This document shows, one piece after another, positions 1 through 64,000 of a DNA stretch of 64,000 bases. The DNA comes from a virus. The DNA is taken from positions 1 to 64,000 of the IMG/VR virus record IMGVR_UViG_3300044682_000021. One strand, given 5' to 3'. The position numbers and the translations under genes are program-made. Under the pieces are notes generated by a model. That model was given only the letters and a program-made list of their open reading frames with translations. It did not search any database and was not told where the DNA came from. Within the stretch, counting starts at the first letter, position 1, and every line of letters begins with the position of its first letter.

Positions 1-86
1 TACCACCGATGGTACCCAACACGCGATAATAATCTGCCACGAACCGTTGCTCGGCGGGACTGAGCCCACGCGACGCTTCGGCCAGC
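1..86. repeat. terminal direct repeat, left copy
   Basis: Bases 1-86 recur at 63915-64000 with a single G/A difference (position 51 versus 63965 region). The repeat lies inside a coding frame that continues without a break across the join, so it marks circular closure of the assembly rather than a genetic terminal repeat such as those of T7. The mismatch changes Ala to Val in the encoded protein and may be a real variant in the phage population. Confidence 0.9.
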
Positions 87-1447
87 GCACCCTGCTGCAA
101 TGCGATCACAGCCTGCGGCAGGCCGACGTACCATTCTGCCGCCGCCCATGCGCCTTGGCCTGCTACCGTCTTGGCCTCGTTGGCGATCTGGGAATTGACC
201 AGCCCTAGGTATTCGCTGATCTTCCGTACGGACTCGGGATTATCAAACACTCCGATGTCGGCGGCCAGCCCTCCGACGGACTTGGTAGGATCAGGGCCAA
301 CGAGGGAGTTCCGCGCCTCGTCAACGGCTGTGGCCTGCTTCTGGAGGATGTTATACTGACGGGCGGGGATACCATGGCCGCCGCTATTGCCCCCACCGCC
401 GCCCCCCGATCCCTTGCCGCCGCTGGATGATTTGCTGCCGCTGCTACCCGTCGCCGACGGCATCACCTTCCGCGACGTGGAGTGCGTCGGTTGCTGCTCG
501 AACTGGTTCGTCGTGGGATTGAACACAGGCATCTCGCCCGTGTGAACCGTCTCCATCATCGACGTGGGGATGATGACAGGATCGTCGATCTTCTGACCGT
601 CTGGGCCGAACACCTCGCCTGTGGTGGGATCTTGCAACGCAGGCACCTGTGTCCCGTTGGGATTGCTTACCTTAACAGGGTGCATGGACTTGGCGCGGAT
701 CGCAGCTCCACCAACCTTGGCTCGGATAACTTCGCGTATCTGATCGTCTGTGAACCCCGCCGCCTTGAGCCCCTTCTGCATTCCCGTGATGGTGGCCGTT
801 TCCTCGGCTTCCTTCTTACCCACGTCGGCGGTAAGCGCGTCCTGCGACTTCATCATCGCATCCTGCGCCGCCTCGGTCGCAGACTCCTCCAGCGGATTCG
901 GCGGCGGTGGGACTGTGGCCTGCTGCTGCGGCTGTGGCGACGCCTGCTCCCCCTGTGGCGGTGGCTGTACCGTCTGCTGTCCCTGCTTGGCCTGCCCCTG
1001 TCCCTGCTGCCCACCCCCGCCGATATGCTTCAGCAACCCGCCCATGGCCTCGATGATCGGCTTGGCCGCCTTCGACTTCCCCGCGATCTTGGTGTAGTCC
1101 GCCCACGCGCCATCGGCCTTGGCCTTCCACATCAACACCTGTGGATCGTCCGTCGCTATCGGCTGGCCCGTCAGCGGGTTCTTCTTGTCCAGCAACGCCT
1201 TGTGATAGAGGGTATAGTTTTGCTTGGCGGTGTCTGCGTGCCGTGACGCGTCTGCCATTATCTGATCGTGATGCTGCTTCAGCGCGGCGTCGATGGCCGG
1301 CGTCCCACCACCGCTCAACCGCGAGATGATCCCGCGCATCCGGTCCATCCCTCCGCCATTACCCGGAGCCTGAATGTCCGTCTGCGGATCGCCACTTGGC
1401 GGCGGTGGTACGGTCGCTGCACCTTGCGTCGTTGTTTGTGGTGGCAT
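1..1447 (-). CDS. large virion protein, N-terminal part (gene crosses the circle join)
   Basis: The frame opens with ATG at 1447 (MPPQTTTQGAATVPPPPSGD) and stays open to base 1. It continues at 63914 and stops at 63580, giving 593 codons in total. The fit is exact (1447 + 335 bases = 594 codons with stop). The protein has Pro/Gly/Gln-rich low-complexity linkers at about residues 120-180 and 300-330, separating helical, Ala-rich stretches. It sits between other large low-complexity proteins late in the structural unit, where podoviruses keep internal virion or ejection proteins; that role is inference. No catalytic motif was seen. The start lies 5 bases after the stop of the upstream gene, with no clear Shine-Dalgarno site, so translation is probably coupled. 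Confidence 0.85.
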   Translation of the reverse strand, partial: MPPQTTTQGAATVPPPPSGDPQTDIQAPGNGGGMDRMRGIISRLSGGGTPAIDAALKQHHDQIMADASRHADTAKQNYTLYHKALLDKKNPLTGQPIATDDPQVLMWKAKADGAWADYTKIAGKSKAAKPIIEAMGGLLKHIGGGGQQGQGQAKQGQQTVQPPPQGEQASPQPQQQATVPPPPNPLEESATEAAQDAMMKSQDALTADVGKKEAEETATITGMQKGLKAAGFTDDQIREVIRAKVGGAAIRAKSMHPVKVSNPNGTQVPALQDPTTGEVFGPDGQKIDDPVIIPTSMMETVHTGEMPVFNPTTNQFEQQPTHSTSRKVMPSATGSSGSKSSSGGKGSGGGGGGNSGGHGIPARQYNILQKQATAVDEARNSLVGPDPTKSVGGLAADIGVFDNPESVRKISEYLGLVNSQIANEAKTVAGQGAWAAAEWYVGLPQAVIALQQGALAEASRGLSPAEQRFVADYYRVLGTIGG

Positions 1448-1451
1448 AGTG

Positions 1452-2036
1452 TTATCCGAATAGTGCGTCTACGAAGTCCGCCGCCAAATCCCCTGTGGAC
1501 TTGGCGGTCTGCTGGTGCAGCGCGTTCGACTCAGCGCGAGAGTTGCCCGCCAGTGACGTGAGGCTGGTGGCCGACGAATCCGCTACGCCGAGCAGGTTCC
1601 CGGCCTGCGACGCCATCGTCCCTCCCACAGCAGTCGCGCCCCCGGCGGCCTTGGACTTGGCGTCGTTGATGGCGCTGTCCACCGAGGCGCGCTTCTGGTC
1701 GTCGAGCGTCTGCGTGGTAGCGTTCACTCCCCCACCGCGCGCAGTGCCGCTGGTGGCGATGGATCGCTTGGCCGCGTCCGTGGTCGCGTTGGCCGCGTTG
1801 ACGGTAGGTGCCACCGCGCTGAGCGTGGATGCACGGTCGCCACTGAGCAGCTTCGAGTAGTACGCCCCCGCTTGGCCGAGGAGATCCTGCGACTGGCCCG
1901 TTTCGTTCGCGCCGGACTTCATGCCGAAGTTGAACAGGTTGTTGAGGTCGCCGAATCCCGCGAGTTGGTTCTTGCGGTCAGTCTTGGCCGCCGATCCGCC
2001 GAACACGTTGCCGATGTCTGTGGCGAGTCCAGGCAT
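1452..2036 (-). CDS. small structural-like protein, Ala/Ser/Thr-rich
   Basis: 194 codons starting MPGLATDIGNVFGGSAAKTD. The ATG at 2036 shares its A with the TAA of the upstream GNAT-like gene (TAATG), which favours this start over the longer open frame. Residues 60-190 are rich in Ala, Ser, Thr, Gly and Gln and predicted helical, with no Cys. This is typical of small internal virion or tail-associated proteins of short-tailed phages. It precedes the 593-codon virion gene. Function is not recognised. Confidence 0.75.
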   Translation of the reverse strand: MPGLATDIGNVFGGSAAKTDRKNQLAGFGDLNNLFNFGMKSGANETGQSQDLLGQAGAYYSKLLSGDRASTLSAVAPTVNAANATTDAAKRSIATSGTARGGGVNATTQTLDDQKRASVDSAINDAKSKAAGGATAVGGTMASQAGNLLGVADSSATSLTSLAGNSRAESNALHQQTAKSTGDLAADFVDALFG

Positions 2037-2437
2037 TATTGAGTCCTGTAAACCGCGCTGGCTATCTTCTCCATCCCACGTTCGCGGCACAACTTCTCCG
2101 TCACCGGATCGCCCGCGAGCACCAGCCATCCTCTCGCGTCGGAATCCTTAAGGAACTTGACCATCTGGTCGGCCATATCGGCAGCGAGTCCCGTCCCGCG
2201 CTCGGCCTTGTCCACCCACATAGGTTCGGCGTGCGGTACCAGTTGCATGACGTGGAAGCCTACGATCTCCTCGCCGCGCTTGGCCAGCAGGATGCGTGTC
2301 AGGGATCGGTTGGGCATCATCCATGAGCGTTCAACAAAGGTGTCGCAGATGAATCCCCACTCTTCGCGTGTGGCAGGGCGTGGGCCTGCGCTATCCGGCC
2401 CGTCCACCCATTCGTAGGTTACGTCGTCAGCCATCAT
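2036..2437 (-). CDS. GNAT-like acetyltransferase fold protein
   Basis: 133 codons. The centre reads EEIVGFHVMQLVPHAEPMWV then a loop RGTGLAADMADQMVKFLK, which resembles GNAT motif A (R/Q-x-x-G-x-G/A) that binds acetyl-CoA pyrophosphate. A following strand WLVLAGDPVTEKLCRERGMEKI resembles motif B with the usual 'rarer form, same x x G M' ending. GNAT-like proteins recur among phage virion genes with unknown substrates. Catalytic activity is not established. The gene ends by sharing one base with the next start. Confidence 0.6.
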   Translation of the reverse strand: MMADDVTYEWVDGPDSAGPRPATREEWGFICDTFVERSWMMPNRSLTRILLAKRGEEIVGFHVMQLVPHAEPMWVDKAERGTGLAADMADQMVKFLKDSDARGWLVLAGDPVTEKLCRERGMEKIASAVYRTQ

Positions 2438-2442
2438 CCCTC

Positions 2443-2898
2443 CTATTGTACGAGTAGTGTTACCAGCGCTGCGTCGTTCGCGTTGTCGGCGTCAATATAG
2501 TACCGATACGGCCCCCAGCACGCCCGGTTCCGTGCGCTCGACGCCAGGAACAGCGTCTGCCCTGGCGGTAACACTGCAACCATCGAGCCGAAGTCGGTGT
2601 GGTTGCCCGCACCCTGTACGCCCTTGCGCATGATATACACGTTGCCGGTGTTGTTGACCACGCCCGTCCCGGCGTTCGACTTGAATCCCTGAAACATGAT
2701 CTGCTGCGCCAGCTCCGTGTATTCGTTGTTCTGCGCGGCCCCGGCAGGCTCGGTCGCGGTCGCCGTCTCCGGCGCATTGTAAGAGTTGGGATCGACAAGG
2801 GACATGATCCCGACAGGCGTGCCGGGTGTCGCTACGGTTATCAAGCCAAGGGGCCAATCTGGCCCCTGCTTGTCCTTCTGAATCGACTGTGTGGCCAT
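2443..2898 (-). CDS. structural protein, probable head fibre or decoration type
   Basis: 151 codons preceded by GGAGGAG at 8 bases. The chain is short, beta-rich and lacks catalytic motifs: NNTGNVYIMRKGVQGAGNHT and a C-terminal segment with WGPYRYYIDADNAND. This composition, with a compact small beta domain, is typical of phage decoration or tail accessory proteins. The role is inferred from composition and from neighbouring virion genes. Confidence 0.6.
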   Translation of the reverse strand: MATQSIQKDKQGPDWPLGLITVATPGTPVGIMSLVDPNSYNAPETATATEPAGAAQNNEYTELAQQIMFQGFKSNAGTGVVNNTGNVYIMRKGVQGAGNHTDFGSMVAVLPPGQTLFLASSARNRACWGPYRYYIDADNANDAALVTLLVQ

Positions 2899-2923
2899 GT
2901 ACTATCTCCTCCCGCCCATCGTA

Positions 2924-3217
2924 TCACTCGAAGATGAATCCACCAACTTTGGCGGAATATTTTAGCGCCTGTCCGTCCGTGGGCTGCGTTGCGGTCACGG
3001 GTATACCCATGATCTTGGTCGTCGATGGCCCCTGCGCCACCTGCTGGGCCAGCTTCCCGTGCTTCTGTTCCATCGCCTCCAGCCGCGCCTGCAAGTCCGC
3101 GTTGGTGCGACCCTGTTCATGGATGTGGTCGAACACCATCTTCCATTCGTCCTTGAGGTCGCCTGTCTTGAACGGGGACGGGTAGAAGGGATTCTGCTGT
3201 GGCGTCGTGGGTGGCAT
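2924..3217 (-). CDS. small protein with central coiled coil, virion-associated
   Basis: 97 codons beginning MPPTTPQQNPFYPSPFKTGD. The ATG overlaps the glycosyltransferase stop as TGATG, which fixes the start. Residues 20-60 (DEWKMVFDHIHEQ to AMEQKHGKLAQQV) form a heptad-like helix. The C-terminal 35 residues look like a small beta tail (VTATQPTDGQALKYSAKVGG), a pattern seen in attachment domains of phage fibres and receptor-binding subunits. Function unknown. Confidence 0.6.
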   Translation of the reverse strand: MPPTTPQQNPFYPSPFKTGDLKDEWKMVFDHIHEQGRTNADLQARLEAMEQKHGKLAQQVAQGPSTTKIMGIPVTATQPTDGQALKYSAKVGGFIFE

Positions 3218-3975
3218 CACTCCCCTCCCTGAAACGGATACGTGTCCGGCCCTAGCCGATACTCCGTGCCATCCGGTCCCCAGTGCGCCGGGAGCACGCC
3301 GCCATGCGCCAGCATCGTCATTCCAGCCTCGCGCACCTTGCGGCAGAAGTACAGGTCGTCCGTCATGCTCCCGTCGGGCGGGTCGTGGAACCACGGCTCC
3401 GGCACGTGGTCGAACGCTGCCGTGCGGATCATCATGCAGCCAGTGGCGATCCCGCCGGGGCACTCGAACACCTCGTCCATGCGCCAGCGCCAATACGGCC
3501 CAGCGCCCTCGGCAAGGAACACTAGCGGCGAGGGGGGATCGTACTTGTTCGTGTATATCCCCGCGCATAACGCCACCTCCGGCCCCGTGGACTCCAGCAC
3601 GTACATCAGCTTCAGCACCGTGTCTGGCGGCGGCGGATTGTCGTCGTCGAGGAACAGCACGTACCGCGCTCCGAGCGTCCGCGCCTGCCGCACAAGGTCG
3701 TTCCGTGCTTCGTCGCGTTTTAGGCCCTTGGTCGCGGTCAGCATCCATTGCATGTTGGGCGGAAATTGCAGCAGGGCTAAGGCCAGCGCGAACTCCGGCG
3801 GCACATAGCGGCCCTCGAACGGAATGGCGATGACCAGCACTGGAGGTGTCGTGGCCGTTCGCTTTCCCTCCATCGTCCATCCCGGCGCGGGCGGCGGCAG
3901 CACGACGCGGCGCGGCTCCGGGCTCCCCGTCCCGCGCAGCATCACCTCGCTCAAGTCCATCGACGCCAGTGGCAT
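3217..3975 (-). CDS. GT-A fold glycosyltransferase (GT2-like)
   Basis: 252 codons. After a short N-terminal tail, VLVIAIPFEGRYVPP begins the nucleotide-sugar fold. ARNDLVRQARTLGARYVLF leads to the DDD metal-binding motif (FLDDDNPPP) typical of GT2 enzymes. The later GIATGCMMIRTAAFD and GSMTDDLYFCRKVREAG segments match the acceptor-side and D/E-D-x-x-F-C pattern of the family. The start at 3975 has GGGAGG 5 bases upstream and overlaps the previous stop (TGATG). It would transfer a sugar from an activated donor. Among virion genes it may modify a capsid, tail or host surface glycan; this is inference. Confidence 0.8.
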   Translation of the reverse strand: MPLASMDLSEVMLRGTGSPEPRRVVLPPPAPGWTMEGKRTATTPPVLVIAIPFEGRYVPPEFALALALLQFPPNMQWMLTATKGLKRDEARNDLVRQARTLGARYVLFLDDDNPPPPDTVLKLMYVLESTGPEVALCAGIYTNKYDPPSPLVFLAEGAGPYWRWRMDEVFECPGGIATGCMMIRTAAFDHVPEPWFHDPPDGSMTDDLYFCRKVREAGMTMLAHGGVLPAHWGPDGTEYRLGPDTYPFQGGE

Positions 3976-4172
3976 CACATCCTCCCGATCCACGCCGTCT
4001 CGAAGTCTGTCAGGGGCGGCAACTCAATCCCTTGCTGGGACGCACGACAAGCCATCCCTGCCACCCACTCGATAAACTTGGCTTGGCGCTCCCAGCGGTT
4101 CAGATGCGGGCTTGGTCCCCCGCCGACGACCCCAGGTTGCGGTATCGCAGATAATTGTCCTGTCGTGCCCAT
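3975..4172 (-). CDS. small hypothetical protein
   Basis: 65 codons. The C-terminal part (WERQAKFIEWVAGMACRASQ, ELPPLTDFETAWIGRM) is helical, and the gene ends in TGATG coupling to the glycosyltransferase. The 5' 73 bases overlap the 3' end of the giant tail gene, so the true start may lie further inside. No family recognised. Confidence 0.5.
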   Translation of the reverse strand: MGTTGQLSAIPQPGVVGGGPSPHLNRWERQAKFIEWVAGMACRASQQGIELPPLTDFETAWIGRM

Positions 4173-7100
4173 GCGCCGACCTCCACTTCCCAGTTCTCAA
4201 GGTACAACTGAAACGGTGCTGTGCTGGTAGCGACGTAGAAGAATAATTGCCCCTTGTTGGCGGTCAGTATCACTGCCAGCTTCTGCATCGCGCCACCCGT
4301 CGCCGGGAGCGTGATCGCCGCCGGCGACTGGCCATCGTAACTCGTAATGGTGAGCGTCACAGGCTGCGTAGCCGCGTAGCACGGCGAAACCTGCTTGAGG
4401 TGCATGTAGCCTTGCAGCCCGTGCGCCGTTCCCTGCGTCTGCCATGTCTCCGCCATCTCCGGCGTCGCTTCGTACACCCACTCGACGCCGAAGAACCGCC
4501 ACGCCACCTGATCCGTCGGCTCCAGCCGCATCGTATGCGCCACGAAGGGAGCGTTGAACGAGTACGCGATGACGCACTCGCCGTTGTGCTGCACTACTGG
4601 CGTGAACGCGTGCAGCGCCAATGCGTCGCCGTCGCGCACCTGCAATCCCTTCACGGCGTCGAACGTGTCCGCGTGCAGCAGGAATCCCTGCACCCACTTC
4701 GCCGCCTCGGTCCCTGCGTCGTACCAGTCCGTGTAGCGGTCGGCGATGGTTTCCGGCTTGGGGACGTAGGACGGCTCCCACGCTTGGATGACCGTGGGCG
4801 CGGATTGCGTGGCGAAGTTATCTGTCCATGCCAGTTGCAGGCCGAGGAAGTCGGACAGGATCTCGCCGCCCAGCGATACGGGCGTCTGGACGACGCCAGC
4901 GGACGTGGGGATGGTCGTAGGTGGTGCCACCTGCGCCCCGAACGCCATCGGCGTCGCCATCACGCCAGTCGCCGTCACAGGTTGCAGGTAGGCCCAGAGG
5001 TCGCCCCACTGCTCTCCGGCGCGCAGGTCGCCGCCGTCCCATTCCAGTGTGGCGATTACGGCGGATATCGTCCCAATGGGCGGCGTGAGCACGATAGCCA
5101 CGCCCGCCACATGGGTCTTGGTGAAATTGGCGACGATCCCCGGCGATAAAGGCCCGCCGTCGTTAATGCCCTGGATGACTACGCTTTCACTGTTGACGCC
5201 CGCGTCTATCTCCACCGTATCGCCGATCTCGAATCCTACGAAGCTTATTACTTTAACATTCTGTAATCCCGTAACCGTGATCGCAGCAGTGGTGGTGGTG
5301 CTAGCACCCAGCCCCGTGATGTCATTGGTGAAATCCTGTGCCACGAGGATCGGCCCGAGGCTCGACCCTGCGACCAGTTGCGGGTACGCACGCGTCTCGC
5401 TCAGCAGCGTCCCAGCCTGCTGCTCCAGGGCGTAGTACGTCGTGACTGTCATGGTGGCGAACGTGTCCGGCGTCCACGCATGACGGCGGATGTCGTAGGT
5501 CAGAGTACAGAATGCGCCAGTGGAGTTGCGGTACAGCGCCCGCAGGTAGCCCTCACACACGACCAGCCGGAACGACGCCGCGTAGGCGTAGTTGGGAGCG
5601 TATATCGTCTGACCGTTGTAAGTATAGTCCACCCCCGCCACACCATCGTGCGGGAACAGGTTATAGAGGTCCGCGTCCGTCAGCGACCCCCCGCCAGACG
5701 AGTAGATGCCATCCTCCGCCCACCAGTAGAGTGTCTTGCCGTCGTTGCAGTGGCCCCACGGCGCGGCGAGGCCTCGGGTGAGCGGCTGTTGGACGACGGA
5801 GTAACGTTGCGTGGGATTCGACAGTTGCGGGTACAAGGCCCACCACCGCTTCGGCGACGCTACGTAGCTGAGTCCGTCAATGGTCTCCCCGCCCAGCAGC
5901 GGCTCCGTTGGCGGCGTGATCTCTATGGGATAGGAGTCGGGCGCGGCATCCGGCGCGTAATTCTTCGACGGATACAGCACACCGGGACGCACCGGATCAC
6001 CGACCGCGAAGACCGTCCCCGCCGCGTCTGGTCCCCACATATACGGCAGAAGTTGCCGCGCCATTTCGGGCTCGTAGATGGTGACAGGGATGCCCGCGAG
6101 CAGCGCTCCGGCGTTCTCTACGAGGGATAAGAGATAGGTGTTGCCGCTGATCAGCGTAGGCCGCGTCCGCAGCGTGTAAACGTTAATCCCTCCGATCTGG
6201 ATCAGGTTGCCGGGGAGATAGCGCAAGAGGTTGCCCGGCGTCACGGCCTGGACCAGCAACGCAGTGCCGACGACCTGGTCGGTGGTCTGGAGGAACGGTA
6301 CATCAATCGAAGGCCACGGTTCGAGGTTGTCGAACTCCAGTTCCTCGCCCTCGGATACGGCTTCGTCGGAATAGTTGTCTACGAATGGAGACACGGACGA
6401 CGATGCCTGCTGGCCGACCTTGCGCCACGATGTAAGCGAGCCACCATAGCGGAACACGTCCCACGTGTCAATCTGAGCATCGTAAGCGGCGGATGGTGGG
6501 ACCACGCTCACCGGGTTGCGCCGGGGGTTGACGCCATAGCGCGTCTCCGGCGACGGATTCCCCTTCGCACCCGTGACGCTGGACCGTGGCCGCACGCGAT
6601 ACAGGTACGGCGCGCCACTGTCGCCTACGTCCGGCTGGAACCGCCCGAACACACTGCACTCGCCGACCGAGGCGTTCGTGGCAGCGCTTACATTGAACAG
6701 GAACTGGACCGCGTTGAGGTTCTGGAGCGACTTCGTCTGATCGTTGCCTACCCGCGTGAGAGCGGAAATGGGGAACACGATCTCCACCCATTGGCCGTCG
6801 CCGGGAGTGGTCTGGGCGCTGGAGGCGGTGGCAAGCTGGTTGTGCGACGCCGCCGCCTGCTCCTCGTCGATGGTCGCGCGCTGCGTGACCAGTTGCGCCG
6901 CGCCGAGTTGTGTCAGCGTGTTCTGCACCGCCGCCTCGATGTCCGAGACGCGCACCGTGTAGAAGTAGAAGTTCTGGGTGAAGGACCCGTCGCCTACGTC
7001 CAACAGGAACTTGAGTTCGTTCAGCGACGCGAGTGTGGTAATGGCGAACGAGATATGGATATAGTCCTCGGGCTGGTACGAGCCTCCGGCGTTGACGAAC

Positions 7101-8305
7101 AGGCCTGCGAGGGACGCAGTGGTCGTGATGGTGCCGATCCCCGCGCCGCTGAGGTTGAACCCCGCTGTGGGCGACGTGAGCGACTGGCCGACCGCCCACA
7201 GCTCCGGTGACGATCCGGCGGTGATCTGGATCGCAGGTGGGCAGGTGAACGATTCCGCGCTGGTATGCGTGTTGACCGTCGAAGTCTCGAAGCATACGGT
7301 CCCGTTCGGTCCCTCCACCACGTTCCACACGATGCACGTCTCCGGGCCGCTGCTGAACTTGACCAGCGCGCCGCGGCGGAGGGAGTTGACAAGGTTCTGC
7401 GTGTACAAGGATTCCCCGCCGTCGCCGGGGCCTGTGGGCATGGACGCCGGGACGACGACGCAATGGCCCGTGCCGCCAGTAAAGTAGTAGATTGCGGCGA
7501 TATCAATCGCGGTGGGCAAGGCCGGGAACACATCCTGCACCAGCACTTCCTCGCCCAGCGTGGAATTGATGATCGCCATCTGGCGGGTGTAATTGTTGAC
7601 CACCGACGATGTGGTGCCGATGGTGATCGGGGAGCCGTTAATGGCGATTCCGGATGGGTCCGCGAACACGGATTGTATGGTGTCACTGATGCGCGTCTGG
7701 ACCACTGGGGCGGATGCTACGCCGCTATGCGTGCCACCACTCCCGGCGGTGAAGAATGCAGACGCGATAATGGCGACTTGGTTGGCGGTGATGACCGCTT
7801 CCGGCTGCGACTGCGGCTCCGCGATCCCTACCTTCTGCTGCGTCACGACGTTCGTCGCCGAGGGCGCACTGAATTTCTGGTAGTCGCTGCCGTTGGCCAC
7901 GTACATCCACGGGTTCGGCGACTGAGCAGGACGGAATGGGATCGGGCTGGCCCCGGCGGACGCGCCTGCGCCTGCAAGGGAGCCAACGTTTGCCGCCGCC
8001 CCACCTGCGCTGCTGCCCATCCATATAGAGTCGTTGGAATAGCGGGCTATGAGTTGCGGCAGGTTGTCGGTGGCAAGAGCCGAGTAGGCGCGGATATTGG
8101 TCGCGTAGGCGCTGGTGTTGGCGGACAGGAGTTGCGGCAGGCCGGGGCGACAGCGTACCGAGGAGTCCTGCACTGCGCGGATATTCTGTGCGTAGGGATA
8201 TTTGTTGGGGCCGACGGCATCCGGCGCGCTGTTGGTCTTGACGCCGCCCCATTTGAGGCGGAAGGCCTCCTGCGGGCGCTTGTAGCCTTGGCCGGAATCA
8301 GCCAT
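4100..8305 (-). CDS. very large tail protein (candidate tail nozzle/stabilisation protein)
   Basis: 1401 codons; the start overlaps the previous stop (TGATG) with GGAGG 10 bases upstream. The N-terminus (PQEAFRLKWGGVKTNSAPDA, then YAQNIRAVQDSSVRCRPG) has the 'G-V-N ... A-N-I-x ... R-P-G' layout seen at the start of many podovirus tail nozzle or head-completion proteins. The rest is beta-rich with repeated small strands and about ten Trp-containing blades near the C-terminus (DRYTDWYDAGTEAAKWVQGF). It is much longer than T7 gp12 (about 790 residues). It pairs with the adjacent 453-residue protein. Assignment is by layout, not by a searched match. Confidence 0.6.
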   Translation of the reverse strand: MADSGQGYKRPQEAFRLKWGGVKTNSAPDAVGPNKYPYAQNIRAVQDSSVRCRPGLPQLLSANTSAYATNIRAYSALATDNLPQLIARYSNDSIWMGSSAGGAAANVGSLAGAGASAGASPIPFRPAQSPNPWMYVANGSDYQKFSAPSATNVVTQQKVGIAEPQSQPEAVITANQVAIIASAFFTAGSGGTHSGVASAPVVQTRISDTIQSVFADPSGIAINGSPITIGTTSSVVNNYTRQMAIINSTLGEEVLVQDVFPALPTAIDIAAIYYFTGGTGHCVVVPASMPTGPGDGGESLYTQNLVNSLRRGALVKFSSGPETCIVWNVVEGPNGTVCFETSTVNTHTSAESFTCPPAIQITAGSSPELWAVGQSLTSPTAGFNLSGAGIGTITTTASLAGLFVNAGGSYQPEDYIHISFAITTLASLNELKFLLDVGDGSFTQNFYFYTVRVSDIEAAVQNTLTQLGAAQLVTQRATIDEEQAAASHNQLATASSAQTTPGDGQWVEIVFPISALTRVGNDQTKSLQNLNAVQFLFNVSAATNASVGECSVFGRFQPDVGDSGAPYLYRVRPRSSVTGAKGNPSPETRYGVNPRRNPVSVVPPSAAYDAQIDTWDVFRYGGSLTSWRKVGQQASSSVSPFVDNYSDEAVSEGEELEFDNLEPWPSIDVPFLQTTDQVVGTALLVQAVTPGNLLRYLPGNLIQIGGINVYTLRTRPTLISGNTYLLSLVENAGALLAGIPVTIYEPEMARQLLPYMWGPDAAGTVFAVGDPVRPGVLYPSKNYAPDAAPDSYPIEITPPTEPLLGGETIDGLSYVASPKRWWALYPQLSNPTQRYSVVQQPLTRGLAAPWGHCNDGKTLYWWAEDGIYSSGGGSLTDADLYNLFPHDGVAGVDYTYNGQTIYAPNYAYAASFRLVVCEGYLRALYRNSTGAFCTLTYDIRRHAWTPDTFATMTVTTYYALEQQAGTLLSETRAYPQLVAGSSLGPILVAQDFTNDITGLGASTTTTAAITVTGLQNVKVISFVGFEIGDTVEIDAGVNSESVVIQGINDGGPLSPGIVANFTKTHVAGVAIVLTPPIGTISAVIATLEWDGGDLRAGEQWGDLWAYLQPVTATGVMATPMAFGAQVAPPTTIPTSAGVVQTPVSLGGEILSDFLGLQLAWTDNFATQSAPTVIQAWEPSYVPKPETIADRYTDWYDAGTEAAKWVQGFLLHADTFDAVKGLQVRDGDALALHAFTPVVQHNGECVIAYSFNAPFVAHTMRLEPTDQVAWRFFGVEWVYEATPEMAETWQTQGTAHGLQGYMHLKQVSPCYAATQPVTLTITSYDGQSPAAITLPATGGAMQKLAVILTANKGQLFFYVATSTAPFQLYLENWEVEVGAWARQDNYLRYRNLGSSAGDQARI

Positions 8306-9666
8306 CAGGAGGCCGCCTCCGCCGGGTCAAGGTCGGGCGTGTACTCAGGGTTCATGTTCGATTCCAACTGAGATTGGCCGTACAGGAGTTTGGCGAACTC
8401 TCCCGACTCGTCGATGCGCGATGCGGCGAGCGACGCCTGCCACAGGAACCGGGAATAGAGTGGCACGGTAGCCATGAACTCCTGTCCGCCCATTTTGAAC
8501 GCGGCGAGGTGTTGTGCGTAGTCGAGGATGGCGTCGTAGGCCCCACGGTCCACTTGCAGGAAGTCGGTGGCGAGCACGGGCACTGGCGCGTTCTGCACGA
8601 CGGTTGCGGTCAGGGAATACGGCCCCGCGTCCGGCGGGGGGTTCAGCGCTACGAGGTTTAGCCCCGCGGTCAGGGCTTCCGTCGCAGGCCCCGGTGCGTG
8701 CGCCTCCCAGCCAGTCTGGTAGAGGTCTGCCGATCGTACCGCATCAACGCGCAATGGGACGCCATTGACGCGCAGGCCCAGCGTAGCTGGAGCCGCAGCC
8801 AGCAGCTCCAGTCCCTGCCGATACCGCCCTTCACAATACTTGGCGCGGAGCGGATCTTTCGCGTTCGACTCGGTGCCCAGCAGGTCCATCAGCGAGCCCC
8901 AGCGCAGCAGCCAGGTCCAATCATCGGGGATGGACAGCGTGGAGGGAGCAGCGGCGGATAGCGTGGCCCCGGATTGGACAACCAGCAACTCGTAGCTGCC
9001 GGGGATCGCAGGAGGCACGTCGGTGTCGAAGGTCAGCGTAGGCTCGGTGGTCACGCGGAACGTGCTAGGCGTCTGGTTGCTGGCGGTGGCGTATCCCACG
9101 TCGAACGAGTCCAGCGACCATGTGTCCTCCGGCCACAGTACAATCGACGACGGCAGGCCGAATCCCGCGACAGGCTGGTACACGACTCGGCGGATGGCGA
9201 GGGTGGTATCGGGGACCGCGTTGCGGGTGTAGCCGGGGGTGACTGGCAGCTTGATCCGCGTCAGCGTGCAGCCGCTGGTAGCCAGCGTTTCGTCCCGGCG
9301 GCGCTGAAGGGCGGCGATCAGGTTGGCGATGCTGAACTGGCGCGATCCGGTCCACGTCAACGGATAGGTGGCCGTCAGGGGCTCCAGCAGCGAGTATTCC
9401 ATCGACTCGTAGAGGGATTGATCCGTGACCGTGTAGGGGCGGAGGGACGCCGCAGCCGCAGTGAGGTCATAGAACACAGTTCCCTGCGTGCTGGGTAGGG
9501 TGAAATCCCCGCGCTGTTGGCCCGTGAAGGCGTTCCACGTCCGAAGGGCCTCTTGGAGCAGCACAGTGAGTTCCGCAGGCGACCAGAACTGCATGGTAGG
9601 GTCGTAGAGCCGCGATGCGAGGTCGGATTGCGCGGTGGCCAGAGTGACGTAAGCGTAAGTGGCCAT
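8305..9666 (-). CDS. structural protein, tail/connector associated
   Basis: 453 codons. The N-terminal 60 residues (LATAQSDLASRLYDP, WSPAELTVLLQEALRTWNAF) are helical and resemble the start of adaptor or tail-tube proteins that dock on the portal. The remainder alternates beta segments, and the C-terminal 70 residues are helical again (YDAILDYAQHLAAFKMGG). It is directly upstream of and coupled to the 1401-residue tail protein, so the two probably assemble together. Exact role not known. Confidence 0.6.
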   Translation of the reverse strand: MATYAYVTLATAQSDLASRLYDPTMQFWSPAELTVLLQEALRTWNAFTGQQRGDFTLPSTQGTVFYDLTAAAASLRPYTVTDQSLYESMEYSLLEPLTATYPLTWTGSRQFSIANLIAALQRRRDETLATSGCTLTRIKLPVTPGYTRNAVPDTTLAIRRVVYQPVAGFGLPSSIVLWPEDTWSLDSFDVGYATASNQTPSTFRVTTEPTLTFDTDVPPAIPGSYELLVVQSGATLSAAAPSTLSIPDDWTWLLRWGSLMDLLGTESNAKDPLRAKYCEGRYRQGLELLAAAPATLGLRVNGVPLRVDAVRSADLYQTGWEAHAPGPATEALTAGLNLVALNPPPDAGPYSLTATVVQNAPVPVLATDFLQVDRGAYDAILDYAQHLAAFKMGGQEFMATVPLYSRFLWQASLAASRIDESGEFAKLLYGQSQLESNMNPEYTPDLDPAEAAS

Positions 9667-9825
9667 TTACTTCCGGCCTCGTTTGCGCCTCGACTTCTTC
9701 TCGTTCTTGCGTTTATTCTCGGTCGCGTAGAAGACGCGCTTGGCCTTGTCCGAGTCGCCATAGGTGCGCTTCATAGCAGACATTACTTCCGCGCCGTGGC
9801 CTTCGTAGTGCTTCGACACAGGCAT
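9667..9825 (-). CDS. Lys/Arg-rich mini-protein
   Basis: 52 codons, MPVSKHYEGHGAEVMSAMKR to a C-terminal run of Lys and Arg (KNEKKSRRKRGRK). The stop codon abuts the ATG of the 453-residue tail gene. It shares its small size and strongly basic tail with the micro-genes at 29539, 29969 and 30262. Such basic peptides may bind nucleic acid or the capsid interior. Function is unknown. Confidence 0.65.
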   Translation of the reverse strand: MPVSKHYEGHGAEVMSAMKRTYGDSDKAKRVFYATENKRKNEKKSRRKRGRK

Positions 9826-9827
9826 CG

Positions 9828-10028
9828 CTAGTCCTCATGCGGCCCGTAATCGTCATCCCTGCCCTGTTTGAAGCGCGGCCGCACATGCAGCGCGAACGCC
9901 GCAGGGTCCGCCGCGATTTCGCGCACGTTCTGGCGGTCGCGGACCACGGTGGGACCGTGTCGGTCGGGGACGACAGGCGGCAGGTTGTCGTTGCGTCTAG
10001 AGCCGTATTCCTCGTCGTAACAGGTCAT
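9828..10028 (-). CDS. small charged hypothetical protein
   Basis: 66 codons preceded by TAGGAGG at 5 bases. Composition is Asp/Arg/Pro-rich (RDRQNVREIAADPAAFALHV) with an acidic C-terminus (RDDDYGPHED). No membrane segment, Cys pair or known motif. Confidence 0.55.
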   Translation of the reverse strand: MTCYDEEYGSRRNDNLPPVVPDRHGPTVVRDRQNVREIAADPAAFALHVRPRFKQGRDDDYGPHED

Positions 10029-10037
10029 GGCATCCTC

Positions 10038-10235
10038 CTACCACGTTGGCTTCACGCGGAGTGATTCGAGTTGCGCGTAGGTCACTGGTGTCCCCTGCAC
10101 CGCTTCCAGTGACGTGATCGCGGCTTGGATGTTCTGCGCGATGGCATCGGCATCCGCAGCCGCCGATCCCTTGACGTTGGAGAGCACGCCTTCGAGCAGC
10201 ATGAGTACGAAACTGACAATGTTGGCTGCGTTCAT
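10038..10235 (-). CDS. small protein with N-terminal hydrophobic helix
   Basis: 65 codons. Residues 3-18 (AANIVSFVLMLLEGVL) form a short hydrophobic or amphipathic helix followed by an Ala-rich helix. It lies next to the putative lipoprotein gene and the lysis-region membrane proteins, so a lysis accessory role is possible but unproven. Confidence 0.5.
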   Translation of the reverse strand: MNAANIVSFVLMLLEGVLSNVKGSAAADADAIAQNIQAAITSLEAVQGTPVTYAQLESLRVKPTW

Positions 10236-10237
10236 GG

Positions 10238-10603
10238 CTACAGGAGTCCCTTCAGCTCAGTGACGAACAGGTTGGCGTTATTGATAGCGGATTGCAGCCC
10301 TGCGCTGGCCCCCTTGACGGGCGTGCAAGCTTGGGTGGTAGATGCAGGCGGCGACGCGGTAGACCATCCGCAGTACGCCTCGATTGCAGTCACCAGCGCG
10401 TTCTGGCCGTCGATGGCCTTAGTGATGATGGCGCAGGGCGTGGCAGTAGGCGACGCCGTACACTGCGTCTGGTATTTAGTCTGAGCCGCGCCGAGCGCGC
10501 CTTGCAGCGCGGCGGCGGTGTTACGCGCCGACTGCTCTAGCGGGGTGCAGGCGACAGTGGACAGCGTGAACGCCAGGGCTACGAGAACTACCAGTCGTCT
10601 CAT
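10238..10603 (-). CDS. putative exported lipoprotein
   Basis: 121 codons with AAGGAGG upstream. MRR then a hydrophobic stretch LVVLVALAFTLSTVACTPLE matches a type II signal peptide with Cys at residue 19. The lipobox is imperfect (T-V-A-C). The mature part is helical, with four more Cys. In phage lysis regions small outer-membrane lipoproteins act as o-spanins; this one is longer than most. Role inferred from position next to membrane and murein-type genes. Confidence 0.6.
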   Translation of the reverse strand: MRRLVVLVALAFTLSTVACTPLEQSARNTAAALQGALGAAQTKYQTQCTASPTATPCAIITKAIDGQNALVTAIEAYCGWSTASPPASTTQACTPVKGASAGLQSAINNANLFVTELKGLL

Positions 10604-10631
10604 GTCAATCCTCCTTGGAACACGATACCAC

Positions 10632-11006
10632 CTATTTGTAATCCTGCAACGTTGTTGTTGGCGTCACAGGCTTGCCGAGCGCGTGCGACGCCCAGCCACA
10701 GACAAATTGCGTATACGCCGAGGGGTTGTTGGCATCGCCCGCCGGCGCATACAGGTTGAACAGATCGAGCAGGGTGGATTGCGGCGACAAGCCGTGTGAA
10801 CCGTTGAACTTGGCCGTCAGGTCGTCGAGCAACGCCTGCCAGCCAAGCGCAAGGGAGTCGAAGGTCCGGTAGCCATCTCCATCCTGCGCCTGCGCGGGCT
10901 GAAACGGACGAAGGTTGCCGGGATTGCGGTTGCGCCATGAGCGTGAGTCACGGTGCCAGCCCTCGAACTGCATGATCGCATCTGCTAACGCTTCGAGGGG
11001 CGTCAT
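10632..11006 (-). CDS. NPGNLR-motif protein, candidate peptidoglycan-acting
   Basis: 124 codons from the ATG at 11006 (MTPLEALADAIMQFEGWHRD). The core WRNRNPGNLRPF and YRTFDSLALGWQALLDDL follows the pattern N-x-N-P-G-N-L-R ... F ... G-x-x-A-L. This pattern is found in a family of phage and bacterial cell-wall-associated proteins with lysozyme-like folds. The early Glu in FEGW could be catalytic. A TTG at 11045 gives an alternative start. It lies within the membrane-protein cluster, so it is the best endolysin candidate here, at moderate confidence. Confidence 0.55.
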   Translation of the reverse strand: MTPLEALADAIMQFEGWHRDSRSWRNRNPGNLRPFQPAQAQDGDGYRTFDSLALGWQALLDDLTAKFNGSHGLSPQSTLLDLFNLYAPAGDANNPSAYTQFVCGWASHALGKPVTPTTTLQDYK

Positions 11007-11051
11007 TTCTGTTTCTTCGGTTCCGGGTCTTTCGGGTCCGGGCAAGGTGGA

Positions 11052-11600
11052 TCACTCGGAGGGGGTGTCGGGTCTCCAGGTGGGCGGTTCTGCATAGGAT
11101 GCGAGTATGGGTACACCGTGACCATCCATTTCTACGCCGATTGCGGCGTGGGTTTTGTTGCTAATGTCCATACACCGATGCTCGGTGTCTTCTTGATACT
11201 GCCAGAGAGTAATGGTCGCCCCGGCGCGGATGTCAGGCGTGAGCTTGAGCGGACCGGGACAAACGTTGAACATAAACCTCTCCCACGTATGGGCCGCGTG
11301 GTCGAATACCCAAGCATCGAAAGCCCAGTCGTCGGTTCGTTTAATAACTGCAATGTTGCGCCGAATGATAGTGTTCGCGGGGGCTTCGGTCAGGTCGCGT
11401 ATCTGCTGCCGCAAGTCTACGATCGTATTGTGGTCGTGAATCGCCAGCCACGCCCAACCCATCCACGATCCAACGATCACCAGTAACATCAATGCCGCCA
11501 ACCAGCGCGATATGCCGCGCTCGTCCTTTTTCGCCTTGTAGCCGGGGATGTGCCGCTCAAGCTGCTGCTTGATGACACGACCCTCTTCCTCTTCAGTCAT
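11052..11600 (-). CDS. single-pass membrane protein with periplasmic domain
   Basis: 182 codons. The start MTEEEEGRVIKQQLERHI overlaps the end of the upstream gene by 8 bases. One transmembrane helix (WLAALMLLVIVGSWMGWAWLAI, about residues 34-55) is followed by a short coil (TIVDLRQQIRDLTE) and a soluble domain containing WAFDAWVFDHAAHTWERF. Topology resembles an i-spanin or pinholin-regulator type protein, but the C-terminal domain is larger and unrecognised. Confidence 0.6.
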   Translation of the reverse strand: MTEEEEGRVIKQQLERHIPGYKAKKDERGISRWLAALMLLVIVGSWMGWAWLAIHDHNTIVDLRQQIRDLTEAPANTIIRRNIAVIKRTDDWAFDAWVFDHAAHTWERFMFNVCPGPLKLTPDIRAGATITLWQYQEDTEHRCMDISNKTHAAIGVEMDGHGVPILASYAEPPTWRPDTPSE

Positions 11601-11838
11601 GAGGGTCAAGGTCTTCAGGTAGCGGCGGATACTCACGATTTTGGCGTAATCCCGCAACGATGTCCCTCTCGTGCCGATCCAGCCTGATAATGTTCTTCCG
11701 TACAATAAGTAGAAGCCTCTGCCAGCGACCAAGAATGCCGAGCACAGTCCCAGATATAAGGGCAAATGCGCAACCACAGGCCCATATCTCCCAAGGCTGG
11801 AGGCTGGTGTCGAGAAAAATAGCAGCACGTTCATGCAC
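11593..11838 (-). CDS. small one-TM membrane protein
   Basis: 81 codons with a GTG start 4 bases after GGAAG. A hydrophobic helix (ACGCAFALISGTVLGILG, about residues 21-38) is followed by a basic cytoplasmic-type helix (LLLIVRKNIIRLDRHERDIV). Size and topology fit a holin or lysis regulator. It overlaps the next membrane protein gene. Confidence 0.55.
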   Translation of the reverse strand: MHERAAIFLDTSLQPWEIWACGCAFALISGTVLGILGRWQRLLLIVRKNIIRLDRHERDIVAGLRQNREYPPLPEDLDPHD

Positions 11839-11908
11839 GGCGCTTCCAGTTTTTACGATATTTCAATCCTCGGCACATAGCAAGCCTAAAATTTACGAAT
11901 CCCGAACG

Positions 11909-12817
11909 TTAAGCCCAGACAATCCCTTGCTCCTCGGCCAGAATTTTTTCTCGCGGCCCCGAACTTTGTTCGTCATAGTCTGAAAGCGTGAGGATGGCAA
12001 TCACCGGCGTGGCCGGGTTGATCGTCGCCAACTGTTGCAACGAGAATTGACCCGCAAACGACTCCAGAATACGCGCAGGACCGCCCCAGACGGAGTTCGC
12101 CAGATTCCTTACCCCCCCAGCAGCATCGAATGCCGTTTGGCTCTGTACGCCCACCGGAAGCGGCTGGCCGCTATCGTCAAACGACTTACAGAAGGACGCA
12201 ATCTGCATCGCGGGATTCGCGTGCTGTGACTTGAGATTGGCAACCGCCGCCGCATTGCGGGCAGGAGAGTCTGAGATATCTGGGATGTCGATCCAACTGA
12301 AGCCGGAGCCCTGAGCGAGAAACTTGTACGAGGGGAAAGTCTTTGCCAGCGTAGTCAGGTTCGCGCCCGTATTGAAGTCCAGAATCCACTTCTCAGGGCA
12401 GTAGGACGACGCATTGAGCATCGACACGGTTGAGGCAGTTTGAAGCGCAGTTGTGACGTTGGCAGTGATCGTAACTTGCGCTGCCGCGACTTCAGCAGGG
12501 GTATTGTAAAGCCACTTCTGCATCCCCCCAGGATCGAGCAAGAGAGCAAACTGAAGTCCCACCGTCTTGCACGCCGCCGACATCGCCAGCGCAGCCGCAT
12601 TGCACGATGTTGCCCACGGACCCTGCCACGTCCCGATGCACAGCGAGACGCCATCCGACTTCATCAGTTTCGCTTTTTGTAGCGCCACAGCAGGATTGGT
12701 AGGATCGTAAGGTATAGCACGATGAACATGACCGTCGCCGTTATAGCAAATGTCGTGTGCAGCCAAACGCCCACTCCACGTTGGTAGCGTCTTTTGAACG
12801 AGTTCAAGCGATGTCAT
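11909..12817 (-). CDS. TIM-barrel-like protein, possible glycoside hydrolase
   Basis: 302 codons. Repeating strand-helix units (LAAHDICYNGDGHVHRAIPY, KLMKSDGVSLCIGTWQGPW, QFALLLDPGGM, EKWILDFNTGANLTTLAKTF, ASFCKSFDDSGQPLP, TPVIAILTLSDYDEQ) suggest a beta/alpha barrel with Asp residues at strand ends. It lacks a signal peptide. Its place between the secreted and lysis genes suggests action on a cell-surface polysaccharide, as a depolymerase or lysin. No catalytic pair can be assigned with certainty. Confidence 0.45.
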   Translation of the reverse strand: MTSLELVQKTLPTWSGRLAAHDICYNGDGHVHRAIPYDPTNPAVALQKAKLMKSDGVSLCIGTWQGPWATSCNAAALAMSAACKTVGLQFALLLDPGGMQKWLYNTPAEVAAAQVTITANVTTALQTASTVSMLNASSYCPEKWILDFNTGANLTTLAKTFPSYKFLAQGSGFSWIDIPDISDSPARNAAAVANLKSQHANPAMQIASFCKSFDDSGQPLPVGVQSQTAFDAAGGVRNLANSVWGGPARILESFAGQFSLQQLATINPATPVIAILTLSDYDEQSSGPREKILAEEQGIVWA

Positions 12818-12835
12818 TTCTCCTCCAGCATCTCT

Positions 12836-13108
12836 CTAGGGTGTTACCGTAACCTGGTTGCTCGGTTTAGAGGTGACATTCCACCAGTTTGTGTCCGTAA
12901 TCACACAATAGAACGTCTCTCCGGTTGTCATGTCGATGGTCGTCGTGGAGGCTGTTGGCTGCAATTGAAGCGTCGCAAAGGTATAAGGCCCTCCTGAGAC
13001 TTTCCCGCACGCCAGCGTCTGATGAGTAATGCCGATGGCGGAGCTGGGCTTCCATGAGAACTGCACGGGCGTATTCGTGAGTGCGAGTAAAAGAAAGAAA
13101 CTCATCAT
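12836..13108 (-). CDS. short exported beta-sandwich protein (FN3/Ig-like)
   Basis: 90 codons. A short hydrophobic start (MMSFFLLLALTNTPVQFSW) resembles a signal peptide with a cleavage site near residue 15. The rest (QTLACGKVSGGPYTFATLQL, TTGETFYCVITDTNWWNVTS, KPSNQVTVTP) looks like one FN3/Ig-like sandwich. The 5' end overlaps the LuxR-type gene by ATGA. Confidence 0.55.
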   Translation of the reverse strand: MMSFFLLLALTNTPVQFSWKPSSAIGITHQTLACGKVSGGPYTFATLQLQPTASTTTIDMTTGETFYCVITDTNWWNVTSKPSNQVTVTP

Positions 13109-13329
13109 GTGATAATCCCCCTTCGCATGGCCATGGCAACGGCGTTCGGGCTGCTATCTGCGCCCAGTTTGATCAAAGCGATAGAGCGATATTTCTTTAC
13201 TGTCGAGAGCGCCAACCCCCAATCTTTCGCAATATCCTCGTACTTCACACCGTCTGCCATAGCTTGCAATACTCGGCGCTGGCCTGCGGTGAGCACCCTC
13301 GATTCGCCCGATATGAGCAACCTCGGCAT
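13105..13329 (-). CDS. LuxR/GerE-type helix-turn-helix protein
   Basis: 74 codons from ATG at 13329 with GGGGGAG just upstream. Residues about 13-70 match the LuxR DNA-binding domain: LTAGQRRVLQAMADGVKYED, then IAKDWGLALSTVKKYRSIAL ending with NAVAMAMRRGII. There is no receiver or ligand domain, so it is a stand-alone HTH. It should bind DNA as a dimer. It lies in the middle of the lysis/secretion genes, so it could time late expression or target a host promoter. This is inference. Confidence 0.8.
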   Translation of the reverse strand: MPRLLISGESRVLTAGQRRVLQAMADGVKYEDIAKDWGLALSTVKKYRSIALIKLGADSSPNAVAMAMRRGIIT

Positions 13330-13367
13330 TAACTCCCCCAATTTCTTGCGGAGCCTTCAGCGTAGCG

Positions 13368-13508
13368 TCATTTCTTCTCCAACATCTCTAACTCTTTCCG
13401 CAACAAAATGATGTGGTAAGCGATCCAACGAGCAAGTCCCGTATCCGTCGCCAGAGCCAGTTCGCGCTCAAACTTCTTGACCTCCTGCTCGATTTGCTTG
13501 CGGTCCAT
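13368..13508 (-). CDS. small coiled-coil protein
   Basis: 46 codons: MDRKQIEQEVKKFERELALA ... HIILLRKELEMLEKK. It starts one base after the stop of the upstream membrane gene and is wholly helical with heptad spacing. No function recognised; could be a regulator or chaperone of a neighbouring protein. Confidence 0.55.
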   Translation of the reverse strand: MDRKQIEQEVKKFERELALATDTGLARWIAYHIILLRKELEMLEKK

Positions 13509-13509
13509 C

Positions 13510-13959
13510 TCATTTGTCAGCGCTCATGTCTGGAAAGGGGGGCGGGTCCGGTACAGGAATCGGCGCATCCGCTGCCATCGCGGTTTCTTCAAGTACCTTG
13601 TCCATCACGCCCAGCATCAAGGCTGCACTTGAACGCTGCTGGGGCGTGATGTCTGGGTGCGTGTCTACCGCTCGCAGGCTCAATAGTTCCTTGAGCCGTA
13701 GCCGCGAGGCGTCGCTCAACTGCAACGGACGGGCTTCTAATTGTTCCAGCAGTTGATCCATTTCGGCATAGCGCGGATGCGGATGGTGCAGTTCAGCCGC
13801 GATACGAGACTCAACCTGCTTCCAGAGAGGGCTGACCTGAGTAGTCACGATGGCCATCTTGTCTTCTAGATCGCGAAGCCTGCCATAGAGCGCCGCAATT
13901 GCAGCCAGCAGAGCGGCGAACATGGCCACCGTCACGCCGATAATGATCCCGCTGTTCAT
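13510..13959 (-). CDS. N-anchored membrane protein with coiled coil
   Basis: 149 codons from the ATG at 13959. A transmembrane helix (GIIIGVTVAMFAALLAAIAALYG, residues 4-26) is followed by a long helix (RLRDLEDKMAIVTTQV ... EMDQLLEQLEARPLQLS) and a Pro-rich tail. The anchored coiled-coil topology recalls i-spanins (Rz-like). A longer frame open to 14091 adds an unlikely N-terminus that overlaps the next gene. Confidence 0.55.
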   Translation of the reverse strand: MNSGIIIGVTVAMFAALLAAIAALYGRLRDLEDKMAIVTTQVSPLWKQVESRIAAELHHPHPRYAEMDQLLEQLEARPLQLSDASRLRLKELLSLRAVDTHPDITPQQRSSAALMLGVMDKVLEETAMAADAPIPVPDPPPFPDMSADK

Positions 13960-14018
13960 GTCAGCAGACGCAACGGGCGGCATCCTTACGTGCGAAGTGG
14001 CATGCGTGAGGGACATAA

Positions 14019-14198
14019 TCAAGGAAGCATCTCGCTCAAACTCCAGCAGAACAATCCCGCCGCGATTAGAGTAGCGTTGTACCACGGCCACGGGGTAGCA
14101 CGCGCCACTACGGAACCGAGCGCAGCAAGGAAAAACAACACTACCGCGAGCAGCATTAGAAAATCGGAAATACCAAACGATCCATGTCTTGTTCTCAT
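14019..14198 (-). CDS. two-TM membrane protein
   Basis: 59 codons from ATG at 14198, with AAAGGAGG 8 bases upstream. Two hydrophobic helices (DFLMLLAVVLFFLAALGSVV and YNATLIAAGLFCWSLSEML) are separated by a short Pro/Trp turn. This is holin- or antiholin-like in size and topology. It follows immediately on the holin-like gene. Confidence 0.6.
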   Translation of the reverse strand: MRTRHGSFGISDFLMLLAVVLFFLAALGSVVARATPWPWYNATLIAAGLFCWSLSEMLP

Positions 14199-14199
14199 A

Positions 14200-14487
14200 T
14201 CAGTGGCCTCCTTTGGCCACAGGATTTGATGCAGGCAATGCCTCGACCGCAGCGACCTGCGTAGCAGTTTGGACTTCCGCGACGGTGCTATGCGTGGTCC
14301 CGTCCTTAGCAGCGGCCAAGCCAGCGCCAATCGCAGCTAGCGCAACCGAAACCAGGACTTGCCGCCAGTTTACGGGCTGATGGCTACCCCAGGCTGTTAT
14401 AGCCGAAATAAATCCCGGCACGCTGGATAAAAATGCACACAGTCCAGCGAGTGAAGTCTTCCAGTTACGTGTGATCGTTTGCCACAT
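14200..14487 (-). CDS. holin-like protein
   Basis: 95 codons with AAGGAGG at the right distance. The N-terminus MWQTITRNWKTSLAGLCAFL, a first hydrophobic segment (SLAGLCAFLSSVPGFISAI), a second (RQVLVSVALAAIGAGLAAAK, residues about 43-62) and then a Thr/Ala-rich hydrophilic tail match small phage holins of the two-TM type. It would form membrane lesions that release or activate the lysin. It heads a run of four small membrane proteins. Confidence 0.65.
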   Translation of the reverse strand: MWQTITRNWKTSLAGLCAFLSSVPGFISAITAWGSHQPVNWRQVLVSVALAAIGAGLAAAKDGTTHSTVAEVQTATQVAAVEALPASNPVAKGGH

Positions 14488-14547
14488 ATTCCTCCTTATC
14501 GTAGCCTAAAATCACTCCAAAATCGAATTGACTGCCTGTATGCCCCC

Positions 14548-17500
14548 TCACTGCAAATGCACGATGAAGGTGTCGCAGCGTGGATTTCCAAGCGAGTCGT
14601 TGCCCAGCCCCAGCAGCATTCCACTGGCAACCATGGCCCAATTGCCATCTTGGGAAACGCTCATGATGCTGTACTGGCAGCCAAATTCGTAATCACCCTG
14701 TCCCCCGCAGGTCGCATACGCCGAGTCGGAAGTAGTGTTGCAGCTATAGGTATGCCCGAAGTAGGTGCGTGTCTTACCGGGCGGATACGCGCTCACCGCG
14801 CTTGGGTAGTCTGCGAAGATCGCATTCCCGCCAGTAATGGGGCAGGCGTTCGGATTGCCGCAACCCGAGTCTTGCCCGGATGATAGTAGCCCGTAAGCTG
14901 TCTGCACGTAAGGATAATCGTCAGCTTGATCCGGCTGTGCCCAGAAGCCATGCGCGGCCCAAGGTGTGCCCGTCTGATACTGTTGATAGGTCAGAACATT
15001 TGACAGAGCGCGAGTAGAAACCGGAGCGCCCGTAGATTCCTCGTTGACCATTCGGCTGGTTCCAACCGAGTCATGCCCTCCGCAATATAACCCTCCGAGT
15101 CCTGAAACGTTCGCGCTGCAATACTGCGTATACTGTGTCCCAACATTCCAAATCGAGAACATCGTGCCTACACTTGCGCCCGCACAAGCTCCTAAAGTCC
15201 ATGCCGGAGTTGCCTCGCTGATAACGACCTCAGTCCCATCGCCCGAGAATTGCGCGTCGTGAATCGTTCCGCCGGAGCAGGTACAATTCTGTCCAGTCGT
15301 GCAGGTATTGGCTACCGCCAGCGTGCCAGAGGGTGAGGCGGCTCCAAAGTTCCAGTACTGCTGCCCCAAAGGATTCGTCGTAGCGTTGTAGACCCCCGTG
15401 TTTTCCACTGCACAGCCTAGCGTCGTGTCGTAGACCACGACCCACACGCCCGTGCCTTGCCCTCCTGTATTGCTGAGACTCAATGCGAATCTAGTGTCTC
15501 CGTTGGAAATGCCCAGAATGCCGCTCCACGTCCAGCCAGATAAGCCTGACAAGGCTGGGCAGTTGGAAACGTCGTAGACCAGCGTGGAAGTGTAGGACTT
15601 GTTGTAGGGAAGGGTGATCGTGTTCTTTTCGATCTGCGTGGAGTTTTTAATGTTATAGAAAACGTTGTCGGTGACTTTGGAGAATCCAAAGGGACCGGGA
15701 ACTCCGATGCCACCCGATCCTGTGATATTTCCAGTATTTAGCACTTGGGCACAATTGCCGCTCACATTCAGATTCAGAAGATAAACGTAGCCACCCTCCG
15801 TAGTTCCCACAAAGTCTGAGTTCTTCGACCACATGATGTCATTGTCGCCCCCGGAGTAGGTATTATTCCCAACTGACTTTCCACCAAGCGTGGTCGAGTC
15901 CGTGGCGCGGGTATAGCAGTCGGTTCCAAAAGGATTGTAGGAGGTGTCGTAAGCGATCTGGTTCACGCCAGTGGTCCCGGTAAAGAGCGCTGTGACCGTC
16001 CCTGGATTTGTTGTGGAGGTGGTAGAGCAGTAGTAGTTAGGAGCGCCGCATAGCGTCCGGCCGATGGTGAACGAGACATTTGTTGGCGGTTGTGTGCCGA
16101 GGCGATACCCTGCTCCAAGGAAAAGGGACATGGCAGCCTGATACGTATTGATTTGTGGCTGATAGTTGACGGTCGGACCACACTGCGCCTCGTTAGTAGA
16201 ACAGTAAGTGGTGTTGTCCAGCGCCAGCAGGACATCGCCTGCTGGCCAAGCCTGATTACCGATTCCTGAATTGGGATTGTTGGTCGGCGCGGTCGCGTAC
16301 ATCTCGAAAATGTGGTCGCAGATATGAACCGTTCCGCCGTTGAGGCCCGTCGTACACATGGACACAAGGAACGGCAGGATGCCGGGGAAGCCCGCAGAGC
16401 AATAGGTTGATCCCGATGGCAATGGCCCCAGCGGGCCTGTGATGTTGGCCGCGCAATCCAGCGGCGTAGAGCCTGTCAGCGTTTGGTGGACGTGGTACAT
16501 CGTCTGGCCGCAGGCGTTGGTAGAGAAGCGCGAGAAATTGTAAGGCCAGTCGCCGCTGAAGATGTTGGTGGACACGAGCGGGTAGTTGGCCGGATTCTGT
16601 AAGGCCACTATGTCGTTCACCTGCACGCCGTTGGTGCCAATCGCGGTAGCGCACAAGTCGTGGCCGAGTTGCGCTTCCTGATCCGCATAGGTCTGGTCGG
16701 ACCCAACAATGTGCATATCGAAGTCCACCGTCATCGTCGGCCCTGCGGCCATAATTACTTGGTCGTACATCTTGACGCCGCTGAGTGCCTGCGCGCGTTG
16801 CTGGTTGGTGGTCGAGCCGTAGTTTGGCCATAGGCCAGAATTAACGCCGAGAATGGAGATTTCTCCGCCTTCCCAGCCGGGACGGATGTAGCCGACCTTG
16901 CCGTTATAGTGCGGAATCGCGGCGTCGATCACCTGCGTCTGCCACGCCGAGATGGGAGGCTCGGTGGGGATCGGCTCGGACTCGTAGAGTTGCGTCAAGG
17001 TACACGCGCCGAGATTGTTGATGTTGATGACGAAGCCAGCGCCGGTCGTCCAGCAGCCGCCGCAGGTGTAATTCGCGCTACAGTAGCCGTCCTGTGGCGG
17101 GGCGTGAGCGCCACTGCTCACTGAACTCAATGTGAAGGTGCAAGTCCCATCGGTGTACGGCCCTGCTCCCGTGAAGGTAAGCGTCCCGGTGGAAATGTTG
17201 CAGGTGTTGTCGAGCGACGGCGATGTGTAGGAGTTGTTGGACACCACCCAATACTTCCCGTTCTGGAGCACGTACTGGCCGGGGAGGTAGGGATTGGCAC
17301 CAAGGCCGTAGCCAACAAAGGTAGCGTCCGCCTGCGCCTGCGAGAACACACACTGAGGCGTGAAGGAGTTGGTCCCGCCCTCCGTTGCCGAGGATAGGAT
17401 AAGGCTGGTCGAGTAGGCTGCTACGATGGGGTCCCACAGCGCAAACCCTGCGGTGAACGATGGCGCACATGCCCCTGTGCCCGTCTCCTGGTCGAATCCG

Positions 17501-19434
17501 CTCGTTCCCCCGAGGCCCACGATGATCGTCTGGCCGCTGAGGAGTTGGTTATTCTGCGCGAGCACAGCTTGATAGGCGCTAGCGTCAGTTCCAGTCGGCA
17601 CGGGAGGCTGGACCGAGTGAATCGTGTTTCCGTTGCCGACGTTCCCGACGGTGCTTATGTTGTATGTGTTCGTCGCGACTAGGCTGTTGGCGTACCCTCC
17701 GCCCCCAGCAGAAATGTAGAGGGTGGACGAAGCGCTGATCGGGATCGCTCCTGTGTAAAGGACGCCCGTGGAACAAGCCGTGCCAAGGCTATTTACTGCC
17801 GGTGCGCCGGTAAAGTTATAGCACTGCAATGGGGCAATGTCTGTGCAGGCAACGGACTGAGTCGCACCGTAGGTGCCACCGGGAGGAGTACAGGACGGCG
17901 CTGGGGCAGTTAGGGTAAAGTAGGCGGACACAGACATCGCGGCAGACATGGTGACGACGCACGGCGCGGTGCCCGTGCAGACGCCGACCCAGCCGGAGAA
18001 GATACTCCCGGCGGATGCCGTGGCGGTCAGGGTGACCTGTGTGCCCGTATTCACATTCTCCGAGCAGATTGTAGGGCAGGAGATGCCGGCGGGACTGCTG
18101 GTCACAGTGCCAGCACCCGTACCACCAGTGGTGACGGTAAGTGGATAGGTGACGATTGATGTAACCGTTAGCGTGAAGTCTTGATAGTAAACCGTCGAAT
18201 TAAGCCCCAGCGCCTCAAAGATCAAAGGGTAGCTGCCGGTGACGGTCGGTGTCCCACTAAGTATCCCCGGCGAAACACCAGTAGGGTCACTGAACGACAC
18301 CCCGGCAGGCAGCGTCCCAGAGGTCAAGGCAATCGATGGAGCAGGATAACCTGTGGCGGTTACATCGAAAGAACTTGCCTGACCCTTGGTGAAGGTAGAG
18401 CTAGTCGCTGAGGTGAATACCGGATAGGCGTATACGGTGATGGTGAAACTTTGGGTTGCGTTCGGGGAAATACCATTCGCCGCCGTGATGGTAATCGGAA
18501 AGACTCCACCCGCTCCAGTGGGTGTTCCGAAAAGAGTTCCGCTGGCAGTTAACGTGATGCCGGGAGGGAGAGCGCCTGTCTCCGTGAAGGTCGGCGGAGG
18601 GAATCCGGTAGCGGCAACAGTAAAACTTCCTGCGCTGCCGACTGTAAATGAGGTATTGTTTGCGCTTGTGAATGCCGGGGCGCTGGTTCCCGTGGCAGCA
18701 CCAAATGTCATTTCGTCAATATAAACGCCGAGTGTGCCCCCGGCTGAATCGCTGCTCACGTCAAATTGCATCCCCCGGTCATCTGAATGGGTATTTACCC
18801 CCGAAGGATAAGACACGTTAAGATTGTATTTAGTGCCGTCCTGGATAATGTAGTCGTAATACTCGCAGGGCACCCCGCCGCAAGAGGTGTCGCCGGGGAC
18901 CCGATGGGCCTGAAACGAAATCTGGTGCCATGCGCCGCTGGTGAATGGGCAGGGCACGGCAGGGGAGGTGGGTTCCCATGTGGTCGTACCCGCGTTCCAC
19001 AATGACCAGATTACCGCTGTGCCATTCAGGCCGCATTGCGTGCCAAACATATAACGCACGGAGCCGGAGAACAGGTACATGTCTTGCCCGAAGATTTGAA
19101 ATGGCGCAGTGTTGACGATATAGGCATAATACGAACCAAAAAAGTAAGTGTCCGCATCATTCGCCCCCACGCTGCGCCCGAACTCAATATTGGCATAGTC
19201 CGTTCCCACATCTTCGAGATACATGGAGTTCCCGTCGATGGATGGAGAGGCGTTGAGATAGGTTTGCGCCCACGCCGTAGGAGTGGAATTGCCTCCAGCG
19301 CAACCGGGCGGCGGCAAAGCACCGCACGGAGGATTCTGCCAACCCGTCGATGAGTCGTCCAGATTGTAGTAGGACTGGCCCATGGCCGTCAGCGACAGCA
19401 GGCACAGCGCCATCAATATGAGCAGGCATCGCAT
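14548..19434 (-). CDS. giant multidomain secreted protein with signal peptide
   Basis: 1628 codons from ATG at 19434, fixed by TAATG overlap. A signal peptide (MRCLLILMALCLLSLTAMGQ) is followed by a LamG/jelly-roll-like region (to about 240), two putative Ig (He_PIG-like) domains (PPPTFTETGALPPGITLTAS and a second copy), a divergent InlB-type repeat (FSGWVGVCTGTAPCVVTMSA), a chitobiase C-terminal-like domain (GGTYGATQSVACTD, ISASSTLYISAG), a glycosidase-barrel-like region (YIRPGWEGGEISILG) and a beta-propeller-like C-terminal half. It probably binds or degrades glycans. In phages a protein of this place would be a tail spike, but the signal peptide argues for export. Confidence 0.7.
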   Translation of the reverse strand: MRCLLILMALCLLSLTAMGQSYYNLDDSSTGWQNPPCGALPPPGCAGGNSTPTAWAQTYLNASPSIDGNSMYLEDVGTDYANIEFGRSVGANDADTYFFGSYYAYIVNTAPFQIFGQDMYLFSGSVRYMFGTQCGLNGTAVIWSLWNAGTTTWEPTSPAVPCPFTSGAWHQISFQAHRVPGDTSCGGVPCEYYDYIIQDGTKYNLNVSYPSGVNTHSDDRGMQFDVSSDSAGGTLGVYIDEMTFGAATGTSAPAFTSANNTSFTVGSAGSFTVAATGFPPPTFTETGALPPGITLTASGTLFGTPTGAGGVFPITITAANGISPNATQSFTITVYAYPVFTSATSSTFTKGQASSFDVTATGYPAPSIALTSGTLPAGVSFSDPTGVSPGILSGTPTVTGSYPLIFEALGLNSTVYYQDFTLTVTSIVTYPLTVTTGGTGAGTVTSSPAGISCPTICSENVNTGTQVTLTATASAGSIFSGWVGVCTGTAPCVVTMSAAMSVSAYFTLTAPAPSCTPPGGTYGATQSVACTDIAPLQCYNFTGAPAVNSLGTACSTGVLYTGAIPISASSTLYISAGGGGYANSLVATNTYNISTVGNVGNGNTIHSVQPPVPTGTDASAYQAVLAQNNQLLSGQTIIVGLGGTSGFDQETGTGACAPSFTAGFALWDPIVAAYSTSLILSSATEGGTNSFTPQCVFSQAQADATFVGYGLGANPYLPGQYVLQNGKYWVVSNNSYTSPSLDNTCNISTGTLTFTGAGPYTDGTCTFTLSSVSSGAHAPPQDGYCSANYTCGGCWTTGAGFVININNLGACTLTQLYESEPIPTEPPISAWQTQVIDAAIPHYNGKVGYIRPGWEGGEISILGVNSGLWPNYGSTTNQQRAQALSGVKMYDQVIMAAGPTMTVDFDMHIVGSDQTYADQEAQLGHDLCATAIGTNGVQVNDIVALQNPANYPLVSTNIFSGDWPYNFSRFSTNACGQTMYHVHQTLTGSTPLDCAANITGPLGPLPSGSTYCSAGFPGILPFLVSMCTTGLNGGTVHICDHIFEMYATAPTNNPNSGIGNQAWPAGDVLLALDNTTYCSTNEAQCGPTVNYQPQINTYQAAMSLFLGAGYRLGTQPPTNVSFTIGRTLCGAPNYYCSTTSTTNPGTVTALFTGTTGVNQIAYDTSYNPFGTDCYTRATDSTTLGGKSVGNNTYSGGDNDIMWSKNSDFVGTTEGGYVYLLNLNVSGNCAQVLNTGNITGSGGIGVPGPFGFSKVTDNVFYNIKNSTQIEKNTITLPYNKSYTSTLVYDVSNCPALSGLSGWTWSGILGISNGDTRFALSLSNTGGQGTGVWVVVYDTTLGCAVENTGVYNATTNPLGQQYWNFGAASPSGTLAVANTCTTGQNCTCSGGTIHDAQFSGDGTEVVISEATPAWTLGACAGASVGTMFSIWNVGTQYTQYCSANVSGLGGLYCGGHDSVGTSRMVNEESTGAPVSTRALSNVLTYQQYQTGTPWAAHGFWAQPDQADDYPYVQTAYGLLSSGQDSGCGNPNACPITGGNAIFADYPSAVSAYPPGKTRTYFGHTYSCNTTSDSAYATCGGQGDYEFGCQYSIMSVSQDGNWAMVASGMLLGLGNDSLGNPRCDTFIVHLQ

Positions 19435-19826
19435 TAGGGGGCGGTCCAAGTGGTCGTGGATACACTCTGGCCCTGTGGCGGAACAGGCACAACGGTGGGA
19501 CTCGATGGCCCGCTCGTGCCGCACGGCGTCGTAAGCGGGCTAGTCGGCCCGCACGCCGGGTAGAGCGCGACTACGGAGTATCCGTAGGCCACGCCGACCG
19601 TCTCTTGAATCGTGATTGTCGGGTTCGTCAGCGGTGAAGCGTTGACGGGTGTACCCGTGACCACCGGAGTGCAGGAAGTCGCCGGAGGAGCAATCGCGCA
19701 ACTAAATACGTTGAAGCCAGTAGCGCCTGTAGGAGTGTTCCACGTTCCGATTACGGGCCGGGTGGCCGCCTGTGCGAAGGCTAAGGCTGCCGCAAGTACC
19801 ACCAGAAGGGGGAGTAGTTTTCTCAT
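19434..19826 (-). CDS. secreted FN3-like protein with signal peptide
   Basis: 130 codons; ATG at 19826 overlaps the previous stop by ATGA. MRK-LLPLLVVLAAALAFAQA is a clear type I signal peptide. The mature part carries one fibronectin III-like domain (IGTWNTPTGATGFNVFSCAI to YSVVALYPACGP) and a Thr/Ser/Pro-rich tail. The 3' end is coupled to the giant secreted protein. Probably an adhesive module working with its neighbours. Confidence 0.65.
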   Translation of the reverse strand: MRKLLPLLVVLAAALAFAQAATRPVIGTWNTPTGATGFNVFSCAIAPPATSCTPVVTGTPVNASPLTNPTITIQETVGVAYGYSVVALYPACGPTSPLTTPCGTSGPSSPTVVPVPPQGQSVSTTTWTAP

Positions 19827-22800
19827 TGATCGTATCCTGTCAGTCGGATTGCCACGCATACCGGACCGGATGTGTAGCTGCTGCCCATTGTAAAGGTCAT
19901 GGTTCCGAGAGTGCTACCGGAAACGTATGGCACGCTCCCAGTCATATAGGGGAGGTATGTCGGCGCGAACGTGGATAAGGGAGTGCAGGTGGTGCTCAGG
20001 AGGCCGTTGACCACGGTCCCGGACACGATCTGGATGAAGCCGACTGTGTGCGGCCCGATGCCGTTGTCGGTGACCGTGATCGAAGCGGTGGACGGCGGGA
20101 ACGCGGTTAAGATAAGCGCCTCGCCGGGGGTGGGGTTGGTGAGCGAACTGTTGGTGCAGTTCTGCGCCCCTCCGCCGCCGCTGGTGTACACATGACACAG
20201 CATAGGATCGTCGATCTGGTATAGGAGTGATCCAAGCGTCGTCTGGCATCCGGGATAGTTTGACGAACTCAATCGCAGGTAGCCTCCAACCGTAGAACCT
20301 TGCGAGCCTATCTCGTAGTCGGAAATGATGGATTCGTTCGAGATTGGATCGGTGCAGCCCGTAAGTGAGTCTGCGATCAGGTTCGTGGGATAGTTAGCGC
20401 CAACAGCGTTCAGATTGGTGAATTTTACTCCAGACGAATTGCCTACGTTAGAGATGCAGAGCAGAGCGCCAGCCGTGTTCATCTGACCTGAGTTCAGATT
20501 ATCGACCTGTAAACCTTTTACGCCCGCGCCTGCACCCACGCGGAGGCCACACGCACTTGAGGCGTTCGCCGATTCGACGTGCATGGTTTCGATCACCATG
20601 CCAGTGCCATCAAGAATGTCCACGATGTTCGTCGGGGCGGTGCCCACGAATCCGCTGTTCACCGTGACTGTGGTATGCGGTCCGATGTAAGCAGGTCCAG
20701 CCTCACCGACCACGCCGGTGCTGATGGCCATGAGCACGGAGTCGGAGGTCGAGGTTTCGTTGCGGTTAATGTAGATATTGCCCGGTCCGGCGAGAGAATT
20801 CTGCGACCCCGGCCCGTTGTTCGTACCTGGCACGAACGACATCGAGACAACGATGGCGCGGCGAGTGGTTGCGGAAGTCCAATTGAGCGCAATGGCGGCG
20901 GCGGTTGACTGAAGAACATACTCCATACCCTGCAACGCCGTCCCGATCACGAGTTGGCACGCGGAGGCCGCGCAGCCGGAGGTCGTCCCTGCGGCGAAGG
21001 TAGCGCCAGAGGTTTCCGCCTCAATCCAGCAGGTGACGAGTTCGTTGTTCTTGGTGGGCGTGATCGAGGGGCACGCTGGCGCGGAGGTTGTGACCACCGC
21101 GACTGCTACTTGGTCGATGGTGCCAAGCGATATCATGTTCTTCCACTCAGCAGCCTCAGCGGCAAAGTAGGACGCGGTGGCGGCGCTGAAGTTGTATTTA
21201 ATGGACTGTCCCGAGGGAGCGGCGTTGATGTTCTGCGCGTAGCCGCACTGCATCGTATAAAGGCCGTCCGTCTGGAGAGAGCCGGAGACAAGGGAGTAGG
21301 GATTAGAGGCGGTGTCGGTAATGGTAGAGAGGGAGGGCGAGCCAGCGGATGTCTTCCACATACCGCAGGTAGGGACGGTGTCGCCAGCGACCTGCGCGGA
21401 AGGAAGGGGGAGGGCGCAGTTGGTGCAGGCGGTAGATGTGGTCGTGGAGTTCGATTGCAGCGGCGCTCCGATGGCCACTTGCACGAACGCCCCGCCGAAT
21501 CCCACACTGACGGAGTGGTTGCCGCAGCCGTGGACCGCATAGAATTGCGGACCCGTGTGTTCTTCTCCCACGAAGTTGGCGAGGCAGATCAGGCCGGGAT
21601 TGGATTGCCCGTCAATGGCGAATCCAGACATGATTGCGTCTTGAATGCCGCCGTAGTTGAAGTTGCAGGTTATGCCGTCATCGGTCCAGCCTACGACGCA
21701 ATAGGTGGGAGTGGTCGCACTTGTAGGGAAGAACACGCCATTGCAATTAAGGTTGCCTGAGATGCAGACTTGGAAGTCCGTCGAGTCGATCCCCATGCCC
21801 CGCATATCCGTGCGGGCCTGCATAAACACGAGGTTCGGGCCTTGTACGTTGATCGTCCCTTGCGGCAGGAGGATCGGTGGTCCTGTGTAGCCGGACACGT
21901 AGTCCGACGTGCCCCATTTGATCGCCGCGCCTTGAATGTTGAATGACCGTGCGTCCAGTTGGACGCCGTCGTTGAAGTGGAGTATCTTACATGCCGCGAT
22001 GGCTGCACCGAGGTCCGTACTGCCGCAGGCTGTATAGACATCGACCCAGGCTGTAACCGAGGTCGCGCCGGGGTTTGCTGTGGTCCCAAGTGCGCCTACG
22101 AATGGCTCGCCCGCGTCCAAAGCGGATGGATTGGTCTGGTATATAAGGTCGGCAGGCTGTGTCATCGAGCCGCCAATGCACTCTTGCAGGTAGTGGTCGA
22201 GTCCAACGCCGAAGTTGGTGAATCCCACAGAGGGACAGCTCAAGGTGGCGTTCGGCGAGTTAAGGATTTGGTACGCCCCGGCGACGGTGAGTTGCCCAGT
22301 GATGTTGATGTTGGTGGCGGTCAGGTTGACGCAGGTGAGAGTGGAGATGCCGTCGTAAGAGCAAACGCCTGCGACCGAGCCCGCGGAATTCCACAGAAGT
22401 TGGCCGGGAGAGGAGGACCCCGTGCCGCCGGGCGAGCCACAGGCCCATGCGGTTCCATTCCAGATGAGCGCGTTCCCGCTGGAACAGGTCAGGATCAGGC
22501 CGAGGGTGGTTCCGGTGACCACCAGCCCACCGTTTGCGGTCGCTCCCGTGATGCCGCCGCCACTACCCCCGCCTCCTTGCACCGCCACGTCTACGAGCGT
22601 AACGGTCGTGGTGATGGTGCCGCCTGCCGAGCAGCCGTTGAGCAAGGGAACACAGTAAGTGGTGCCGACGGTCACGATATCGTACTGTGAGGCGGTCGAG
22701 GCCCAGAAGCTGTAGGAGCCGTCGGAGTTGGCGGTGAAGGGATTAGAGAGGGTGCCGCCGGAACCGTTCGAGTAAATCGTGGCGAGAACGTTGGTGCCTG

Positions 22801-23047
22801 TGTTGTAGACGGTCACCGTGCAGAGCGGCATCGACACCTGCGCAGGCCCAGTGGACGCTAACCCTTGGACGACGATGGAGAGGCCGCCCTCCTGACACCA
22901 CAGCGGGGGCGTCTTCGCAGTCTGGGCAGAGAGGGACGCGGCGGCGAGGAGGAGGGCGAGGATGAGGAGGGTCCACCTAAACGAACTCAGTACAGATTGC
23001 AGCGTGATCTTAGCAGGGGAGGAGAAGAGGTTGTGTGTCACTTGCAA
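19823..23047 (-). CDS. tail-spike-like beta-helix protein with N-terminal signal-like segment
   Basis: 1074 codons. After a basic start, FRWTLLILALLLAAASLSAQ (about residues 24-43) looks like a signal peptide or membrane anchor. A small N-terminal beta domain, Gly-rich linkers (GGGGSGGG) and then a pectate-lyase-like right-handed beta-helix follow (DVYTACGSTDLGAAIAAC; GIQDAIMSGFAIDGQSNPG). A long beta C-terminal part ends in YTSGPVCVAIRLTGYDQ. The layout is that of a phage polysaccharide-degrading tail spike. It overlaps the gene upstream by 10 bases and couples to the gene downstream by ATGA. Confidence 0.7.
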   Translation of the reverse strand: MQVTHNLFSSPAKITLQSVLSSFRWTLLILALLLAAASLSAQTAKTPPLWCQEGGLSIVVQGLASTGPAQVSMPLCTVTVYNTGTNVLATIYSNGSGGTLSNPFTANSDGSYSFWASTASQYDIVTVGTTYCVPLLNGCSAGGTITTTVTLVDVAVQGGGGSGGGITGATANGGLVVTGTTLGLILTCSSGNALIWNGTAWACGSPGGTGSSSPGQLLWNSAGSVAGVCSYDGISTLTCVNLTATNINITGQLTVAGAYQILNSPNATLSCPSVGFTNFGVGLDHYLQECIGGSMTQPADLIYQTNPSALDAGEPFVGALGTTANPGATSVTAWVDVYTACGSTDLGAAIAACKILHFNDGVQLDARSFNIQGAAIKWGTSDYVSGYTGPPILLPQGTINVQGPNLVFMQARTDMRGMGIDSTDFQVCISGNLNCNGVFFPTSATTPTYCVVGWTDDGITCNFNYGGIQDAIMSGFAIDGQSNPGLICLANFVGEEHTGPQFYAVHGCGNHSVSVGFGGAFVQVAIGAPLQSNSTTTSTACTNCALPLPSAQVAGDTVPTCGMWKTSAGSPSLSTITDTASNPYSLVSGSLQTDGLYTMQCGYAQNINAAPSGQSIKYNFSAATASYFAAEAAEWKNMISLGTIDQVAVAVVTTSAPACPSITPTKNNELVTCWIEAETSGATFAAGTTSGCAASACQLVIGTALQGMEYVLQSTAAAIALNWTSATTRRAIVVSMSFVPGTNNGPGSQNSLAGPGNIYINRNETSTSDSVLMAISTGVVGEAGPAYIGPHTTVTVNSGFVGTAPTNIVDILDGTGMVIETMHVESANASSACGLRVGAGAGVKGLQVDNLNSGQMNTAGALLCISNVGNSSGVKFTNLNAVGANYPTNLIADSLTGCTDPISNESIISDYEIGSQGSTVGGYLRLSSSNYPGCQTTLGSLLYQIDDPMLCHVYTSGGGGAQNCTNSSLTNPTPGEALILTAFPPSTASITVTDNGIGPHTVGFIQIVSGTVVNGLLSTTCTPLSTFAPTYLPYMTGSVPYVSGSTLGTMTFTMGSSYTSGPVCVAIRLTGYDQ

Positions 23048-24885
23048 TCCTCCACGAAGGTGTAGGATTGGGAAGCGGTTGGCGTGCCGGTAAACGTGAT
23101 GGTGTCGGTTGTGGCCGTGATGACGTGTGAGGGGTTCGAGAGCGTGCTGAAGGTGCCACCGTCTTGAATCAGTGTGCAGCTTGGAGCTATCAGGAAGCCG
23201 GGAAGCCCGTTCTCCGTTGGAAAAGTGTAGGTCAAGACTGGCGATGCTGAGCCAGTCACGGTAGTTGTGATGGTGAATTGCGAGTGCCGCGCATCGCCGG
23301 TGATGGTCCCTACACTGCTGGTGCCCCAGCCGGAAGTGAGCGCGTAGTTAGCCGCTATGGGAGCGAGTCCGGTGATTGAGCAGGAACCGAATAGGACGCC
23401 GCCGGAAGAGAAATAATACGTTTCGGTGCCGACTTTTTTGAAGATGTTCCCGCAGTCATCGAAAATGATGCCTTGGTTGTAAATGATTCCCGTACTGGCC
23501 GTGCCTGTGCCAACCACTTGGGTTTCGATGAGATGTAGAATGTCGGTGCTTGCGTTGGTGAAAACGGCGTGACCGGCGGATGCGTTGGCGTAAATTTTCC
23601 CGTTGGTAATCTTCATCGTGCCAGCGCCGGTTACGGTGCCGCTTTGCGTGACGCAGCTACCGACGCCGACGATGTTTACGCCGCAACATGCGCCGTTTGG
23701 TAATCCGAATTCGTCACCATCGGAGTTCCAGTTTCCACCGCCAATCACGCAAGCGGTCATCGCGCCCGCCGAGCCGTAGTTGCCGCCAACCGTGAAGTAG
23801 TCGTTCGGATTGGAAGCGTTGTTAACTTCAAGCGCCGTGCCGCCGTTGTCGTACGCGACGGGAAAATATTCTACTACAGGCCCAAGGCCGCCGCCGCTAC
23901 CGATGACGTGACCAACGTAACCGAAGCCGTCTTCCTCCATGTGACGCGTGTCGATTTCGCCGCCGATAATTTCCCACCCTACGCCAAGCGCCGTTGCGGT
24001 TGTTGAAGACGTTCCACTGCCCCACGCCAGAAAGTCGATGTCATGCGCTTTGGAATTGTTGGACGCATCCAGCTCGAATCCGATCTTGCTGTTAAAGGCC
24101 GACCCGACTGCGCTGTTCCCGCCGCCGTGGATCGTGAAACAACAGAAATCCATGCCGTCGCCATTCCCGCCGAAACAAGCCACGCCGCTAATCCCACTGT
24201 TGCAAGTGGGACCGCTGAAAGATGGCGTTGGTAAAATGTAAGTGGCAGTGATTCCTTGCCCAACCAGCGACGGTCCATGACGCGTGCTGCCAACCGCCGT
24301 CGTGCCGCAAGTTGTACCGCTTCCGATAAACGAAGCGGTGCTTACCAAAATCATAGCGGGGCCAGTATTTTCCGGGTTGAGGCCGGGAAGAATCAACGGC
24401 ACGCAGGCGGTAAGAGCTGCCGTCCACGCCGTTGCTACTTGCGTGCTTTCGTCCGTTCCCCACGACAGCAAACAGGCGTTGGTAGCGCAATTGGCGGTTA
24501 CGTTTGCTGATGCGTGAATCTGGGTATTGCTGTCCACCGACAGGATCGTCGTTCCAACCGGCGTGATAAGAGTGGCCCCGGCCATTGCGCCAAAGCCGGT
24601 TGCCGTCAGGTTGGACATGTAGAGAACCTGTCCAGCGGTTGCGTTCGTCGTGAAGTTGCACGTGGCGCACGTAATGACTTCAGTTGGCGCGCCGGTAACG
24701 ACGGCCAAGCTGGACTGGTGTCCCTCACCCACCACTCCATAAGCAGTGGCATAAATGCCGTTGCTGGCGCTGCCTCCGCCATTGCTGCTGCTGCCACTGC
24801 CACCTCCGCTCATATTGGATTGCGCGGTTGCGGCGAGGGGGGATAGGCATAGCAGGATAGCGAGGAAGAGTCGGCGGATCATCAT
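23038..24885 (-). CDS. second tail-spike-like protein with signal peptide
   Basis: About 615 codons from the double ATG at 24885/24882. MMIRRLFLAILLCLSPLAATAQ is a good signal peptide. A Gly/Ser-rich stalk (SNMSGGGSGSSSNGGG) precedes a beta-helix-like body (IGFELDASNNSKAHDIDFLA; ALEVNNASNPNDYFTVGG) and a small C-terminal sandwich (FTITTTVTGSASPVLTYTFP) ending near TFVEDCK. It contains many Cys for a cytoplasmic protein, which fits export. It probably acts with the adjacent 1074-residue spike. Confidence 0.65.
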   Translation of the reverse strand: MMIRRLFLAILLCLSPLAATAQSNMSGGGSGSSSNGGGSASNGIYATAYGVVGEGHQSSLAVVTGAPTEVITCATCNFTTNATAGQVLYMSNLTATGFGAMAGATLITPVGTTILSVDSNTQIHASANVTANCATNACLLSWGTDESTQVATAWTAALTACVPLILPGLNPENTGPAMILVSTASFIGSGTTCGTTAVGSTRHGPSLVGQGITATYILPTPSFSGPTCNSGISGVACFGGNGDGMDFCCFTIHGGGNSAVGSAFNSKIGFELDASNNSKAHDIDFLAWGSGTSSTTATALGVGWEIIGGEIDTRHMEEDGFGYVGHVIGSGGGLGPVVEYFPVAYDNGGTALEVNNASNPNDYFTVGGNYGSAGAMTACVIGGGNWNSDGDEFGLPNGACCGVNIVGVGSCVTQSGTVTGAGTMKITNGKIYANASAGHAVFTNASTDILHLIETQVVGTGTASTGIIYNQGIIFDDCGNIFKKVGTETYYFSSGGVLFGSCSITGLAPIAANYALTSGWGTSSVGTITGDARHSQFTITTTVTGSASPVLTYTFPTENGLPGFLIAPSCTLIQDGGTFSTLSNPSHVITATTDTITFTGTPTASQSYTFVEDCK

Positions 24886-25919
24886 GGCAGGCCACCTGGA
24901 TTTGCGGTTCCGCCCAAAGTGTTGTAAAAGGCCCACAGGCTGCTCCCGTCGTCAATTCTATACGACGTGTACCAGTTGTCCACCCGTTCCCGGTCGGCGC
25001 GACGGTAGATGCCCAGCAGGGACTCGTACTCCGCCTTGGCTGCACCCATCAGGTACTTGAAGTCCGGGCCGACGTTGCGCGGCGATGTGCCCTTGTTCGC
25101 CTCCGCCCACTCGTAGGCGTAGACGCGGGCAAGGGCGACGACGCAGTCCTGCCCCACCGCGAACGGCAGGGTGTCGGTCGGGTTGACGAGGTCGGTGCCT
25201 GAGCGGATGCCATAGAGTTGATAGTTGACGTTGTAGGTCGGCGCGCCCCACAGCTCGTGGAGCAGGTCGCCGTAGGAGGCGGAGGCGGGATTCTGGTCGG
25301 TGTCGAATGGCACCACGTCGGTAGGGATGCCGTACCATGTGCGTTGCGGATCGCGCATGTCGAGGTCGCGGCGGGTGTAGCGCTCCGTGTACAGAGAGCG
25401 GAAGTTGGCCATGTCGCGGATCGAGATCCACGACTTCCAGTCCGCGATAGGGACGTTGCGCGTGTTGGCGACGTAGTAGCACTGGTAAATTTGAAAGGCC
25501 GAGCCGCCCACGCCGAGGGAGCCGGGCGTGGAGCCTTCGCCCCACCAGCGGTCGAGGGTAAGCGTGGTAAGGCCCGCGGACGGCGTGTTGACCGCGTAGC
25601 CCCAGATGTTGTAAAGGCCGGAGGAGGCGATGCGGAACTGGCGCTGGGTGATGAGGGAGAAGGGCTGGGTGGGCAGGAGAGTCGCCAGGTTGGCGGCGTC
25701 GGCGGTACCCAGCACCACCGTGTTCGTGCCCTGAGAGACGGTCGCGGAGGAGCCGACGTATTGCGGCGGCGCGATCCACTGGCCGTCGAACAGGAGGAAG
25801 GACCACAGGTTGCGTTCGCGGATGGCGCGCCATGCGCGGTTGATGAGGGTCTTCGAGTAGGCGTAGGGCAGCTTCGGTACCGAGCCGCGGAGTTCCGCCT
25901 GCATGTCCATCAGACTCAC
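24882..25919 (-). CDS. head-to-tail adaptor-like protein
   Basis: 345 codons; GTG start with GGGAGG 7 bases upstream. The N-terminus (MDMQAELRGSVPKLPYAYSK, TLINRAWRAIRERNLWSFLL) is the helical pattern 'L-x-G ... A-x-x-x-I-N-R-A-W-R-x-I' that opens many podovirus adaptor proteins of the T7 gp11/P22 gp4 position. A beta insertion (SSATVSQGTNTVVLG) and a helical C-terminal part follow. It would form a ring under the portal. It is the first gene after the capsid-unit terminator. Confidence 0.65.
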   Translation of the reverse strand: MSLMDMQAELRGSVPKLPYAYSKTLINRAWRAIRERNLWSFLLFDGQWIAPPQYVGSSATVSQGTNTVVLGTADAANLATLLPTQPFSLITQRQFRIASSGLYNIWGYAVNTPSAGLTTLTLDRWWGEGSTPGSLGVGGSAFQIYQCYYVANTRNVPIADWKSWISIRDMANFRSLYTERYTRRDLDMRDPQRTWYGIPTDVVPFDTDQNPASASYGDLLHELWGAPTYNVNYQLYGIRSGTDLVNPTDTLPFAVGQDCVVALARVYAYEWAEANKGTSPRNVGPDFKYLMGAAKAEYESLLGIYRRADRERVDNWYTSYRIDDGSSLWAFYNTLGGTANPGGLP

Positions 25920-25934
25920 GCCAAGCCTCCCTGT

Positions 25935-25960
25935 AAAAACGGCGCGACCGAAGCCGCGCC
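25935..25960 (-). terminator. intrinsic terminator after the capsid genes
   Basis: Read on the minus strand, an 8-bp stem (GGCGCGGC/GTCGCGCC, one G-U pair) closed by a TTCG tetraloop is followed by G and five T. It lies between the 138-codon structural gene and the adaptor gene and would lower expression of the tail region relative to capsid genes. Confidence 0.85.
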
Positions 25961-25994
25961 AACCTCACCCGTTACACACTCACATTCACACTCA

Positions 25995-26411
25995 TTAGAC
26001 CATCGTGGCAAAGAGCCGCAACGTCTCCGCGCTCAGGTTAGTCGCGTTGGTCACCTCGGTCGAGATCGCGCCGAAGGGTGCCGCAGTGGTGAACCATTGC
26101 AGCACAATCTGCGAAAACGCACTGCCCACAGGATACACGACAGTCGGCGTAGTGGTCGTGTTCCCGGTGAACATTTTGACGAGGTAGTTGCCTGAGGCCG
26201 TGTAGAACTCGGTGAACCCGCCGAACGCTCCGCTTACTTGGTCGATCCCGCCAAAGCCGAGGTCGGAGGCGCGAATGATGTCGCCCGCGTTGGCCCCGCC
26301 CGTGGTGCCGATGTTGTTGTAGGACGCAGGGCCAGTGTGGTCCCACATCATCTGGTACTTCGAGCCCCACGGTTGCGGGTAGCCAAATACTGGTGTGTTG
26401 ACGTTCGCCAT
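25995..26411 (-). CDS. small virion protein (head region)
   Basis: 138 codons with GGGAGG 9 bases upstream. The chain MANVNTPVFGYPQPWGSKYQ is beta-rich with Gly and Thr, contains FTEFYTASGNYLVKMFTG and has no motif. It is the last gene before the intrinsic terminator and probably a decoration or neck component. Confidence 0.6.
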   Translation of the reverse strand: MANVNTPVFGYPQPWGSKYQMMWDHTGPASYNNIGTTGGANAGDIIRASDLGFGGIDQVSGAFGGFTEFYTASGNYLVKMFTGNTTTTPTVVYPVGSAFSQIVLQWFTTAAPFGAISTEVTNATNLSAETLRLFATMV

Positions 26412-26414
26412 GAG

Positions 26415-27071
26415 TTAGAGCCTCCCGAAACCGCGCAGCATTGCGACCTTGCTGATCGTGGATGTGGTGACGGTGGCCAGCGATACGCCGATCTGGGCGC
26501 ACCATGTAGCCTGCGAGATGACAGGGCCGTTGTCGGCGGTGGAGGGGACGACGGCAGACCCCTTGGCCACCACCATCGAGCCGATGGTCGTCGCGGTGAC
26601 GGCCGAGTCGTAGAGCACGGACGCCACGCCTGAAATCTGAATCCACGCGTAGTAGTTTTTCGTCGGCGCGGAGATGAAGATGCCGAAGACGAACGCGGGG
26701 TTGGTGGTCACGGGTTGGGCGTCGCCGTAGGCCACGTACTGCGTGGTGTTCGGCGAGGTGGGCGTGCGGTTGCCCACGTCGGTGGCCTTGAGGAACGCAA
26801 TCTGGCCAACCGCCGGCGCGGTGGTCGTGTACGTCGCTTGGACGTAGCAGTAGATACCGCCGTAGAGCGTGCCGACGGTCGTGTCCGACAGCGCGTAGGC
26901 GGTCAGGTCGTCCACGACGATGCGATCGCCCGGCTGCGTCTGGATGCCCTGCGACGCGGGGACGGCAGAGGGGACGGACTGGATCTGCCCGCCCACCGTC
27001 TGGTCGTTCACGTCGTTGAGGTAGGCTGCGGTTAGGAAATCCGCCTGCTTGGTGAACATTCCTGAAGCCAT
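26415..27071 (-). CDS. virion protein downstream of major capsid
   Basis: 218 codons with AAGGAG 7 bases upstream. The N-terminus (MASGMFTKQADFLTAAYLND) then a Ser/Thr/Val-rich beta body (DRIVVDDLTAYALSDTTVGT; YYAWIQISGVASVLYDSAV) matches the small 'head stabilisation/decoration' proteins that follow phage capsid genes. Function inferred from position. Confidence 0.6.
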   Translation of the reverse strand: MASGMFTKQADFLTAAYLNDVNDQTVGGQIQSVPSAVPASQGIQTQPGDRIVVDDLTAYALSDTTVGTLYGGIYCYVQATYTTTAPAVGQIAFLKATDVGNRTPTSPNTTQYVAYGDAQPVTTNPAFVFGIFISAPTKNYYAWIQISGVASVLYDSAVTATTIGSMVVAKGSAVVPSTADNGPVISQATWCAQIGVSLATVTTSTISKVAMLRGFGRL

Positions 27072-27083
27072 GTCAAATCTCCT

Positions 27084-28232
27084 TTAGAAGCCTGCGCCGT
27101 ACATCTGGGCGTTGTCGCGTGGTGACACGCAATATACGTTTATTCCAACTTTAAAAAATCCCACGACGTTATCCGGGTTGGTCTGCGACCGCACCCACGG
27201 CGTGAAGTTGAAGTTGTACTCCGGGTCCGTGGTGGGGCGCACCTTCCAGCCCTTGGTGCGGAGCCAGAAGAAGGGCTCGCCTGGGTTGATGGTCGTCGCC
27301 GACGGGAGGTTCGAGATCGCGTTCTGCGTCGCGGTCAGGGTGGCGGAAGTGAACGTCGAAGGCTTGATCGCGGTGGTCTGCGACAGGCCGGACGGCAGGA
27401 GGGTTCCGTACTTGGTCGAGGGGCAGAGCTTGTCCACCATGATAAGCGCGTTCATCACGCGGATGCCCACCATGCCCATGTTTACGTCCTGCTCCTCGGC
27501 GTAGCGCTGCTTTGGCTCCAGGCGTTCGAGGAGGTAGGCGTACAGGGCCTTGTTGCAGATACCGAGGTCCGGCTCTTGGACGCAGTTGAGGTAGGCTTCG
27601 ACGAGGGGCTTGTAGGTGATCTGGCCCGTCGCGCCGGTCTGCGTGCCCAGCCATATAGGCACCGAGTTCAACACGTTGCCGATGGCCCCGTTGCGGTTCT
27701 GGCCGCCGTAGTTGGTGAAGACGTTCCCGTCCCACGAGTTGTTGACGCCATCGTTCAGCGCCTCCGAGATGCCGTTGATGTAGATGACGCGGTTCTGGAG
27801 GATGGCGGTAGCGGATGCCTGCCCGTGGCGAAAGATGTCGATACCGAGGTCGGTGTTGAGCGCCTGTACGGCGTTGGTCATGTAGGCGTCGATGATCTTC
27901 ACCTTGGCGGCGGGCCCGGCGTTGATGACGCCCACCTGCCACAGGTTGACCGGGATTTGCTCAACGTACTCCTTGGGCACGAAGCCAGTCGCAGCGAGGA
28001 TCTGCACCTGCATCACGTTCAGGTCGGAGCCGGGAGCGATGGCACCGCCGTTGACCCGGTTGTACTGGAACGGCGTCTGCATGATGGTGCCGCCCGCGTA
28101 CTCGTCGAGCGCGCCGGAGAGGCGCAACTTTCGCAGCGTAGTTGAATCGACGAAGAATTCGTCATAGACAACGTCTTCCCTCATGTCAGCCAAAGTCGTG
28201 GCGCTCAGCTGGTCAAATACCGGATCTGCCAT
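27084..28232 (-). CDS. major capsid protein
   Basis: 382 codons with AGGAG 7 bases upstream. The N-arm region (LADMREDVVYDEFFVDSTTL), a long central helix (EALNDGVNNSWDGNVFTNYG region and KALYAYLLERLEPKQRYAEE) and beta elements near the end (FFWLRTKGWKVRPTTDPEYN) fit an HK97-fold coat protein. It follows directly on the scaffold gene and precedes decoration genes. Length is usual for the family. Confidence 0.8.
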   Translation of the reverse strand: MADPVFDQLSATTLADMREDVVYDEFFVDSTTLRKLRLSGALDEYAGGTIMQTPFQYNRVNGGAIAPGSDLNVMQVQILAATGFVPKEYVEQIPVNLWQVGVINAGPAAKVKIIDAYMTNAVQALNTDLGIDIFRHGQASATAILQNRVIYINGISEALNDGVNNSWDGNVFTNYGGQNRNGAIGNVLNSVPIWLGTQTGATGQITYKPLVEAYLNCVQEPDLGICNKALYAYLLERLEPKQRYAEEQDVNMGMVGIRVMNALIMVDKLCPSTKYGTLLPSGLSQTTAIKPSTFTSATLTATQNAISNLPSATTINPGEPFFWLRTKGWKVRPTTDPEYNFNFTPWVRSQTNPDNVVGFFKVGINVYCVSPRDNAQMYGAGF

Positions 28233-28272
28233 TGCGTTTCTCCTGTGCTACGAAATCGTATGGTGCTGCTAC

Positions 28273-29115
28273 TCAGTTCACCAATCCCTGTTCCGCCAAC
28301 TTAGCGATCACCTTCTGCTCACGTTGCGACTGGCGTTGCGAGTCCGACACCTGCCACGGCTGCTTGACCGTTCCGGCGGTAAGGTCGGAGGGGATGCGGC
28401 CCGTGAACGGCGTCCGGCTGATCCCCGGCGTCGCCAGCATCGGGTTCGTCTCGGGATGCTCGGACTTGTACTTGGTGACAGCGTCGGCGGCGATCTTGGC
28501 TTCGTGGGCGGCCTGCGACTTGGCGGCTGCGGCCTCGCGGGCGGCTTGAACGCTGTAGCGCTCCATCCACAACGCCTCGACGCTGACCTTGCGCGATACG
28601 GCCTCCTTGCGGAGTTCGCGGAAGTTCAGGCGCTTCGAGGGATCGTTGCCGAACAGTTGCGAGTGTTCGTAGGCGATGTCCTGCGCGGTGGCGATGGCGT
28701 CGCCTTCGTGCTCGGCGACTTCGAGCAGGGTCTTGCGGTCCACGTAGCCGTCGAGGACTTTGGGGTCGAACGCGGGAGTCTCGCCGTCCTTCGGCTTGGT
28801 CGATCCCGGCTCCATGCGTTCGGCGACCTCGATCAGCCCGAGTTCGGCCATCTTGGCGATGCGTGCGGCGGCAGCGGCGGCCTCCACCTTGGCGGAGTCG
28901 CGCTCCTTCAGGTACTCCTGATTCTGCGCCTCGACCTGCGTCTTCCATTCGAGGTTGTCCTTGTACTTCTGCTCGGCCTTGGCGCGGGCGGTAGCGGCCT
29001 CGGCGGTCGCGGCCTCCATCTTCTCATAGGCCTTGCGGGCCACGGGCGTGTCGAGGACTGCGATCTCCGCGTCCGTTGCACCTTGCGACTTCAGGAACTC
29101 GGCGTAGTTGGCCAT
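28273..29115 (-). CDS. scaffolding protein
   Basis: 280 codons with AAGGAGG upstream. Charged helical repeats dominate: ATAEAATARAKAEQKYKDNL, EYLKERDSAKVEAAAAAARI and, at the C-terminus, DSQRQSQREQKVIAKLAEQG, a basic helix like those that dock coat protein. It has no Cys. Position just upstream of the coat gene is standard for phage scaffolds. Confidence 0.8.
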   Translation of the reverse strand: MANYAEFLKSQGATDAEIAVLDTPVARKAYEKMEAATAEAATARAKAEQKYKDNLEWKTQVEAQNQEYLKERDSAKVEAAAAAARIAKMAELGLIEVAERMEPGSTKPKDGETPAFDPKVLDGYVDRKTLLEVAEHEGDAIATAQDIAYEHSQLFGNDPSKRLNFRELRKEAVSRKVSVEALWMERYSVQAAREAAAAKSQAAHEAKIAADAVTKYKSEHPETNPMLATPGISRTPFTGRIPSDLTAGTVKQPWQVSDSQRQSQREQKVIAKLAEQGLVN

Positions 29116-29127
29116 AGTGATCCTCCT

Positions 29128-29526
29128 TTACGGCGTTACGAGCGGCTGCGGCGGCGCGGGCGGCGTCGGCGCTACTCCGGTTGCGGTCGCAGGCGGCAGC
29201 GGCTTGGCTACAGGCGGTGGGTTGTAGGCCACTACGCCCATTGCCAGTTGGACCTGCTTCGCGGCCTCGTCGATGAACTTGGCAGTCTCGGGGAATCGCT
29301 TGGCGACGGCACGCAGGCCCGACATGGCGGCGGCGAACGGTGCCACGCCGGTGTGTAGGTCGTCCTGAAGCGCGGCCACGGCCGCAGCGGCCTCAGCAGC
29401 CTTGTCGCGCAGTGCCAGTTCCGCATCCACCGCCTTCTGGTAGGTGGAGTTGGCGACCAGAGGCGCGAGATCGGCGGATGAGGTCGGTGCGACTTCCGTA
29501 ATGTAAGATTGCAGTGTCTTCGGCAT
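29128..29526 (-). CDS. hypothetical helical protein, packaging/head region
   Basis: 132 codons with GGAGG upstream. Helical Ala-rich core (ELALRDKAAEAAAAVAALQD; RFPETAKFIDEAAKQVQLAM) followed by a Pro-rich tail (PLPPATATGVAPTPPAPPQP). No family recognised; probably a minor head protein. Confidence 0.55.
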   Translation of the reverse strand: MPKTLQSYITEVAPTSSADLAPLVANSTYQKAVDAELALRDKAAEAAAAVAALQDDLHTGVAPFAAAMSGLRAVAKRFPETAKFIDEAAKQVQLAMGVVAYNPPPVAKPLPPATATGVAPTPPAPPQPLVTP

Positions 29527-29538
29527 GGTGATCCTCCG

Positions 29539-29646
29539 TTAGCGCTTCTTGCCGCCCTTGCGATTTTTCTTCTTCGACGTTTCGACCTTGTGCCGGAACG
29601 CCCCTTGAGCTTCATGGACCATCTTATGCTTCCCTTTGTGTGCCAT
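29539..29646 (-). CDS. Lys-rich mini-protein
   Basis: 35 codons, MAHKGKHKMVHEAQGAFRHK ending in KKKNRKGGKKR. It fills the space between the 103- and 132-codon genes and has the same basic character as the 52-codon gene at 9667. It may bind DNA inside the capsid; inference only. Confidence 0.5.
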   Translation of the reverse strand: MAHKGKHKMVHEAQGAFRHKVETSKKKNRKGGKKR

Positions 29647-29657
29647 CGCTGACTCCT

Positions 29658-29969
29658 TCAGGCCGGCGGAACCGGCGGTGCTGCGGGCTCGGCGGGTTTC
29701 CCGGCGGCCATGACCTTCTTTTGTAGTTCCTGCGCCAGATCATTGATCTTAGTTACGATGGGCACCGCGCCCGGAATCAGGTCGCCCAATTGGCGGAACG
29801 ACTGTACGCCCTGGATGACCAGCTTGATGCCGCGGGCCACTTTGTCGTCAGCCTCCGGCGGCGCGGGGGAGGGCGACGCGGATGGCGGCGGAGGCGCGGG
29901 CGTCGAGGGCGCACCGCTTGGCGGTGGTGGCACCGTCGAGAGTCCGCCGCCCATGCCGAGCGATCCCAT
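29658..29969 (-). CDS. hypothetical protein with Pro-rich N-terminus
   Basis: 103 codons; ATG overlaps the previous stop as TAATG. Residues 10-40 are Pro/Ser/Ala-rich (VPPPPSGAPSTPAPPPPSAS). The rest is one amphipathic helix region (GIKLVIQGVQSFRQLGDLIP; KINDLAQELQKKVMAAG). Function unknown. Confidence 0.55.
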   Translation of the reverse strand: MGSLGMGGGLSTVPPPPSGAPSTPAPPPPSASPSPAPPEADDKVARGIKLVIQGVQSFRQLGDLIPGAVPIVTKINDLAQELQKKVMAAGKPAEPAAPPVPPA

Positions 29970-30127
29970 TAGAGAGACTTCCTCGCCATCTTGGGCGCTT
30001 TCGCGTGACCCTTGGCGTGCATTTCCTTCATGTCGGAGTGGAGCTTGAGGCCGGGACCACGCTTGCCGTGGTTGCCGATCTTGGTTCCGGTGATAGCGGA
30101 TTTGCCGCCCTTACGACCGTATGCCAT
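29969..30127 (-). CDS. basic mini-protein
   Basis: 52 codons from ATG at 30127 (GAGGT 8 bases upstream): MAYGRKGGKSAITGTKIGNH then many Lys and His to KAPKMARKSL. Strongly basic and Gly-rich, without a fold signature. First substantial gene after the promoter at 30455-30484. Confidence 0.6.
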   Translation of the reverse strand: MAYGRKGGKSAITGTKIGNHGKRGPGLKLHSDMKEMHAKGHAKAPKMARKSL

Positions 30128-30261
30128 TCGAGTGACCTCGCTGCGGCGGTGTAGCCGCTGGTGCAATGTGAAGGGGTGGGTCACGGTGCCCGCCCCTGAC
30201 CTCGGTTGATCCTGACTCGGAGACAGGCACACGACCCATCGTTTTCCGGGTAGGAGCGGCG

Positions 30262-30318
30262 TTATTTCTTGTGTTTCTTGCGTTTCTCGCGATACTCACG
30301 TGCGCTCAGGCTCAGCAT
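30262..30318 (-). CDS. possible 18-codon basic micropeptide
   Basis: MLSLSAREYREKRKKHKK, preceded by AGGAAGGGGG 10 bases upstream, in the leader of the capsid-unit transcript. It may be a real micro-gene or a leader peptide; evidence is only the ribosome site and the shared basic character with nearby micro-genes. Confidence 0.3.
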   Translation of the reverse strand: MLSLSAREYREKRKKHKK

Positions 30319-30454
30319 AATGTTGTACCCCCTTCCTAAAAGTTGAAAGGCCCACCGAACCAAGGAATACGATCCAAGGTCCGATGAGCCTTCTTGGTGC
30401 GTCGTCTGCGAACCGTGTCGCAGGCAAAGCCAACAAAGTAACTCGTCAGTTCAC

Positions 30455-30484
30455 ATTTAACTCATATTGCGGATTACGTGTCAA
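30455..30484 (-). promoter_or_regulatory. minus-strand promoter for the capsid unit
   Basis: On the minus strand TTGACA (30484-30479) and TTAAAT (30460-30455) are 18 bases apart. The predicted transcript begins near 30448 and runs into the scaffold/coat genes. Its leader contains a hairpin (CTGCGA/TCGCAG). It overlaps the end of the 84-codon gene. Confidence 0.6.
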
Positions 30485-30728
30485 GTAAATTCGCATCGCC
30501 ACCCACGTCAACGCACTCGTTGTTCTCGAATTCCGCCGACGCCGCACAGCCGCGAGTGAGGTTTATGGTGAGGCGTCCGGTGGCGCGTTCGCTGACAAGG
30601 ACGCACAGAACGTCGATCACGAAGCCCGCGAGTTCGCGGCGGTAGCGCAACCAGCGGCGGGTGCGGCGGTAGAAGTCGTCGGCGATGCCGATGTCGAGGG
30701 CAGAAGGTGGTGCCACGCTAGACGACAC
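30474..30728 (-). CDS. hypothetical protein next to HNH gene
   Basis: 84 codons from GTG at 30728 with GGGAGG 6 bases upstream; a longer frame starts at 30776. The chain (ALDIGIADDFYRRTRRWLRY, ELAGFVIDVLCVLVSERATG) mixes a basic helix with a hydrophobic helix. Its start overlaps the last codons of the HNH gene by 11 bases. No known family. Confidence 0.5.
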   Translation of the reverse strand: MSSSVAPPSALDIGIADDFYRRTRRWLRYRRELAGFVIDVLCVLVSERATGRLTINLTRGCAASAEFENNECVDVGGDANLLDT

Positions 30729-31221
30729 GACCGCCTCCCTCGGATTCGGAGATATTGTGAAGGTAAAATGGCGCATCCTTCCATGAAATTCCTCTTCGTA
30801 TGTCGGATACGGTTTTGAAACTTACGCCACATAAAGCTGCGGTGAGCCTCTGAGGAAGGTTCATGCTGTCTAGATCGTAAATCAAAGCAGCAAACGGAAG
30901 AGTGAGTGTGGTTGTAGATCGGCCACGGACGTTCTCTTTAAGAGACACGAAGCGGCAGTTAGAGGGACAATAGTTTCCGTCAATGTCGATACGATCTATT
31001 TGAAGGCCATCTCTCCACCCGTTAGTCAACGCCCACTCGAAAAACTTTCTACGGTCGTTTAGCCACTCGTCGCATATCCGTATTCCTCGGCCTCCATAGC
31101 GATGATAATTTATGTCACGTGCGTAATAACAGCGACCCCGCATAGACATGAAAACCATGTAGAGTTGGTGGTTACGCATCCCGTGTTTCGGGTGAGATCG
31201 CTTGGGATACTTCAAAGTCAT
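30718..31221 (-). CDS. HNH-type homing endonuclease
   Basis: 167 codons. The core follows the phage HNH pattern: LYMVFMSMRGRCYYARDINY, YHRYGGRGIRICDEWL, GLQIDRIDIDGNYCPSNCRF. A C-terminal DNA-binding helix-turn-helix is likely (LTAALCGVSFKTVSDIRRG). The ATG directly abuts the portal stop codon. The last 10 residues (SESEGGGRVV) nearly repeat the last 10 of the portal (SESPGGGKVV), though coded with different codons, which suggests that the gene landed in the 3' end of a portal gene. It should cleave a site in related phages lacking the insertion. Confidence 0.85.
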   Translation of the reverse strand: MTLKYPKRSHPKHGMRNHQLYMVFMSMRGRCYYARDINYHRYGGRGIRICDEWLNDRRKFFEWALTNGWRDGLQIDRIDIDGNYCPSNCRFVSLKENVRGRSTTTLTLPFAALIYDLDSMNLPQRLTAALCGVSFKTVSDIRRGISWKDAPFYLHNISESEGGGRVV

Positions 31222-33255
31222 TCAGACTACCTTTCCCCCGCCCGGACTCTCGCTCACAAATGACCGACCGTTCGGCTTCTGCTTCAACTCAGGCTGCTGC
31301 TGGCCGGAGGGCGGCGTGCCCTCCTGCTGCTTGCCACCCGCGCCCGCGCCTGCGGGATTCATCTCGCCCTGCTCGGTGAGCGACATGCCGAGTTCCTTCA
31401 TCCGCGCCGCGAAGATCAGGTTCTCCTCCTGCTCTTTCTTGAACTTCTCGCGCACCGTGGAGCCTTCGATGGTGCCGTAGTTGGGCACGTTGCAGGCGTC
31501 GGCGATGGTCTGCGAATCGATCTGGATGCCAGCTTTCTTGAGCTGGACCAACAGGAGGCGCTGTGCCATTTGCGTGATCTCGTGCAAGGATCGCGGCGTG
31601 ATGAGGAACCGCAGCGTGGACGCGAATATCCGCGCCCGCTCGATCATCCCCGTCGGCGACGGCTTGGGCTTGTCCCCCGTGCCGGGGTCTTCGCTGGGCA
31701 GGTGCGAGGGTATCATCCGCGTGGGATCGTAGTCGAATGTCTCCCGCGTCATGTTGTCCTCGCCCACCACCTGCATGAAGCGGGCGGGGGAGACGTACTG
31801 GAGGAGCAGGAATTTCACCTGCGATGCGATTTCGCGGATGGGCGGCTCCATTGAGCGCGACATATCCTCGACGATGGGGCCGGCGGATTCGAGTAACTTC
31901 TGAAGGTCGTCGCCCGCCATGCGTGCCTTCGCCAGATTCTGGATATCGTGGATGCCGTGCTGCGAATCCATCGCGTCCTTCAGCAACTCGTAGAACTTGA
32001 GCGTCGATTCCTGCGTGACGTAGACCTCGGGAGGAACCGGGATCTCGAACGCCTTGGTCGCCTGCGTCCCGTCGAACCCGGCGCGCATTCGCGGCTGCAT
32101 GGGGTCGAACTGCTGCGCCTCCTTCTTGGTCACGGCGTTGATGTCGTAGGCGAGAGGGAGGTCCATCTTGGCGCGTTCCTTGTCCATCGTGCCGCGTTCG
32201 AGTTCGGTCATCGCCTGTTGGAGGTCGAAGCCATCGCGCACCATCGAGTAGCCAAGAGGTTCCCACGGCCACTTGTCGAGGCAGAAGGGGACGCCGGGGA
32301 AGCGCCCGTGCCAGTCGAACGACGTGTTGTCGTACATCAGGCAGGACTCCGACGAGATCAGCAATCGGCGGCGTGGATACAGCAACTCTCCGGGCTTCAC
32401 GGTATAGGCCCATGAGGTATCCGGCTCGCCCATCGGGATGTCGCGGTCGGTGGTGTTACGAGTGAGGTCGATGACGTAGGTGTAGCGGATCGGGATCATC
32501 AGGTCCGCGATGCCCGGTGTGTATTGCGAGGGGGATTTGCCGAAGCCGCCGAACATGCGCTGCCAGATGTTGCCCGTGGCGGACTTGCGGATTTCGTTCG
32601 AGTACCAATAGAGCGAGGAGGTGGGCCGCAGCCACTCCTGATGCTTGTGGAACATGGAGTGCGCCATGTAGATCGGCATCTCGTCGAGGATGGTCATGGC
32701 GTAGGCCTGCTGGAAGTCGCCGCTGGTGGGGAGCTGGCAGGGCAGAATGCAGGGCGCGCCGTAGGTAAGAAGGCGGACTTGGCCCTCGCCTTGGCCGCCC
32801 ATGTCGCGGGAGTAGACGGGGCGGACCCAGCCGGTGCAGGTGGTCGAGGCCCACGCGAGGGCTTCGCGGATGGCGAGGTCGGCGGAGGTTTCGAGCCACC
32901 ACGCGCGGGTGTAGAGGTTGAACATCTGGGCGGAAGCGGCGTAGGCAGGATTGTCGGAGGCGTAGCCCCACAGCGGGCGGAGTTTCGCGAGCGTGCCGAC
33001 GACCTCGCGGACGTTGCGCTTCAGATGGTTGGAGTTGAGGCGGGAGCGGTACTTGGCGGGCTGGGGGCCGCTAGAGCGCCCGGCGATGGTGTCGATGGCC
33101 GCCTTGAAATCTTCCGTGCCGCGCTGGGACTTGAGCCACGCCTGACCGGATTCGGTGCATTCGTTGAGCCAGCCGAGGCGGCGTTCGGGTGGCGTGGCGG
33201 CGGGTGGCACCTGCCACTCGTGAAGGCGTCCGTCGCGGCGTTGCTCGTCGCTCAT
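31222..33255 (-). CDS. portal protein
   Basis: 677 codons; the ATG overlaps the previous stop (ATGA). The central part (RGTMDKERAKMDLPLAYDIN; VTQESTLKFYELLKDAMDSQ; GIHDIQNLAKARMAGDDLQK) and wing/clip regions are typical of large podovirus portals. The C-terminus is Gly/Gln-rich (GAGAGGKQQEGTPPSGQQQP). It would form the dodecameric DNA gate at one capsid vertex, working with the terminase encoded just upstream. The tail SESPGGGKVV is echoed at the end of the neighbouring HNH protein. Confidence 0.85.
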   Translation of the reverse strand: MSDEQRRDGRLHEWQVPPAATPPERRLGWLNECTESGQAWLKSQRGTEDFKAAIDTIAGRSSGPQPAKYRSRLNSNHLKRNVREVVGTLAKLRPLWGYASDNPAYAASAQMFNLYTRAWWLETSADLAIREALAWASTTCTGWVRPVYSRDMGGQGEGQVRLLTYGAPCILPCQLPTSGDFQQAYAMTILDEMPIYMAHSMFHKHQEWLRPTSSLYWYSNEIRKSATGNIWQRMFGGFGKSPSQYTPGIADLMIPIRYTYVIDLTRNTTDRDIPMGEPDTSWAYTVKPGELLYPRRRLLISSESCLMYDNTSFDWHGRFPGVPFCLDKWPWEPLGYSMVRDGFDLQQAMTELERGTMDKERAKMDLPLAYDINAVTKKEAQQFDPMQPRMRAGFDGTQATKAFEIPVPPEVYVTQESTLKFYELLKDAMDSQHGIHDIQNLAKARMAGDDLQKLLESAGPIVEDMSRSMEPPIREIASQVKFLLLQYVSPARFMQVVGEDNMTRETFDYDPTRMIPSHLPSEDPGTGDKPKPSPTGMIERARIFASTLRFLITPRSLHEITQMAQRLLLVQLKKAGIQIDSQTIADACNVPNYGTIEGSTVREKFKKEQEENLIFAARMKELGMSLTEQGEMNPAGAGAGGKQQEGTPPSGQQQPELKQKPNGRSFVSESPGGGKVV

Positions 33256-33668
33256 AGTGCCTCGCCAAGGAGTTCTTCTGCGTTGCGGGGCTTGTCGTTC
33301 TCTCTCATCTCCAAATAAGCTACGTCGCAGGTGAAGCGCGACCGATACTTCTCCCGTTTATCTTCTCGAAGACGAATATACTCCCGCAGGAACTCGCGCT
33401 CGTACTCCGAGGTGGCAGCACTGGCGATGCGGGCGGTAAGGCTGGAGCGGGTCCGTTCGCGGGCTTCGACGAACGCCTGCTCGTCGCGCATCAGCTCCTG
33501 CTGGCAGCGGGCGTAGGTGGCCGCCTGCAACCGGCGCTGGAGGGCGTCTACTTCGGCGAGCGTGTTGGCTTCGCGGCGTTCATATTGCGGTGGGCAGGGG
33601 GTATCGTCGGTAGGTGGGAGGCTGACTTCGCCAGTCGCGGACTCGAAGTAAACGAGATGAATCGCCAT
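33252..33668 (-). CDS. hypothetical coiled-coil protein between terminase and portal
   Basis: 138 codons from ATG at 33668 with GGAGG 5 bases upstream. A long charged helix dominates (EVDALQRRLQAATYARCQQE; SEYEREFLREYIRLREDKRE). Its position between terminase and portal suggests a packaging or head-assembly accessory. No motif for a known enzyme. Confidence 0.6.
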   Translation of the reverse strand: MAIHLVYFESATGEVSLPPTDDTPCPPQYERREANTLAEVDALQRRLQAATYARCQQELMRDEQAFVEARERTRSSLTARIASAATSEYEREFLREYIRLREDKREKYRSRFTCDVAYLEMRENDKPRNAEELLGEAL

Positions 33669-33693
33669 CGTGCCTCCTGCGGACACTATACCA

Positions 33694-35949
33694 TTAGAGG
33701 TCGTAAATGTTGATCGGCAAATATCCGTCCACCGACCGCGACGGCACTACCATCCCCGGCGACGGCTTGAGGTCCAGCGGCGGCAGCGCATTCGCCCCGG
33801 CGTCGCCCATGAACCGTTTCTTCGACCGCTCCGTCATCGTCTGCTTGCCGCGCACGATCTCGATGGAGATGGCGGAGGCGAAGATCCCGTCGTCGTGCTC
33901 GCCGTCCTCGTGCTCCTGCTTTACCTTGCCGCTGGCCGTGGAGTGGGACTCGAAGTGTTCGCATTCGTGCAGCGTCCACGGGGAGTTGAGCTCGTACCAG
34001 CCGTTCTCGATGGCATGGATGAAGGAGGACATCAGGATAGGGCGGGACCAGCCGAAGGTGTACCATCCGAGTTTGTTCGACTTCGTGGACTTGGCGTTGT
34101 CGTAGCGCGCGAACCGGAATATCCGCTGGTATCCCATCTGGCGCATCTGCACCAGGCACACGTCGCCGACCGACGCGACCACTTCCGGCGCGACCAGCGG
34201 CTGGCGGTGCAAGGGATTGTCCTTCATGGCGGAGGCGTAGTAGGCCGCGATGGCCATGACGAAGGCGAACGCCTGCACGTGGGAGACGTAGCAGGAGCGG
34301 AACTCGGCGGCCTGGAGGTCGGGCATTCCGGGCCGGGGCGCGATCTCGGTGACGACGATGACCGTAGAGTCCTGTCCCTTGCCCTCGCCGGAGTCGATGC
34401 CGATGGAGTAGTCGGCACCGGGCCGCGGCGGGTGCCACACGAAGAACTTGCCTTGCGCGTAGTCCCAGAAGGCATCGGGATTGGACTTGCGCCAGCCTTC
34501 GACGCGGGCGGAGTCGTGGCGCAGGGGGATCAGCTCCCAGTTGTAGGCGTTGCCCTTGGGGGAGCGGAAGATGACGGGGACGCGCGACGTGGGACGACCG
34601 GGATCGCCGTAGTCGATGTCGTCGGGGTCGGGCTCGTAGTCGTCTTCGATGGACTGGCCGGAGATGCCGTAGACGGACACGTCGCGCTTGCGGTCGCGGT
34701 CCACGCGGGCCATCACGTCGTAGCCGAAGACGGATTCGCTGGAGCGCTGGAGGGCTTCGATGTCGTCGCCGGCCATTTCTTGGAAGAACGTGGCTTCGAG
34801 TCCCTTGGCCTTCGCCTCCTCATGCTCCACCTCCCAGAAGTAGACTTGCTCCAGCGGCATCCGACCGTCGGCCCACCATCCCTGCTTCAGCGGCCCTAGC
34901 TCAGGATGTGGCTTACACAGATGCCGCCGGATCATGTCGTGCGTGCGGACGTAGAGTTCCGCCTTCGCCACTTGCTCCTTCGTGTCAGGCAGGAGGTTGG
35001 CGGCGAAGTCCGGCGGGACGGGGTGGGCGCGCAGCCATGCGGCCTTGGGATAGATGTCCAGTCCGGTGAACCACGGCAGGAACTGTGGGCACAGCCGCGC
35101 CTTGCCGAGGGCATAGTTGGCTTTCGAGGAGCGCCAGGTGTCGGGCCACCATCCTTGGTCGCCCTCGCCGGAAGATTCGAGAATACCGAACACGGAAGGG
35201 GATGCGTGGACGGCCTTGAACAGCGCCGCCTCGATCTGCTCGCTGGCGTTTGAGAACGAGGCGCACTCGGAGAGGTGATAGACGGTCGGCGTGGCACCAC
35301 GGGCGATGCCGCTCATCTGGTTGCCGTGCTGCACCGAGACGCCGGAGTTGAGGTAGGCGAATTCCAGCTTGCCCCGGTCGGATTCGACGCGGGCGGTGTA
35401 CTGGGGCCGCAGCCACACCGGAAGCATGTCGTAGGCCATCAGGAGTTTCTTAGCCATCATCAGCGACTTCTGCTGGTCGGCGGAGGCGATGACCGCGTTC
35501 ACGCCGTAGGAGAATACGATGCGGAGCATGATGAGGAGTTCGACGATGGTGGTCATCCCAAGCTGCCGCGCCTTCAGGATCATGATTTCGATGGCTACGT
35601 CGCGGGATTCGAGGTCCGCGATGATGTTGAACAGGATTTGCTGGGCCACACGCGGCACGAACCGCTTGATGACGCCCTCCTCGTCGATCACGAAGCAATA
35701 GCGGGTGAGCGCGTACATAGCGTCCACCATGACGAGGCAGCGTTCGTTGAGTTGCCACTGGACTTCCCACGGCGCGAGGTTGACGCAGCCACAGGGCTGG
35801 CCGTTCTCGTCGTATTGGTACTTGGCGGAGGCGCGCAGGTGCTCCTCGAAGGCGGCGACTTCGTCGATGGTGTGAGGGACGGGAGTGAAGGAGTATACGT
35901 CCTCGACCTCGGTGCGGATGCGGGCGGCGACTTTGGTGGGGTGGTACAT
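33694..35949 (-). CDS. terL: terminase large subunit
   Basis: 751 codons. The ATPase half has a deviant Walker A (KARQLGMTT, residues 126-134, with Met where the usual Lys sits, a variant common in this clade of terminases) and a Walker B-type segment ending in Ser-Glu (TVYHLSECASF). The C-terminal nuclease half carries IGIDSGEGKGQDSTVIV and a late acidic cluster (EDGEHDDGIFA), which fit the RNase H-like active site. It pumps and cuts DNA at the portal. Length is somewhat above typical (500-650) through N-terminal extension. Confidence 0.9.
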   Translation of the reverse strand: MYHPTKVAARIRTEVEDVYSFTPVPHTIDEVAAFEEHLRASAKYQYDENGQPCGCVNLAPWEVQWQLNERCLVMVDAMYALTRYCFVIDEEGVIKRFVPRVAQQILFNIIADLESRDVAIEIMILKARQLGMTTIVELLIMLRIVFSYGVNAVIASADQQKSLMMAKKLLMAYDMLPVWLRPQYTARVESDRGKLEFAYLNSGVSVQHGNQMSGIARGATPTVYHLSECASFSNASEQIEAALFKAVHASPSVFGILESSGEGDQGWWPDTWRSSKANYALGKARLCPQFLPWFTGLDIYPKAAWLRAHPVPPDFAANLLPDTKEQVAKAELYVRTHDMIRRHLCKPHPELGPLKQGWWADGRMPLEQVYFWEVEHEEAKAKGLEATFFQEMAGDDIEALQRSSESVFGYDVMARVDRDRKRDVSVYGISGQSIEDDYEPDPDDIDYGDPGRPTSRVPVIFRSPKGNAYNWELIPLRHDSARVEGWRKSNPDAFWDYAQGKFFVWHPPRPGADYSIGIDSGEGKGQDSTVIVVTEIAPRPGMPDLQAAEFRSCYVSHVQAFAFVMAIAAYYASAMKDNPLHRQPLVAPEVVASVGDVCLVQMRQMGYQRIFRFARYDNAKSTKSNKLGWYTFGWSRPILMSSFIHAIENGWYELNSPWTLHECEHFESHSTASGKVKQEHEDGEHDDGIFASAISIEIVRGKQTMTERSKKRFMGDAGANALPPLDLKPSPGMVVPSRSVDGYLPINIYDL

Positions 35950-35955
35950 CGTCGG

Positions 35956-36099
35956 TCAATCCTGTTGTAATATCTTGCCACACTGAGGCTTACGAAAGGG
36001 ACACATCCACAGTCCCTTCCGTATCAGTCGCATCACCATCTCCTTGGTAGCAGTTTTGGTCTGCGCGGCCACACACTGGCGACACAAGCGTACTTTCAT
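35956..36099 (-). CDS. small zinc-finger-like protein
   Basis: 47 codons: MKVRLCRQCVAAQTKTATKE, then MCPFRKPQCGKI. Four Cys in CxxC and C-x6-C spacing could bind one zinc ion. It is coupled by ATGA to the candidate small terminase gene and lies just before the large terminase gene. DNA-binding helper of packaging is a reasonable guess. Confidence 0.6.
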   Translation of the reverse strand: MKVRLCRQCVAAQTKTATKEMVMRLIRKGLWMCPFRKPQCGKILQQD

Positions 36100-36797
36100 T
36101 CGTCCGCCTCCTCATAGTCGCCATCGACGGTTACTAGGTCGCGGTCCCGCGCGGGCATGAACGTCGGCACACTCTCACTCGCAGGTGGCAACGCCTGCTG
36201 TTGCCCCGCGACCAGTTGGGCGTTCCGCTGCCGCGCCTCGACGATCCGGCGGATGGTGTCCTCCGGCGCGGGGGCGGCGATGGCAGCGGCCTTGGCGTCG
36301 GCGGTTGCGGTGGCGGTGGCGTTGGTGACGATCGAGATTTGCGCGCCCTTGGCGGCGGGCAGGAAGGCCATGTGCTTGAGGTGGGCCATGCGGTCCTCGA
36401 CGCCTAAGGGATTAGCCGCGCACTCCGATGACACGTCCACGATCTCTTCGTGACGCTGGGCCGCCTTCACGACGCCCAACTGTTGCGCCTGCACGCGGAT
36501 GGCTTCCGCAATCACGCCGAACAGGCGCGTGGGGGAGATGCCAGCGGCGACCGCGAACGCTTCCAGCGGCAGCACGCGGCGCACGTAGGAGGGGTAGAGG
36601 AGGTTGTCGTAGCGGGCGATGAACTTGCGTGCTTCGGGAGCGTCAGAGGCACGCAGGGCCTCCAGTGCCGCAGGGAGGCCGCCGCGAATCTTGGCGATCA
36701 GGTGCGTGATGCGCGGGGCCTCGGCGACCGTGTTAGGCGGGACGCCCAGCATGTCGTAGGCGAGGGCGCGCTGGCGGGCGATGGGCAGAGGGCTCAC
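36096..36797 (-). CDS. candidate terminase small subunit
   Basis: 233 codons with a GTG start at 36797 that overlaps the methylase stop (GTGA), which fixes the start. The N-terminal half is helical with a possible HTH (LEAFAVAAGISPTRLFGVIA), a middle Ala/Thr-rich region (TNATATATADAKAAAIAA) and an acidic C-terminus (TVDGDYEEADE). Domain order and position just upstream of the large subunit fit a small terminase subunit, but no diagnostic motif exists, so this is inference. Confidence 0.5.
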   Translation of the reverse strand: MSPLPIARQRALAYDMLGVPPNTVAEAPRITHLIAKIRGGLPAALEALRASDAPEARKFIARYDNLLYPSYVRRVLPLEAFAVAAGISPTRLFGVIAEAIRVQAQQLGVVKAAQRHEEIVDVSSECAANPLGVEDRMAHLKHMAFLPAAKGAQISIVTNATATATADAKAAAIAAPAPEDTIRRIVEARQRNAQLVAGQQQALPPASESVPTFMPARDRDLVTVDGDYEEADE

Positions 36798-37396
36798 GGG
36801 AGTTGCCTCGCTATGTATTCGGAGTAGGCTGGCGGGATGGCTTCTCGCGTCTCGTGGCGATTCATCCACCCTACACCCATCTCACGCCCCCACAACTTCT
36901 CAGGGTCTTGTCGTCCAAACTCAGCATATATGCGAAGGCGACTTTCGTGGTTATGGGGATTAAGAATAGGCTTGGTAACATTGCATCGCGGTCTGGCGGC
37001 GGTCAGCCTAGGAGACTCAAATAGGCGATGGCGATGGATACGCAAGCCAAACATGGTTCCACAAAGCACGAGTGGCTCACGAAGCGGTGCCCCAACTACG
37101 TTCTCGATTACCCAAGCTGCGGTCGAGGCCATAAGTCTATCGCGCATAGCGTCAATAAGCATAGGTTGTGGTATGGCTAGATGCCTCATAGCAGCTGAAT
37201 AAGATTGGCACGGCGGACTCGCCCACACGAAGTCGAATCCATCCAGCGGATAGGTCATCGCGTCGCCAAGGACGAACGTGAACGGATACCTCGGCTGCGG
37301 CTTGATATCCACGCCGATGATTTCCGCGTCAGGCCACGCACGATGCAACCCCATCGCCGCACCGCCGGCCCCTGAAAAAAGATCCAATATTCTCAT
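36794..37396 (-). CDS. C5-cytosine DNA methyltransferase, compact
   Basis: 200 codons, MRILDLFSGAGGAAMGLHRA. Motif I is DLFSGAGG, motif IV carries the catalytic Cys63 in ASPPCQSYS, motif VI is IENV (98-100) and motif VIII RHRLFE. It transfers methyl from S-adenosylmethionine to cytosine. At 200 residues it is shorter than usual (300-400), so its target-recognition region must be small. The ATG is coupled to the HNH gene (ATGA). A second, differently coded start of motif I lies upstream of the HNH gene (37889-37930). Confidence 0.8.
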   Translation of the reverse strand: MRILDLFSGAGGAAMGLHRAWPDAEIIGVDIKPQPRYPFTFVLGDAMTYPLDGFDFVWASPPCQSYSAAMRHLAIPQPMLIDAMRDRLMASTAAWVIENVVGAPLREPLVLCGTMFGLRIHRHRLFESPRLTAARPRCNVTKPILNPHNHESRLRIYAEFGRQDPEKLWGREMGVGWMNRHETREAIPPAYSEYIARQLP

Positions 37397-37860
37397 GCCC
37401 TTGCCTGTGTTAATGTCGTACCCTCTATTTGTCCGGTCAGAGTCAGTTCGTAATGGTGATTCGCGCATAGCAGCCTGAACTCCTTTAGGTGTTTAAGCAC
37501 ATACCCCGGATGTCGGGGATGGCGGAATGGCCGATTGCGCGTCGTCGGAACATAATCCACATGCAGCCAGTTTCGATTCGATGTCCGACACGAAGGGACA
37601 ACACAACCTCCACCAAGAGCCTCTATGATTCGCCGACGCTCCTCTCGGTGTTTCTCTCTCCAAGCACCGGGGTTCTTGGCTAGGCGATTTCCGTTGTAAG
37701 CCTTCATCGCGTCCGGGTGCTGCTGCATCCATAGTTTCGTCTTCTTTTGGCCGGCTTTCTTGGCGCACTTCTGTGAGCAATACTGACGATTGTTGTCGCC
37801 CTGAGTAAAAACGCCAAATGACTTGCTGCATGGCTGGTAACGGCAGGTGCGCGTTTTCAT
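37393..37860 (-). CDS. HNH endonuclease with zinc fingers
   Basis: 155 codons from ATG at 37860. The N-terminal zinc-finger (CRYQPCSKSFGVFTQG, then YCSQKCAKKAG) is followed by a basic helix of the NUMOD/AP2-like type (NRLAKNPGAWREKHREERRR) and an HNH core (CVVPSCRTSNRNWLHVDYVP, LLCANHHYELT). It separates a 14-codon methylase start remnant from the complete methylase, as expected of a homing endonuclease insertion. The 3' end is coupled to the methylase by ATGA. Confidence 0.8.
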   Translation of the reverse strand: MKTRTCRYQPCSKSFGVFTQGDNNRQYCSQKCAKKAGQKKTKLWMQQHPDAMKAYNGNRLAKNPGAWREKHREERRRIIEALGGGCVVPSCRTSNRNWLHVDYVPTTRNRPFRHPRHPGYVLKHLKEFRLLCANHHYELTLTGQIEGTTLTQARA

Positions 37861-37888
37861 GGGTCCATGATACCACAAAATAAGTCAA

Positions 37889-37930
37889 ACCCGCGCCGCA
37901 GAATAGGTCTAACACTCGTCGAGGAGTCAC
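37889..37930 (-). pseudogene. remnant 5' end of a cytosine methylase gene
   Basis: GTG at 37930 is coupled (GTGA) to the upstream gene and encodes MTPRRVLDLFCGAG, which is methylase motif I. The frame then leaves the family. After the HNH gene the motif returns as MRILDLFSGAGG with different codons. This is best read as the original start of the methylase gene, cut off by the HNH insertion. Confidence 0.7.
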
Positions 37931-38151
37931 GGCAGCGGCACCTCCTTGAACGGTCGCGGCGCGACGTCTTCCGGGTCAGGCGGGACCTGGGCGCGGGAGT
38001 CGTAGCCCCGGTCGAAGTCGGCTACGGTGGCGACGGAGAAGTCGGGCCGGAGGCGGCGGCGCGGCATGGCGGGCGGGGGCGGGTAGGCGCGGTCGAGCGC
38101 CGCCGCAATCCGCTTCAAGTAGACCAGCGCTCGTGCGAGTCCGAGGGTCAT
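37927..38151 (-). CDS. small hypothetical protein
   Basis: 74 codons; ATGA overlap at its start and GTGA overlap at its end. The first 25 residues are helical (TLGLARALVYLKRIAAALDR), the rest Pro/Arg/Asp-rich. Function unknown. Confidence 0.55.
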   Translation of the reverse strand: MTLGLARALVYLKRIAAALDRAYPPPPAMPRRRLRPDFSVATVADFDRGYDSRAQVPPDPEDVAPRPFKEVPLP

Positions 38152-38669
38152 GCCAATCCTAGCTCCTTCCGCGCTTCCTCACTCAAGTCCTCGATCCCCG
38201 GCACCTCGTACCCCGCGCCGTCCGTGCCCTCCCACGACTTGCCTGCCACCCGCCGCTCCTGCACATGGCCGTCGTTGTCGCGGGTCAGGATCTCCACGGG
38301 GAGGTCGTGCTCGATGCGGACGAGGTTGGGAGAGGTGATGTCGCGGTGCAGGGCGTCGGAGGAGACGATGGAGTCGGGCGGTGGTGTCACCAGCGGCGGC
38401 GGCCCCTCCAGCGCGGCTAGGCCCGGCGACTCTGCCACCTGCTGCTGCGACGCGGAGTGCGACGTGACGCGCTCGACCACGGGCGCGGGGACGGAAGGGT
38501 TGCCGAGGTGGAGCGTGACGCGGATGTCGTAGGCGACGCGCTGGTAGGCGACGTGGGGGGACAGGTAGCCGTTCGACGACAGGATGCGGTGCAGGTCGTT
38601 CTCGATCACCTGCGCGAGGTCAGGGCCGCTGAGGGCCTTATTGAGTATCAGTTCCGAGTGCGTTGGCAT
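38148..38669 (-). CDS. hypothetical protein with Pro-rich middle
   Basis: 173 codons, MPTHSELILNKALSGPDLAQ. The N-terminal 60 residues mix helix and strand (AYQRVAYDIRVTLHLG). A disordered Pro/Ser linker is followed by a C-terminal motif SWEGTDGAGYEVPGIEDLSEEARKE (first part shown). No family recognised. It overlaps both neighbours. Confidence 0.55.
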   Translation of the reverse strand: MPTHSELILNKALSGPDLAQVIENDLHRILSSNGYLSPHVAYQRVAYDIRVTLHLGNPSVPAPVVERVTSHSASQQQVAESPGLAALEGPPPLVTPPPDSIVSSDALHRDITSPNLVRIEHDLPVEILTRDNDGHVQERRVAGKSWEGTDGAGYEVPGIEDLSEEARKELGLA

Positions 38670-38961
38670 TCTGTGTTCCTCTCTTGGTGCGGCTGCGGTC
38701 AGTATACAACTCGGCGCGGGCCATCAACTCCAGCCGAGGCACGCGGGGATCGTCGAGGTTCAGCCGGCGGATGGCGCGCATGGGGATGCCGCGGGCTACG
38801 AGGGCCAGTATCCACTCGCGGTGGGCGCGTTCCAGCCCCAAGGGCGCGCGGTCGCCCCACCGGACGAGCACCCGACCGTCCCACTCGTGCCAGCGGGCGG
38901 TGATGGCGCGCTCGGTGGCGGGAGGGACGGAGACGAGGTGGGTGGGGGAGGTGGCGATCAT
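38638..38961 (-). CDS. small DNA-binding-like protein
   Basis: 107 codons; start coupled by ATGA. The segment EWILALVARGIPMRAIRRLN LDD has the look of a short HTH (split here for length) and the C-terminus is basic. Function unknown; possibly regulatory. Confidence 0.5.
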   Translation of the reverse strand: MIATSPTHLVSVPPATERAITARWHEWDGRVLVRWGDRAPLGLERAHREWILALVARGIPMRAIRRLNLDDPRVPRLELMARAELYTDRSRTKRGTQNANALGTDTQ

Positions 38962-39452
38962 GGGAGATCCTTTAGCTTCCAGTTGCTGCCATCTCGTTGC
39001 AGCATCCCCATGCTATTCATTTTAGTGACCACGTTGTTGGAGCAGTTGGAGCGGTTCATACGCATTGCGGCGGCAAGTTGTGCGGTGCTCATGGTGCCAT
39101 GAACCAACAGAGTTTCGATAGCCTGCGCGATGCGGCCGGGGTTACGTTGTTTGATCGCGTCCCAGCGCGGATTACCAGTCGCAGAGATACCAGTCGCCGA
39201 GGTAGCAACACTCGCCGCTATCTCTTCGATGTCGAACTCGCCTGACGCGACGTGCTTGAGCGACCGTCCGAGAAGGTTCAGCAGGACGATTACCGCATCG
39301 CGTTTCACAAGGTCGATGCGCGCCTCCTGCCCCTCGATGCGGCGTTCAAGGTGAGACACGCGGTCGCGCAAGGCGGCGATCACGTCCGACCCCTCGCCAT
39401 AGCGCGATTCGTCCCGCATGGAGGTACTAAGCAACGGTTGCGACGACATCAT
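38958..39452 (-). CDS. winged-helix regulator-like protein with coiled coil
   Basis: 164 codons. Residues 25-50 form a coil (ALRDRVSHLERRIEGQEARI), a hydrophobic helix follows, and the C-terminal 60 residues resemble a winged helix (AIETLLVHGTMSTAQLAAAM, RMNRSNCSNNVVTKMNSMGM, LQRDGSNWKL). Such MarR/IclR-like modules bind DNA. Either a phage regulator or an alternative candidate for the small terminase subunit. Confidence 0.55.
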   Translation of the reverse strand: MMSSQPLLSTSMRDESRYGEGSDVIAALRDRVSHLERRIEGQEARIDLVKRDAVIVLLNLLGRSLKHVASGEFDIEEIAASVATSATGISATGNPRWDAIKQRNPGRIAQAIETLLVHGTMSTAQLAAAMRMNRSNCSNNVVTKMNSMGMLQRDGSNWKLKDLP

Positions 39453-40104
39453 CCACCTCCTTCGCGGATGGAGCAGGCAGCGACGCCCGGAACGTCCGCT
39501 CCATCACACGCTCCATGATGAACGGGGAGCCCAGCCGTTCCAGTGCTCGGATATGGCTCAGGATCAGCTTGATCGCGGCGAGGTTCTGGCGCGCTTCAAT
39601 GTAATCGTCGCAAGGGATACAAGAGTCTAGGTCCATCGCCCCCTCACCACGAATCCACGCCATTGCCTGACGCTTCGCCGCTTCGAGTTTCATGTAAATG
39701 CGAACGTCGCCGCCAGAGCCACCCGCCACGCGGTCGGGATGGTGGTCAGCGGCAAGGCGCTTGAACGCAGATTCTATTTCCTGCCGCGTCGGGTTGGGTT
39801 TGTCGATATGGAGCTGGATTTGCCACGAGGTGTCCTGCGACCTCTTGCGCGAGAACCACACTGCTACGCCTGGGTCCATGCGCTCGTCGGAGGGCAGGTT
39901 GCGGGTTATGGTAACGGCGGACGCGCCAAGTAGCTCCAGTTCTGATACCACCGCGTCCTTGTAGATGGAGTATTGTTTCTTCCACGCAGCGCGGTCCTGT
40001 CGGTCGTTAATCAGCGTGCGCCCGTAGCCTTCCGGCCACTTGAGCGGCGTAGTGTCAGCGACCTCGACTGTGCGTGATTTCTTCTCTCCCTTTTTCATAG
40101 TCAT
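39427..40104 (-). CDS. J-domain (DnaJ-like) protein
   Basis: 225 codons from ATG at 40104, coupled by ATGA. Residues about 104-145 match a J domain: TRQEIESAFKRLAADHHPDR, with the HPD triad at 122-124, then a helix KLEAAKRQAMAWI. J domains activate the host Hsp70 (DnaK) ATPase. The N-terminal part has a strand-rich region (AVTITRNLPSDERMDPGVAV) that may bind a client. Phages use host chaperones in replication and head assembly; the client here is unknown. Confidence 0.75.
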   Translation of the reverse strand: MTMKKGEKKSRTVEVADTTPLKWPEGYGRTLINDRQDRAAWKKQYSIYKDAVVSELELLGASAVTITRNLPSDERMDPGVAVWFSRKRSQDTSWQIQLHIDKPNPTRQEIESAFKRLAADHHPDRVAGGSGGDVRIYMKLEAAKRQAMAWIRGEGAMDLDSCIPCDDYIEARQNLAAIKLILSHIRALERLGSPFIMERVMERTFRASLPAPSAKEVDDVVATVA

Positions 40105-40679
40105 CCTTTCGTATCCGAATCCAAATCGTCCAGCCCCGGCGGTGGTGGCACGGTAGGGCGGAACGCGTTCGCAGGTGGCGTCACCGTCGCCCGGTCCCGC
40201 GCCGCCGCCTCCCGCCGCAACTCCGCGATCCCCGCGACCGGAGCCTGCGACGCGGGCAGGATCGTCATCTTGGGAGCGTTGCTGCTGCCGCGTCGGTTGC
40301 GAGGTCGGTCGTCCACCAGCTCCAGTCCCACTTCCCGCGCCACGCGGCGCACCTTTTGCAGCTTCCGCAGCTTGAGCGCCGTGCCCCGATCGCGAGCCAG
40401 TTGCGCCCGCACTTCGTCGAGGTCGGTGGATTCCGGCCGCCGGGCGCGGGCGCGCTGCGGCGGGCGGTCCCAGTAGGTCGAGTGGCATAGCGGGTTGGGG
40501 CAGCAGCGCGGGACCGTGGGCAGGCGGGGGTCCCAGCGCCAGCCGCAGCGCAGGCATTCGAGCGCGCCCACGGTGCCCACGGGCGGCGGCGGAGGGTCGA
40601 GGGAAGCGTCGAGCGCCGCCCACAAGCGGTCCATCGCGTCGGGGGAGGGTTCCTCGGAATTGTGCGGCTCGGTGGTCAT
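40101..40679 (-). CDS. zinc-finger protein with basic helix
   Basis: 192 codons. ECLRCGWRWDPRL and CCPNPLCHSTYW supply Cys pairs for one zinc finger at about residues 41-68. A long Arg-rich helical part (TDLDEVRAQLARDRGTALKL, RKLQKVRRVAREVGLELVD) follows, then a Pro-rich tail. It is coupled to both neighbours. Likely binds nucleic acid; role unknown. Confidence 0.6.
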   Translation of the reverse strand: MTTEPHNSEEPSPDAMDRLWAALDASLDPPPPPVGTVGALECLRCGWRWDPRLPTVPRCCPNPLCHSTYWDRPPQRARARRPESTDLDEVRAQLARDRGTALKLRKLQKVRRVAREVGLELVDDRPRNRRGSSNAPKMTILPASQAPVAGIAELRREAAARDRATVTPPANAFRPTVPPPPGLDDLDSDTKG

Positions 40680-40948
40680 TGCGTTACTATCGCGTCCGGT
40701 TCCGGCTTCTTCAGCACCAGCATGTTGCCGATGCGCGCCCCGCCGACGTAGGGCACCGGGAGTTGTACTACCAGCGTGATCGTGCCTTGCAGGTCCATGG
40801 GAGCGCCGCCGGGACCGGACAACACTCCCGCAGGTTCCACGTTAGCGACGGTGAATATCAGCGCGGATTCCGGCAGGGTGACCCTCAGCAGGTCACCCTT
40901 GCGGATGGTGTTGCCAATGGCGTCCACGGGATATTGGCGGTCCGGCAT
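40676..40948 (-). CDS. small beta-barrel (KOW/SH3-like) protein
   Basis: 90 codons from ATG at 40948. MPDRQYPVDAIGNTIRKGDL followed by LRVTLPESALIFTVANVEPA resembles KOW/SH3-like small barrels with the 'D-x-x-G-x-x-I-x-x-G-D' opening. No catalytic residues. Function unknown. Confidence 0.6.
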   Translation of the reverse strand: MPDRQYPVDAIGNTIRKGDLLRVTLPESALIFTVANVEPAGVLSGPGGAPMDLQGTITLVVQLPVPYVGGARIGNMLVLKKPEPDAIVTQ

Positions 40949-41006
40949 CGTGAGTATCCTTGGTTGAATTGCCGCCAGTTTCGGTCGGCGGCCCACCGCG
41001 ATTAGG

Positions 41007-41561
41007 CTACGAAAGTTGGTTGATGGCGAACGCGGTCGGCGTCGGCGGTGACGTCACCACTGGCGCGTTCAGCGGTACGGACGCGGTTGCGGTCAGCGTG
41101 GCCCCGCCCGGCATGGTGGCGACACAGGTCAGCGTGAACAACGGCGACGTATCGCTGGTAGTCGTTGCAACCGCCACCTGCGTGGTGTCCGTGCTAGGCG
41201 TCAGGGTCGTAAGCGGGTCCGAGGTCGTCCATGCGAAAGTGGTGCCAGTGGGGAATGACGCCCCCGCCGGCGCGGTGACAAGCGTGTTAAACGTGCCCAC
41301 GTTGCCAAGGGTGATGCCAAGGATCTGAGGTGTTACAGGTCCGGTGCTCATGGTTAAGTCTCCTGGGGATACGATTTGGTTGATTGCAAAGGCGGTGGGC
41401 GATGGGGGGAGAGGGGAGGGCTCCAACAATTCCAGCAGCCGTTCCAGCAGGCAGAGTTGTCGCTCCCCCTGCCGCAACAGCCGCTCCAGTGTGTGCTCTA
41501 AGTGCATAGTAATCACCACGATAGCGACGACTGCCACTACGATCAGCAGTGCGATGACCAT
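41007..41561 (-). CDS. membrane-anchored Ig-like protein (possible two starts)
   Basis: About 184 codons from ATG at 41561. The first 18 residues form a TM helix (MVIALLIVVAVVAIVVITM), then a coil (EHTLERLLRQGERQLCLLER). The short motif PTAFAINQI comes next, an Ig-like domain (TTFAWTTSDPLTTLTPSTDT; LTCVATMPGGATLTATASV) and a second copy of the motif (PTAFAINQLS) at the end. An internal ATG at 41351 with AGGAG 8 bases upstream would give the Ig part alone (114 codons). The first ATG lies almost at the predicted transcript start. Confidence 0.55.
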   Translation of the reverse strand: MVIALLIVVAVVAIVVITMHLEHTLERLLRQGERQLCLLERLLELLEPSPLPPSPTAFAINQIVSPGDLTMSTGPVTPQILGITLGNVGTFNTLVTAPAGASFPTGTTFAWTTSDPLTTLTPSTDTTQVAVATTTSDTSPLFTLTCVATMPGGATLTATASVPLNAPVVTSPPTPTAFAINQLS

Positions 41562-41566
41562 GACGC

Positions 41567-41595
41567 ATGGTAGCACACTCACCGTGGCTTGTCAA
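41567..41595 (-). promoter_or_regulatory. minus-strand promoter at head of the late unit
   Basis: Minus-strand TTGACA (41595-41590), 17-base spacer, TACCAT (41572-41567). It carries the CCTTGACA extension shared by the plus-strand early promoters. Transcription would start near 41560 and read leftward into the long minus unit. Confidence 0.7.
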
Positions 41596-42125
41596 GGCCC
41601 AACCGTGGCGACGGGGGCGACAGTGGGGGCGGACCCAACGGCGGACTCGGCGGCGGGCGGAGTATGAAAAATAATATAAAAATTGTGGTGAGGAAGGTGG
41701 GAGGGCTACCGGACACGTCAACGTCGTGGCGGGCTCGCCCTCCCCGGACAACTCGCGCCGCCGCCACCTGGCGCCAGCCGGCCGCCATCCGCCGGCACCA
41801 GTCGCGGGATCGCCCTGGGTGGCGTCGCGGTGGCGGGTGGCGGCGTGCTCGTGGCGGGAGCTGCTGGCGCATAGGACGCAGGACGCGGGTGGGCGGAGGG
41901 GAACGCGGGACTGAGGGGACTAGGGGGACTGGCCGTCGCAGGTGCGTGAAAAGACGCAGTAGGTGCGCGAAATGACGCTGTGTGAAATGACGCACCCCTC
42001 CCCCACTCCCTTACCCTCCATTATCGCTTCCATACCCGTCTATTTTCCCTCGCCACGCATACCATCCACGCTAGTGTCCGATAATAGTGTGGGCTATGTC
42101 GCTGATAACGTGGTCAATATAATCC
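41596..42125. other. divergent control region, no gene
   Basis: About 530 bases without a convincing gene. It contains GC-rich Gly/Pro-coding-like sequence, an AT-only 18-base tract at 41667-41684 (strand-opening type), three direct 12-mers at 41946-41993 and a purine/pyrimidine-skewed stretch up to the plus promoter. Open frames on both strands here are low-complexity Arg/Pro-rich shadows. A replication origin or operator cluster is plausible. Confidence 0.5.
41946..41993. repeat. three direct 12-mers (iteron-like)
   Basis: GTGAAAAGACGC (41946-41957), GCGAAATGACGC (41967-41978) and GTGAAATGACGC (41982-41993), consensus GYGAAAWGACGC, at intervals of 21 and 15 bases. They sit between the divergent promoters, so they may be operator or origin-binding sites. 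Confidence 0.65.
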
Positions 42126-42155
42126 TTGACACGTCACCGCGTATTGCGGTACGAT
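42126..42155 (+). promoter_or_regulatory. plus-strand early promoter
   Basis: TTGACA (42126-42131), 18-base spacer, TACGAT (42150-42155). Preceded by CC as in the other early promoters. Transcript would start near 42162, upstream of the first zinc-binding gene. Confidence 0.7.
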
Positions 42156-42194
42156 TCACCGCGTAGTGACAATCCACCATGCGAGGCCACAACG

Positions 42195-42446
42195 ATGCTG
42201 CGATTCCAACCGATGTCCGAAGCCAAGGTTAGTGTGCTAATTCCTCCAATGCCACGCAAGCGGTTCGCCAAGTGCAACCAGTGCCAAGCGGCCTATTATA
42301 ACGGAGTGTTCTGCCATGAGGCAGGATGCCCGAATCAGGGAGCAAGGTGGGACGCTGGGAGCATGGAGTGGGTGAAGCAACGCGAGTGCTTTGAGTGTGG
42401 ATGCACGGTAGACGCCGATGATCCATGCTGCAACGCGACGGAGTAG
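42195..42446 (+). CDS. zinc-ribbon early protein
   Basis: 83 codons; ATG preceded by GCGAGGCCACAACG, a ribosome site repeated before other early genes. CNQCQAAYYNGVFCHEAGC and CFECGCTVDADDPCC give two Cys/His clusters that can bind zinc. First gene of the early unit, so it may act on host functions. Function unknown. Confidence 0.65.
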   Translation: MLRFQPMSEAKVSVLIPPMPRKRFAKCNQCQAAYYNGVFCHEAGCPNQGARWDAGSMEWVKQRECFECGCTVDADDPCCNATE

Positions 42447-42519
42447 GCGAAGTACCAGCGTACCGCCTCTGCGTGCCAGGGGCGGTGCGAAGTTACTTCA
42501 CTCTGCGAGGCCACTTACA

Positions 42520-42882
42520 ATGACACACTCTAGCAATAAGCAGTTTCAGCAGGATGCACAGTATTGGGTCGAAATTCGCCATCAGGATCATTGTGGTTAT
42601 TGTAAGGATGGCGTTCGCCACGATTGCGCGACTGCGCCGAAAGAGATCAAACGTCGTACGCGCGTCGCACAGTTCATCTACTTCATGGAAGCAATAGACT
42701 ACGCACAAGCGCTGCAAAAGTCTGGCGTGCAATCGTGGCTGCGAAAACCACGGTTCACTCAGAACGGTATTGAATCTGATTACAGCCATTACGATCTGAA
42801 GCCACTACTCCAGACTCCGATAGTCTTGGATGGCAGCGTAGGGCAGCCAGTTTCGGCAGTCCCATCGACCTCGCAACTGTAG
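42520..42882 (+). CDS. early hypothetical protein
   Basis: 120 codons with GCGAGGCCAC upstream of ATG. MTHSSNKQFQQDAQYWVEIR, then CGYCKDGVRHDC (a possible zinc site). A helical part RVAQFIYFMEAIDYAQALQK follows. No family recognised. Its 3' end overlaps the first arm of an alternative-hairpin region. Confidence 0.6.
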   Translation: MTHSSNKQFQQDAQYWVEIRHQDHCGYCKDGVRHDCATAPKEIKRRTRVAQFIYFMEAIDYAQALQKSGVQSWLRKPRFTQNGIESDYSHYDLKPLLQTPIVLDGSVGQPVSAVPSTSQL

Positions 42883-42924
42883 AGCTGCCGAAACGTGCGT
42901 CCGTGGCGACATTGGCGCACGTTT
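42850..42924 (+). promoter_or_regulatory. two competing hairpins after the second early gene
   Basis: GTTTCGGCAG (42850-42859) pairs perfectly with CTGCCGAAAC (42885-42894). AAACGTGCG (42891-42899) pairs with CGCACGTTT (42916-42924). The two stems share 42891-42894 and cannot form fully together, as in attenuators. No T-run follows, so it may regulate RNA stability or translation of the next gene instead of termination. Confidence 0.5.
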
Positions 42925-42973
42925 GAGCAACTAGCAGGTGGTTGCTGACTTACTAGATGGAATGGAGGATGAG

Positions 42974-43171
42974 ATGACGACAATGAGCGAGGTCAGAGCT
43001 GCACAGCCGAATTGGTTTTCCCGCGAGAATCGCCGCTTCTTTAACGATGTCTCCTATAAACTCTTGCACGGCAAAGTCAGCCGCAAGCCTTATCTGGTAC
43101 GTGCAACTTACCAGTGGTCGGATATGTTCGGCCAACCTAAAACACTGCGGTACGTTACGCTCTGGCAGTAG
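42974..43171 (+). CDS. small early protein
   Basis: 65 codons, MTTMSEVRAAQPNWFSRENR, with GGAGG 6 bases upstream. Resembles small beta/helix phage early proteins (VSYKLLHGKVSRKPYLVRAT; MFGQPKTLRYVTLWQ). Function unknown. Confidence 0.6.
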   Translation: MTTMSEVRAAQPNWFSRENRRFFNDVSYKLLHGKVSRKPYLVRATYQWSDMFGQPKTLRYVTLWQ

Positions 43172-43212
43172 ATCTCTAGTACGATGAGTTCACAACCATT
43201 GATGGGGCGTAT

Positions 43213-44568
43213 ATGACACCTAAAGACTTGGAAGCACTCCGAAAACTTCTCGACATGGCGAAGACCTACAAAACGGCGAATTGCCTAACTGTCATTGATG
43301 CAGAGCGAGTAATTCTACAACTTCTAGAGCAGCCGAACACCGTTGAAGTTAGCGGGATATGGCTTCGATTCATTGACGACAAGGCACAAGTTTTGGCAGA
43401 GGTTGGGGGCCATTGGCGTTTACTGATGGAAGAATCCTTCATTCTTGGCGAAGGCAATCCGAACTTTTCCCACATCTATGAACCTTCTGGCATTCGCTCA
43501 GCACCCGTAGACCCCCTAATGAAAATGAGCTATGCCGGAACAAGGGGACGACCGGAAGCGAATAACGCTGTGGCAATGGAAAAGGAGCAGAGAATGAAAA
43601 TTACACTCGAACTCTTGCGCAGCAAAGGTGCTTGCTCAGCTGGAATGACTTGGGTTGAAGAGAATCTTCCCAATGGCGCTGAGTATCAAGTTTTTCTTGA
43701 TGCGCTGGCGGCTGCTGACAAGCCTGACTGGGCTTCTTGGCTTCTCGCAAACTTCGGCAGAACAACAGATATAAAGACGGTGACTGCTGTCACTGCCGGC
43801 ACAAAACACATATTCGCTGCTGGGCGCTTAGTTTTTGAGTGTTCAGTAAGTGTACTCGGGGTTATCGAAGCTGGCGAGGGTATCAAAGCTGGCGAGGGTA
43901 TCGAAGCTGGCGGGGGTATCAAAGCTGGCGAGGGTATCGAAGCTGGCTGGGGTATCAGAGCTGGCGTTCGTATCGAAGCTGGCGAGGGTATCAAAGCTGG
44001 CGAGGGTATCAAAGCTGGCGAGGGTATCAAAGCTGGCAGGGGTATCGAAGCTGGCAGGGGTATCGAAGCTGGCGGGGGTATCAAAGCTGGCTGGGGTATC
44101 AGAGCTGGCGGGGGTATCAGAGCTGGCGGGGGTATCAAAGCTGGCTGGGGTATCGAAGCTGGCGAGGGTATCAAAGCTGGCGGGGGTATCAAAGCTGGCG
44201 AGGGTATCAAAGCTGGCGAGGGTATCGAAGCTGGCTGGGGTATCAGAGCTGGCGGGGTTATCGAAGCTGGCGTTCGTATCGAAGCTGGCGAGGGTATCGA
44301 AGCTGGCGAGGGTATCGAAGCTGGCGAGGGTATCAAAGCTGGCAGGGGTATCGAAGCTGGCAGGGGTATCGAAGCTGGCAGGGGTATCAAAGCTGGCGAG
44401 GGTATCAAAGCTGGCTTTCAGATCACGTGCAAACTTGACATCACTGTGAGACTAAGGATCTTCGCTGGTGTCTGTGACTGGAGATTGCCCTCTGCTGAAG
44501 AAACAACAATCACCTGCCGCGCCGTAAAGTCCGGAACTGTTGCTTTCGGATTAGTGGTGAAAGCGTAA
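43213..44568 (+). CDS. hexapeptide-repeat (left-handed beta-helix-like) protein
   Basis: 451 codons. Residues 1-127 form a separate N-terminal domain (DLEALRKLLDMAKTYKTANC). A second ribosome site and ATG at 43594 begin MKITLELLRSKGACSAGMTW, which looks like the native start of the repeat protein, so two genes may be fused or two products made. From residue 217 come 31 tandem copies of G-I-[KER]-A-G-x, fitting a beta-helix of hexapeptides. The C-terminal cap is FQITCKLDITVRLRIFAG. An intrinsic terminator follows. Possibly a DNA mimic or scaffold; not known. Confidence 0.65.
   Translation: MTPKDLEALRKLLDMAKTYKTANCLTVIDAERVILQLLEQPNTVEVSGIWLRFIDDKAQVLAEVGGHWRLLMEESFILGEGNPNFSHIYEPSGIRSAPVDPLMKMSYAGTRGRPEANNAVAMEKEQRMKITLELLRSKGACSAGMTWVEENLPNGAEYQVFLDALAAADKPDWASWLLANFGRTTDIKTVTAVTAGTKHIFAAGRLVFECSVSVLGVIEAGEGIKAGEGIEAGGGIKAGEGIEAGWGIRAGVRIEAGEGIKAGEGIKAGEGIKAGRGIEAGRGIEAGGGIKAGWGIRAGGGIRAGGGIKAGWGIEAGEGIKAGGGIKAGEGIKAGEGIEAGWGIRAGGVIEAGVRIEAGEGIEAGEGIEAGEGIKAGRGIEAGRGIEAGRGIKAGEGIKAGFQITCKLDITVRLRIFAGVCDWRLPSAEETTITCRAVKSGTVAFGLVVKA
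43861..44418 (+). repeat. 31-copy 18-bp tandem repeat
   Basis: Unit GGTATC[AG][AG]AGCTGGC + 3 variable bases. Copy length is exactly 18 bases throughout, so reading frame is always kept. Only codon 3 (Lys/Glu/Arg) and codon 6 (Glu/Gly/Trp/Arg/Val) vary. All three plus frames and one minus frame stay open across the array. Confidence 0.95.
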
Positions 44569-44573
44569 ACTTC

Positions 44574-44611
44574 CCGCGCAGTCTCTTATGCAGACTGCGC
44601 GGACTCTTTTT
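44574..44611 (+). terminator. intrinsic terminator
   Basis: Perfect 11-bp stem CCGCGCAGTCT/AGACTGCGCGG, 7-base loop, then ACTCTTTTT. It closes the first early transcript 5 bases after the repeat-protein stop. Confidence 0.9.
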
Positions 44612-44679
44612 CTTAAAGGAGAAATTGCTCAACGACTGAACCAACGGAGAAAGAGCTGGACAACTTCGAGCAGGAACTG

Positions 44680-45033
44680 ATGATGGAAGAGCAAGACGAG
44701 CTGGCGATCGCGCTGCTCATTGACTCAGTGCCACCATCAGGGAAGTGCGAACACGGAGTCTACATCTCCCAACGTGCGGAAGTAAAAGAGCACCGTCAGC
44801 ATTATGATAGGCTACGCCGTCTCGGGATTACACCCGAACAATTCGCGGCGAAACTGGAGTCGCAGGACGGTGTTTGCGGGCTGTGTGGTTTGCCGTTTCT
44901 ACCAAACGAACCTACACCGCGTGCGGACCATGACCATGTCACGGGTGAGTTTCGAGGCGTGTTGCATCGGCATTGTAATCTTGGTTTGGGCACGTTCAAC
45001 GACAATCCGATTCCGAATCCGAAGGAGAACTAA
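44680..45033 (+). CDS. recombination endonuclease VII-like protein
   Basis: 117 codons. The N-terminal third is acidic and helical. The C-terminal 60 residues match T4 gp49-type endonuclease VII: GVCGLCGLPFLPNEP, DHDHVTGEFRGVLHRHCNLG. The His-His/Asp metal site and zinc Cys are present. It resolves branched DNA or nicks; in phages this helps packaging. The true start may be slightly upstream, since the ribosome site before 44680 is weak. Confidence 0.85.
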   Translation: MMEEQDELAIALLIDSVPPSGKCEHGVYISQRAEVKEHRQHYDRLRRLGITPEQFAAKLESQDGVCGLCGLPFLPNEPTPRADHDHVTGEFRGVLHRHCNLGLGTFNDNPIPNPKEN

Positions 45034-45037
45034 TTTT

Positions 45038-45310
45038 ATGTGGAAACCCATGTTGGCACCGAACGAGATTCCGACCGATGAATTTCTCTCGACCCGGCTC
45101 ACGGAGGGAACGCCAATAACCCAGGCCTTCGCAACGCCCGCCGAACTTGTGGAGCACCTCGCGACCAAAGGCACGGATTGGGACCACGGAAAGCCGTGGG
45201 ATCGCCACTCAGCCGAGCAGTTCGTCAAGGCGGGGTGGGCCATGTCAGCCGTCTACACGCCGGAGAAGGGATTCAAGACTGTCGAGGAAGCCGGATTCTA
45301 CGACAAATAG
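45038..45310 (+). CDS. hypothetical protein
   Basis: 90 codons with AAGGAG 10 bases upstream: MWKPMLAPNEIPTDEFLSTR, ending with a helix and GFKTVEEAGFYDK. Composition is balanced and globular. No family recognised. Five bases after the endonuclease VII gene, so in the same transcript. Confidence 0.55.
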   Translation: MWKPMLAPNEIPTDEFLSTRLTEGTPITQAFATPAELVEHLATKGTDWDHGKPWDRHSAEQFVKAGWAMSAVYTPEKGFKTVEEAGFYDK

Positions 45311-45358
45311 TTGGCGTAGCTGATTACGTGCGCCGCACACGAAACGAGGAGGAGGAAT

Positions 45359-45559
45359 ATGAAACTTTTAGGCAGGGTTTGGAACAGGCTTCCACAGCAC
45401 GAGAGGTTAACGCTGTTGCGGCACTGTAAAACCGTGATGACGGAGTCTATCAAGCAGCACGAGAGCACTCTTGATTGGAATCAACTTTGGCCGATGCGTC
45501 AAGACGAGCTTTGCGACGTGGATGCTGAGAGCATTCTAAAGCGCGAACTGGCACCGTAG
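45359..45559 (+). CDS. small helical early protein
   Basis: 66 codons with GGAGGAGG directly upstream. MKLLGRVWNRLPQHERLTLL, Cys/Trp-containing helix and basic C-terminus. The 16-base segment 45329-45344 upstream is repeated before the next gene. Function unknown. Confidence 0.55.
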   Translation: MKLLGRVWNRLPQHERLTLLRHCKTVMTESIKQHESTLDWNQLWPMRQDELCDVDAESILKRELAP

Positions 45560-45593
45560 GGCTGCGCCGCACACGAAAGGGGAAAGGGACACA

Positions 45594-45893
45594 ATGACCA
45601 ACGACCTGATACTAAAACATCCGCTGATCGACAGAGGCGATGACACGAAAGTGGAGCACACGCCGACGCCTTGGGAAGCTTTCGATTACGGATACCACAT
45701 GCGCCCGTACTCTCAGACCAGTTGGGTATCACGCACCGGAGATAACGATAGAAAGCTTGTCTGTGGATGCTGGGAGGCCGCGCTGCCGCTAATGAAGAAG
45801 CAGGCCGCATGGGATTGGGAGCCGATTATCAAACAGACTGAGGCGGCCATTGCGAAGGCCCGCGGCGGTGCCGGCAGTGGCGGTGCGCGATGA
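45594..45893 (+). CDS. hypothetical early protein
   Basis: 99 codons with GGGGAAAGGG upstream. MTNDLILKHPLIDRGDDTKV then EHTPTPWEAFDYGYHMRPYS and a C-terminal helix. The 'HTPTPWEAFD' pattern occurs in small phage proteins of unknown function. Coupled (ATGA) to the following membrane protein. Confidence 0.6.
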   Translation: MTNDLILKHPLIDRGDDTKVEHTPTPWEAFDYGYHMRPYSQTSWVSRTGDNDRKLVCGCWEAALPLMKKQAAWDWEPIIKQTEAAIAKARGGAGSGGAR

Positions 45894-46045
45894 CCATGCA
45901 ATGGACCGACCACGCTGCGCGGCAGCTGGAGGACCGCGCGACGGGATGGCGCGACTGGTTGAACTGGCTGCTGGCCCTGTGCGTGGGGATGGCGCTGTGG
46001 GGGCTGGGGGGAGTGGCGGCGATTGAGCTTGGATGGTGGCGCTGA
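45890..46045 (+). CDS. small early membrane protein
   Basis: 51 codons starting at the ATGA overlap: MTMQWTDHAARQLEDRATGW, then one TM helix (WLNWLLALCVGMALWGLGGVAAI). Such short early membrane proteins often act in superinfection exclusion or host takeover; no direct evidence here. Confidence 0.6.
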   Translation: MTMQWTDHAARQLEDRATGWRDWLNWLLALCVGMALWGLGGVAAIELGWWR

Positions 46046-46113
46046 CGGCGAGGCCTTCCCGCGGCGCACCTGCAACCTGTGAAAATGTGTGCTCGGGTGG
46101 CACGCCGGAGGCG

Positions 46114-47436
46114 TCAGGAGGGCGGCGAGGACGCTTGTGCCACGATAGCCGCGTGGCAACACTGCGGCGCGTGTAGCGGTTTCACCCTATTGGTCGCTAT
46201 AGGGCCAAACCACACTCGGGGAAATATACGCTGGATTTCGGACACAGGTGCAGGTGCGGCCATACTCATCCTTAGCGGAGTGTGATGGTTGCTGCATTCG
46301 CCATGTCCATCGTCTTCGTCGTCAACCAGTCCGTCCTCCCACAAGCCTTCCGCTGCGTCCTCCAAAGCTTTGCCGCGGAGCGATCCGCTGGTGATGCCAA
46401 GTTGCTGGCCAAACAACGGCTCCGCGTATTTCAGGCGCGCCCTCGCGGAGTACGTAAGAATTGGTGCTAATCCGCTGAACAATGACGCCAAGGACTTAGC
46501 CGCCGAGCCTTGGTCATATTGCTGGCTGGTAACCTGAGTCTGGGGCTGGCAGGCGATAGCGTTGGCGTGTAATGCCTCGTGCAGCACGAGTATCGACCAG
46601 TCTGAGTTACCGGATAGCACGATGCCTCGTGCCTTGAGCAAAACTTGCGCGATCCGTTTCCAGTTGCGAACGCAAATCGCTTCCCACATGCTGCGGATCT
46701 TGTGTAGTGTACGCGGCATGTCTATCCATAGAACATGAAAGCTAAGGCTGCGTGCGCCAGGATCAAGCACTGGAAAGAACTTGGCCCCGTAGGGGGCCTC
46801 CGCTTGACGATCCAGCGCAGCTTTGAGCTTGCGGTATAGGAATTTGGAGAGTTTGAACCGCGCGTCGAGGTCCATCTCTGGAAATGGCCCTCCACAAGGC
46901 GTACCAATTTCCAACGAGAACTTCTGTACCTGATGCCGAGATGCGTTTGCCAGCGCATAGAGTTCGATATTCTCTCGCTTGAGTTGCCGAGTTAGAGACT
47001 CGCCCGTGCCGCAGTTACGGCACAGAAGTTTCTGCCCACAGAATACATAATAGACACGAGCCTCGTCGCCGTGCTCACACTCGGCGCGGCGGGCGAGCCG
47101 GCGGCAGGCGACGTAGGCGTTGGCCTTGGAGCGAAACGAATTGGATTCGTCGGCGGGGTTGTCTCTAGCCAGCAGAGCGAAGGACATTGCATCCTGGTCC
47201 GCGTCCAAGGGGATATCGAGATCCTGGCGCACAGTCCAGCGGGCCGTGGATGGATCGAAGATGAGCCCGCCAAGGGGCTGCATGTCGGATAGGGTTGGAG
47301 GAGTGTGGAGCGATGGATGGTCGGGCGATACGGCGAGCGGAGACGTGGTACACATAGGGGATTCTCTCTTCTGGGTAAAGAGTTTGAAAGGGCCGTGTTC
47401 CCAGCACGGCCCCCTGGTGAAGTCTGAGCGGTTCAT
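46114..47436 (-). CDS. zinc-finger protein of possible replication-initiator type
   Basis: 440 codons on the strand opposite to its neighbours. CEHGDEARVYYVFCGQKLLC and RNCGTG provide a Cys/His cluster (residues about 117-142) like the N-terminal zinc finger of rolling-circle Rep/IS91-type proteins. Then come VQKFSLEIGTP and SLSFHVLWIDMP, a strand with one His where HUH enzymes have His-x-His. A Tyr-containing helix region follows. The match is suggestive only. A hairpin (GGGCCGTG/CACGGCCC) lies in its 5' end, and an internal ATG near 47355 could be the real start. Confidence 0.5.
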   Translation of the reverse strand: MNRSDFTRGPCWEHGPFKLFTQKRESPMCTTSPLAVSPDHPSLHTPPTLSDMQPLGGLIFDPSTARWTVRQDLDIPLDADQDAMSFALLARDNPADESNSFRSKANAYVACRRLARRAECEHGDEARVYYVFCGQKLLCRNCGTGESLTRQLKRENIELYALANASRHQVQKFSLEIGTPCGGPFPEMDLDARFKLSKFLYRKLKAALDRQAEAPYGAKFFPVLDPGARSLSFHVLWIDMPRTLHKIRSMWEAICVRNWKRIAQVLLKARGIVLSGNSDWSILVLHEALHANAIACQPQTQVTSQQYDQGSAAKSLASLFSGLAPILTYSARARLKYAEPLFGQQLGITSGSLRGKALEDAAEGLWEDGLVDDEDDGHGECSNHHTPLRMSMAAPAPVSEIQRIFPRVWFGPIATNRVKPLHAPQCCHAAIVAQASSPPS

Positions 47437-47474
47437 CCCTGTTCCGCTCCGGCGACCTCAGGCAAACTGTGACA

Positions 47475-47504
47475 TATCTACACCCTTCGTGTCAATCCCG
47501 TCAA
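47475..47504 (-). promoter_or_regulatory. minus-strand promoter of the embedded gene
   Basis: Minus-strand TTGACG (47504-47499), 18-base spacer, TAGATA (47480-47475). Predicted start near 47468, about 30 bases before the 440-codon gene. It faces away from the plus promoter at 47656. Confidence 0.5.
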
Positions 47505-47655
47505 CTACTTTTAATACTCGGCGATGGTAACCGCAGTACTTGCGCCCAAAATGTGGCCTAACGCGGCATCCACGGAAAGCACAAGAGGGCCTAGATACTT
47601 TGGGGAATTATATACATGAGTCGCTAACCCTTTCAGAACAAAGCGACTAAAGTCC

Positions 47656-47684
47656 TTGACAAAATGCAGCGAGTTATCTACTAT
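47656..47684 (+). promoter_or_regulatory. plus-strand early promoter
   Basis: TTGACA (47656-47661), 17-base spacer, TACTAT (47679-47684), preceded by CC. A near-consensus sigma-70 promoter that restarts plus transcription after the opposed gene. Confidence 0.8.
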
Positions 47685-47708
47685 AGGGACAGTAAAGGGG
47701 TCGCAGAG

Positions 47709-48011
47709 ATGATAGGCGGAATCGAAATCGTCAATGGAATCGTTATCGGGCCTTGCACCGTAACGGCTAGCGTTCACTCCCCACGCGGAACACAGCAGGG
47801 CAATTGGCCGAAGTCGGGCCTAGTGAGTGTGAGCGCCTGGGCTGGAACGGCCAATGGGAAATGCGGATTAGAGACTAATGAAGCAGCCTTGCAAGTGCGG
47901 ACGGTATTGGAAAACGCAGTGGATTTCTCAACATGCGTATCGGCCATACTGCCCCAAGTGCAAGAAAACTCCGTCGAAATGCACCTGTGTCCCATTAAGG
48001 AGCGGGCATGA
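47709..48011 (+). CDS. hypothetical protein, competing frame
   Basis: 100 codons, MIGGIEIVNGIVIGPCTVTA, with AAAGGGG 9 bases upstream and a 3' end coupled (ATGA) to the next gene. The second half overlaps a Cys-rich 49-codon frame that looks more protein-like. Either both are made or this frame is shorter than it appears. Confidence 0.4.
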   Translation: MIGGIEIVNGIVIGPCTVTASVHSPRGTQQGNWPKSGLVSVSAWAGTANGKCGLETNEAALQVRTVLENAVDFSTCVSAILPQVQENSVEMHLCPIKERA

Positions 48012-48027
48012 CGTTCACCGAAGCTAA
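47878..48027 (+). CDS. small zinc-ribbon protein
   Basis: 49 codons: MKQPCKCGRYWKTQWISQHA then RPYCPKCKKTPSKCTCVPLR. CxC, CxxC and CxC pairs form a credible zinc ribbon. It overlaps both the preceding 100-codon frame and the following gene. The ribosome site is weak, which lowers confidence. Confidence 0.5.
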   Translation: MKQPCKCGRYWKTQWISQHAYRPYCPKCKKTPSKCTCVPLRSGHDVHRS

Positions 48028-48298
48028 TAGCTTTCCTCCTCTCGCGCCTTGCAGCCATGACGAACTTAAATGGGGAAGGAAAAAAGAGATCATCGGCGGG
48101 AAAGAGATTACCGTCTGCGGAAGATGCCGCGAGGATATGAGCAATTACCCGTTCATCTCGGGCCATCAAATAGTGGTTACTGAGTTTGAGCGGTCGGTGG
48201 TTATCAGTATCCTTGAAACCGCCCTTAGTGGCCGGGAAGGTGAACAACCAAGACAGAATGCAGTTGCGCGCGTGATCCGCAAACTCAAGACGAAATAG
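48008..48298 (+). CDS. small zinc-binding early protein
   Basis: 96 codons: APCSHDELKWGRK and ITVCGRCREDM supply CxH and CxxC ligands, followed by a helical half (EFERSVVISILETALSG). Possibly a nucleic-acid or protein-binding adaptor. Starts within the overlap with the preceding frame. Confidence 0.6.
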   Translation: MTFTEANSFPPLAPCSHDELKWGRKKEIIGGKEITVCGRCREDMSNYPFISGHQIVVTEFERSVVISILETALSGREGEQPRQNAVARVIRKLKTK

Positions 48299-48307
48299 GC
48301 TATTCCT

Positions 48308-48877
48308 ATGAGCAAAAGCACAATCAGCACCTTCCAGCTTTTCGAGATGTTCCCGACCGCTGAGTCGGCACGGCTCTATCTTGAATCCCGGCTCTGGCCC
48401 GATGGCCCATTCTGCCCTGAGTGCAAGGGTCGTGAGCGTATCGGCAAGCAGCCCAAGGTTGGCTTCTATCGCTGCAATGCTTGTGCCCTTGATTTCACAA
48501 TCCGCACGGGCACGATCTTCGAGCGCAGCCATATTCCCTTGCACAAGTGGCTCTACGCCATGTACCTGCTCGTGACTGCTCGGAAGGGTATCTCTAGCCT
48601 GCAACTGGCGAAAGAGATTGGTGTCACTCAGAAGTCCGCATGGTTTATGCTCCAGCGTCTCCGCGAAGCGTGTGGCTCTGGCGATGACCTTGACAAGTTG
48701 CGTGGGACTCTCGTAGAGGCAAATCATGAAAACTCCCCCAGAGCTAGATCGAATCGCGGACAAAGTTCTCTCGTATCGTCCGAAACCCAAGACCAAAGCG
48801 GCCAAGCGCCGGAAGCGAAGGAATCAATATGCGAAACGTCGAAGGAGCGCCTGACCTATGCGGGGTTGACGGCATGA
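48308..48877 (+). CDS. IS1595-type transposase N-terminal fragment
   Basis: 189 codons. Residues 1-75 hold the zinc ribbon of IS1595/ISXO2 transposases (PFCPECKGRERIGKQPKVGF, YRCNACALDFTIRTGTIFER). Residues 80-135 hold the HTH (KWLYAMYLLVTARKGISSLQ; LAKEIGVTQKSAWFMLQRLR). It stops being homologous at LRGTLVEA, where the family's catalytic VDETY segment should begin. The tail is low complexity and overlaps the next small gene. It can bind DNA but cannot transpose; it may now be a regulator. Confidence 0.75.
   Translation: MSKSTISTFQLFEMFPTAESARLYLESRLWPDGPFCPECKGRERIGKQPKVGFYRCNACALDFTIRTGTIFERSHIPLHKWLYAMYLLVTARKGISSLQLAKEIGVTQKSAWFMLQRLREACGSGDDLDKLRGTLVEANHENSPRARSNRGQSSLVSSETQDQSGQAPEAKESICETSKERLTYAGLTA
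48726..48854 (+). CDS. basic mini-protein A of a duplicated pair
   Basis: 42 codons, MKTPPELDRIADKVLSYRPK followed by an Arg/Lys-rich tail. It lies in another frame inside the 3' end of the transposase fragment. The motif AD-x-V-L-x-Y-R-P-K-x-K recurs in the next gene, so the two are related. Confidence 0.6.
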   Translation: MKTPPELDRIADKVLSYRPKPKTKAAKRRKRRNQYAKRRRSA

Positions 48878-49077
48878 AACTCCGCACCCGTGAAGAGATT
48901 GCCAGAGATTACTACTTAGCATCTGGCCGCGCGAACTCTGCTCCCACTCAAGCGACCCTGAATCGGATTGACGGTCTTGAGGCGTTGAAGAAAACGGCAG
49001 ATGTTGTGCTGGCCTACCGTCCGAAGTCGAAGCGCAAAAAACCACGCAAGCGAAAGAAGGCAAAACGCCGTGCGTAG
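48829..49077 (+). CDS. basic mini-protein B of a duplicated pair
   Basis: 82 codons from ATG at 48829 (GAAGGAA 6 bases upstream). MKLRTREEIARDYYLASGRA and LEALKKTADVVLAYRPKSKR end in a Lys/Arg run. The C-terminal half repeats mini-protein A. The helical N-terminal part could bind a partner and the tail DNA or RNA. Confidence 0.6.
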   Translation: MRNVEGAPDLCGVDGMKLRTREEIARDYYLASGRANSAPTQATLNRIDGLEALKKTADVVLAYRPKSKRKKPRKRKKAKRRA

Positions 49078-49242
49078 AATCGTTGTCGGATATTCGGGCG
49101 GTGTTAGAGTCAAGAGGAATTATACGCACTATTTTTGTGGTCGGTTGGCTTGTAACCCTTGGCAGAGACGGGACTTTACTTGCTCCCCGCGCACTCCCGC
49201 GTCACCGTGGTCGCACGATTCCACGCCCGCGTACGATTTCCC

Positions 49243-49271
49243 TTGACACCGTGGTGAGGGCGTGGTATGTT
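49243..49271 (+). promoter_or_regulatory. plus-strand promoter
   Basis: TTGACA (49243-49248), 17-base spacer, TATGTT (49266-49271). The upstream sequence CGATTTCCCTTGACA is shared with the promoter at 53053. Transcript start near 49279. Confidence 0.8.
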
Positions 49272-49325
49272 GGCTCAACGTTCGCCACTGACCAACGAGG
49301 GACGCGGCTAGGAGGCCGCAACGAT

Positions 49326-49910
49326 ATGTCTAACGCATTGAAAGAACAGTTGTTAAGTAGTTACAGTTGGGTCGGAGAACTAGCGGCACGGGTGGCTAGA
49401 ATTGAGGCCGCCGCTAAGCACATTGGGCTGGATGACGCTTTGGATGGTGTAGAAGCTTACTGCACTATCACCACCTATGGAGACGCGCCGGAAATTTCCT
49501 GCTCACTCTATGTCCAGCGCGGCATCACCGCCGACTTTCAAACTCTGACAGAAAGTAATCCCTTACAGGTGTTGGCGAAGCGCCTTCTGCCAGCCGTGGG
49601 CAAGTTCACCAAGGGCTTCGATGACAGCAGCAACCGTCTTACCTTGACCGCCGATGTGATGGGTGTCAAGTTGATCTTAGGCATGAGCACGCCTAGTACA
49701 TGCACGGTCGAAACGGTCACGGAAGAGGTTGAGGTACCTGAAGAGGTGATCCCGGCGCACACGGAGAAGAAGACGCGATATGTGCTCAAAGGAGATTGCG
49801 CGCCGATCCTTGCGGCTACAGAGGACGAGGCTGCGCTGGTCGTAGGGACGGCACAGGCCGTGGCAGAGATCGGCGAGATCGTGGACCGAGTGACGGAAGG
49901 ACGGATCTGA
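49326..49910 (+). CDS. hypothetical protein preceding the nuclease
   Basis: 194 codons, MSNALKEQLLSSYSWVGELA, with TAGGAGG 10 bases upstream. A helical start, a beta-rich middle (CTITTYGDAPEISCSLYVQR; RLTLTADVMGVKLILGMSTP) and a charged helical end. It shares its last base with the nuclease start. First gene after the promoter at 49243. Perhaps a nuclease partner; no family recognised. Confidence 0.6.
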   Translation: MSNALKEQLLSSYSWVGELAARVARIEAAAKHIGLDDALDGVEAYCTITTYGDAPEISCSLYVQRGITADFQTLTESNPLQVLAKRLLPAVGKFTKGFDDSSNRLTLTADVMGVKLILGMSTPSTCTVETVTEEVEVPEEVIPAHTEKKTRYVLKGDCAPILAATEDEAALVVGTAQAVAEIGEIVDRVTEGRI

Positions 49911-51652
49911 TGAAAACCGTCTATACTGACCGCTCGCGCATCCTCGCCTACCAGCAGTGCCCCCGGCTCCGCTACCTTCAGTACCACCAGGACGGCACTG
50001 GGATTGAGAGTGCTCGCAAGCCGCTCCCATTGGCCGTGGGTGGGGCCGTGCATAAGGGATTGGAGACGCTGCTGCGTGACGGTGGCGCAATGTGGGAGCA
50101 CGGCGATCCCGCGATCAAGTTGCCTTGGGGTGAACTCAGCAAGGTATGGATGACTAAGATAGAAGATGACGCGGTCGCCGCCGCCCTCGCCGACTTCTCC
50201 ACCCACCGCTCCGCCTTGGCGCTGGACCTTACGGAGGCCACCGCCCTTGCCGCCGCGCTGGACCCCAAGGACGGGGGATTCGCGGCGCAACTCACCGCCA
50301 CGGCGCAGGAGCTGGGCATGTCGCCAGACGATCCCTCCCTCGCGGAGCTGCTGGGTCGGCAGCGCAACGCCGCTGCGGAATACGACGACTGGCTCTGGCG
50401 TGAGCAGGCCGCGCTGGTCGAGGGGATGGTGCGCGCCTACGCGCGGCGGCGGCTGCGGCCGCTGCTGGAGGAGTTCGAGGTGCTGGAGGTGGAGCGGGAA
50501 GAGGAGTGGGAACTGGCGGAAGAGTGGATGCTGAATCCGAATGGAGATCCGTATTGCCGTAAGTGTGGAGAGCATTGGGCACGAACTACTCATAACCCCA
50601 ATAAGAAGGTAGAAGGTAGCCACACATTTGAGAACCCTAATTACTTGGGTCCGATCCGTTTCCTATCCCGCCCCGACGCCCTCCTGCGGTCCCGCGCCGA
50701 CAACTCCCTCTACCTGCTGTCGTTCAAGACCGCCGCGTCGTGGGACATCCGCAAGGAGCGCGACGCGCAGCATGACATGCAGGGGCTGAGCGAGGGCGTG
50801 GGAGTGGAGAAGCGGCTGGGGGAGTGGTGGGCTCTGCTGCATTCTCGCATCATGCCCCAACAAGGCAATCCACCAATCGACGCCCCATCTCAGGCGATGT
50901 ACAACTACCTCGTGGCACTCCCCGCTCCGCCCCGCATCCTCGGCATCCGCTACGAGTACCTGCTCAAATCAAGTAGATATGCTGACAAAGACCTAGCCGC
51001 CAGATTCGGTCTAAATGTCTGGGCACAAAGATCGCATCTTATTCGTGCGTATCAAGGTGCTGATAACTCTTGGTGCTGGAGTTATGAATTCAAAAAGGAT
51101 GATGGAGGAGATTCCAAGCTATATTACAAGAATTGGCGGCCAAAAGCCGTCTGGGAGGTCATGTCAATTAAACAGTGGATTGATATGCTGGACGCCAGCA
51201 TCGAAACCATGTCAGCCGAGGACTCTACAATAGGCATGGAACCTAGGCTTTTGGGGTATAGGTCAGAGGCTCAGGCCCAAGGCTACACCGCGACGCATCC
51301 GCTAGACGACGTGTTTCCTGCGCCGCTGACCGTGTACCGACAGGACGACGATCTCCGCGACTGGGTGGAGCAGACGGAGGCGCAGGAACGCCGCGTCGCT
51401 GAGGCTGTAGCACGGATCGACGCTGCTGTGGACGATGGAGAGAAGCGTCATCTACTAAACGTTCTCGCTCCTATGTCGAGGCGCAGTTGCTCCTACCCGG
51501 TGGAATGCGTCTACGCCAAGTCGATTTGCTATGGTGGCGAGGACGCCCGACGTGATCCACTAGGCACAGGCGCGTTCCGCCGGCGAGAGCCCAACCATCC
51601 CGCCGAGGACGCTGTATTGAATAGCGTCGCGGCCCAAGGGCCGATTCGGTGA
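49910..51652 (+). CDS. RecB/Cas4-like PD-(D/E)XK nuclease with Fe-S cysteines
   Basis: 580 codons; ATG shares a base with the previous stop. N-terminal ILAYQQCPRLRYLQY holds Cys17. Motif I is VGGAVHKGLETLL (His48), motif II RPDALLR (Asp256), motif III LYLLSFKTAA (Lys273). Where the family has Asp/Glu two residues before Lys, this protein has Ser271. C-terminal Cys527, Cys533 and Cys540 (SCSYPVECVYAKSIC) with Cys17 resemble the 4Fe-4S staple of Cas4/AddB. It would process DNA ends in replication or recombination. The Ser substitution could weaken cutting. Confidence 0.75.
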   Translation: MKTVYTDRSRILAYQQCPRLRYLQYHQDGTGIESARKPLPLAVGGAVHKGLETLLRDGGAMWEHGDPAIKLPWGELSKVWMTKIEDDAVAAALADFSTHRSALALDLTEATALAAALDPKDGGFAAQLTATAQELGMSPDDPSLAELLGRQRNAAAEYDDWLWREQAALVEGMVRAYARRRLRPLLEEFEVLEVEREEEWELAEEWMLNPNGDPYCRKCGEHWARTTHNPNKKVEGSHTFENPNYLGPIRFLSRPDALLRSRADNSLYLLSFKTAASWDIRKERDAQHDMQGLSEGVGVEKRLGEWWALLHSRIMPQQGNPPIDAPSQAMYNYLVALPAPPRILGIRYEYLLKSSRYADKDLAARFGLNVWAQRSHLIRAYQGADNSWCWSYEFKKDDGGDSKLYYKNWRPKAVWEVMSIKQWIDMLDASIETMSAEDSTIGMEPRLLGYRSEAQAQGYTATHPLDDVFPAPLTVYRQDDDLRDWVEQTEAQERRVAEAVARIDAAVDDGEKRHLLNVLAPMSRRSCSYPVECVYAKSICYGGEDARRDPLGTGAFRRREPNHPAEDAVLNSVAAQGPIR

Positions 51653-51685
51653 TACCTGGGTATCTACCCAAAGGAGAAGTAAACA

Positions 51686-51856
51686 ATGGCAATCGAGCAT
51701 CGGCTGAAGCGAAAGCGCCGGGAGCATAAGCATCGGTGCATGAATAACTACGTATCGCAGTTCCGGATCGGCAAGGGCTACGTATCTCGCGCTAACAGAA
51801 TCGCAGAGTTCAAGATGCTCTGGAATCAGAGGCGGATCGGGTGCCCGCGACCGTGA
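51686..51856 (+). CDS. small basic protein
   Basis: 56 codons, MAIEHRLKRKRREHKHRCMN, with AAGGAG. A short hairpin (TGGGT-ATCT-ACCCA, 51657-51670) sits directly before the ribosome site and may modulate translation. Strongly basic, no motif. Confidence 0.6.
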   Translation: MAIEHRLKRKRREHKHRCMNNYVSQFRIGKGYVSRANRIAEFKMLWNQRRIGCPRP

Positions 51857-51858
51857 AA

Positions 51859-52029
51859 ATGTCATTCGAGTACGATGATGGCAAGCATCAGCCGCGAGTG
51901 GTGCTTGAGGGTGAGAATGGCGGCGAGGATGACCAACTCAAGATACTGGCCGCGTTCAAGAGCGTGACGTTTGCGGTTGTGATCGACGATGACGAAGAGG
52001 AAGTTGAGGCGGGCCACTGCGGTAATTGA
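51859..52029 (+). CDS. small acidic protein
   Basis: 56 codons from ATG at 51859 (a GTG at 51841 would add 6). MSFEYDDGKHQPRVVLEGEN then VTFAVVIDDDEEEVEAGHCG. Very acidic, in contrast to the basic gene before it. Function unknown. Confidence 0.5.
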   Translation: MSFEYDDGKHQPRVVLEGENGGEDDQLKILAAFKSVTFAVVIDDDEEEVEAGHCGN

Positions 52030-52042
52030 GGGGGAGGGGTGA

Positions 52043-52366
52043 ATGAGCAGGAAAGATTTCGATATTCCAATCAAGCATCCAGAGTGGTTGCAGTACTCTC
52101 GCGTAGCCGAGACGTTCGCGCTTCGCAAGAAGATCGGACCACTCCCCTGCGATGGCTGGATGCTCGTGGTTTCGTTGAAACATCCTCTACGTGCGATCTA
52201 CGGCAGCGATCTAAAAGCTGCATGGGCGCTAATGAAAATGGCGCTGCGGGAGAAGCTTCGGCAACCGTGGAGGTACATCGACTGTCGTCTACACCGAAAG
52301 AAATGGGCACAGGAAGAAGAACTGGAAGAACTGCGGGAGATCGAAGAGGAATTCAAGGCTGAGTAG
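52043..52366 (+). CDS. hypothetical early protein
   Basis: 107 codons, MSRKDFDIPIKHPEWLQYSR, with GGGGAGGGG upstream. A basic centre (AIYGSDLKAAWALMKMALRE) and acidic coil at the end (AQEEELEELREIEEEFKAE). No family recognised. Confidence 0.55.
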   Translation: MSRKDFDIPIKHPEWLQYSRVAETFALRKKIGPLPCDGWMLVVSLKHPLRAIYGSDLKAAWALMKMALREKLRQPWRYIDCRLHRKKWAQEEELEELREIEEEFKAE

Positions 52367-52435
52367 TTTGTCTGGTTTCGAGTCTGTGCGGAGAGAGGGA
52401 GTGGACACCAACCGGAATGAATGGAGGAGAGCGTC

Positions 52436-52768
52436 GTGAAAAATGACGAAGTTAAGTTTGAAGAGTGGGCCGTTTTGGAATTGTTCGGCCATCAGCGGTT
52501 GGCCGGATTAGTCACGGAGGTTCAGCTTGGCGGCGCGAGCTTCGTCCGTGTGGATGTGCCGGAAGACAGCAAGAAAAAGGGCTACAAGCTGACGAAGATG
52601 TACAACCCGTCCGCGATTTATTCGATTACGCCAGTCACGGAAGAGACGGCTCGCATGGTCGCGAAGTCTGTTTCTGGCGAACCAATCACGCGATGGGACG
52701 TGCAGGAAATGGTCCGCGAAGCCAAGCGCGCGCTGAAACCGGCGTTCATAGACGAAGACGCCAGCTAG
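52436..52768 (+). CDS. conserved hypothetical protein (GHQRLAG type)
   Basis: 110 codons from GTG at 52436 with GGAGGAG upstream. EEWAVLELFGHQRLAGLVTE, GGASFVRVDVPE, and MYNPSAIYSITPVTEETARM form a compact beta/alpha pattern I have seen in many phage and bacterial proteins without known function. Helical C-terminus (VQEMVREAKRALKPAF). Recognised as a family by pattern only. Confidence 0.6.
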   Translation: MKNDEVKFEEWAVLELFGHQRLAGLVTEVQLGGASFVRVDVPEDSKKKGYKLTKMYNPSAIYSITPVTEETARMVAKSVSGEPITRWDVQEMVREAKRALKPAFIDEDAS

Positions 52769-52808
52769 CCGGGGGAAGCCCGTCCCGGAATGAATGGATG
52801 AAAACTCC

Positions 52809-52847
52809 ATGAAAGCTACGCTCTTCAGGAAAGGAGGTGCCCATTGA
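52809..52847 (+). CDS. 12-codon leader peptide overlapping the next start
   Basis: MKATLFRKGGAH. The last bases contain the perfect ribosome site AAAGGAGGTG, and its stop overlaps the TTG of the following frame (TTGA). Looks like a coupling or leader peptide. Confidence 0.35.
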   Translation: MKATLFRKGGAH

Positions 52848-52954
52848 CAGCGAATTCCATGTTCTGCCGCTGTGCAGCACTCACCAGCTTTTGGCTGAGT
52901 TTCCTCTTCCCTGCCGCATGCCACTCACGGAACGCGATCCGCCGCGCCCCGTAG
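52844..52954 (+). CDS. short hydrophobic peptide with TTG start
   Basis: 36 codons, MTANSMFCRCAALTSFWLSF then LFPAACHSRNAIRRAP. The ribosome site AAAGGAGGTG is the best in the window. A Phe/Leu-rich central stretch could be membrane-active. Size makes the call uncertain. Confidence 0.4.
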   Translation: MTANSMFCRCAALTSFWLSFLFPAACHSRNAIRRAP

Positions 52955-53052
52955 GAGCCGTATCGGGATGCGGAGAGTAGATACGGCTCATCTCTTTACT
53001 GCCACTCGCCCGTCAGTAATTGCGCGAATTCAAGAAGGCGCTGCGATTTCCC

Positions 53053-53081
53053 TTGACAAAGTATCACCACTTGAGTATGGT
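53053..53081 (+). promoter_or_regulatory. plus-strand promoter of the recombination genes
   Basis: TTGACA (53053-53058), 17-base spacer, TATGGT (53076-53081), preceded by CGATTTCCC. The ATG of the ribbon-helix-helix gene lies 9 bases after the -10 box, so the mRNA may have almost no leader. Confidence 0.75.
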
Positions 53082-53090
53082 AACACCACT

Positions 53091-53282
53091 ATGAATAACA
53101 CCACTCTCAAACCCGCCCCCAAGCACGGCCCGTCGATCCGCATCCGGTTCCGCAACCTAGCCCAGAGGAACGCGCTTCGCCGGGCCGCCCGCCTCCGAGG
53201 GCTGACCCTGAACACTTACGCCATGACCGTGCTGGTGGATGCGGCGCGGGTGGCCCTGAAAGGAGTGGGCGGCAATGGCTAA
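53091..53282 (+). CDS. ribbon-helix-helix-like protein
   Basis: 63 codons, MNNTTLKPAPKHGPSIRIRF, then NLAQRNALRRAARLRGLTLN and TYAMTVLVDAARVALKG. A strand (SIRIRF) followed by two helices is the Arc/CopG/TraY layout. It should bind DNA as a dimer. The last 8 bases overlap the ATPase gene. It may autoregulate the promoter it follows. Confidence 0.65.
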   Translation: MNNTTLKPAPKHGPSIRIRFRNLAQRNALRRAARLRGLTLNTYAMTVLVDAARVALKGVGGNG

Positions 53283-54309
53283 ATCCGGCTGCATCTACGG
53301 GCCAACGTCTTCGTTCAAGACGACCGCTATCGCCCACTTCGCGCACTATATCGCGGAGAAGACGGGCAAAGCGACGCTCCTGTTCAGCGCTGACGGCGGC
53401 GGCTGGGCGCCATGTGAGGAAGAAGTCCGCGCTGGGATGATCCGCCCTTACCGCTGTGACACGGCGAACATTCCTCTTCCAGTGGTTCGCAAGGTGTCGC
53501 AGGGCTACTGGCCGCGCAACCCTGAAGAGACGGATATTGCCAAGGTAGAGTTCCACCGTGCCAACTGGGACGAGATCGGTGGGATAGCGGTCGAGGGATT
53601 CACCTCGATCGGCACCATGTTCATGCGCCACGCAGCGGACAAGAACCTGAAAACGGGCGAGGAGGGAACGTCGAAGTTCTACCAGCCTATCAACATCGCA
53701 GGCAACGTCGAGCAGGAAGTGTTTGCTGGTTCTTCGAAAGGGCACTACAATTTTGTGCAAAATCAACTCTTCGGCATGACCATGAATTTCACGTCCCTGC
53801 CTGTCGAGTACGTCCTGTTCACGGGACTGGAGAAAAAGGGCGAGGATGACGACCGCTCGACAGTGTATGGCGTCAGCGTCCCTGGTAAGGCGATCACCAA
53901 CCAGATCCCGACGTGGGTGGGTGATTTAATCCACGCGCAGGACTTCGCGGTGCCGCGAAAGGTACGGGTTCCGCCACCGGGTAAGATCGCAGCGCAGTGC
54001 AAACCGGAGGAGCTGATAGAGACGGACATTGTGGACACCGTGTGCCGTTACTACTTCAAGAAGCATCCAGACCCGTCGAGTGGGATCATGTTCCCCGCCA
54101 AGCCACGCGTGACTCACGGCGCGGTCAGGGAGTTGGAGAAACGCTATCCTGGTGGATACTTTGAGCCTTCTACAGAATCGGGATTCGACGACTACCTGCG
54201 CGTGATCGACGAACTTAGCGCCGGACGGGCGGATTCGATGAAGGACTGGCGTGCCAAGGCTGACGCCAAGCTGGGGCGTGGGGTGGCGGGAGTAGCAACA
54301 CCAAAATGA
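53275..54309 (+). CDS. RecA-fold ATPase (Sak4-like)
   Basis: 344 codons. Walker A is YGPTSSFKTT (Gly9 to Thr16, Lys15). A strand-acidic segment (GGIAVEGFTSIGTMF) and a Walker B-like region (YVLFTGLEKKGEDDDRSTVY) follow. Phage Sak4-type single-strand annealing or recombinase loaders share this size and simple core. It works with the downstream ssDNA-binding candidate and helicase. Located one gene after the promoter at 53053. Confidence 0.7.
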   Translation: MAKSGCIYGPTSSFKTTAIAHFAHYIAEKTGKATLLFSADGGGWAPCEEEVRAGMIRPYRCDTANIPLPVVRKVSQGYWPRNPEETDIAKVEFHRANWDEIGGIAVEGFTSIGTMFMRHAADKNLKTGEEGTSKFYQPINIAGNVEQEVFAGSSKGHYNFVQNQLFGMTMNFTSLPVEYVLFTGLEKKGEDDDRSTVYGVSVPGKAITNQIPTWVGDLIHAQDFAVPRKVRVPPPGKIAAQCKPEELIETDIVDTVCRYYFKKHPDPSSGIMFPAKPRVTHGAVRELEKRYPGGYFEPSTESGFDDYLRVIDELSAGRADSMKDWRAKADAKLGRGVAGVATPK

Positions 54310-54757
54310 CATTGATGCGGGGATTGAGCTACGCTGCGCTCGCAAGTCTCATAAACTTGATCGTACCGCGTTGAACTCGCGGCCCCGCTACCAATCTCGT
54401 ATGGCGATGTGGAAGGACACATTCGATAATGTTGACGCAATGCGATACAGGCTTGATGGGCGGTCTGGTGGCGACACTGGACGCATATTAGCGGCCCGTC
54501 CCGAAAGAGCGAGAGGACTCAGAGTACGGATGCAGCCTGTTCAACAGTAGACAACAACGTCCGGTAGGACCGACACTTCCGGCTGACATAAACTCAGTCT
54601 AGTTAAAGGTCGCCGTTGTTGGGTTGAGAAACCGCATAAGCTGGTATCAAGCCCAGTCCATACGATAAAGTTTGTTAGCCGACCGAAACAACTATGCCGT
54701 GCTGGCGCGCACGGTGACGCCTCCCGCGCCTACTCACACTCACGGAGGAAACACACC
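54310..54757 (+). other. 448-base gene-free stretch with complementary segments
   Basis: No credible open frame. Complementary pairs include GCGGGG (54317-54322) with CCCCGC (54383-54388), CCGCG/CGCGG nearby, CAACAACG (54552-54559) with CGTTGTTG (54613-54620) and GTCTAGT with AGTAGAC-like (pseudoknot order). Two short hairpins (GTCC/GGAC; GGG-TTGA/TCAA-G-CCC) add to it. The segment may be a structured RNA, a recombination or replication site, or decayed sequence. No tmRNA, tRNA or CRISPR signature is present. Confidence 0.45.
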
Positions 54758-55507
54758 ATGTCCGCATTTGGAGAAGTCACCTACGCCGACGCGCCTGCCG
54801 AAGCCGCAGCCGCGCCCAGCGAGCAACCTCAACTCATCGACCCCAACGACCCCCGGCTCACGTCGGAAACGCTCACCGACTCCGGCGCTGACGCCTACGC
54901 GATCCTGCCTCCGCTCCCCGATGGCAAGTGGCGCGCCAAGGCCAAGCAGGTGGACATCAAGGACGACAAGGGGCAGCAACAGCGGTACTCCGTGTTCTCG
55001 CGGCCCAAGATGGCGAACGGAGCGCCGTTCTTCGCCACCAACGTGGAGTTCTCGATCATCGACCATTCGGGCAAGAACGACGGCGTCAAGCTGACCGAGT
55101 ATTGGGTCAAGACGCTGATCGACGACCGCAAAGGGACCAGCCAAGCGGCGACGCTGATCCGCAAACTGGGCAAGCCGACGCCGCCCGCCGCCACGCATAA
55201 GGTGATCATCGACCTGCTGCTGGCGACCCTCGCCGCCGAGCCGGAGCTGGTGGTCGAAACGTCATGGTCCGCCGAGTGCCAGCACTGTCAGGAGTCGGCG
55301 AAGAAGAAGGGCGACCGCGCCCCGCGACCGTTCCTGCAAGGGATGCACCGCTTCCCTGCGACCAAGGTTCCGGGCGAGCACGACCCGATGGCCAAGTGTG
55401 GGACGTGCAACTCAATGGTGCGGGCGCAGCCGCGGATCGTAGGTTTCTATTCCCTCGCCGAATCGCAGCCGACGCGGGGCACGGGGCACGCGGCGACGGG
55501 GAAGTGA
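54758..55507 (+). CDS. candidate ssDNA-binding protein
   Basis: 249 codons with CGGAGGAAA upstream. An N-terminal Ala/Glu/Pro-rich leader is followed by an OB-like beta region (YAILPPLPDGKWRAKAKQVD; ATNVEFSIIDHSGKNDGVKL). Two CxxC pairs occur (CQHCQESAKKK and CGTCNSMVR), a possible zinc site. It sits between the Sak4-like ATPase and the helicase, where phages keep SSB. Assignment by context and fold, not sequence match. Confidence 0.55.
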   Translation: MSAFGEVTYADAPAEAAAAPSEQPQLIDPNDPRLTSETLTDSGADAYAILPPLPDGKWRAKAKQVDIKDDKGQQQRYSVFSRPKMANGAPFFATNVEFSIIDHSGKNDGVKLTEYWVKTLIDDRKGTSQAATLIRKLGKPTPPAATHKVIIDLLLATLAAEPELVVETSWSAECQHCQESAKKKGDRAPRPFLQGMHRFPATKVPGEHDPMAKCGTCNSMVRAQPRIVGFYSLAESQPTRGTGHAATGK

Positions 55508-55553
55508 GCAACGGATTCGGCGGCGCGGCCAACGCTCTGGCGATGCCGCCGAC

Positions 55554-55602
55554 GGACGCGGGACCGAGGCTAATCCCTTACCCGCGTCCCTTCTTACTCT
55601 TA
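55554..55602 (+). terminator. probable intrinsic terminator
   Basis: Perfect 9-bp stem GGACGCGGG (55554-55562)/CCCGCGTCC (55581-55589) with 18-base loop, followed by a T-rich tract CTTCTTACTCTT. Lies about 50 bases after the SSB-like gene. The T-run is interrupted, so efficiency is uncertain. Confidence 0.55.
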
Positions 55603-55655
55603 TGCTGTGGGAACTTAAATCGTTCGTGGCGTTCACGCGCTCTGCGCCATGCTGG

Positions 55656-55781
55656 ATGACCCCTATGTTCCAAGTATGCTTATATACACAGGACGATCAA
55701 GAGTCGCACCTGATAACTCGTGACGCGAACGGCTTGCGTTACATACCAGTCGAGGTGGATGATGGCCAGCCAAGCAACTGA
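55656..55781 (+). CDS. small hypothetical protein
   Basis: 41 codons, MTPMFQVCLYTQDDQESHLI then RYIPVEVDDGQPSN. Reads as a compact beta-hairpin peptide. It overlaps the start of the zinc-ribbon gene by 20 bases. Ribosome site is weak. Confidence 0.45.
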   Translation: MTPMFQVCLYTQDDQESHLITRDANGLRYIPVEVDDGQPSN

Positions 55782-55947
55782 GAACTGGATGCCTCGCTGC
55801 CCGCAGTGCGGACAAGGCACGCCCATGCTGGCCCCTGCCAACGGGTTCACCAAGCATATCGTGGACAAGGTGGAAGTGTACTGTGCGGAGTGTCGCTGGC
55901 GGGCGGTGCTGGCGGATGTGATAACGCAGGTGTATGTGAGGAGCTGA
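55762..55947 (+). CDS. small zinc-ribbon protein before helicase
   Basis: 61 codons, MASQATENWMPRCPQCGQGT and KVEVYCAECRWRAVLADVIT. Two CxxC knuckles give a single zinc ribbon. Start chosen 6 bases after GAGGTGG. Ends 2 bases before the helicase start; may bind helicase or DNA. Confidence 0.65.
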   Translation: MASQATENWMPRCPQCGQGTPMLAPANGFTKHIVDKVEVYCAECRWRAVLADVITQVYVRS

Positions 55948-55949
55948 GG

Positions 55950-57452
55950 ATGCCGCATGGATTCCCTATCGACGCTGCTGTGCCCGATTCACCACGTCCC
56001 CCTGACGCTGCGAACGCTGGTACTGGGATCGTTCGGCCTGCTGCCGGAGGACCGACGCCGCTACGAATGGTGGCAATGCCTGACGGAGATACCGAACGTG
56101 TCGCCGCAGGCACAGAAGCCGTCGAGGAGGTGCCAATACTGCTTGCCGAGGACGGCGGCGAGTCCGCCGGCATTCCCGGCGAATCTGGCGGTGACACTGC
56201 ATTCCCATGTGAGTTCATTTGCGGAGTTGCAGGGAGCGGCAAAACCCACACCGTCCGCGAAGCCATCGTCGCTGATCCATCGTGGGGCCTCCTCTGTGCT
56301 ACGACCGGGATCGCGGCCATCAACCTCGGGGCGGTGACCCTGAACTCTACGCTTGGCTACTTCGACACCGACAGCCTCCGCGACGCCTACCTATCCGGCC
56401 AACTGGTACGCAAGCTCAAGGCCATCCGCGAGGACTACCGCCGACTGGCGATCGACGAAGTGTCGATGATGGACGGCGACCAGCTCGGCATCCTGGTCCG
56501 CGCCACGCGGGTGGCCAACTCGTTCAAGTCCGCCACGGGCGCGCCGCCCTTGGGATTGTGCCTCGTGGGCGACTTCGCCCAGTTGCCGCCCGTCCGCGCC
56601 CGATGGGCGTTCGAGTCCGACGAATGGCGGCGCTTCGATGAGCATACTACCCGGCTCACGAAGGTGTGGCGGCAGGGGCTGGGGCCGTTCCTCGACGCGC
56701 TCAACTTTGCCCGCAGTGGGGACGGTGGCCAAGCCGCCGCGTTGTTGTCCGAGTCCGGCCTTGAATGGCACACTGGCTTGGACATCAACTTTGATGGCAC
56801 AACCATCGTCCCCAAGAACGACGCCGTGGACCGATATAACGGGATGGCCCTCGACCGCCTGCCGGGGCCGACGTTCACTCTCGCTTCCCGCCGCTGGGGC
56901 AAGCAGCGCGGCGACTGGAAGCAGGTGCCGGAGGGGGTCAAGTTGAAGCGCGGGGCCTATGTCATGCTGCTGGCGAACGCCTACGACGATGAGGGGCGTA
57001 TGGAGTACGCGAACGGGGATTGCGGGCACGTAATCGAGCAGACGCCAGGAGGATTGTGTGTGGAACTCGTTCGTAATGGTGCGGTCGTGGGAGTCGAGCG
57101 CGTCTGCCGCGACGTGGGCCACAAGGGCAAGCCCACCGGCTGGGACGGCGTAACCGGACACGGCGAGTGGCTCCCGCGACCGCACTGGATGCCCGACAAG
57201 CGGCGCTACGTCGAGGGCCAGTGCGAGTTCTTCCCGGTGCGACTGGCGTATGCGAGCACGGTACACAAGTCGCAAGGGCTGAGTTTGGATCGCCTCCAAG
57301 TCGATGTGCGGGACCATTTCTTCTCCAGTTACGGGATGATCTATGTTGCGATGTCACGGGCCAGAACGTTGGAGGGACTGCGGATCGTGGGGCAGAAGGA
57401 ACGATTTATAACTCAGTGTAAATGTGATCCGAGGGTACGACGATGGCTGTAG
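55950..57452 (+). CDS. SF1B DNA helicase (Pif1/RecD-like)
   Basis: 500 codons from ATG at 55950 with AGGAG upstream. After a 90-residue Pro/Ala/Gly-rich leader: Walker A ICGVAGSGKTHTVRE, Walker B RLAIDEVSMMDGDQLG, motif III LVGDFAQLPPVRARW, and motifs V/VI YASTVHKSQGLSLDR and YVAMSRARTLEGLR. It uses ATP to move 5'-3' on DNA and should be the replicative or recombination helicase of the phage. Genes on both sides belong to the same transcript. Confidence 0.9.
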   Translation: MPHGFPIDAAVPDSPRPPDAANAGTGIVRPAAGGPTPLRMVAMPDGDTERVAAGTEAVEEVPILLAEDGGESAGIPGESGGDTAFPCEFICGVAGSGKTHTVREAIVADPSWGLLCATTGIAAINLGAVTLNSTLGYFDTDSLRDAYLSGQLVRKLKAIREDYRRLAIDEVSMMDGDQLGILVRATRVANSFKSATGAPPLGLCLVGDFAQLPPVRARWAFESDEWRRFDEHTTRLTKVWRQGLGPFLDALNFARSGDGGQAAALLSESGLEWHTGLDINFDGTTIVPKNDAVDRYNGMALDRLPGPTFTLASRRWGKQRGDWKQVPEGVKLKRGAYVMLLANAYDDEGRMEYANGDCGHVIEQTPGGLCVELVRNGAVVGVERVCRDVGHKGKPTGWDGVTGHGEWLPRPHWMPDKRRYVEGQCEFFPVRLAYASTVHKSQGLSLDRLQVDVRDHFFSSYGMIYVAMSRARTLEGLRIVGQKERFITQCKCDPRVRRWL

Positions 57453-57649
57453 ACGACAGCAGCAAGCCGCCCGTGATAATGACCGAGTGGGGCCCGGTAA
57501 CCGAGTCCGCGCGCAAGCAAGCGGCGTTGAACATCGCCCGCAACCCTGCGCTGCGCGACCGCATGTTCGCCCAGTTCGGCGAGGCCAAGGTGCGGGCGCA
57601 GTACCCGGAAGCGTTTGAGGAGGGCGAGAGCGATGCCAAGGCCGATTGA
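57443..57649 (+). CDS. small hypothetical protein
   Basis: 68 codons overlapping the helicase end by 10 bases: MAVDDSSKPPVIMTEWGPVT, SARKQAALNIARNPALRDRM, acidic C-terminus. Mostly helical; possible adaptor. No family known. Confidence 0.55.
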   Translation: MAVDDSSKPPVIMTEWGPVTESARKQAALNIARNPALRDRMFAQFGEAKVRAQYPEAFEEGESDAKAD

Positions 57650-57914
57650 AAAGGTGGACGTGCCTGTCGGCTCCGTGGAGTACAAGATCGTCTACATCGA
57701 CAAGCTGTTGGTGTCGGCGGGATTTGCCGCCTCTCGCTCCGAGGCCATGCGGCTGGTCAAGGCGGGCGCGGTGACGATCAAGGACGGCGATCTGGGGTGG
57801 GAGGGGCGCGACGTGTGGGGTTGGGGACCGCCGAACCAAGCGTTGATGCCGTTCGGCAGGGTGTTCCAGATGCGGGTGGGAAGGATGCACAAGGGGGTAA
57901 GGATTCGTGCGTAG
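57633..57914 (+). CDS. S4-domain RNA-binding-like protein
   Basis: 93 codons from ATG at 57633 with GGAGGG 8 bases upstream. Residues about 18-50 match the S4 motif (DKLLVSAGFAASRSEAMRLV, KAGAVTIKDGD) found in S4 ribosomal protein, tyrosyl-tRNA synthetase and pseudouridine synthases. The rest is a short tail. A free S4 module could bind structured RNA, such as the noncoding RNA candidate upstream or a tRNA. Confidence 0.65.
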   Translation: MPRPIEKVDVPVGSVEYKIVYIDKLLVSAGFAASRSEAMRLVKAGAVTIKDGDLGWEGRDVWGWGPPNQALMPFGRVFQMRVGRMHKGVRIRA

Positions 57915-57935
57915 CAAGCCCTCTGGAGGACGGCG

Positions 57936-58142
57936 ATGGCCTATCACACACTAACGACTGAAAGCGGCGGCGACGAGCGCTCGCGTATTGAGGAGGCACA
58001 CACTATCGTGCGTCTGCTTGAGGAAGTGACCGAGGAGATGACGCCGAAGGAGCGCGAGTTCGTCGAACAGATGGCGGACTGCGACTACTGCACCACGAAG
58101 CAGGTGTTCTGGCTGCGTGACATCAAGGATAAGTATCTATGA
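57936..58142 (+). CDS. small protein coupled to polymerase
   Basis: 68 codons with GGAGG upstream. MAYHTLTTESGGDERSRIEE then a helical body and DCDYCTTKQVFWLRDIKDKY. Its TGA overlaps the polymerase ATG (ATGA), so translation is coupled. A CxxC pair may bind metal. Perhaps a polymerase accessory. Confidence 0.6.
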   Translation: MAYHTLTTESGGDERSRIEEAHTIVRLLEEVTEEMTPKEREFVEQMADCDYCTTKQVFWLRDIKDKYL

Positions 58143-61090
58143 GAGCCAAGCCTTCCAGTTGCGACGGCTGCCAGTTGCAGCACCGAGGCACCGACTTCTC
58201 TCAGGTCGAGGGGACCGGATCGCTCGGCGTAATGATCGTGGCGGAAGCGAGTGGCGAGATGGAAGCCCGCGACCAACTGCCGCTGCGTCCCTACGCCCCC
58301 GCCGGGTCGCTGCTGGAGCGGACATTCCGACGGATAGGTTACTCGCGGCAACAATTCTCACTGACCAACACCCTCCGCTGCCGCCCGCCGAATAATTGGC
58401 TCTCGGGCGCGCCGTGGGAGTTCTCCGCCCTCAACCATTGCCGCCCCAACCTCGACGCCGCCATCGGCGACCGCCGGCCGCGCGCGATCCTGGCGCTGGG
58501 TGACACCGCGCTGCGGGAACTGACGGGGGAGGCAGGGGAGGCGAGGGGCGTGTCGCATCTGGCGGGGTACGTGTTGCCGACTACCTCCGTGCGTGAGCCT
58601 TGCACGAACTGTATCAGCTACGAATCGGAAATGAAGGACGCATCTTGCAGCGCGTGTCGCGGGAGTGGATTAGTGCAGAATGGGGGGACGGGCAGCATCC
58701 CCGTGATCCCCACCTTCCACCCCGCGTTCATCCGCCGCGGCAAGGCATCCCTGCAAGGCTTGTTCGCCCGCAACCTGCAACGCGCGGTGAACGTGGCAGC
58801 GGGGCGGGACAGAGAGTGGGAGTGGGACTTAGAGGAGGCACAACGCAATGGACGCATCAGATATCAGGTACATCCTAGCCTTGACGAGGCGCGATCATTT
58901 GTTACGCGAGTTAGAGGAAATTCGGGATTCACTCTCAGTTACGACATCGAGACTTTCGAGAGCGCGAGTCTTGATGAGGACGCTAGAGACGGATTTACTG
59001 ATACTAGAATCCGGCTCATCCAGTTCTCAGTCGAAGGAGGCTCTGGAATCGCTCTACCTTGGGACGGCGATTATCGAAGAGTTGCTCAAGAGCTACTCCT
59101 CCTCCCAAACACTAAATGCGGCCACAACCTCTGGCTCTTCGACAACCGCGTCCTCGAAGCCTGCGGGGCCCGCGAGGGACTAGACCTCCGCCCCCGCGGC
59201 CCGATCCACGACACCCTCGCCATGTTCCACCACTGGCAGCCGGACCTCCCGGCCCACCTCCAGTTCGCGGCACAGTTCGTGTCGTTCCCGTTCCCGTGGA
59301 AGCACCTGGCGGCGACGGATCTGGAATTCTACGGCTGCGTGGACGTGGATGCGACGCTGCGGCTGTACACGTTCTTACGGGCACAATTAGAAAGGGATGG
59401 TATATGGGACGACCAAAGCTACATGAACACACTTGCCCCTTCTGTAAGCAGCCTTGGACACACAACAACAGCGCATGTACCGACGGAGAGTATCGAGCCT
59501 GCCGATTCTGCAAAGACGCTTATCACCTACAAGAGCGTTCGAGGGTACGTCGGGCAAGTGGCTGAAGTGAGGCCGATCCTCGCGGCGATGGAACGCCGTG
59601 GATTGCCAGTGGACGACGCCGAGCGGCTGAAGCTGGACGGGGAGTTTGACTTGGCGCAACAGGAACTCGACGCCCAGTTGCAGGCCCGTGTCCCTGCCGA
59701 GGTGCTGGGACTGGAGCCGCGACGGGGGAAGAAAGGGAACTATGACTATGGCTACCTTAAAACGCCGAAAGATACTGACGGTCTCGTATTGCGGACCTTT
59801 ACCATCGCCGCGATTGATGAAAGCACTCAGGAGCCTTGCACGCGCAGCGTCGAACGCTATTGCCGCATCGTTCCATTCAACGCCAATTCAGGTCAGCAGT
59901 TGCTGCGGTACATGGACGCAAGAAAGCATAAAAGGCCGAAGTCACGTGAGCAAGACGACGAGGGGAACGACAAAGACACGACAGGCAAGAAAGAGTTAGT
60001 GCGGCTGGCTCATCGGAGCGGCGACGACTTCTACTTGAAGGTGATCGAGTACCGGGAACTCAGCAAGATGCGCGGGACGTATATCGAGGGATTCGTGCCA
60101 CACACGGACGGTCGCGTCCACACGACGTTCACGTTCGACACTGGCATCGGCCAACTATCGTCGCGTAATCCCAACATCCAGAATTATCCGAAGCATGGGC
60201 GACTGGCGAAAGCGGTACGCAAGATGATCGCGGCCAAGCCAGGCCATGTCCTCACCGAATGGGATTATAAGTCCTGCCACGTTCTCACTCTCGGCTTCCT
60301 CGCAGAAGACGCCAATTACATCCGTTGCGCCCGCATCGACATGCACTCCATTGTCACGGGGCATAAGCTCGGCCTGTGGCACGCCATCCAACTCCTGCGC
60401 GACTACGATGACGCGGCCATCCGCGCCAAGTGCAAATGGCTGAAGTCGAACGCCGAGTGGAAGCACATCCGCGACGCCCGCATGAAGCACGCCATCCTCG
60501 GCATCGGCAACGGCCTGAAGGCGCGCGGGCTGTACGAGAAGCACATGGAGGACTTCTCGTCGCAGAAGGAGGCGCAGTCGTTCCTCGATGTGGTGGAGGA
60601 ACTGTTCCCCAAAGTGTTCGCGTGGCACAAGATGGTGCAGCAGAAGGCCCATGACCAGCAATGGCTGAAGACACAGTACGGCCACATGCGGCGGTTCTAC
60701 GAAGTGTTCGTGTGGAACTACAAGAAGGCTGCGTATGGCCACGGCGATCAGGCGGAGGAGGCTATCTCCTACTGGCTGTCCAACATCGCGTTCGGTTACA
60801 TCCGCGAGCACATGAAGCTCTTGGAGGCGGCAGGACTCAACGAGAAGTACGGCCTGTGCAACAACGTCCACGACTCGCTGATGTTCCACTTCCCTGCCGC
60901 CATGCTGGACGAGCACGTGCGGGAGGTATACCCGCTGCTGGTCACGCCGTCGAAGGTGCTCACCCACCCGACGATATGCCCCGAGGGGCTGTGGATCGAC
61001 GCGGAGGCGAACGCGGGGCCGAACTGGGCGGAGATGGAGGAAGTGGCGATACCAAAGGAGGCTCACCTTGAAGCTACGCCAGTATCGTAA
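58139..61090 (+). CDS. uracil-DNA glycosylase / 3'-5' exonuclease / family A DNA polymerase fusion
   Basis: 983 codons. Residues 1-225 match family 4 UDG: Cys8, Cys11, Cys81 and Cys101 (CxxC ... CRPPNN ... C) as 4Fe-4S ligands, IVAEASGEMEA (motif 1) and TFHPAFIRRG (motif 2). A zinc knuckle (CTNC ... CSAC) is inserted near residue 160. DnaQ-type exonuclease: SYDIETFES (D269, E271), CGHNLWLFDNR and VDVDATLRLY (D404). Polymerase: motif A EWDYKSCHVL (D709), motif B KHAILGIGNG (K783), motif C NNVHDSLMFH (H911-D912-S913). A fused repair-polymerase could stall or remove uracil ahead of copying. UDG plus PolA in one chain is unusual. Confidence 0.85.
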   Translation: MRAKPSSCDGCQLQHRGTDFSQVEGTGSLGVMIVAEASGEMEARDQLPLRPYAPAGSLLERTFRRIGYSRQQFSLTNTLRCRPPNNWLSGAPWEFSALNHCRPNLDAAIGDRRPRAILALGDTALRELTGEAGEARGVSHLAGYVLPTTSVREPCTNCISYESEMKDASCSACRGSGLVQNGGTGSIPVIPTFHPAFIRRGKASLQGLFARNLQRAVNVAAGRDREWEWDLEEAQRNGRIRYQVHPSLDEARSFVTRVRGNSGFTLSYDIETFESASLDEDARDGFTDTRIRLIQFSVEGGSGIALPWDGDYRRVAQELLLLPNTKCGHNLWLFDNRVLEACGAREGLDLRPRGPIHDTLAMFHHWQPDLPAHLQFAAQFVSFPFPWKHLAATDLEFYGCVDVDATLRLYTFLRAQLERDGIWDDQSYMNTLAPSVSSLGHTTTAHVPTESIEPADSAKTLITYKSVRGYVGQVAEVRPILAAMERRGLPVDDAERLKLDGEFDLAQQELDAQLQARVPAEVLGLEPRRGKKGNYDYGYLKTPKDTDGLVLRTFTIAAIDESTQEPCTRSVERYCRIVPFNANSGQQLLRYMDARKHKRPKSREQDDEGNDKDTTGKKELVRLAHRSGDDFYLKVIEYRELSKMRGTYIEGFVPHTDGRVHTTFTFDTGIGQLSSRNPNIQNYPKHGRLAKAVRKMIAAKPGHVLTEWDYKSCHVLTLGFLAEDANYIRCARIDMHSIVTGHKLGLWHAIQLLRDYDDAAIRAKCKWLKSNAEWKHIRDARMKHAILGIGNGLKARGLYEKHMEDFSSQKEAQSFLDVVEELFPKVFAWHKMVQQKAHDQQWLKTQYGHMRRFYEVFVWNYKKAAYGHGDQAEEAISYWLSNIAFGYIREHMKLLEAAGLNEKYGLCNNVHDSLMFHFPAAMLDEHVREVYPLLVTPSKVLTHPTICPEGLWIDAEANAGPNWAEMEEVAIPKEAHLEATPVS

Positions 61091-62151
61091 CTCGGACGGC
61101 TCGACGGAGGTTGTGGTTGAGGGGACGAACGCTCGCCTTCGGGCGCTGCTCGGGGCAGATATCGTCCCAGCTCGCCGATTCCGTGCGACGGTTCATCCCG
61201 ATAGCACGCCGCTTGCCACGGACACGGCCCTCCCGCCAGCGGATCGCACGCCGACCGCGCCATCGGCATCACCATCGCCTGCGTCCCTGCCACCGATGCC
61301 ATTTCCCTGGCCAGCAGAGCGACTTCATCACGTACTCGACGTAGATGCGACGGGGCAGGTAGCGAAATGGATATGTGATGAAGGAGGGCGGGGGTAACGT
61401 GATCGTCGTCCATCAGGTCGCACCATTCGTCGGGATCTGGCTTCGTCTGGTCCGCATACCACAAGGGCGTCCACTTGTCGCCGCTCAACTTGCGCCATCC
61501 GCCCTTGCCGTCGGGCCGCTGGAACCGGAACATCCCCGCGATGCACGGGTGCCGCCAGCAGCGCGCCCACGGCGAATGCCGCCGGCCCGCCACCTGCCGT
61601 CCGATCTCCACGACGTGCAGGTCCATTGGCAGCTCACAGAAGGCCATGTCCGCGATGGTGTGCCACGAGTGGGCCTCGCGGGCGAGGTCGGCGTCGGACC
61701 AGGAGTCGATGGTGAGGTAGCGGTGGAGGCGGGTGATGGAAGAATAGGAGAGAGGCTGATATGACAGATACTCAGACTGTAACGTTGTTGTGTGAGGGGA
61801 TGTATCTAGAGGCGCTATTGGGGGTAATTTTTGGAGCTTGGGCAATGTGGTACGCGACAGGGCCGTTAAGACGACTCCTAGCATCCCGCACCAGTCCTGC
61901 GCCACCGTCCACGGATCTCCCGCCGTCACGTCCAGCCCCGGATTCGCTGCCTGCGCCAGAAAGCGAGTTCGAGCGCTGGACACGACAGTGGCAGGAGCGG
62001 CCCCCGACGATAATTGGAGTAGACCTTGGCGCAAGCACGAGTCGAATAGGGATTTTGGTCGGCGACGAGCAACCTGCCACGTCCGCTCCAGAATCCAGCG
62101 GCGGCGGCACGTCTGCCACTGGCGAAGATCGGAGGCGGTGAATGTTGTCAC
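61063..62151 (-). CDS. Cys-rich RecB/Cas4-like protein
   Basis: 362 codons with a GTG start overlapping the upstream stop (GTGA). N-terminal SDLRQWQTCRRRWILERTW holds Cys15 as in Cas4/AddB-type proteins, and Cys302, Cys310 and Cys316 (ACDPLAGGPCPWQAAC) complete a four-Cys set. The central part is helical (REAHSWHTIADMAFCELPMD). A clear D/E-x-K pair was not found, so nuclease activity is doubtful. It is the last gene of the minus unit and overlaps the polymerase 3' end by 28 bases. Confidence 0.65.
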   Translation of the reverse strand: MTTFTASDLRQWQTCRRRWILERTWQVARRRPKSLFDSCLRQGLLQLSSGAAPATVVSSARTRFLAQAANPGLDVTAGDPWTVAQDWCGMLGVVLTALSRTTLPKLQKLPPIAPLDTSPHTTTLQSEYLSYQPLSYSSITRLHRYLTIDSWSDADLAREAHSWHTIADMAFCELPMDLHVVEIGRQVAGRRHSPWARCWRHPCIAGMFRFQRPDGKGGWRKLSGDKWTPLWYADQTKPDPDEWCDLMDDDHVTPALLHHISISLPAPSHLRRVRDEVALLAREMASVAGTQAMVMPMARSACDPLAGGPCPWQAACYRDEPSHGIGELGRYLPRAAPEGERSSPQPQPPSSRPSYDTGVASR

Positions 62152-63599
62152 TGCTCCTGTGGCCCCTCGTCCTCGTCGCTGCCTGGGGGCGGTGGCACGG
62201 TAGCCGGACGGCCCTGCGGCGTGGCGGACTGCGTGATCGACGACACTGGCAGGCTAAGTATCGCGGCTCGCCGTGCGGTCGCGGCTGAGGTAGGGCCGAA
62301 CGCGGACTTAGTAGCGGCGTTGGCGTGCGACAGCGGCCCTTTCTTCAGCAACTCCGTGATATGCGCGCGTGGCGTAACCCCACCCGCGTGGGCGCTGGCG
62401 CTCACACCCGCCTTCTCGCTCAAGGGTGCGCCGGATCGCTTGGCTTGCGTCGCCTCCAGCCTCTCTACGTGATCCTTGAACTTGCCCTGCATCTCTAGCA
62501 CGCTGGATTGCTTCCGCTTCAACTCGCGGTATCCCTGCCCCGGATGCTGCCGCTCCATCTCATCGTACAACACGTCGCGGCTCGCTTCCGCCACTGTCTC
62601 GTCGATCATGGTATCCGAGTTGGCGCGCATGGCCGCCATCTGACCCGTGGCGCTCTTGTTGTGGAACGCCTGCGTGTTGGCGTTGCGGAACATGCGCTCG
62701 CGGTTCAGCTCCTGCATCGTCCATGGCTTGCGGTACTCGGTTGCTGCCTTAGTCAGCTTCTTGGCGATGGCGCGGCCTTCGGCGGTGGGCGGCATGGTGC
62801 GTGCCTTGGCCTCTAGCGCGTCCGCGATCTGGTCGGGCACGAATGATCCCTTGGTCGTGTACAATCCCTTGTTGAACTCGCGCTCATAACCTTTCATCGT
62901 CCTATCGACTAAAGTCTGTAACTCACCGACCGTCTGCGGCTTGCCTGCCTTCTCCGCCGCCGCCACAAGGTCCGGCATGATGTGATCGAGTGGGCGGATC
63001 GACTCCGCTCCTGTGGCGTAGGCCAGCTTGTTCAGCCGCGTCTCAGGGCTGACCTCGCGGCCTGTCTTGCCACCGACGATCAGCGATAGCGCATCGAACG
63101 CGCCCTCGCCCAACGCCTCTTTATAGCGTCCTTCGTCGCTCAACTTGTTCACGTTCGTCACAGGTCCGGTCGCAAAAGGATCGGCCATCGACGCTGCCGT
63201 AACTCCAGCGCGCGCATACGCCAGTCCTTTCTGCGTTGCATCGCCCTTGATGCTCTGCGCGGCCTTGTATTGCTCCTTCGTCTGACTGGTGGCTTGTTTC
63301 TCGCCTTCATAGACTCCCTTGGCTAGCCGATGCTCAACCAGCGCGGGCCGCTCGAACGCAGTGGGGAACTCCTTCTGCTCCTCGCCTGTAGGAGGATCAG
63401 TAACGGTCTTGTAGATCCCCTTGACGGTATCCCGTCCACGCCGGAAGAACGCGCTGACGCTGGAATCCGGCTGATCCACGGACCCCTGCGGTACGGTGAT
63501 CCCAGTCGCGGAATTCGTCTCAAGGTTGCCGACGGGAGTCCATCCTTCGGGCGCGGCAGGCTCGACCGGAGTCCAGCCGTTATTGTCCTGTGGGGGCAT
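62148..63599 (-). CDS. large virion protein (internal/ejection type)
   Basis: 483 codons, MPPQDNNGWTPVEPAAPEGW. A Pro/Gly/Thr-rich N-terminus is followed by long helical stretches (YKAAQSIKGDATQKGLAYAR; ELNRERMFRNANTQAFHNKS; YRELKRKQSSVLEMQGKFKD) and a Pro-rich acidic tail. Such architecture is common in podovirus internal virion proteins that enter the cell with the DNA. It overlaps the 3' end of the 593-residue virion gene and is coupled to the Cys-rich gene. Confidence 0.65.
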   Translation of the reverse strand: MPPQDNNGWTPVEPAAPEGWTPVGNLETNSATGITVPQGSVDQPDSSVSAFFRRGRDTVKGIYKTVTDPPTGEEQKEFPTAFERPALVEHRLAKGVYEGEKQATSQTKEQYKAAQSIKGDATQKGLAYARAGVTAASMADPFATGPVTNVNKLSDEGRYKEALGEGAFDALSLIVGGKTGREVSPETRLNKLAYATGAESIRPLDHIMPDLVAAAEKAGKPQTVGELQTLVDRTMKGYEREFNKGLYTTKGSFVPDQIADALEAKARTMPPTAEGRAIAKKLTKAATEYRKPWTMQELNRERMFRNANTQAFHNKSATGQMAAMRANSDTMIDETVAEASRDVLYDEMERQHPGQGYRELKRKQSSVLEMQGKFKDHVERLEATQAKRSGAPLSEKAGVSASAHAGGVTPRAHITELLKKGPLSHANAATKSAFGPTSAATARRAAILSLPVSSITQSATPQGRPATVPPPPGSDEDEGPQEQ

Positions 63600-64000
63600 T
63601 GGTTAGCTTCCATCCTTGCGGCAGTGGTGTACCCTTCTTGGCCTTGTGAACGACACCTCTAAGATCAGTGGCGTAGATAGTGTCGCTGTCACCACCTGTA
63701 GGCGGCGGGGTCACTTTGCCACGCGGATCGGAGGAGGGCGCGGCTGCGGGTTGCAGCAACGGATTCCGCTTCGCCACTACGTTCGTCTCCTGCACGAAGT
63801 TGTTAATGCGCCGCCCGGCTTCCTTGCGGTTGGTGACCGGGCCAGGCGTCGGCAGCTCACCGCGAAGCGTGTTGAACGACCACTGCGCCGAGGCTGCTCC
63901 GGTCGCAGCGCGCATACCACCGATGGTACCCAACACGCGATAATAATCTGCCACGAACCGTTGCTCGACGGGACTGAGCCCACGCGACGCTTCGGCCAGC
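63580..64000 (-). CDS. large virion protein, C-terminal part
   Basis: This is the end of the gene that begins at base 1447 and crosses the join. The frame includes RVLGTIGGMRAATGAASAQW and ends GTPLPQGWKLTNAPTGQ. Bases 63915-64000 duplicate 1-86. In the duplicate the residue before EQRF is Val, while the left copy has Ala. Confidence 0.85.
   Translation of the reverse strand, partial: LAEASRGLSPVEQRFVADYYRVLGTIGGMRAATGAASAQWSFNTLRGELPTPGPVTNRKEAGRRINNFVQETNVVAKRNPLLQPAAAPSSDPRGKVTPPPTGGDSDTIYATDLRGVVHKAKKGTPLPQGWKLTNAPTGQ
63915..64000. repeat. terminal direct repeat, right copy
   Basis: Same 86 bases as 1-86 with one mismatch. See the left copy; it closes the circle at about 63,914 bases. 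Confidence 0.9.

Follow-up and report, generated by a model that had tools for sequence, protein, structure and literature searches.

An HNH endonuclease-type gene at the 3' end of a phage portal gene and the exchange of the portal tail

Introduction

Where homing endonucleases occur in essential genes, this is commonly put down to introns, to inteins or to intergenic sites at which they do no harm. In the phage genome investigated here, an HNH gene begins at the base adjoining the stop codon of the portal gene, and both encoded proteins end in similar residues. This raises the question which of the two tails is the native portal end, and how the nuclease gene came to lie between them. The window, i.e. 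the whole stretch of DNA that was analysed, comprises 64,000 nucleotides and is almost all of the 64,095-base virus record IMGVR_UViG_3300044682_000021 (IMG/VR). The structural genes are encoded by its minus strand. For cultured relatives of the phage, the host is the acidobacterium Tunturiibacter.

Results

The locus contains the following features, given in window coordinates.

31222..33255, minus strand: portal gene P0002 (677 aa), into which the insertion took place; matches the annotated portal in Tunturiibacter phages with 27% identity
31225..31257, minus strand: substitute portal tail VSESPGGGKVV; holds the ribosome-binding-like GGGGGAAAGG ahead of the HNH start
30718..31221, minus strand: HNH endonuclease gene P0001 (167 aa); its reading frame runs through the captured native portal tail
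30754..31221, minus strand: HNH core and C-terminal helix-turn-helix (HTH); GC 47% versus 64% for the portal; read as foreign
30721..30753, minus strand: captured native portal tail ISESEGGGRVV, forming the HNH C-terminus; GC 64%; identical to the empty site of L053 at 26/33 nt and to L056 at 10/11 aa
30734..30739, minus strand: GGGAGG, Shine-Dalgarno-like by inspection, within the captured tail, 5 nt ahead of GTG 30728
30474..30728, minus strand: downstream gene P0003, start GTG 30728 or GTG 30716; located directly 3' of the portal in relatives

The portal protein ends with KPNGRSFVSESPGGGKVV (stop TGA) and the HNH protein with FYLHNISESEGGGRVV (stop TAG). The portal stop and the HNH start are contiguous (TGA followed by ATG), and the start of P0003 either overlaps the HNH stop (GTG 30728) or comes just after it (GTG 30716). 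An initial annotation had described a portal end SESPGGGKVV, an HNH gene starting at the very next base and ending in frame with SESEGGGRVV, and different serine codons in the two tails (AGC/AGT in the portal, TCC/TCC in the HNH gene). All of this was confirmed on the sequence. The coordinates given there for the HNH gene, 30718-31260, are correct at the lower end; the upper end takes in the portal tail, as the HNH reading frame extends only to 31221.

When 18,502 pairs of adjacent ORFs on the same strand of the window were ranked by C-terminus-anchored similarity, the portal/HNH pair came first, with a score of 43 over 11 residues. With this rank, chance was rejected as source of the likeness. 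The tails are identical at 8 of 11 residues, but only at 16 of 33 bases, and no direct repeat of at least 10 nt was found between them. Thus, the duplication is detectable in the protein only. The initial annotation had also proposed that the portal received a recoded end. A substitute tail is in agreement with our results; recoding beyond random synonymous choice is not supported, as the 16 identical bases are fewer than the expected 19.4 ± 2.1, but not significantly so (P = 0.086). Since, moreover, a natural allele of the relative L003 resembles the portal tail, the latter is probably better understood as a divergent tail or allele from a related phage.

P0001 matched phrog_3377 (HNH endonuclease, E = 1.3e-35). 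The invariant columns of the HNH family, including R77, Y84, N88 and C89, are kept, as are the near-invariant D76 and P86, and the core of the predicted structure reached a pLDDT of about 95. A PDB fold search with this model gave only weak HTH matches and no significant match to a nuclease; hence the identification as nuclease rests on PHROGs and the conserved residues. On this basis, P0001 is likely to be a free-standing gene of the HNH homing endonuclease type in the portal 3' end. A group I intron was rejected, because no Rfam match was obtained in the window. An intein was rejected as well, since the HNH gene has its own start and stop codons and the portal frame is closed before it.

With a portal profile search, 80 related viral loci were collected. 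The closest portals are 74-79% identical to P0002, and no nuclease separates them from the neighbouring gene. The portal C-termini of relatives without the HNH gene, to which the initial annotation had pointed for comparison, carry the tail: six close relatives without an intervening nuclease end with the pattern [IV][ST]E[SA].GGG[RK][VT]V, namely ITESAGGGRVV in L052 and L053, ITESEGGGRVV in L056, ISESEGGGKTV in L054 and L055, and FISEAPGGGKTV in L003. More distant portals have a shorter form, e.g. RSTITES. Empty sites occur in L052, L053 and L056, where the start of the next gene overlaps the portal stop or adjoins it, and in the wider family. As the portals of the relatives carry the tail and the next gene follows directly, the tail is a portal feature, and the order before insertion was portal tail and downstream gene. 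The HNH gene is optional at the portal end: in two further portal lineages, L071/L072 and L067, a related HNH gene (43% and 38% identical to P0001) lies directly after the stop of portals with 49-51% identity. No captured tail was found in these HNHs. Portal-site HNHs form no supported clade in a tree of 73 HNHs, and a single origin of those of L071/L072, L067 and P0001 is not decided by it.

L052 and L053 are 97-100% identical over long flanks, and about 65% identical in a tract (7867-8530) that begins in the last portal codons and takes in the downstream gene as well as the intergenic region. Judged from the alignment, this is a recombination tract at the portal end.

Further observations concern the portal loci of relatives and the wider surroundings. 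In L003, the portal and the downstream gene are separated by a 45-codon Arg/Trp-rich reading frame (4625-4759), at a position taken by HNH genes in other relatives. In L055 (4692-5312) the gene 3' of the portal is fused in frame, at its 3' end, to an HNH domain of a different type (CVDCGN...FDHVRGEK...CANCH); the junction of portal and downstream gene thus draws nucleases of several kinds. The portal genes of L117, L118, L125 and L126 were matched as two blocks with about 0.8 kb extra in the middle, possibly an intron, an intein or a nuclease insertion to judge from the match pattern. Plasmids yielded no relative of the portal, and the 297 Acidobacteria genomes surveyed contained five HNH relatives, none of which adjoins a portal among those examined.

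The comparison with L053 distinguishes the two tails. Upstream of the tail, the portal is identical at 96/120 bases; its own tail reaches only 16/33, the HNH tail 26/33, and the two tails differ with a Fisher P of 0.02. The host gene thus has a divergent tail and the tail behind the nuclease is closer to relatives, the combination which marks mORF-type insertions. The suggestion of the initial annotation that the original portal tail survives as the HNH tail is borne out by these values. Furthermore, the HNH tail continues straight into the downstream gene, which the present portal tail does not, and is alignable there with L052 and L053. In protein, the HNH tail is nearest to L056 and the portal tail to the L003-type allele, with which it agrees at 8/11 aa and at no more than 20/33 nt, in a tail too short for a tree. 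The composition changes at the same place: the HNH core has 50% GC3 and the portal 87% GC3, and the GC border falls between the HNH core (47%) and the captured tail (64%).

Tails of 104 other HNHs were compared, and none resembled portal tails (best score 7 versus 50 for P0001). A common HNH feature was therefore rejected, and HNHs elsewhere with an end like SESEGGGRVV, named by the initial annotation as evidence against its proposal, were absent from this set. In the predicted structure, residues 148-167 lie outside the folded HNH and HTH parts with a pLDDT below 50; HNH homologues end close to the last HTH helix. Taken together, the identity to L053, the GC border, the position of the tail outside the fold and the comparison with 104 tails indicate that the HNH tail is native and the portal tail a substitute. 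The HNH gene thus inserted upstream of the last approximately 11 portal codons, and the native tail was captured as HNH C-terminus. With GGGAGG in the captured tail, P0003 keeps its ribosome-binding-like site, and the substitute tail provides GGGGGAAAGG to the HNH gene.

The captured-tail arrangement is rare. A tail score of at least 25 was reached by 2 of 147 HNH genes with an upstream neighbour (0.02 expected), and these are the two clear cases. The second was found in the Ruminococcus gnavus phage phiRgIBDN1, in which the host gene gp50 ends with AWQPLPEPMRKE (tail PLPEPMRKE) and the HNH gene gp51 with KMPLPEPYKEE. The empty alleles of phiRgPS_6, phiRg507T2_3 and L223 end with AWQPLPEPYKE(E/V), followed by the same next gene. 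Over the 33-nt tails, the replaced host tail agrees with the empty alleles at 24 positions and the HNH tail at 31-32; HNH tail and downstream DNA together are identical to the empty allele of L223 at 72 of 74 bases. A substitute MRKE tail without HNH gene is present in phiRg519T2, L220 and L222. These alleles either were left behind when an HNH gene was lost or represent the source of the substitute tail; they could predate the HNH gene and would then be no scars of its loss. Thus, empty and occupied alleles and alleles with substitute tail but without HNH all occur in R. gnavus phages. In L142 (4001-4333), a related HNH gene with a captured MPLPEPY tail, ending with MPLPEPYNPEKGEKK, follows an unrelated gene, so the captured tail seems able to move along with the nuclease.

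In addition, HNH genes were observed at the same junction of two phage genes in L022 (3191-3766) and L031 (2641-3228). The tails of host gene and HNH gene are alike in L022 (KWEAGRF and QKAGEF), but not in L031. L022 and L263 are weak further candidates, in which the likeness may be due to the Shine-Dalgarno sequence or to chance.

The initial annotation had seen the same pattern in another, unrelated HNH insertion of this genome, which we identify as the one at the DNA methyltransferase gene (36794-37930). This holds only loosely. The HNH gene P0004 (ATG 37860) lies ahead of the methyltransferase (ATG 37396), and two remnants lie upstream of P0004: MTPRRVLDLFCGAG, from 37930, is an orphaned start of the native methyltransferase, and TTATTTTGTGGT, at 37883, is a further relic, derived from the DLFCG codons. 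To judge from these relics, it looks like a mirror-image case at the 5' end of a gene. HNH and methyltransferase are also paired in Streptomyces phages: phage Forrest (L213) has an HNH of the same family (52% identical) before the methyltransferase, with the same 12-nt relic. In L060 the methyltransferase is present without HNH.

Discussion

The position of the HNH gene, its foreign core, the captured native tail and the substitute tail are best explained jointly, and with good probability, by a homing-type HNH gene in the portal 3' end that is spread by nuclease-driven conversion. The native end ISESEGGGRVV stayed joined to the downstream gene with its ribosome-binding-like site and became the C-terminus of the nuclease. 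We infer that phages without HNH gene have their native portal end cut by the nuclease, and that repair of the break off the donor genome would bring in a cassette of substitute portal tail, stop codon and HNH core. The substitute tail, half of whose bases differ from the native one, should for this reason escape cutting, and the essential portal protein would be kept. This tail was probably acquired by co-conversion from the portal of a related phage and not designed by mutation: the conserved protein at saturated synonymous sites suggests that each tail was long selected as a portal end, which favours an origin in another lineage over a duplication on the spot. Several results count against this explanation. 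The portal-site HNHs of L071 and L067 lack a captured tail, so an HNH gene can occupy this site without tail exchange, and portal-site HNHs lack a supported clade. The MRKE alleles without HNH in R. gnavus phages may be older than the HNH gene, the divergence of the tails is no greater than by random synonymous choice, and the fold search gave no nuclease match.

A crossover of two portal-tail alleles, with the HNH as a passive passenger that no longer homes and the duplication as an artefact of the junction, is rather unlikely, though several results fit it. The portal end is a recombination tract even between L052 and L053, both without HNH; the tails of the window fit two natural allele types, L056-like (10/11) for the HNH and L003-like (8/11) for the portal; and both tail types occur without HNH in R. 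gnavus phages. However, such a mosaic does not account for a nuclease placed exactly between the two alleles in hosts and gene families that are unrelated in the two cases, nor for the repeated presence of homologous HNHs behind the portals of L071 and L067. The conserved HNH-family residues of P0001 are intact, too. As a crossover provoked by the nuclease is already part of the homing explanation, the difference concerns only the role of cutting.

Convergence at the RNA level, by which both tails would have arrived at similar GGG/GGAGG codons as ribosome-binding site of the next gene, is very improbable. Both window tails do contain purine-rich, Shine-Dalgarno-like stretches at suitable distances, as do the tails of the R. 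gnavus phages and of L022. But SES and VV, which surround the glycines in both tails, are not part of a Shine-Dalgarno sequence, and the agreement of the HNH tail with L056 (10/11 residues) and L053 (26/33 bases) and of the phiRgIBDN1 region with its empty site (72/74 bases) is not accounted for, so that the empty-site comparison largely refutes this idea. Use as Shine-Dalgarno sequence is probably an added constraint on the tails and not their origin. Hardly any more credit can be given to a local tandem duplication of the portal end by the insertion (target-site duplication) with later drift. Two tail copies do flank the insert in the right order; a free copy, however, would lose its protein sequence first, and saturated synonymous sites with conserved amino acids (16/33 nt versus 8/11 aa) fit two long-selected portal ends.

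For the homing explanation, the closest known arrangement comes from fungal mitochondria, in which mobile endonuclease ORFs (mORFs) carry foreign C-termini; it is described for atp6 of Allomyces macrogynus and for atp6, atp9, cox2 and nad3 of Glomus sp. (PMC3630166). According to this source, native C-terminus copies in Glomus match the sister species at 91-98% of the nucleotides and inserted copies at 64-81%, the protein sequence being almost unchanged, and the mORFs of atp6 and nad3 are in phase with the gene. As in the phage, an endonuclease ORF lies towards the 3' end of an essential gene, brings a substitute C-terminus and leaves the native one downstream. In contrast, the mORFs described there are of LAGLIDADG or GIY-YIG type in mitochondria, and the phage case concerns HNH genes in dsDNA phages, with a native tail that is much shorter (11 codons), forms the nuclease C-terminus and shares sequence with the ribosome-binding region of the gene that follows.

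Free-standing phage homing endonucleases, as far as the accessible text on T4 seg/mob genes and ICP1 HEGs goes (PMC2988022, PMC10448857), are likewise intron-less nucleases beside essential genes, with starts that abut or overlap the upstream stop and a link to genetic exchange. They are, however, presented there as intergenic insertions or with genes in pieces and not as 3'-end exchange with capture of the native end. In the split genes nrdA/mobE of phage Aeh1 and gene 60/mobA of T4, an endonuclease also inserts into an essential coding region; these host genes are split into two functional pieces (PMC2988022), whereas the portal is one full-length protein here. The I-HmuI-like HNH endonucleases of lactococcal Skunavirus share recurring insertion points and a variable DNA-binding C-terminus, and the available portion of that report mentions no tail exchange (PMC12724721). 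In the open-access literature searched, partly in excerpt, no phage precedent for an exchange of the host-gene tail was found. The arrangement is thus known from fungal mitochondrial mORFs with other nuclease families, and its occurrence in phages with an HNH appears to be new as far as these searches go.

By exchanging the host-gene end, a nuclease can live in an essential gene in a third manner, so far described, to the extent of our searches, only in fungal mitochondria. Whether phage HNH genes use it as a recurrent mobility strategy, with a cleavage-resistant substitute host end, an own ribosome-binding site and the native end absorbed as C-terminus, is a question to which we lean slightly towards yes. 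If true, the element would live inside essential genes without intron or intein, convergent with the mitochondrial mORFs. The two occurrences are in unrelated phages, one of them with three allele types in named R. gnavus isolates, which makes the explanation testable in cultivable phages. For annotation, HNH proteins may end in pieces of neighbouring genes, which is misleading; the matching of tails, in turn, provides a cheap screen for active homing sites.

What the first reader, a model, noticed from the sequence alone, without database searches (positions are those of the whole stretch)
36794..37930. HNH gene inserted at the start of a methylase, with a recoded replacement start
The upstream gene is coupled (GTGA) to a frame encoding RVLDLFCGAG, motif I of a C5-methylase. 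That frame breaks into the HNH gene. Directly after the HNH gene, coupled by ATGA, the methylase restarts as RILDLFSGAGG and is then complete. The two starts use different codons throughout (CGA GTG TTA GAC CTA versus AGA ATA TTG GAT CTT). The endonuclease seems to carry a recoded patch that repairs the gene it interrupts and could also protect the repaired site from being cut again. A comparable arrangement is known to me for fungal mitochondrial atp6.
Basis: partly seen in the sequence, partly recalled or inferred. Interest (0 to 1): 0.85.

Follow-up and report, generated by a model that had tools for sequence, protein, structure and literature searches.

The report
Homing nuclease that rebuilds its target
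In this phage a selfish DNA-cutting gene sits inside the first codons of a DNA-methylase gene and is followed at once by a differently spelled new beginning for that gene, and the same layout recurs in about ten other phages, so the element appears to mend, and probably to shield, the gene it breaks.

Summary
On the minus strand, a GTGA-coupled methylase start (MTPRRVLDLFCGAG, 37930-37890) is interrupted by an HNH gene (37860-37393). The HNH gene is ATGA-coupled to a complete C5-methylase (37396-36794) whose start, MRILDLFSGAGG, uses different codons.

It is a recurrent element. Of 13 independent members of this HNH family, 12 lie directly upstream of a methylase. Of the 12 whose upstream side can be read, 10 keep a truncated motif-I start before the HNH gene, with a second, recoded start after it.

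Streptomyces phages give the direct test. HNH-bearing Forrest and HNH-free Jada differ at 11 positions within methylase nt 1-48 and at none in nt 49-648. Blueeyedbeauty shows the same step against Beuffert. The mobile segment thus ends in a replacement patch of about 48 bp. Faust carries a LAGLIDADG nuclease in the same slot with nearly Blueeyedbeauty's patch.

The motif-I Cys is present in 130/143 HNH-free methylases but only 3/11 patches. No intron was found.

Best reading: an intron-less homing endonuclease that cuts motif-I DNA and carries its own cut-resistant rescue. Cleavage, resistance and homing are inferred. Fungal mitochondrial elements do this with C-termini; I found no published account of a phage, 5'-end version.

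The parts
37927..38151 (-). Upstream gene (74 aa, unknown function); its stop overlaps the native methylase start as GTGA
   Evidence: no Pfam or PHROG match
37890..37930 (-). Remnant of the native methylase start, MTPRRVLDLFCGAG (motif I), cut off after GGCGCGGG
   Evidence: HNH-free relatives start alike; equivalent stubs in 9 other HNH loci
37861..37889 (-). 29-nt gap between remnant and HNH start, with an extended -10-like site TGGTATCAT at 37875-37867 (suggestive only)
   Evidence: p = 0.010 here, not significant in several relatives
37393..37860 (-). HNH endonuclease gene, 155 aa, Cys-rich N-terminus and C-terminal HNH core (WLHVDY ... LLCANHHYELTLTG)
   Evidence: relatives
37349..37396 (-). 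Recoded replacement start of the methylase (patch), MRILDLFSGAGGAAMG; length set by analogy with the 48 nt seen in Forrest versus Jada
   Evidence: for codons; boundary inferred
36794..37396 (-). Complete C5 cytosine methylase (200 aa), start ATGA-coupled to the HNH stop
   Evidence: 70-71% identical to HNH-free methylases L001-L004

Best explanation
An intron-less homing endonuclease gene whose mobile unit is the HNH gene plus a short recoded copy of the start of its target gene. Proposed mechanism: the HNH protein recognises and cuts or nicks the DNA that encodes motif I (LDLFCGAGG) of phage C5 methylases. The break in an HNH-free phage is repaired from an HNH-bearing one; the HNH gene and the patch are copied in, and recombination resolves in the homology just after the patch. 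The target's own first codons are left as a dead stub. The patch, reached in many members by translational coupling to the HNH stop, restores a whole methylase. The patch differs from the native start in codons and usually in the motif-I Cys, so it should escape re-cleavage and should not recombine with the stub to expel the HNH gene. Shown: the anatomy, its recurrence, the sharp patch boundary in Streptomyces phages, and a history of the patch separate from that of the methylase body. Inferred: cutting specificity, resistance of the patch, homing, and function of the repaired methylase.
For: 12 of 13 independent family members lie directly upstream of a methylase and 10 of 12 testable ones have stub plus recoded restart. 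Forrest versus Jada: 11 mismatches in nt 1-48, none in 49-648; Blueeyedbeauty versus Beuffert: 12 in nt 1-44, 8 in 45-210. Patch and body distances disagree, e.g. Blueeyedbeauty-Faust 2.1% versus 14.5%. Motif-I Cys in 130/143 HNH-free methylases but 3/11 patches, Fisher p 4e-6. Stub and patch share fewer codons than random methylase pairs, P 0.02. Patchy distribution, and an unrelated LAGLIDADG nuclease in the same slot in Faust. Modelled strand-strand-helix HNH core with invariant His/Asn. No intron.
Against: No cleavage or homing data. Two members lack the stub (L050, L051), and L050 sits before an SSB gene instead. Forrest's left flank also differs from Jada's, so more than the element was exchanged there. 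The Cys statistic is not corrected for relatedness, and three patches keep the Cys. In the window the patch end cannot be seen. Foldseek and family searches do not place the HNH protein confidently. L048 has no obvious start codon for the methylase near the patch.
Confidence: 0.8

Rival explanations
1. Whole-gene replacement: a cassette of HNH plus a complete foreign methylase landed in an older methylase gene and displaced all of it but the first codons, so the second start is simply the start of another methylase and there is no patch.
For: In the window HNH and methylase share a low GC3 (0.56-0.57) against 0.85-0.88 in neighbours, and no close HNH-free relative shows where foreign DNA ends. 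Stub and patch are as different as unrelated methylases.
Against: In Forrest/Jada and Blueeyedbeauty/Beuffert the foreign part of the methylase ends at about nt 48.
Confidence: 0.12
2. Restriction-modification pair: the HNH protein is a restriction enzyme and the neighbouring methylase protects its sites; the stub is a by-product of how the pair was acquired.
For: HNH restriction enzymes exist and the gene is nearly always next to a C5 methylase (12 of 13 loci).
Against: Most relatives of these methylases have no HNH gene. The HNH gene sits at the same codons of divergent methylases, including a distant one in L072, each time with a stub of that methylase. It does not explain the recoded patch or the crossover at its end.
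Confidence: 0.04
3. A self-splicing intron that carries the HNH ORF joins the first start to the methylase body.
For: HNH ORFs are common in phage introns and introns favour conserved motifs (general knowledge).
Against: No Rfam intron match in the window or ten related loci. Only 9-65 nt lie between stub and HNH start, and HNH stop and methylase start overlap in the window and several relatives, so there is no room for an intron core. The downstream methylase is already complete.
Confidence: 0.02

Closest known systems
Fungal mitochondrial mobile ORFs that bring a replacement C-terminus (Allomyces macrogynus atp6; Glomus atp6, atp9, cox2, nad3; PMC3630166)
   Same: An endonuclease ORF interrupts a conserved gene and carries a diverged copy of the lost part, so a hybrid gene is rebuilt and the native piece is left as a relic.
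   Different: Mitochondria; mostly LAGLIDADG or GIY-YIG nucleases; the 3' end is replaced. Here phages, HNH (and LAGLIDADG in Faust), the 5' end, and one motif hit in many methylase lineages.
ShiLan element, HNH insertion in a mycobacteriophage methylase (PMC11855218)
   Same: HNH gene inside a phage DNA-methylase gene at a conserved site, no intron or intein, with a diverged duplicate of the target beside it.
   Different: A different (DPPY-type) methylase and a different HNH protein; insertion in mid-gene with the reading frame kept open; the recoded copy is on the left and the native copy on the right. The authors did not describe it as a replacement patch.
Phage HNH elements that split genes: MobE in Aeh1 nrdA, MobA in T4 gene 60 (PMC2988022)
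   Same: Free-standing HNH homing endonuclease gene inserted in a functionally critical part of a phage gene.
   Different: Those leave the gene in separate pieces; here the gene is rebuilt from a second, recoded start.
Synthetic home-and-rescue gene drives (e.g. PMC7968924)
   Same: Logic: target a conserved functional site and carry a recoded, cut-resistant rescue.
   Different: Engineered CRISPR systems in insects; drive activity of the phage element is not demonstrated.

Membership tests
HNH (beta-beta-alpha metal) endonucleases | Conserved His/Asn/His on a strand-strand-helix fold | tested here: met
   Invariant LH, CANHH in 11-12 members; modelled strands 99-103 and 128-132 and helix 133-142, pLDDT 88; Foldseek hits weak (E at least 0.1) but mostly HNH domains
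HNH (beta-beta-alpha metal) endonucleases | Match to a curated HNH family model | tested here: inconclusive
   No Pfam match for the window protein; only weak matches such as zf-FCS_1 and Endonuclease_7 among members
Free-standing homing endonuclease genes | Present and absent at the same site in close relatives | tested here: met
   Forrest and Blueeyedbeauty carry it; Jada, MeganTheeKilla, Annadreamy, Beuffert do not
Free-standing homing endonuclease genes | Specific cleavage of the element-free allele and biased inheritance | not testable with these tools
   Needs enzyme assay and phage crosses
Endonuclease elements with replacement gene end (Allomyces atp6 type) | Relic of the native gene end plus a diverged functional copy on the other side of the nuclease gene | tested here: met
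   10 of 12 testable loci
Endonuclease elements with replacement gene end (Allomyces atp6 type) | Replacement affects the C-terminal end | tested here: not met
   Here the N-terminal end is replaced, so it works like that type but is not filed as a member
Group I or II intron | Intron core structure around the ORF | tested here: not met
   No Rfam match; 9-65 nt before the ORF and overlap of ORF end with methylase start in many members
ShiLan-type HNH insertion | Homologous HNH protein in the same methylase family | tested here: not met
   ShiLan gp65 is a DPPY-type methylase and its HNH ORF lacks the LLCANHHYELTLTG signature; no hit of this family's profile in the ShiLan locus at E up to 1

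The most novel reading that the evidence does not exclude
A natural home-and-rescue drive: a phage nuclease family targets the DNA of a near-universal catalytic motif of C5 methylases and carries a recoded, cut-resistant start that rebuilds the gene. Slot and patch are shared with an unrelated nuclease family (LAGLIDADG in Faust), and nuclease-free recoded starts (Karp, TunaTartare) persist as resistant alleles.
Probability: 0.55. Interest if true: 0.8.

Novelty: new variant of a known kind. Interest (0 to 1): 0.72.

Why it matters
Homing elements need a way not to destroy the gene they enter. Introns and inteins splice themselves out, and known free-standing phage elements sit between genes or split them. 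This family shows another way in phages: repair by a recoded patch at the 5' end of the gene, with close natural before-and-after pairs in cultured Streptomyces phages. It offers a tractable natural model of the recoded-rescue logic of synthetic gene drives. It would explain mosaic starts of phage methylases, and possibly the diverged duplicate beside the ShiLan element that its authors left unexplained.

Tried and rejected
Rfam search of the window region and ten relatives found no intron, only a tRNA and a sub-threshold chance hit. The HNH protein was not found in plasmids; one genome-contig scan gave one bacterial case, L072. Close HNH-free relatives of the methylases of L053, L054, L055 and L048 were sought to place the patch edge there; nothing closer than about 62% was found. 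Synteny of the window with HNH-free relatives was uninformative. A shared promoter before the HNH gene was considered; -10-like sites are significant in some loci only, so it is kept as suggestive. Pfam and PDB sequence searches did not name the HNH family. ShiLan was first thought to show the same arrangement; the sequence shows the mirror image, with the recoded copy on the left.

Full report
Observation. The feature lies on the minus strand of a virus record of 64,095 bases with terminase and portal genes nearby. The gene 38151-37927 ends in GTGA, and its last bases open a frame MTPRRVLDLFCGAG (37930-37890), motif I of a C5 methylase. That frame then leaves the methylase sequence. After 29 nt an HNH ORF begins (ATG 37860) and runs to 37393. 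Its TGA overlaps the ATG of a complete methylase ORF (37396-36794, MRILDLFSGAGGAAMGL...). Not one of the five codons for LDLF(C/S) is shared between the two starts.

What lies at this site elsewhere. The closest HNH-free methylases (70-71% identity) have one start only, e.g. MNPPRRVLDLYCCAGG (L003) and MNPRALDLFCGAGG (L001), which resembles the remnant. Relatives of the HNH protein (48-60% identity) were found in viral contigs, two Streptomyces phages and one Spirosoma MAG. I count 13 independent loci: window, L048, L049, L050, L051, L053, L054, L055, L057, L059, L060, L070, L072. In 12 a methylase follows directly (about 50 nt downstream in L072). In 10 of the 12 whose upstream side is present, a truncated motif-I start precedes the HNH gene. 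The exceptions are L051 (no stub seen) and L050 (HNH before an SSB gene, no methylase); L057 is cut by its contig end. The stub in L072 (ITLTDMFCGC) belongs to a distantly related methylase, so the shared target is the motif and not one gene lineage.

Patch boundary. Streptomyces phages supply before-and-after pairs. Forrest carries the HNH gene, Jada does not. Their methylases differ at nt 1, 7, 10, 12, 18, 30, 33, 36, 39, 42 and 48 and nowhere else up to nt 648, and similarity continues at 99% over 1838 nt to the right. The changes alter the start codon (GTG to ATG) and one residue (Ile to Val). Blueeyedbeauty (HNH) versus Beuffert (none) gives 12 mismatches in nt 1-44 and 8 in nt 45-210. 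Distances over nt 1-48 and nt 49-330 disagree strongly: Blueeyedbeauty-Faust 2.1% and 14.5%, Forrest-Jada 22.9% and 0%, Jada-Francob 0% and 14.5%. The first 48 nt have their own history. On the left, Forrest is not Jada-like (ThyX region 74-78% to Jada, 91% to Francob), so a longer donor tract came in on that side; in Blueeyedbeauty the ThyX side is 87-89% identical to its HNH-free relatives.

A different nuclease in the same slot. Faust has, ATGA-coupled to its methylase, a LAGLIDADG ORF (Pfam E 3.8e-7) and a patch that differs from Blueeyedbeauty's at one position in the first 62 nt. Either the patch was exchanged between elements, or one nuclease replaced the other. Karp and TunaTartare have further start spellings without a nuclease, as resistant or post-loss alleles would; this was not tested.

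Patches alter the target. Among 143 distinct HNH-free motif-I sequences from the fetched loci, 130 have Cys in F-C-G-A; 9 of 10 remnants have it, but only 3 of 11 patches (Fisher p = 4e-6, not corrected for relatedness). Remnant and patch share a mean of 1.0 of 5 codons, against 1.75 for random HNH-free pairs (P = 0.02). This is what selection against re-cleavage, or against recombination between stub and patch, would give.

Protein. The family has invariant cysteines and the signature LHVDY...LLCANHHYELTLTG. Most members have one more N-terminal CxxC module, which the window, L049, Forrest and Blueeyedbeauty members lack. The AlphaFold model (pLDDT 88) has strand-strand-helix at 99-142. Foldseek hits are weak but mostly HNH domains. 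Pfam and PDB sequence searches do not name it.

Mechanism. The best account is an intron-less homing endonuclease gene that cuts motif-I DNA, is copied in by repair, and carries a short recoded start that rebuilds the interrupted methylase. Recoding should also keep stub and patch from recombining as direct repeats, which would expel the nuclease; that is inference. Translation of the repaired gene is plausibly coupled to the HNH gene: ATGA or GTGA overlap in the window, L051, L053, L057, L059 and L060, and a TTG or ATG within about 13 nt of the HNH stop in L049, L054 and L055. A -10-like element before the HNH gene is significant in only part of the set. Cleavage, resistance, homing and methylase function are not shown.

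Rivals. Transfer of a whole methylase is contradicted by Forrest/Jada but cannot be excluded in the window, where HNH and methylase share a GC3 of 0.56-0.57 against 0.85-0.88 in neighbouring genes; the stub is equally low (7 of 14 codons), so the native methylase was itself foreign in composition. A restriction-modification pair does not explain stub and patch. An intron is excluded by lack of an Rfam match and lack of room.

Known systems. Fungal mitochondrial mobile ORFs do the mirror image, replacing the C-terminus of atp6, atp9, cox2 or nad3 (PMC3630166). The ShiLan element (PMC11855218) is an HNH insertion in another type of methylase; its authors noted that 11 residues at its start resemble those after the insertion. 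I find that ShiLan's left copy is a diverged version of the sequence seen once in uninvaded Martik, while its right copy is the native one, so a related trick may be at work there. T4-type MobE and MobA split their host genes (PMC2988022). Literature searches of the open library found no description of a phage endonuclease that replaces the 5' end of its target; subscription papers are not covered.

Verdict. Real, recurrent, and well explained as a new variant of endonuclease elements that carry a replacement gene end. The decisive tests need only cultured Streptomyces phages and one purified protein.

Noticed in passing
L077 (Streptomyces phage Faust) 767-1204: A LAGLIDADG endonuclease occupies the same slot before the methylase, ATGA-coupled, with a patch nearly identical to that of HNH-bearing Blueeyedbeauty.
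   Followed up: partly
L123 (Mycobacterium phage ShiLan) methylase 2786-5668, L221 (Martik): The published ShiLan HNH element is flanked on its left by a diverged copy of the 11-residue target (SYEPVCVAVKP) and on its right by the native sequence (AFEPIVVARKP) of uninvaded Martik: a mirrored patch that its authors did not interpret so.
   Followed up: partly
L050 4001-4900: One HNH family member lies directly before an SSB gene, with no methylase and no stub; the SSB frame has no clear ATG after the HNH gene.
   Followed up: no
L048 4207-4453 and L070 3231-3456: The methylase frame after the HNH gene overlaps the HNH ORF end; L048 has no usual start codon near the patch (nearest ATG 201 nt upstream, inside the HNH gene), L070 only a TTG. 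Translation may need reinitiation or a frameshift.
   Followed up: no
L076 (Karp) and L078 (TunaTartare), methylase nt 1-48: Nuclease-free methylases with a third kind of recoded start, perhaps resistant alleles or scars of lost elements.
   Followed up: no
window 36794-37930: Stub, HNH gene and methylase all have low GC3 (0.50-0.57) in a phage whose neighbouring genes have 0.85-0.88, so the methylase itself looks like a foreign accessory gene.
   Followed up: partly
L054, L055, L070 just before the HNH start: The left end of the element reads GCGCTA(A/C) in all three, after the stub, which may mark the element's left boundary.
   Followed up: no

Follow-up and report, generated by a model that had tools for sequence, protein, structure and literature searches.

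What does a uracil-DNA glycosylase (UDG) domain do when it is built into the DNA polymerase of a phage? The question is raised by an open reading frame (ORF) of 983 amino acids (58139..61090, + strand) in the stretch of virus DNA analysed here (the window; 64,000 nucleotides). The record from which the window comes, IMGVR_UViG_3300044682_000021, is a virus record of 64,095 bases. Its ATG start and the stop codon of the ORF before it overlap as ATGA. In a Pfam search, residues 28-204 of the protein matched UDG (PF03167) with E 4.7e-15 and 56.3 bits (cut-off 24.3), and residues 574-935 matched DNA_pol_A (PF00476) with E 4.1e-29 and 102.1 bits (cut-off 34.3); there was no match for the exonuclease part. 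All three 3'-5' exonuclease motifs proposed in the first-pass annotation are nevertheless present in the translation and alignment (58940..59350, +): YDIET (residues 268-272), GHNLWLFDN (328-336) and YGCVDVD (398-404), with D269/E271, D335 and Y398/D402 conserved across the window lineage. Alignment of the polymerase part placed motif A, DYKSCH, at 60263..60280 (+), with D709 and with H714 at the gate position of Klenow E710; motif B, RMKHAILGIGNG, at 60479..60514 (+), with K783, L787 (Klenow F762) and N791 (Klenow Y766); and motif C, VHDSLMF, at 60866..60886 (+), with D912. D709, K783 and D912, together with a Klenow-like fold, identify the polymerase as family A. Residues 236-967 of a full-length model matched Klenow 1kln with Z 25.4 and rmsd 3.7 over 529 aligned residues (VIA-align), and the polymerase part filled both the Foldseek and the VIA-align lists for this model, which is weak overall (pLDDT 68.4, pTM 0.53) and does not show where the UDG lies with respect to the template. 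A single chain contains, in this order, the UDG, the exonuclease and the family A polymerase, as the first-pass annotation had read it. Chance or an annotation artefact is ruled out by 24 further IMG/VR contigs that encode the same chain.

The UDG part (residues 1-222; 58139..58804, +), supported by PF03167, a structural model and its match to 1vk2, contains the four Fe-S cysteines and both UDG motifs that had been picked out from the sequence at first sight. The ligand pair C8-x-x-C11 (58160..58171, +) is invariant in 22 of 22 covering rows and in 23 of 23 rows of alignment A2. Motif 1, AEASGEMEA (58241..58267, +), includes E36, which is invariant in alignments A1 and A2; its AEASGE departs from the usual GE(A/G)PGE. 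The alignments place N77, the Fe-S ligand C81 and N86 in LTNTLRCRPPNN (58361..58396, +) and the fourth ligand, C101, in NHC (58433..58441, +). Motif 2, FHPAF (58715..58729, +), carries the HP pair at residues 194-195, of which H194 is invariant in A2. Of the window-lineage rows, 22 cover the UDG, and all 22 have the four cysteines, E36 and H194; P195 is replaced by Thr in locus L022. C8, C11, C81 and C101 align with family 4 sequences and with the stand-alone UDG of locus L059. The NCBIfam model UDG_fam4 matched residues 8-149 (E 7.4e-19) with 68.1 bits, below its curated cut-off of 125.3, which is set for a whole protein. Hence, we refer to a family-4-type domain and not to a family 4 member by the NCBIfam model.

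Modelling of the UDG alone from 23 sequences (alignment A2), one of them a stand-alone bacterial UDG, yielded the UDG fold that the first-pass annotation had predicted (pLDDT 88.2, pTM 0.84), and residues 2-223 matched solved 4Fe-4S family 4 UDGs. In Foldseek, the top-ranked PDB entry was 1l9g, the UDG of T. maritima (E 1.5e-13, TMt 0.80, rmsd 2.4). With VIA-align 2, the model matched 1vk2 (Z 24.0, rmsd 2.1, 177 aligned), 1ui0 (Z 22.9, rmsd 2.2, 176 aligned) and UdgX 6ail (Z 22.5, rmsd 2.0, 175 aligned); since these scores are close, the fold alone does not separate family 4 from UdgX. Alignment to 8iir ruled out identity as UdgX: ahead of the fourth cysteine, UdgX has an extended loop that bears the covalently reacting His109, whereas the window protein lacks this loop and has RPPNNWLSGAPWEF there. 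The stand-alone family 4 UDGs (T. maritima 1l9g/1vk2, T. thermophilus 1ui0 and S. tokodaii 4zbx) have the fold, the Fe-S cysteines and the Glu and HP motifs in common with the window protein, but they are unfused, have GExPGE where the window protein has AEASGE and lack its knuckle loop. This loop is the extra CxxC...CxxC (C155, C158, C170 and C173; 58601..58657, +) noticed earlier inside the UDG part. It is present in the window protein, as the translation and the lineage rows confirm, but it is not a core part of the domain. Residues 147-185 have 58% gaps and a mean identity of 0.208 (17 sequences), and all four cysteines occur in just 4 of 22 rows (the window, L002, L004 and L013), with three in L009 and none in the other 17. 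The exact spacing is found in the window and L013 only and varies in L002 and L004. A knuckle confined to so few rows cannot be essential to a shared function; where present, it may bind metal. From its residues and its model, we conclude that the UDG domain of the window looks intact and is of the Fe-S, family-4-like type.

The chain is encoded at 22 IMG/VR loci, 47 to 74% identical to the window protein, and a second scan of IMG/VR added two contigs, L046 and L057, for the total of 24; L019 and L058 are the two ends of a single contig. Mean pairwise identity (17 sequences, 136 pairs) falls from 0.710 in the UDG core to 0.687 in the exonuclease and 0.622 in the polymerase. The UDG had dN/dS values of 0.056 to 0.193 in 8 of 8 pairs (Nei-Gojobori, with synonymous sites near saturation in several), and the polymerase value lay below that of the UDG in 5 of the 8. 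We conclude that the UDG is under purifying selection. In a tree built from 21 UDG rows, of which 17 are fused and 4 stand-alone, the stand-alone rows fell on one side of a branch (96/91) and the window lineage formed a clade (99/99); with just four stand-alone rows, one of which (MW462191) is on a record with bacterial-looking neighbours, the tree does not settle the number of fusions. A prophage or host link was considered and rejected: a scan of genome contigs gave a single match, the stand-alone UDG of a Clostridiaceae MAG, and the tyrosine integrase profile PF00589 had no match in 20 of 20 family records searched. These profile searches, here and below, covered 20 of the 25 known records, of unknown completeness, leaving out L004, L010, L014, L020 and L046.

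The UDG-exonuclease-polymerase architecture is already known in other phages, and the novelty of the fusion implied by the first-pass annotation was overstated. According to passages of PMC7412058, a single protein combines an N-terminal UDG with a 3'-5' exonuclease and a family A polymerase in all 11 members of the "Lupandier" group, among them PaBG (gp205); passages of PMC5135824 describe an N-terminal UDG-like domain on the family A polymerases of Shbh1 and SPO1, and an excerpt of PMC2147016 lists UDG as a gene of its own, unfused. The search for further fusions that had been recommended also found ctfzr933 (MW202455), vir526 (BK063670) and the phiLo family A DNA polymerase 9qhs, which is in the PDB (released 2026-03-25). 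A literature search found no biochemistry of a UDG-PolA fusion and no publication on 9qhs. PaBG has the same domain order as the window protein, but its Fe-S cysteine pattern is gone, the Glu of motif 1 is replaced by Asp, HP is missing, and its polymerase gate residue is Glu (alignment). SPO1 gp31 likewise joins a UDG-like domain to a family A polymerase, but in the SPO1 translation, which covers the first exon only and has two stops after it, the Fe-S cysteines are lost, with Glu and HP kept. The UDGs of ctfzr933, vir526 and ctLwi270 (MW202554) have intact cysteines, Glu and HP and are joined to an exonuclease, as in the window protein, and in ctfzr933 and vir526, but not ctLwi270, to the polymerase as well; these proteins differ in their low identity to the window protein (~21 to 31%) and their ordinary Glu gate. 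The remaining UDGs compared were those of LysYB1 (cysteines and HP kept, Asp for Glu), SM1 (cysteines kept, Asp for Glu, HP absent), Mel-JY34 (cysteines lost, Glu and HP kept) and ctVRi840 (Gln for Glu, CxxC missing), together with that of L061, which is 68% identical to ctfzr933 and has a visibly degenerate UDG. The annotation of the SM1 record carries both Pfam domains. L034 and L035 were left out of this alignment, their rows being longest ORFs and not matched UDGs. Over its residues 34-205, 9qhs aligns structurally with the modelled UDG (Z 15.2, rmsd 2.5, 154 aligned), and its sequence matches profile A2 (E 2.2e-15), but the chain has 1142 residues and the sequence match begins after the N-terminal CxxC. 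Among the BFVD structures that match the UDG model are many whose names mark them as phage polymerases, for example those of SP-15, Porthos, Motura, Colly_1 and RHph_Y65. Several of the known fusions thus have a repair site that has decayed to varying degrees; the window lineage adds 24 further contigs, intact UDG residues, an intein-like insert at C81 in one relative and a His gate.

PaBG, SM1, ctVRi840 and L061 have retained the domain although parts of its catalytic site are gone; the architecture therefore does not require the chemistry. Such decay shows that a UDG domain can stay on a polymerase for reasons other than glycosylase activity. The persistence of UDGs with lost catalytic or Fe-S residues on these four polymerases is what would be expected if the domain were mainly a DNA-holding clamp that raises processivity, in the manner of the UDG D4 of the vaccinia polymerase holoenzyme, with excision secondary or absent. 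Passages of PMC5682278 describe D4 with A20 as a processivity factor, and a processivity suggestion for this domain is repeated for Shbh1 in part of PMC5135824. However, a passive clamp would not need the invariance of the Fe-S cysteines, E36 and H194 that the window lineage shows. In addition, the UDG-exonuclease and the polymerase are on separate ORFs in L022, where two other ORFs lie between them, and in ctLwi270; covalent tethering is therefore not always kept, and it is with the exonuclease that the UDG stays when the gene divides. For the window lineage, we regard a role mainly as a clamp as possible but rather unlikely. It explains the decayed fusions better than an active glycosylase does, and it may hold alongside one.

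Our preferred reading, to which we give an even chance, is that the domain is an active glycosylase coupled to the replicative family A polymerase of an environmental tailed phage. We favor it because this lineage has strictly conserved its catalytic and cluster residues, whereas other fusions have been free to lose theirs. An insert in one relative bears on the same residues. In L018, 271 residues that start with Cys and end with His-Asn lie directly before the equivalent of C81; the Pfam profile Intein_splicing matched them with E 1.3e-7 and 32.0 bits, under the cut-off of 35.8. L014 has a similar insert of 269 residues before the equivalent of polymerase S675, with matches to Intein_splicing and Hint_2 (each E 0.0011) that are likewise under the cut-offs. 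Inteins favor functional sites, and the L018 insert is intein-like and sited exactly at an Fe-S cysteine. An active glycosylase is favored, then, by the invariant Fe-S ligands, E36 and H194, the identity of the UDG core, its low dN/dS, the match of the model, the insert at C81 and the absence of a second PF03167 locus (below); counting against it are the AEASGE form of motif 1, the missed UDG_fam4 cut-off, the lower polymerase dN/dS in 5 of 8 pairs, the catalytic decay of the four fusions named above and the lack of matches to other uracil-handling genes in the 20 records searched (below).

The conserved UDG residues and the position of the UDG beside an exonuclease and a polymerase in a single chain would also suit a read-ahead sensor that binds template uracil and stalls the polymerase without excision. 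Archaeal family B polymerases stall at template uracil in this way, without excising it. Intact catalytic-type residues, however, predict excision over mere binding, and the weak full-length model cannot position the UDG with respect to the template; we consider a pure sensor improbable. The proposal in the first-pass annotation that the phage guards against deamination or rejects uracil-containing templates is a plausible hypothesis.

The polymerase itself is unusual at the pocket. Among 23 lineage rows, the Klenow E710 position is His in 23 and the F762 position is Leu in 23, and the Y766 position is Asn in 18 and Phe in 5; the count leaves out L014, L020 and the UDG half of L022 and uses L018 only after its intein, because the region is missing or holds an insert. 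In 18 other phage PolAs, a non-random set from tblastn matches and previously retrieved records, the E710 position is Glu in 17 and Asp in 1, the F762 position is Phe in 13, Tyr in 3, Gly in 1 and His in 1, and the Y766 position is Tyr in 17 and Phe in 1, this last Phe being probably misaligned; EpM_ZHS is probably misaligned at motif B. The usual nucleotide-selection residues Glu710 and Tyr766, which we take to be the sugar gate and its partner, typical of family A without defining it, are absent from the window lineage. Leu at 762 is described in passages of PMC9069017 as common in viral PolAs and as linked to slower, perhaps temperate replication. By alignment, the lineage pocket is altered at three nucleotide-selecting positions (His/Leu/Asn-or-Phe against Glu/Phe/Tyr), which gives a second, separate lead on nucleotide selection.

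Upstream of the polymerase, the window encodes a Sak4-like ATPase at 53275-54309 (PHROG E 2.1e-6), a PIF1/Dda-like helicase at 56067-57452 and, at 57633-57914, a small protein with an S4 domain. In the 20 family records searched, there was no match to dUTPase (PF00692), AP endonuclease 2 (PF01261), Exo_endo_phos (PF03372), thymidylate synthase (PF00303) or Thy1 (PF02511). In 20 of 20 records, PF03167 was found at a single locus, within the polymerase (the intein divides one of these matches), and a second UDG of the superfamily was thus not seen. The altered pocket would fit a UDG that guards the use of an unusual pyrimidine in phage DNA, or one that acts against uracil-bearing host DNA. SPO1 DNA contains hydroxymethyluracil, and thymidylate synthase or hydroxymethylase genes lie near the UDG-polymerases of SPO1, Lysinibacillus phage LysYB1 and ctfzr933. 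In the window family, however, a hypermodified-base context was rejected, as no thymidylate synthase family was found in those 20 records, and the SPO1 UDG lacks the Fe-S cysteines that the window UDG has. We consider such a role highly improbable.

The domain occupies the N-terminus, where bacterial Pol I has its 5' nuclease domain. If it is an active glycosylase, it would probably remove uracil that cytosine deamination or misused dUTP leaves in the phage DNA, acting at the fork or close to it. As no other uracil-handling gene was seen in the 20 records, the resulting AP sites would be left to the host, and repair might be completed by the host AP endonuclease, the polymerase itself and ligase. 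We infer the replicative role, the excision, the assembly of the cluster, the action at the fork and the reliance on the host. It is a long shot, but conceivable, that one chain finds and excises uracil while copying and that this surveillance evolved together with the rebuilt pocket and its altered nucleotide selection. If so, their joint evolution could serve, for example, replication with a high-dUTP pool or a non-standard nucleotide. In the relevant passages of PMC7412058 and PMC5135824, the role of UDG on phage family A polymerases is a suggestion only. The window lineage is an intact version to set against the decayed fusions; because it has many relatives, and PaBG, SM1 and SPO1 have decayed, whether such a domain is a repair enzyme or a clamp becomes directly testable.

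The pocket of the window polymerase has His714, Leu787 and Asn791 in place of Glu, Phe and Tyr (window positions 60263 to 60280 and 60479 to 60514). When aligned with a non-random set of other phage PolAs, all 23 rows of the window lineage had the pocket His and Leu, which were found at the corresponding positions in none of the 18 other proteins. A short way upstream of the polymerase gene, positions 57633 to 57914 encode a small protein with an S4 RNA-binding domain (PF01479; E value, 4e-6).

The UDG and polymerase are not always encoded in one ORF. At L022 (7722 to 12532), a locus with a relative of the window polymerase, two other ORFs separate the UDG-exonuclease ORF from the polymerase ORF; the UDG remains joined to the exonuclease, not to the polymerase. 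In L061 (3998 to 6229), the UDG part is degenerate, with altered cysteines, motif 1 and HP, despite which the chain is 68% identical to that of phage ctfzr933.

Two further relatives carry intein-like inserts: one of 271 aa in L018 (8241 to 9053), placed exactly at a UDG Fe-S cysteine, and one of 269 aa in L014 (7567 to 8373), which lies in the polymerase, preceding the SRNPN motif, with weak Hint/Intein matches. The vir526-type polymerase of L066 (3989 to 7420) has ~270 additional residues (BLAST segments end at 608 and resume at 878), perhaps another intein. Within the window, a terminase large subunit match extends across 751 aa (33694 to 35949) with scattered PHROG stretches, and this gene might also contain an insert.
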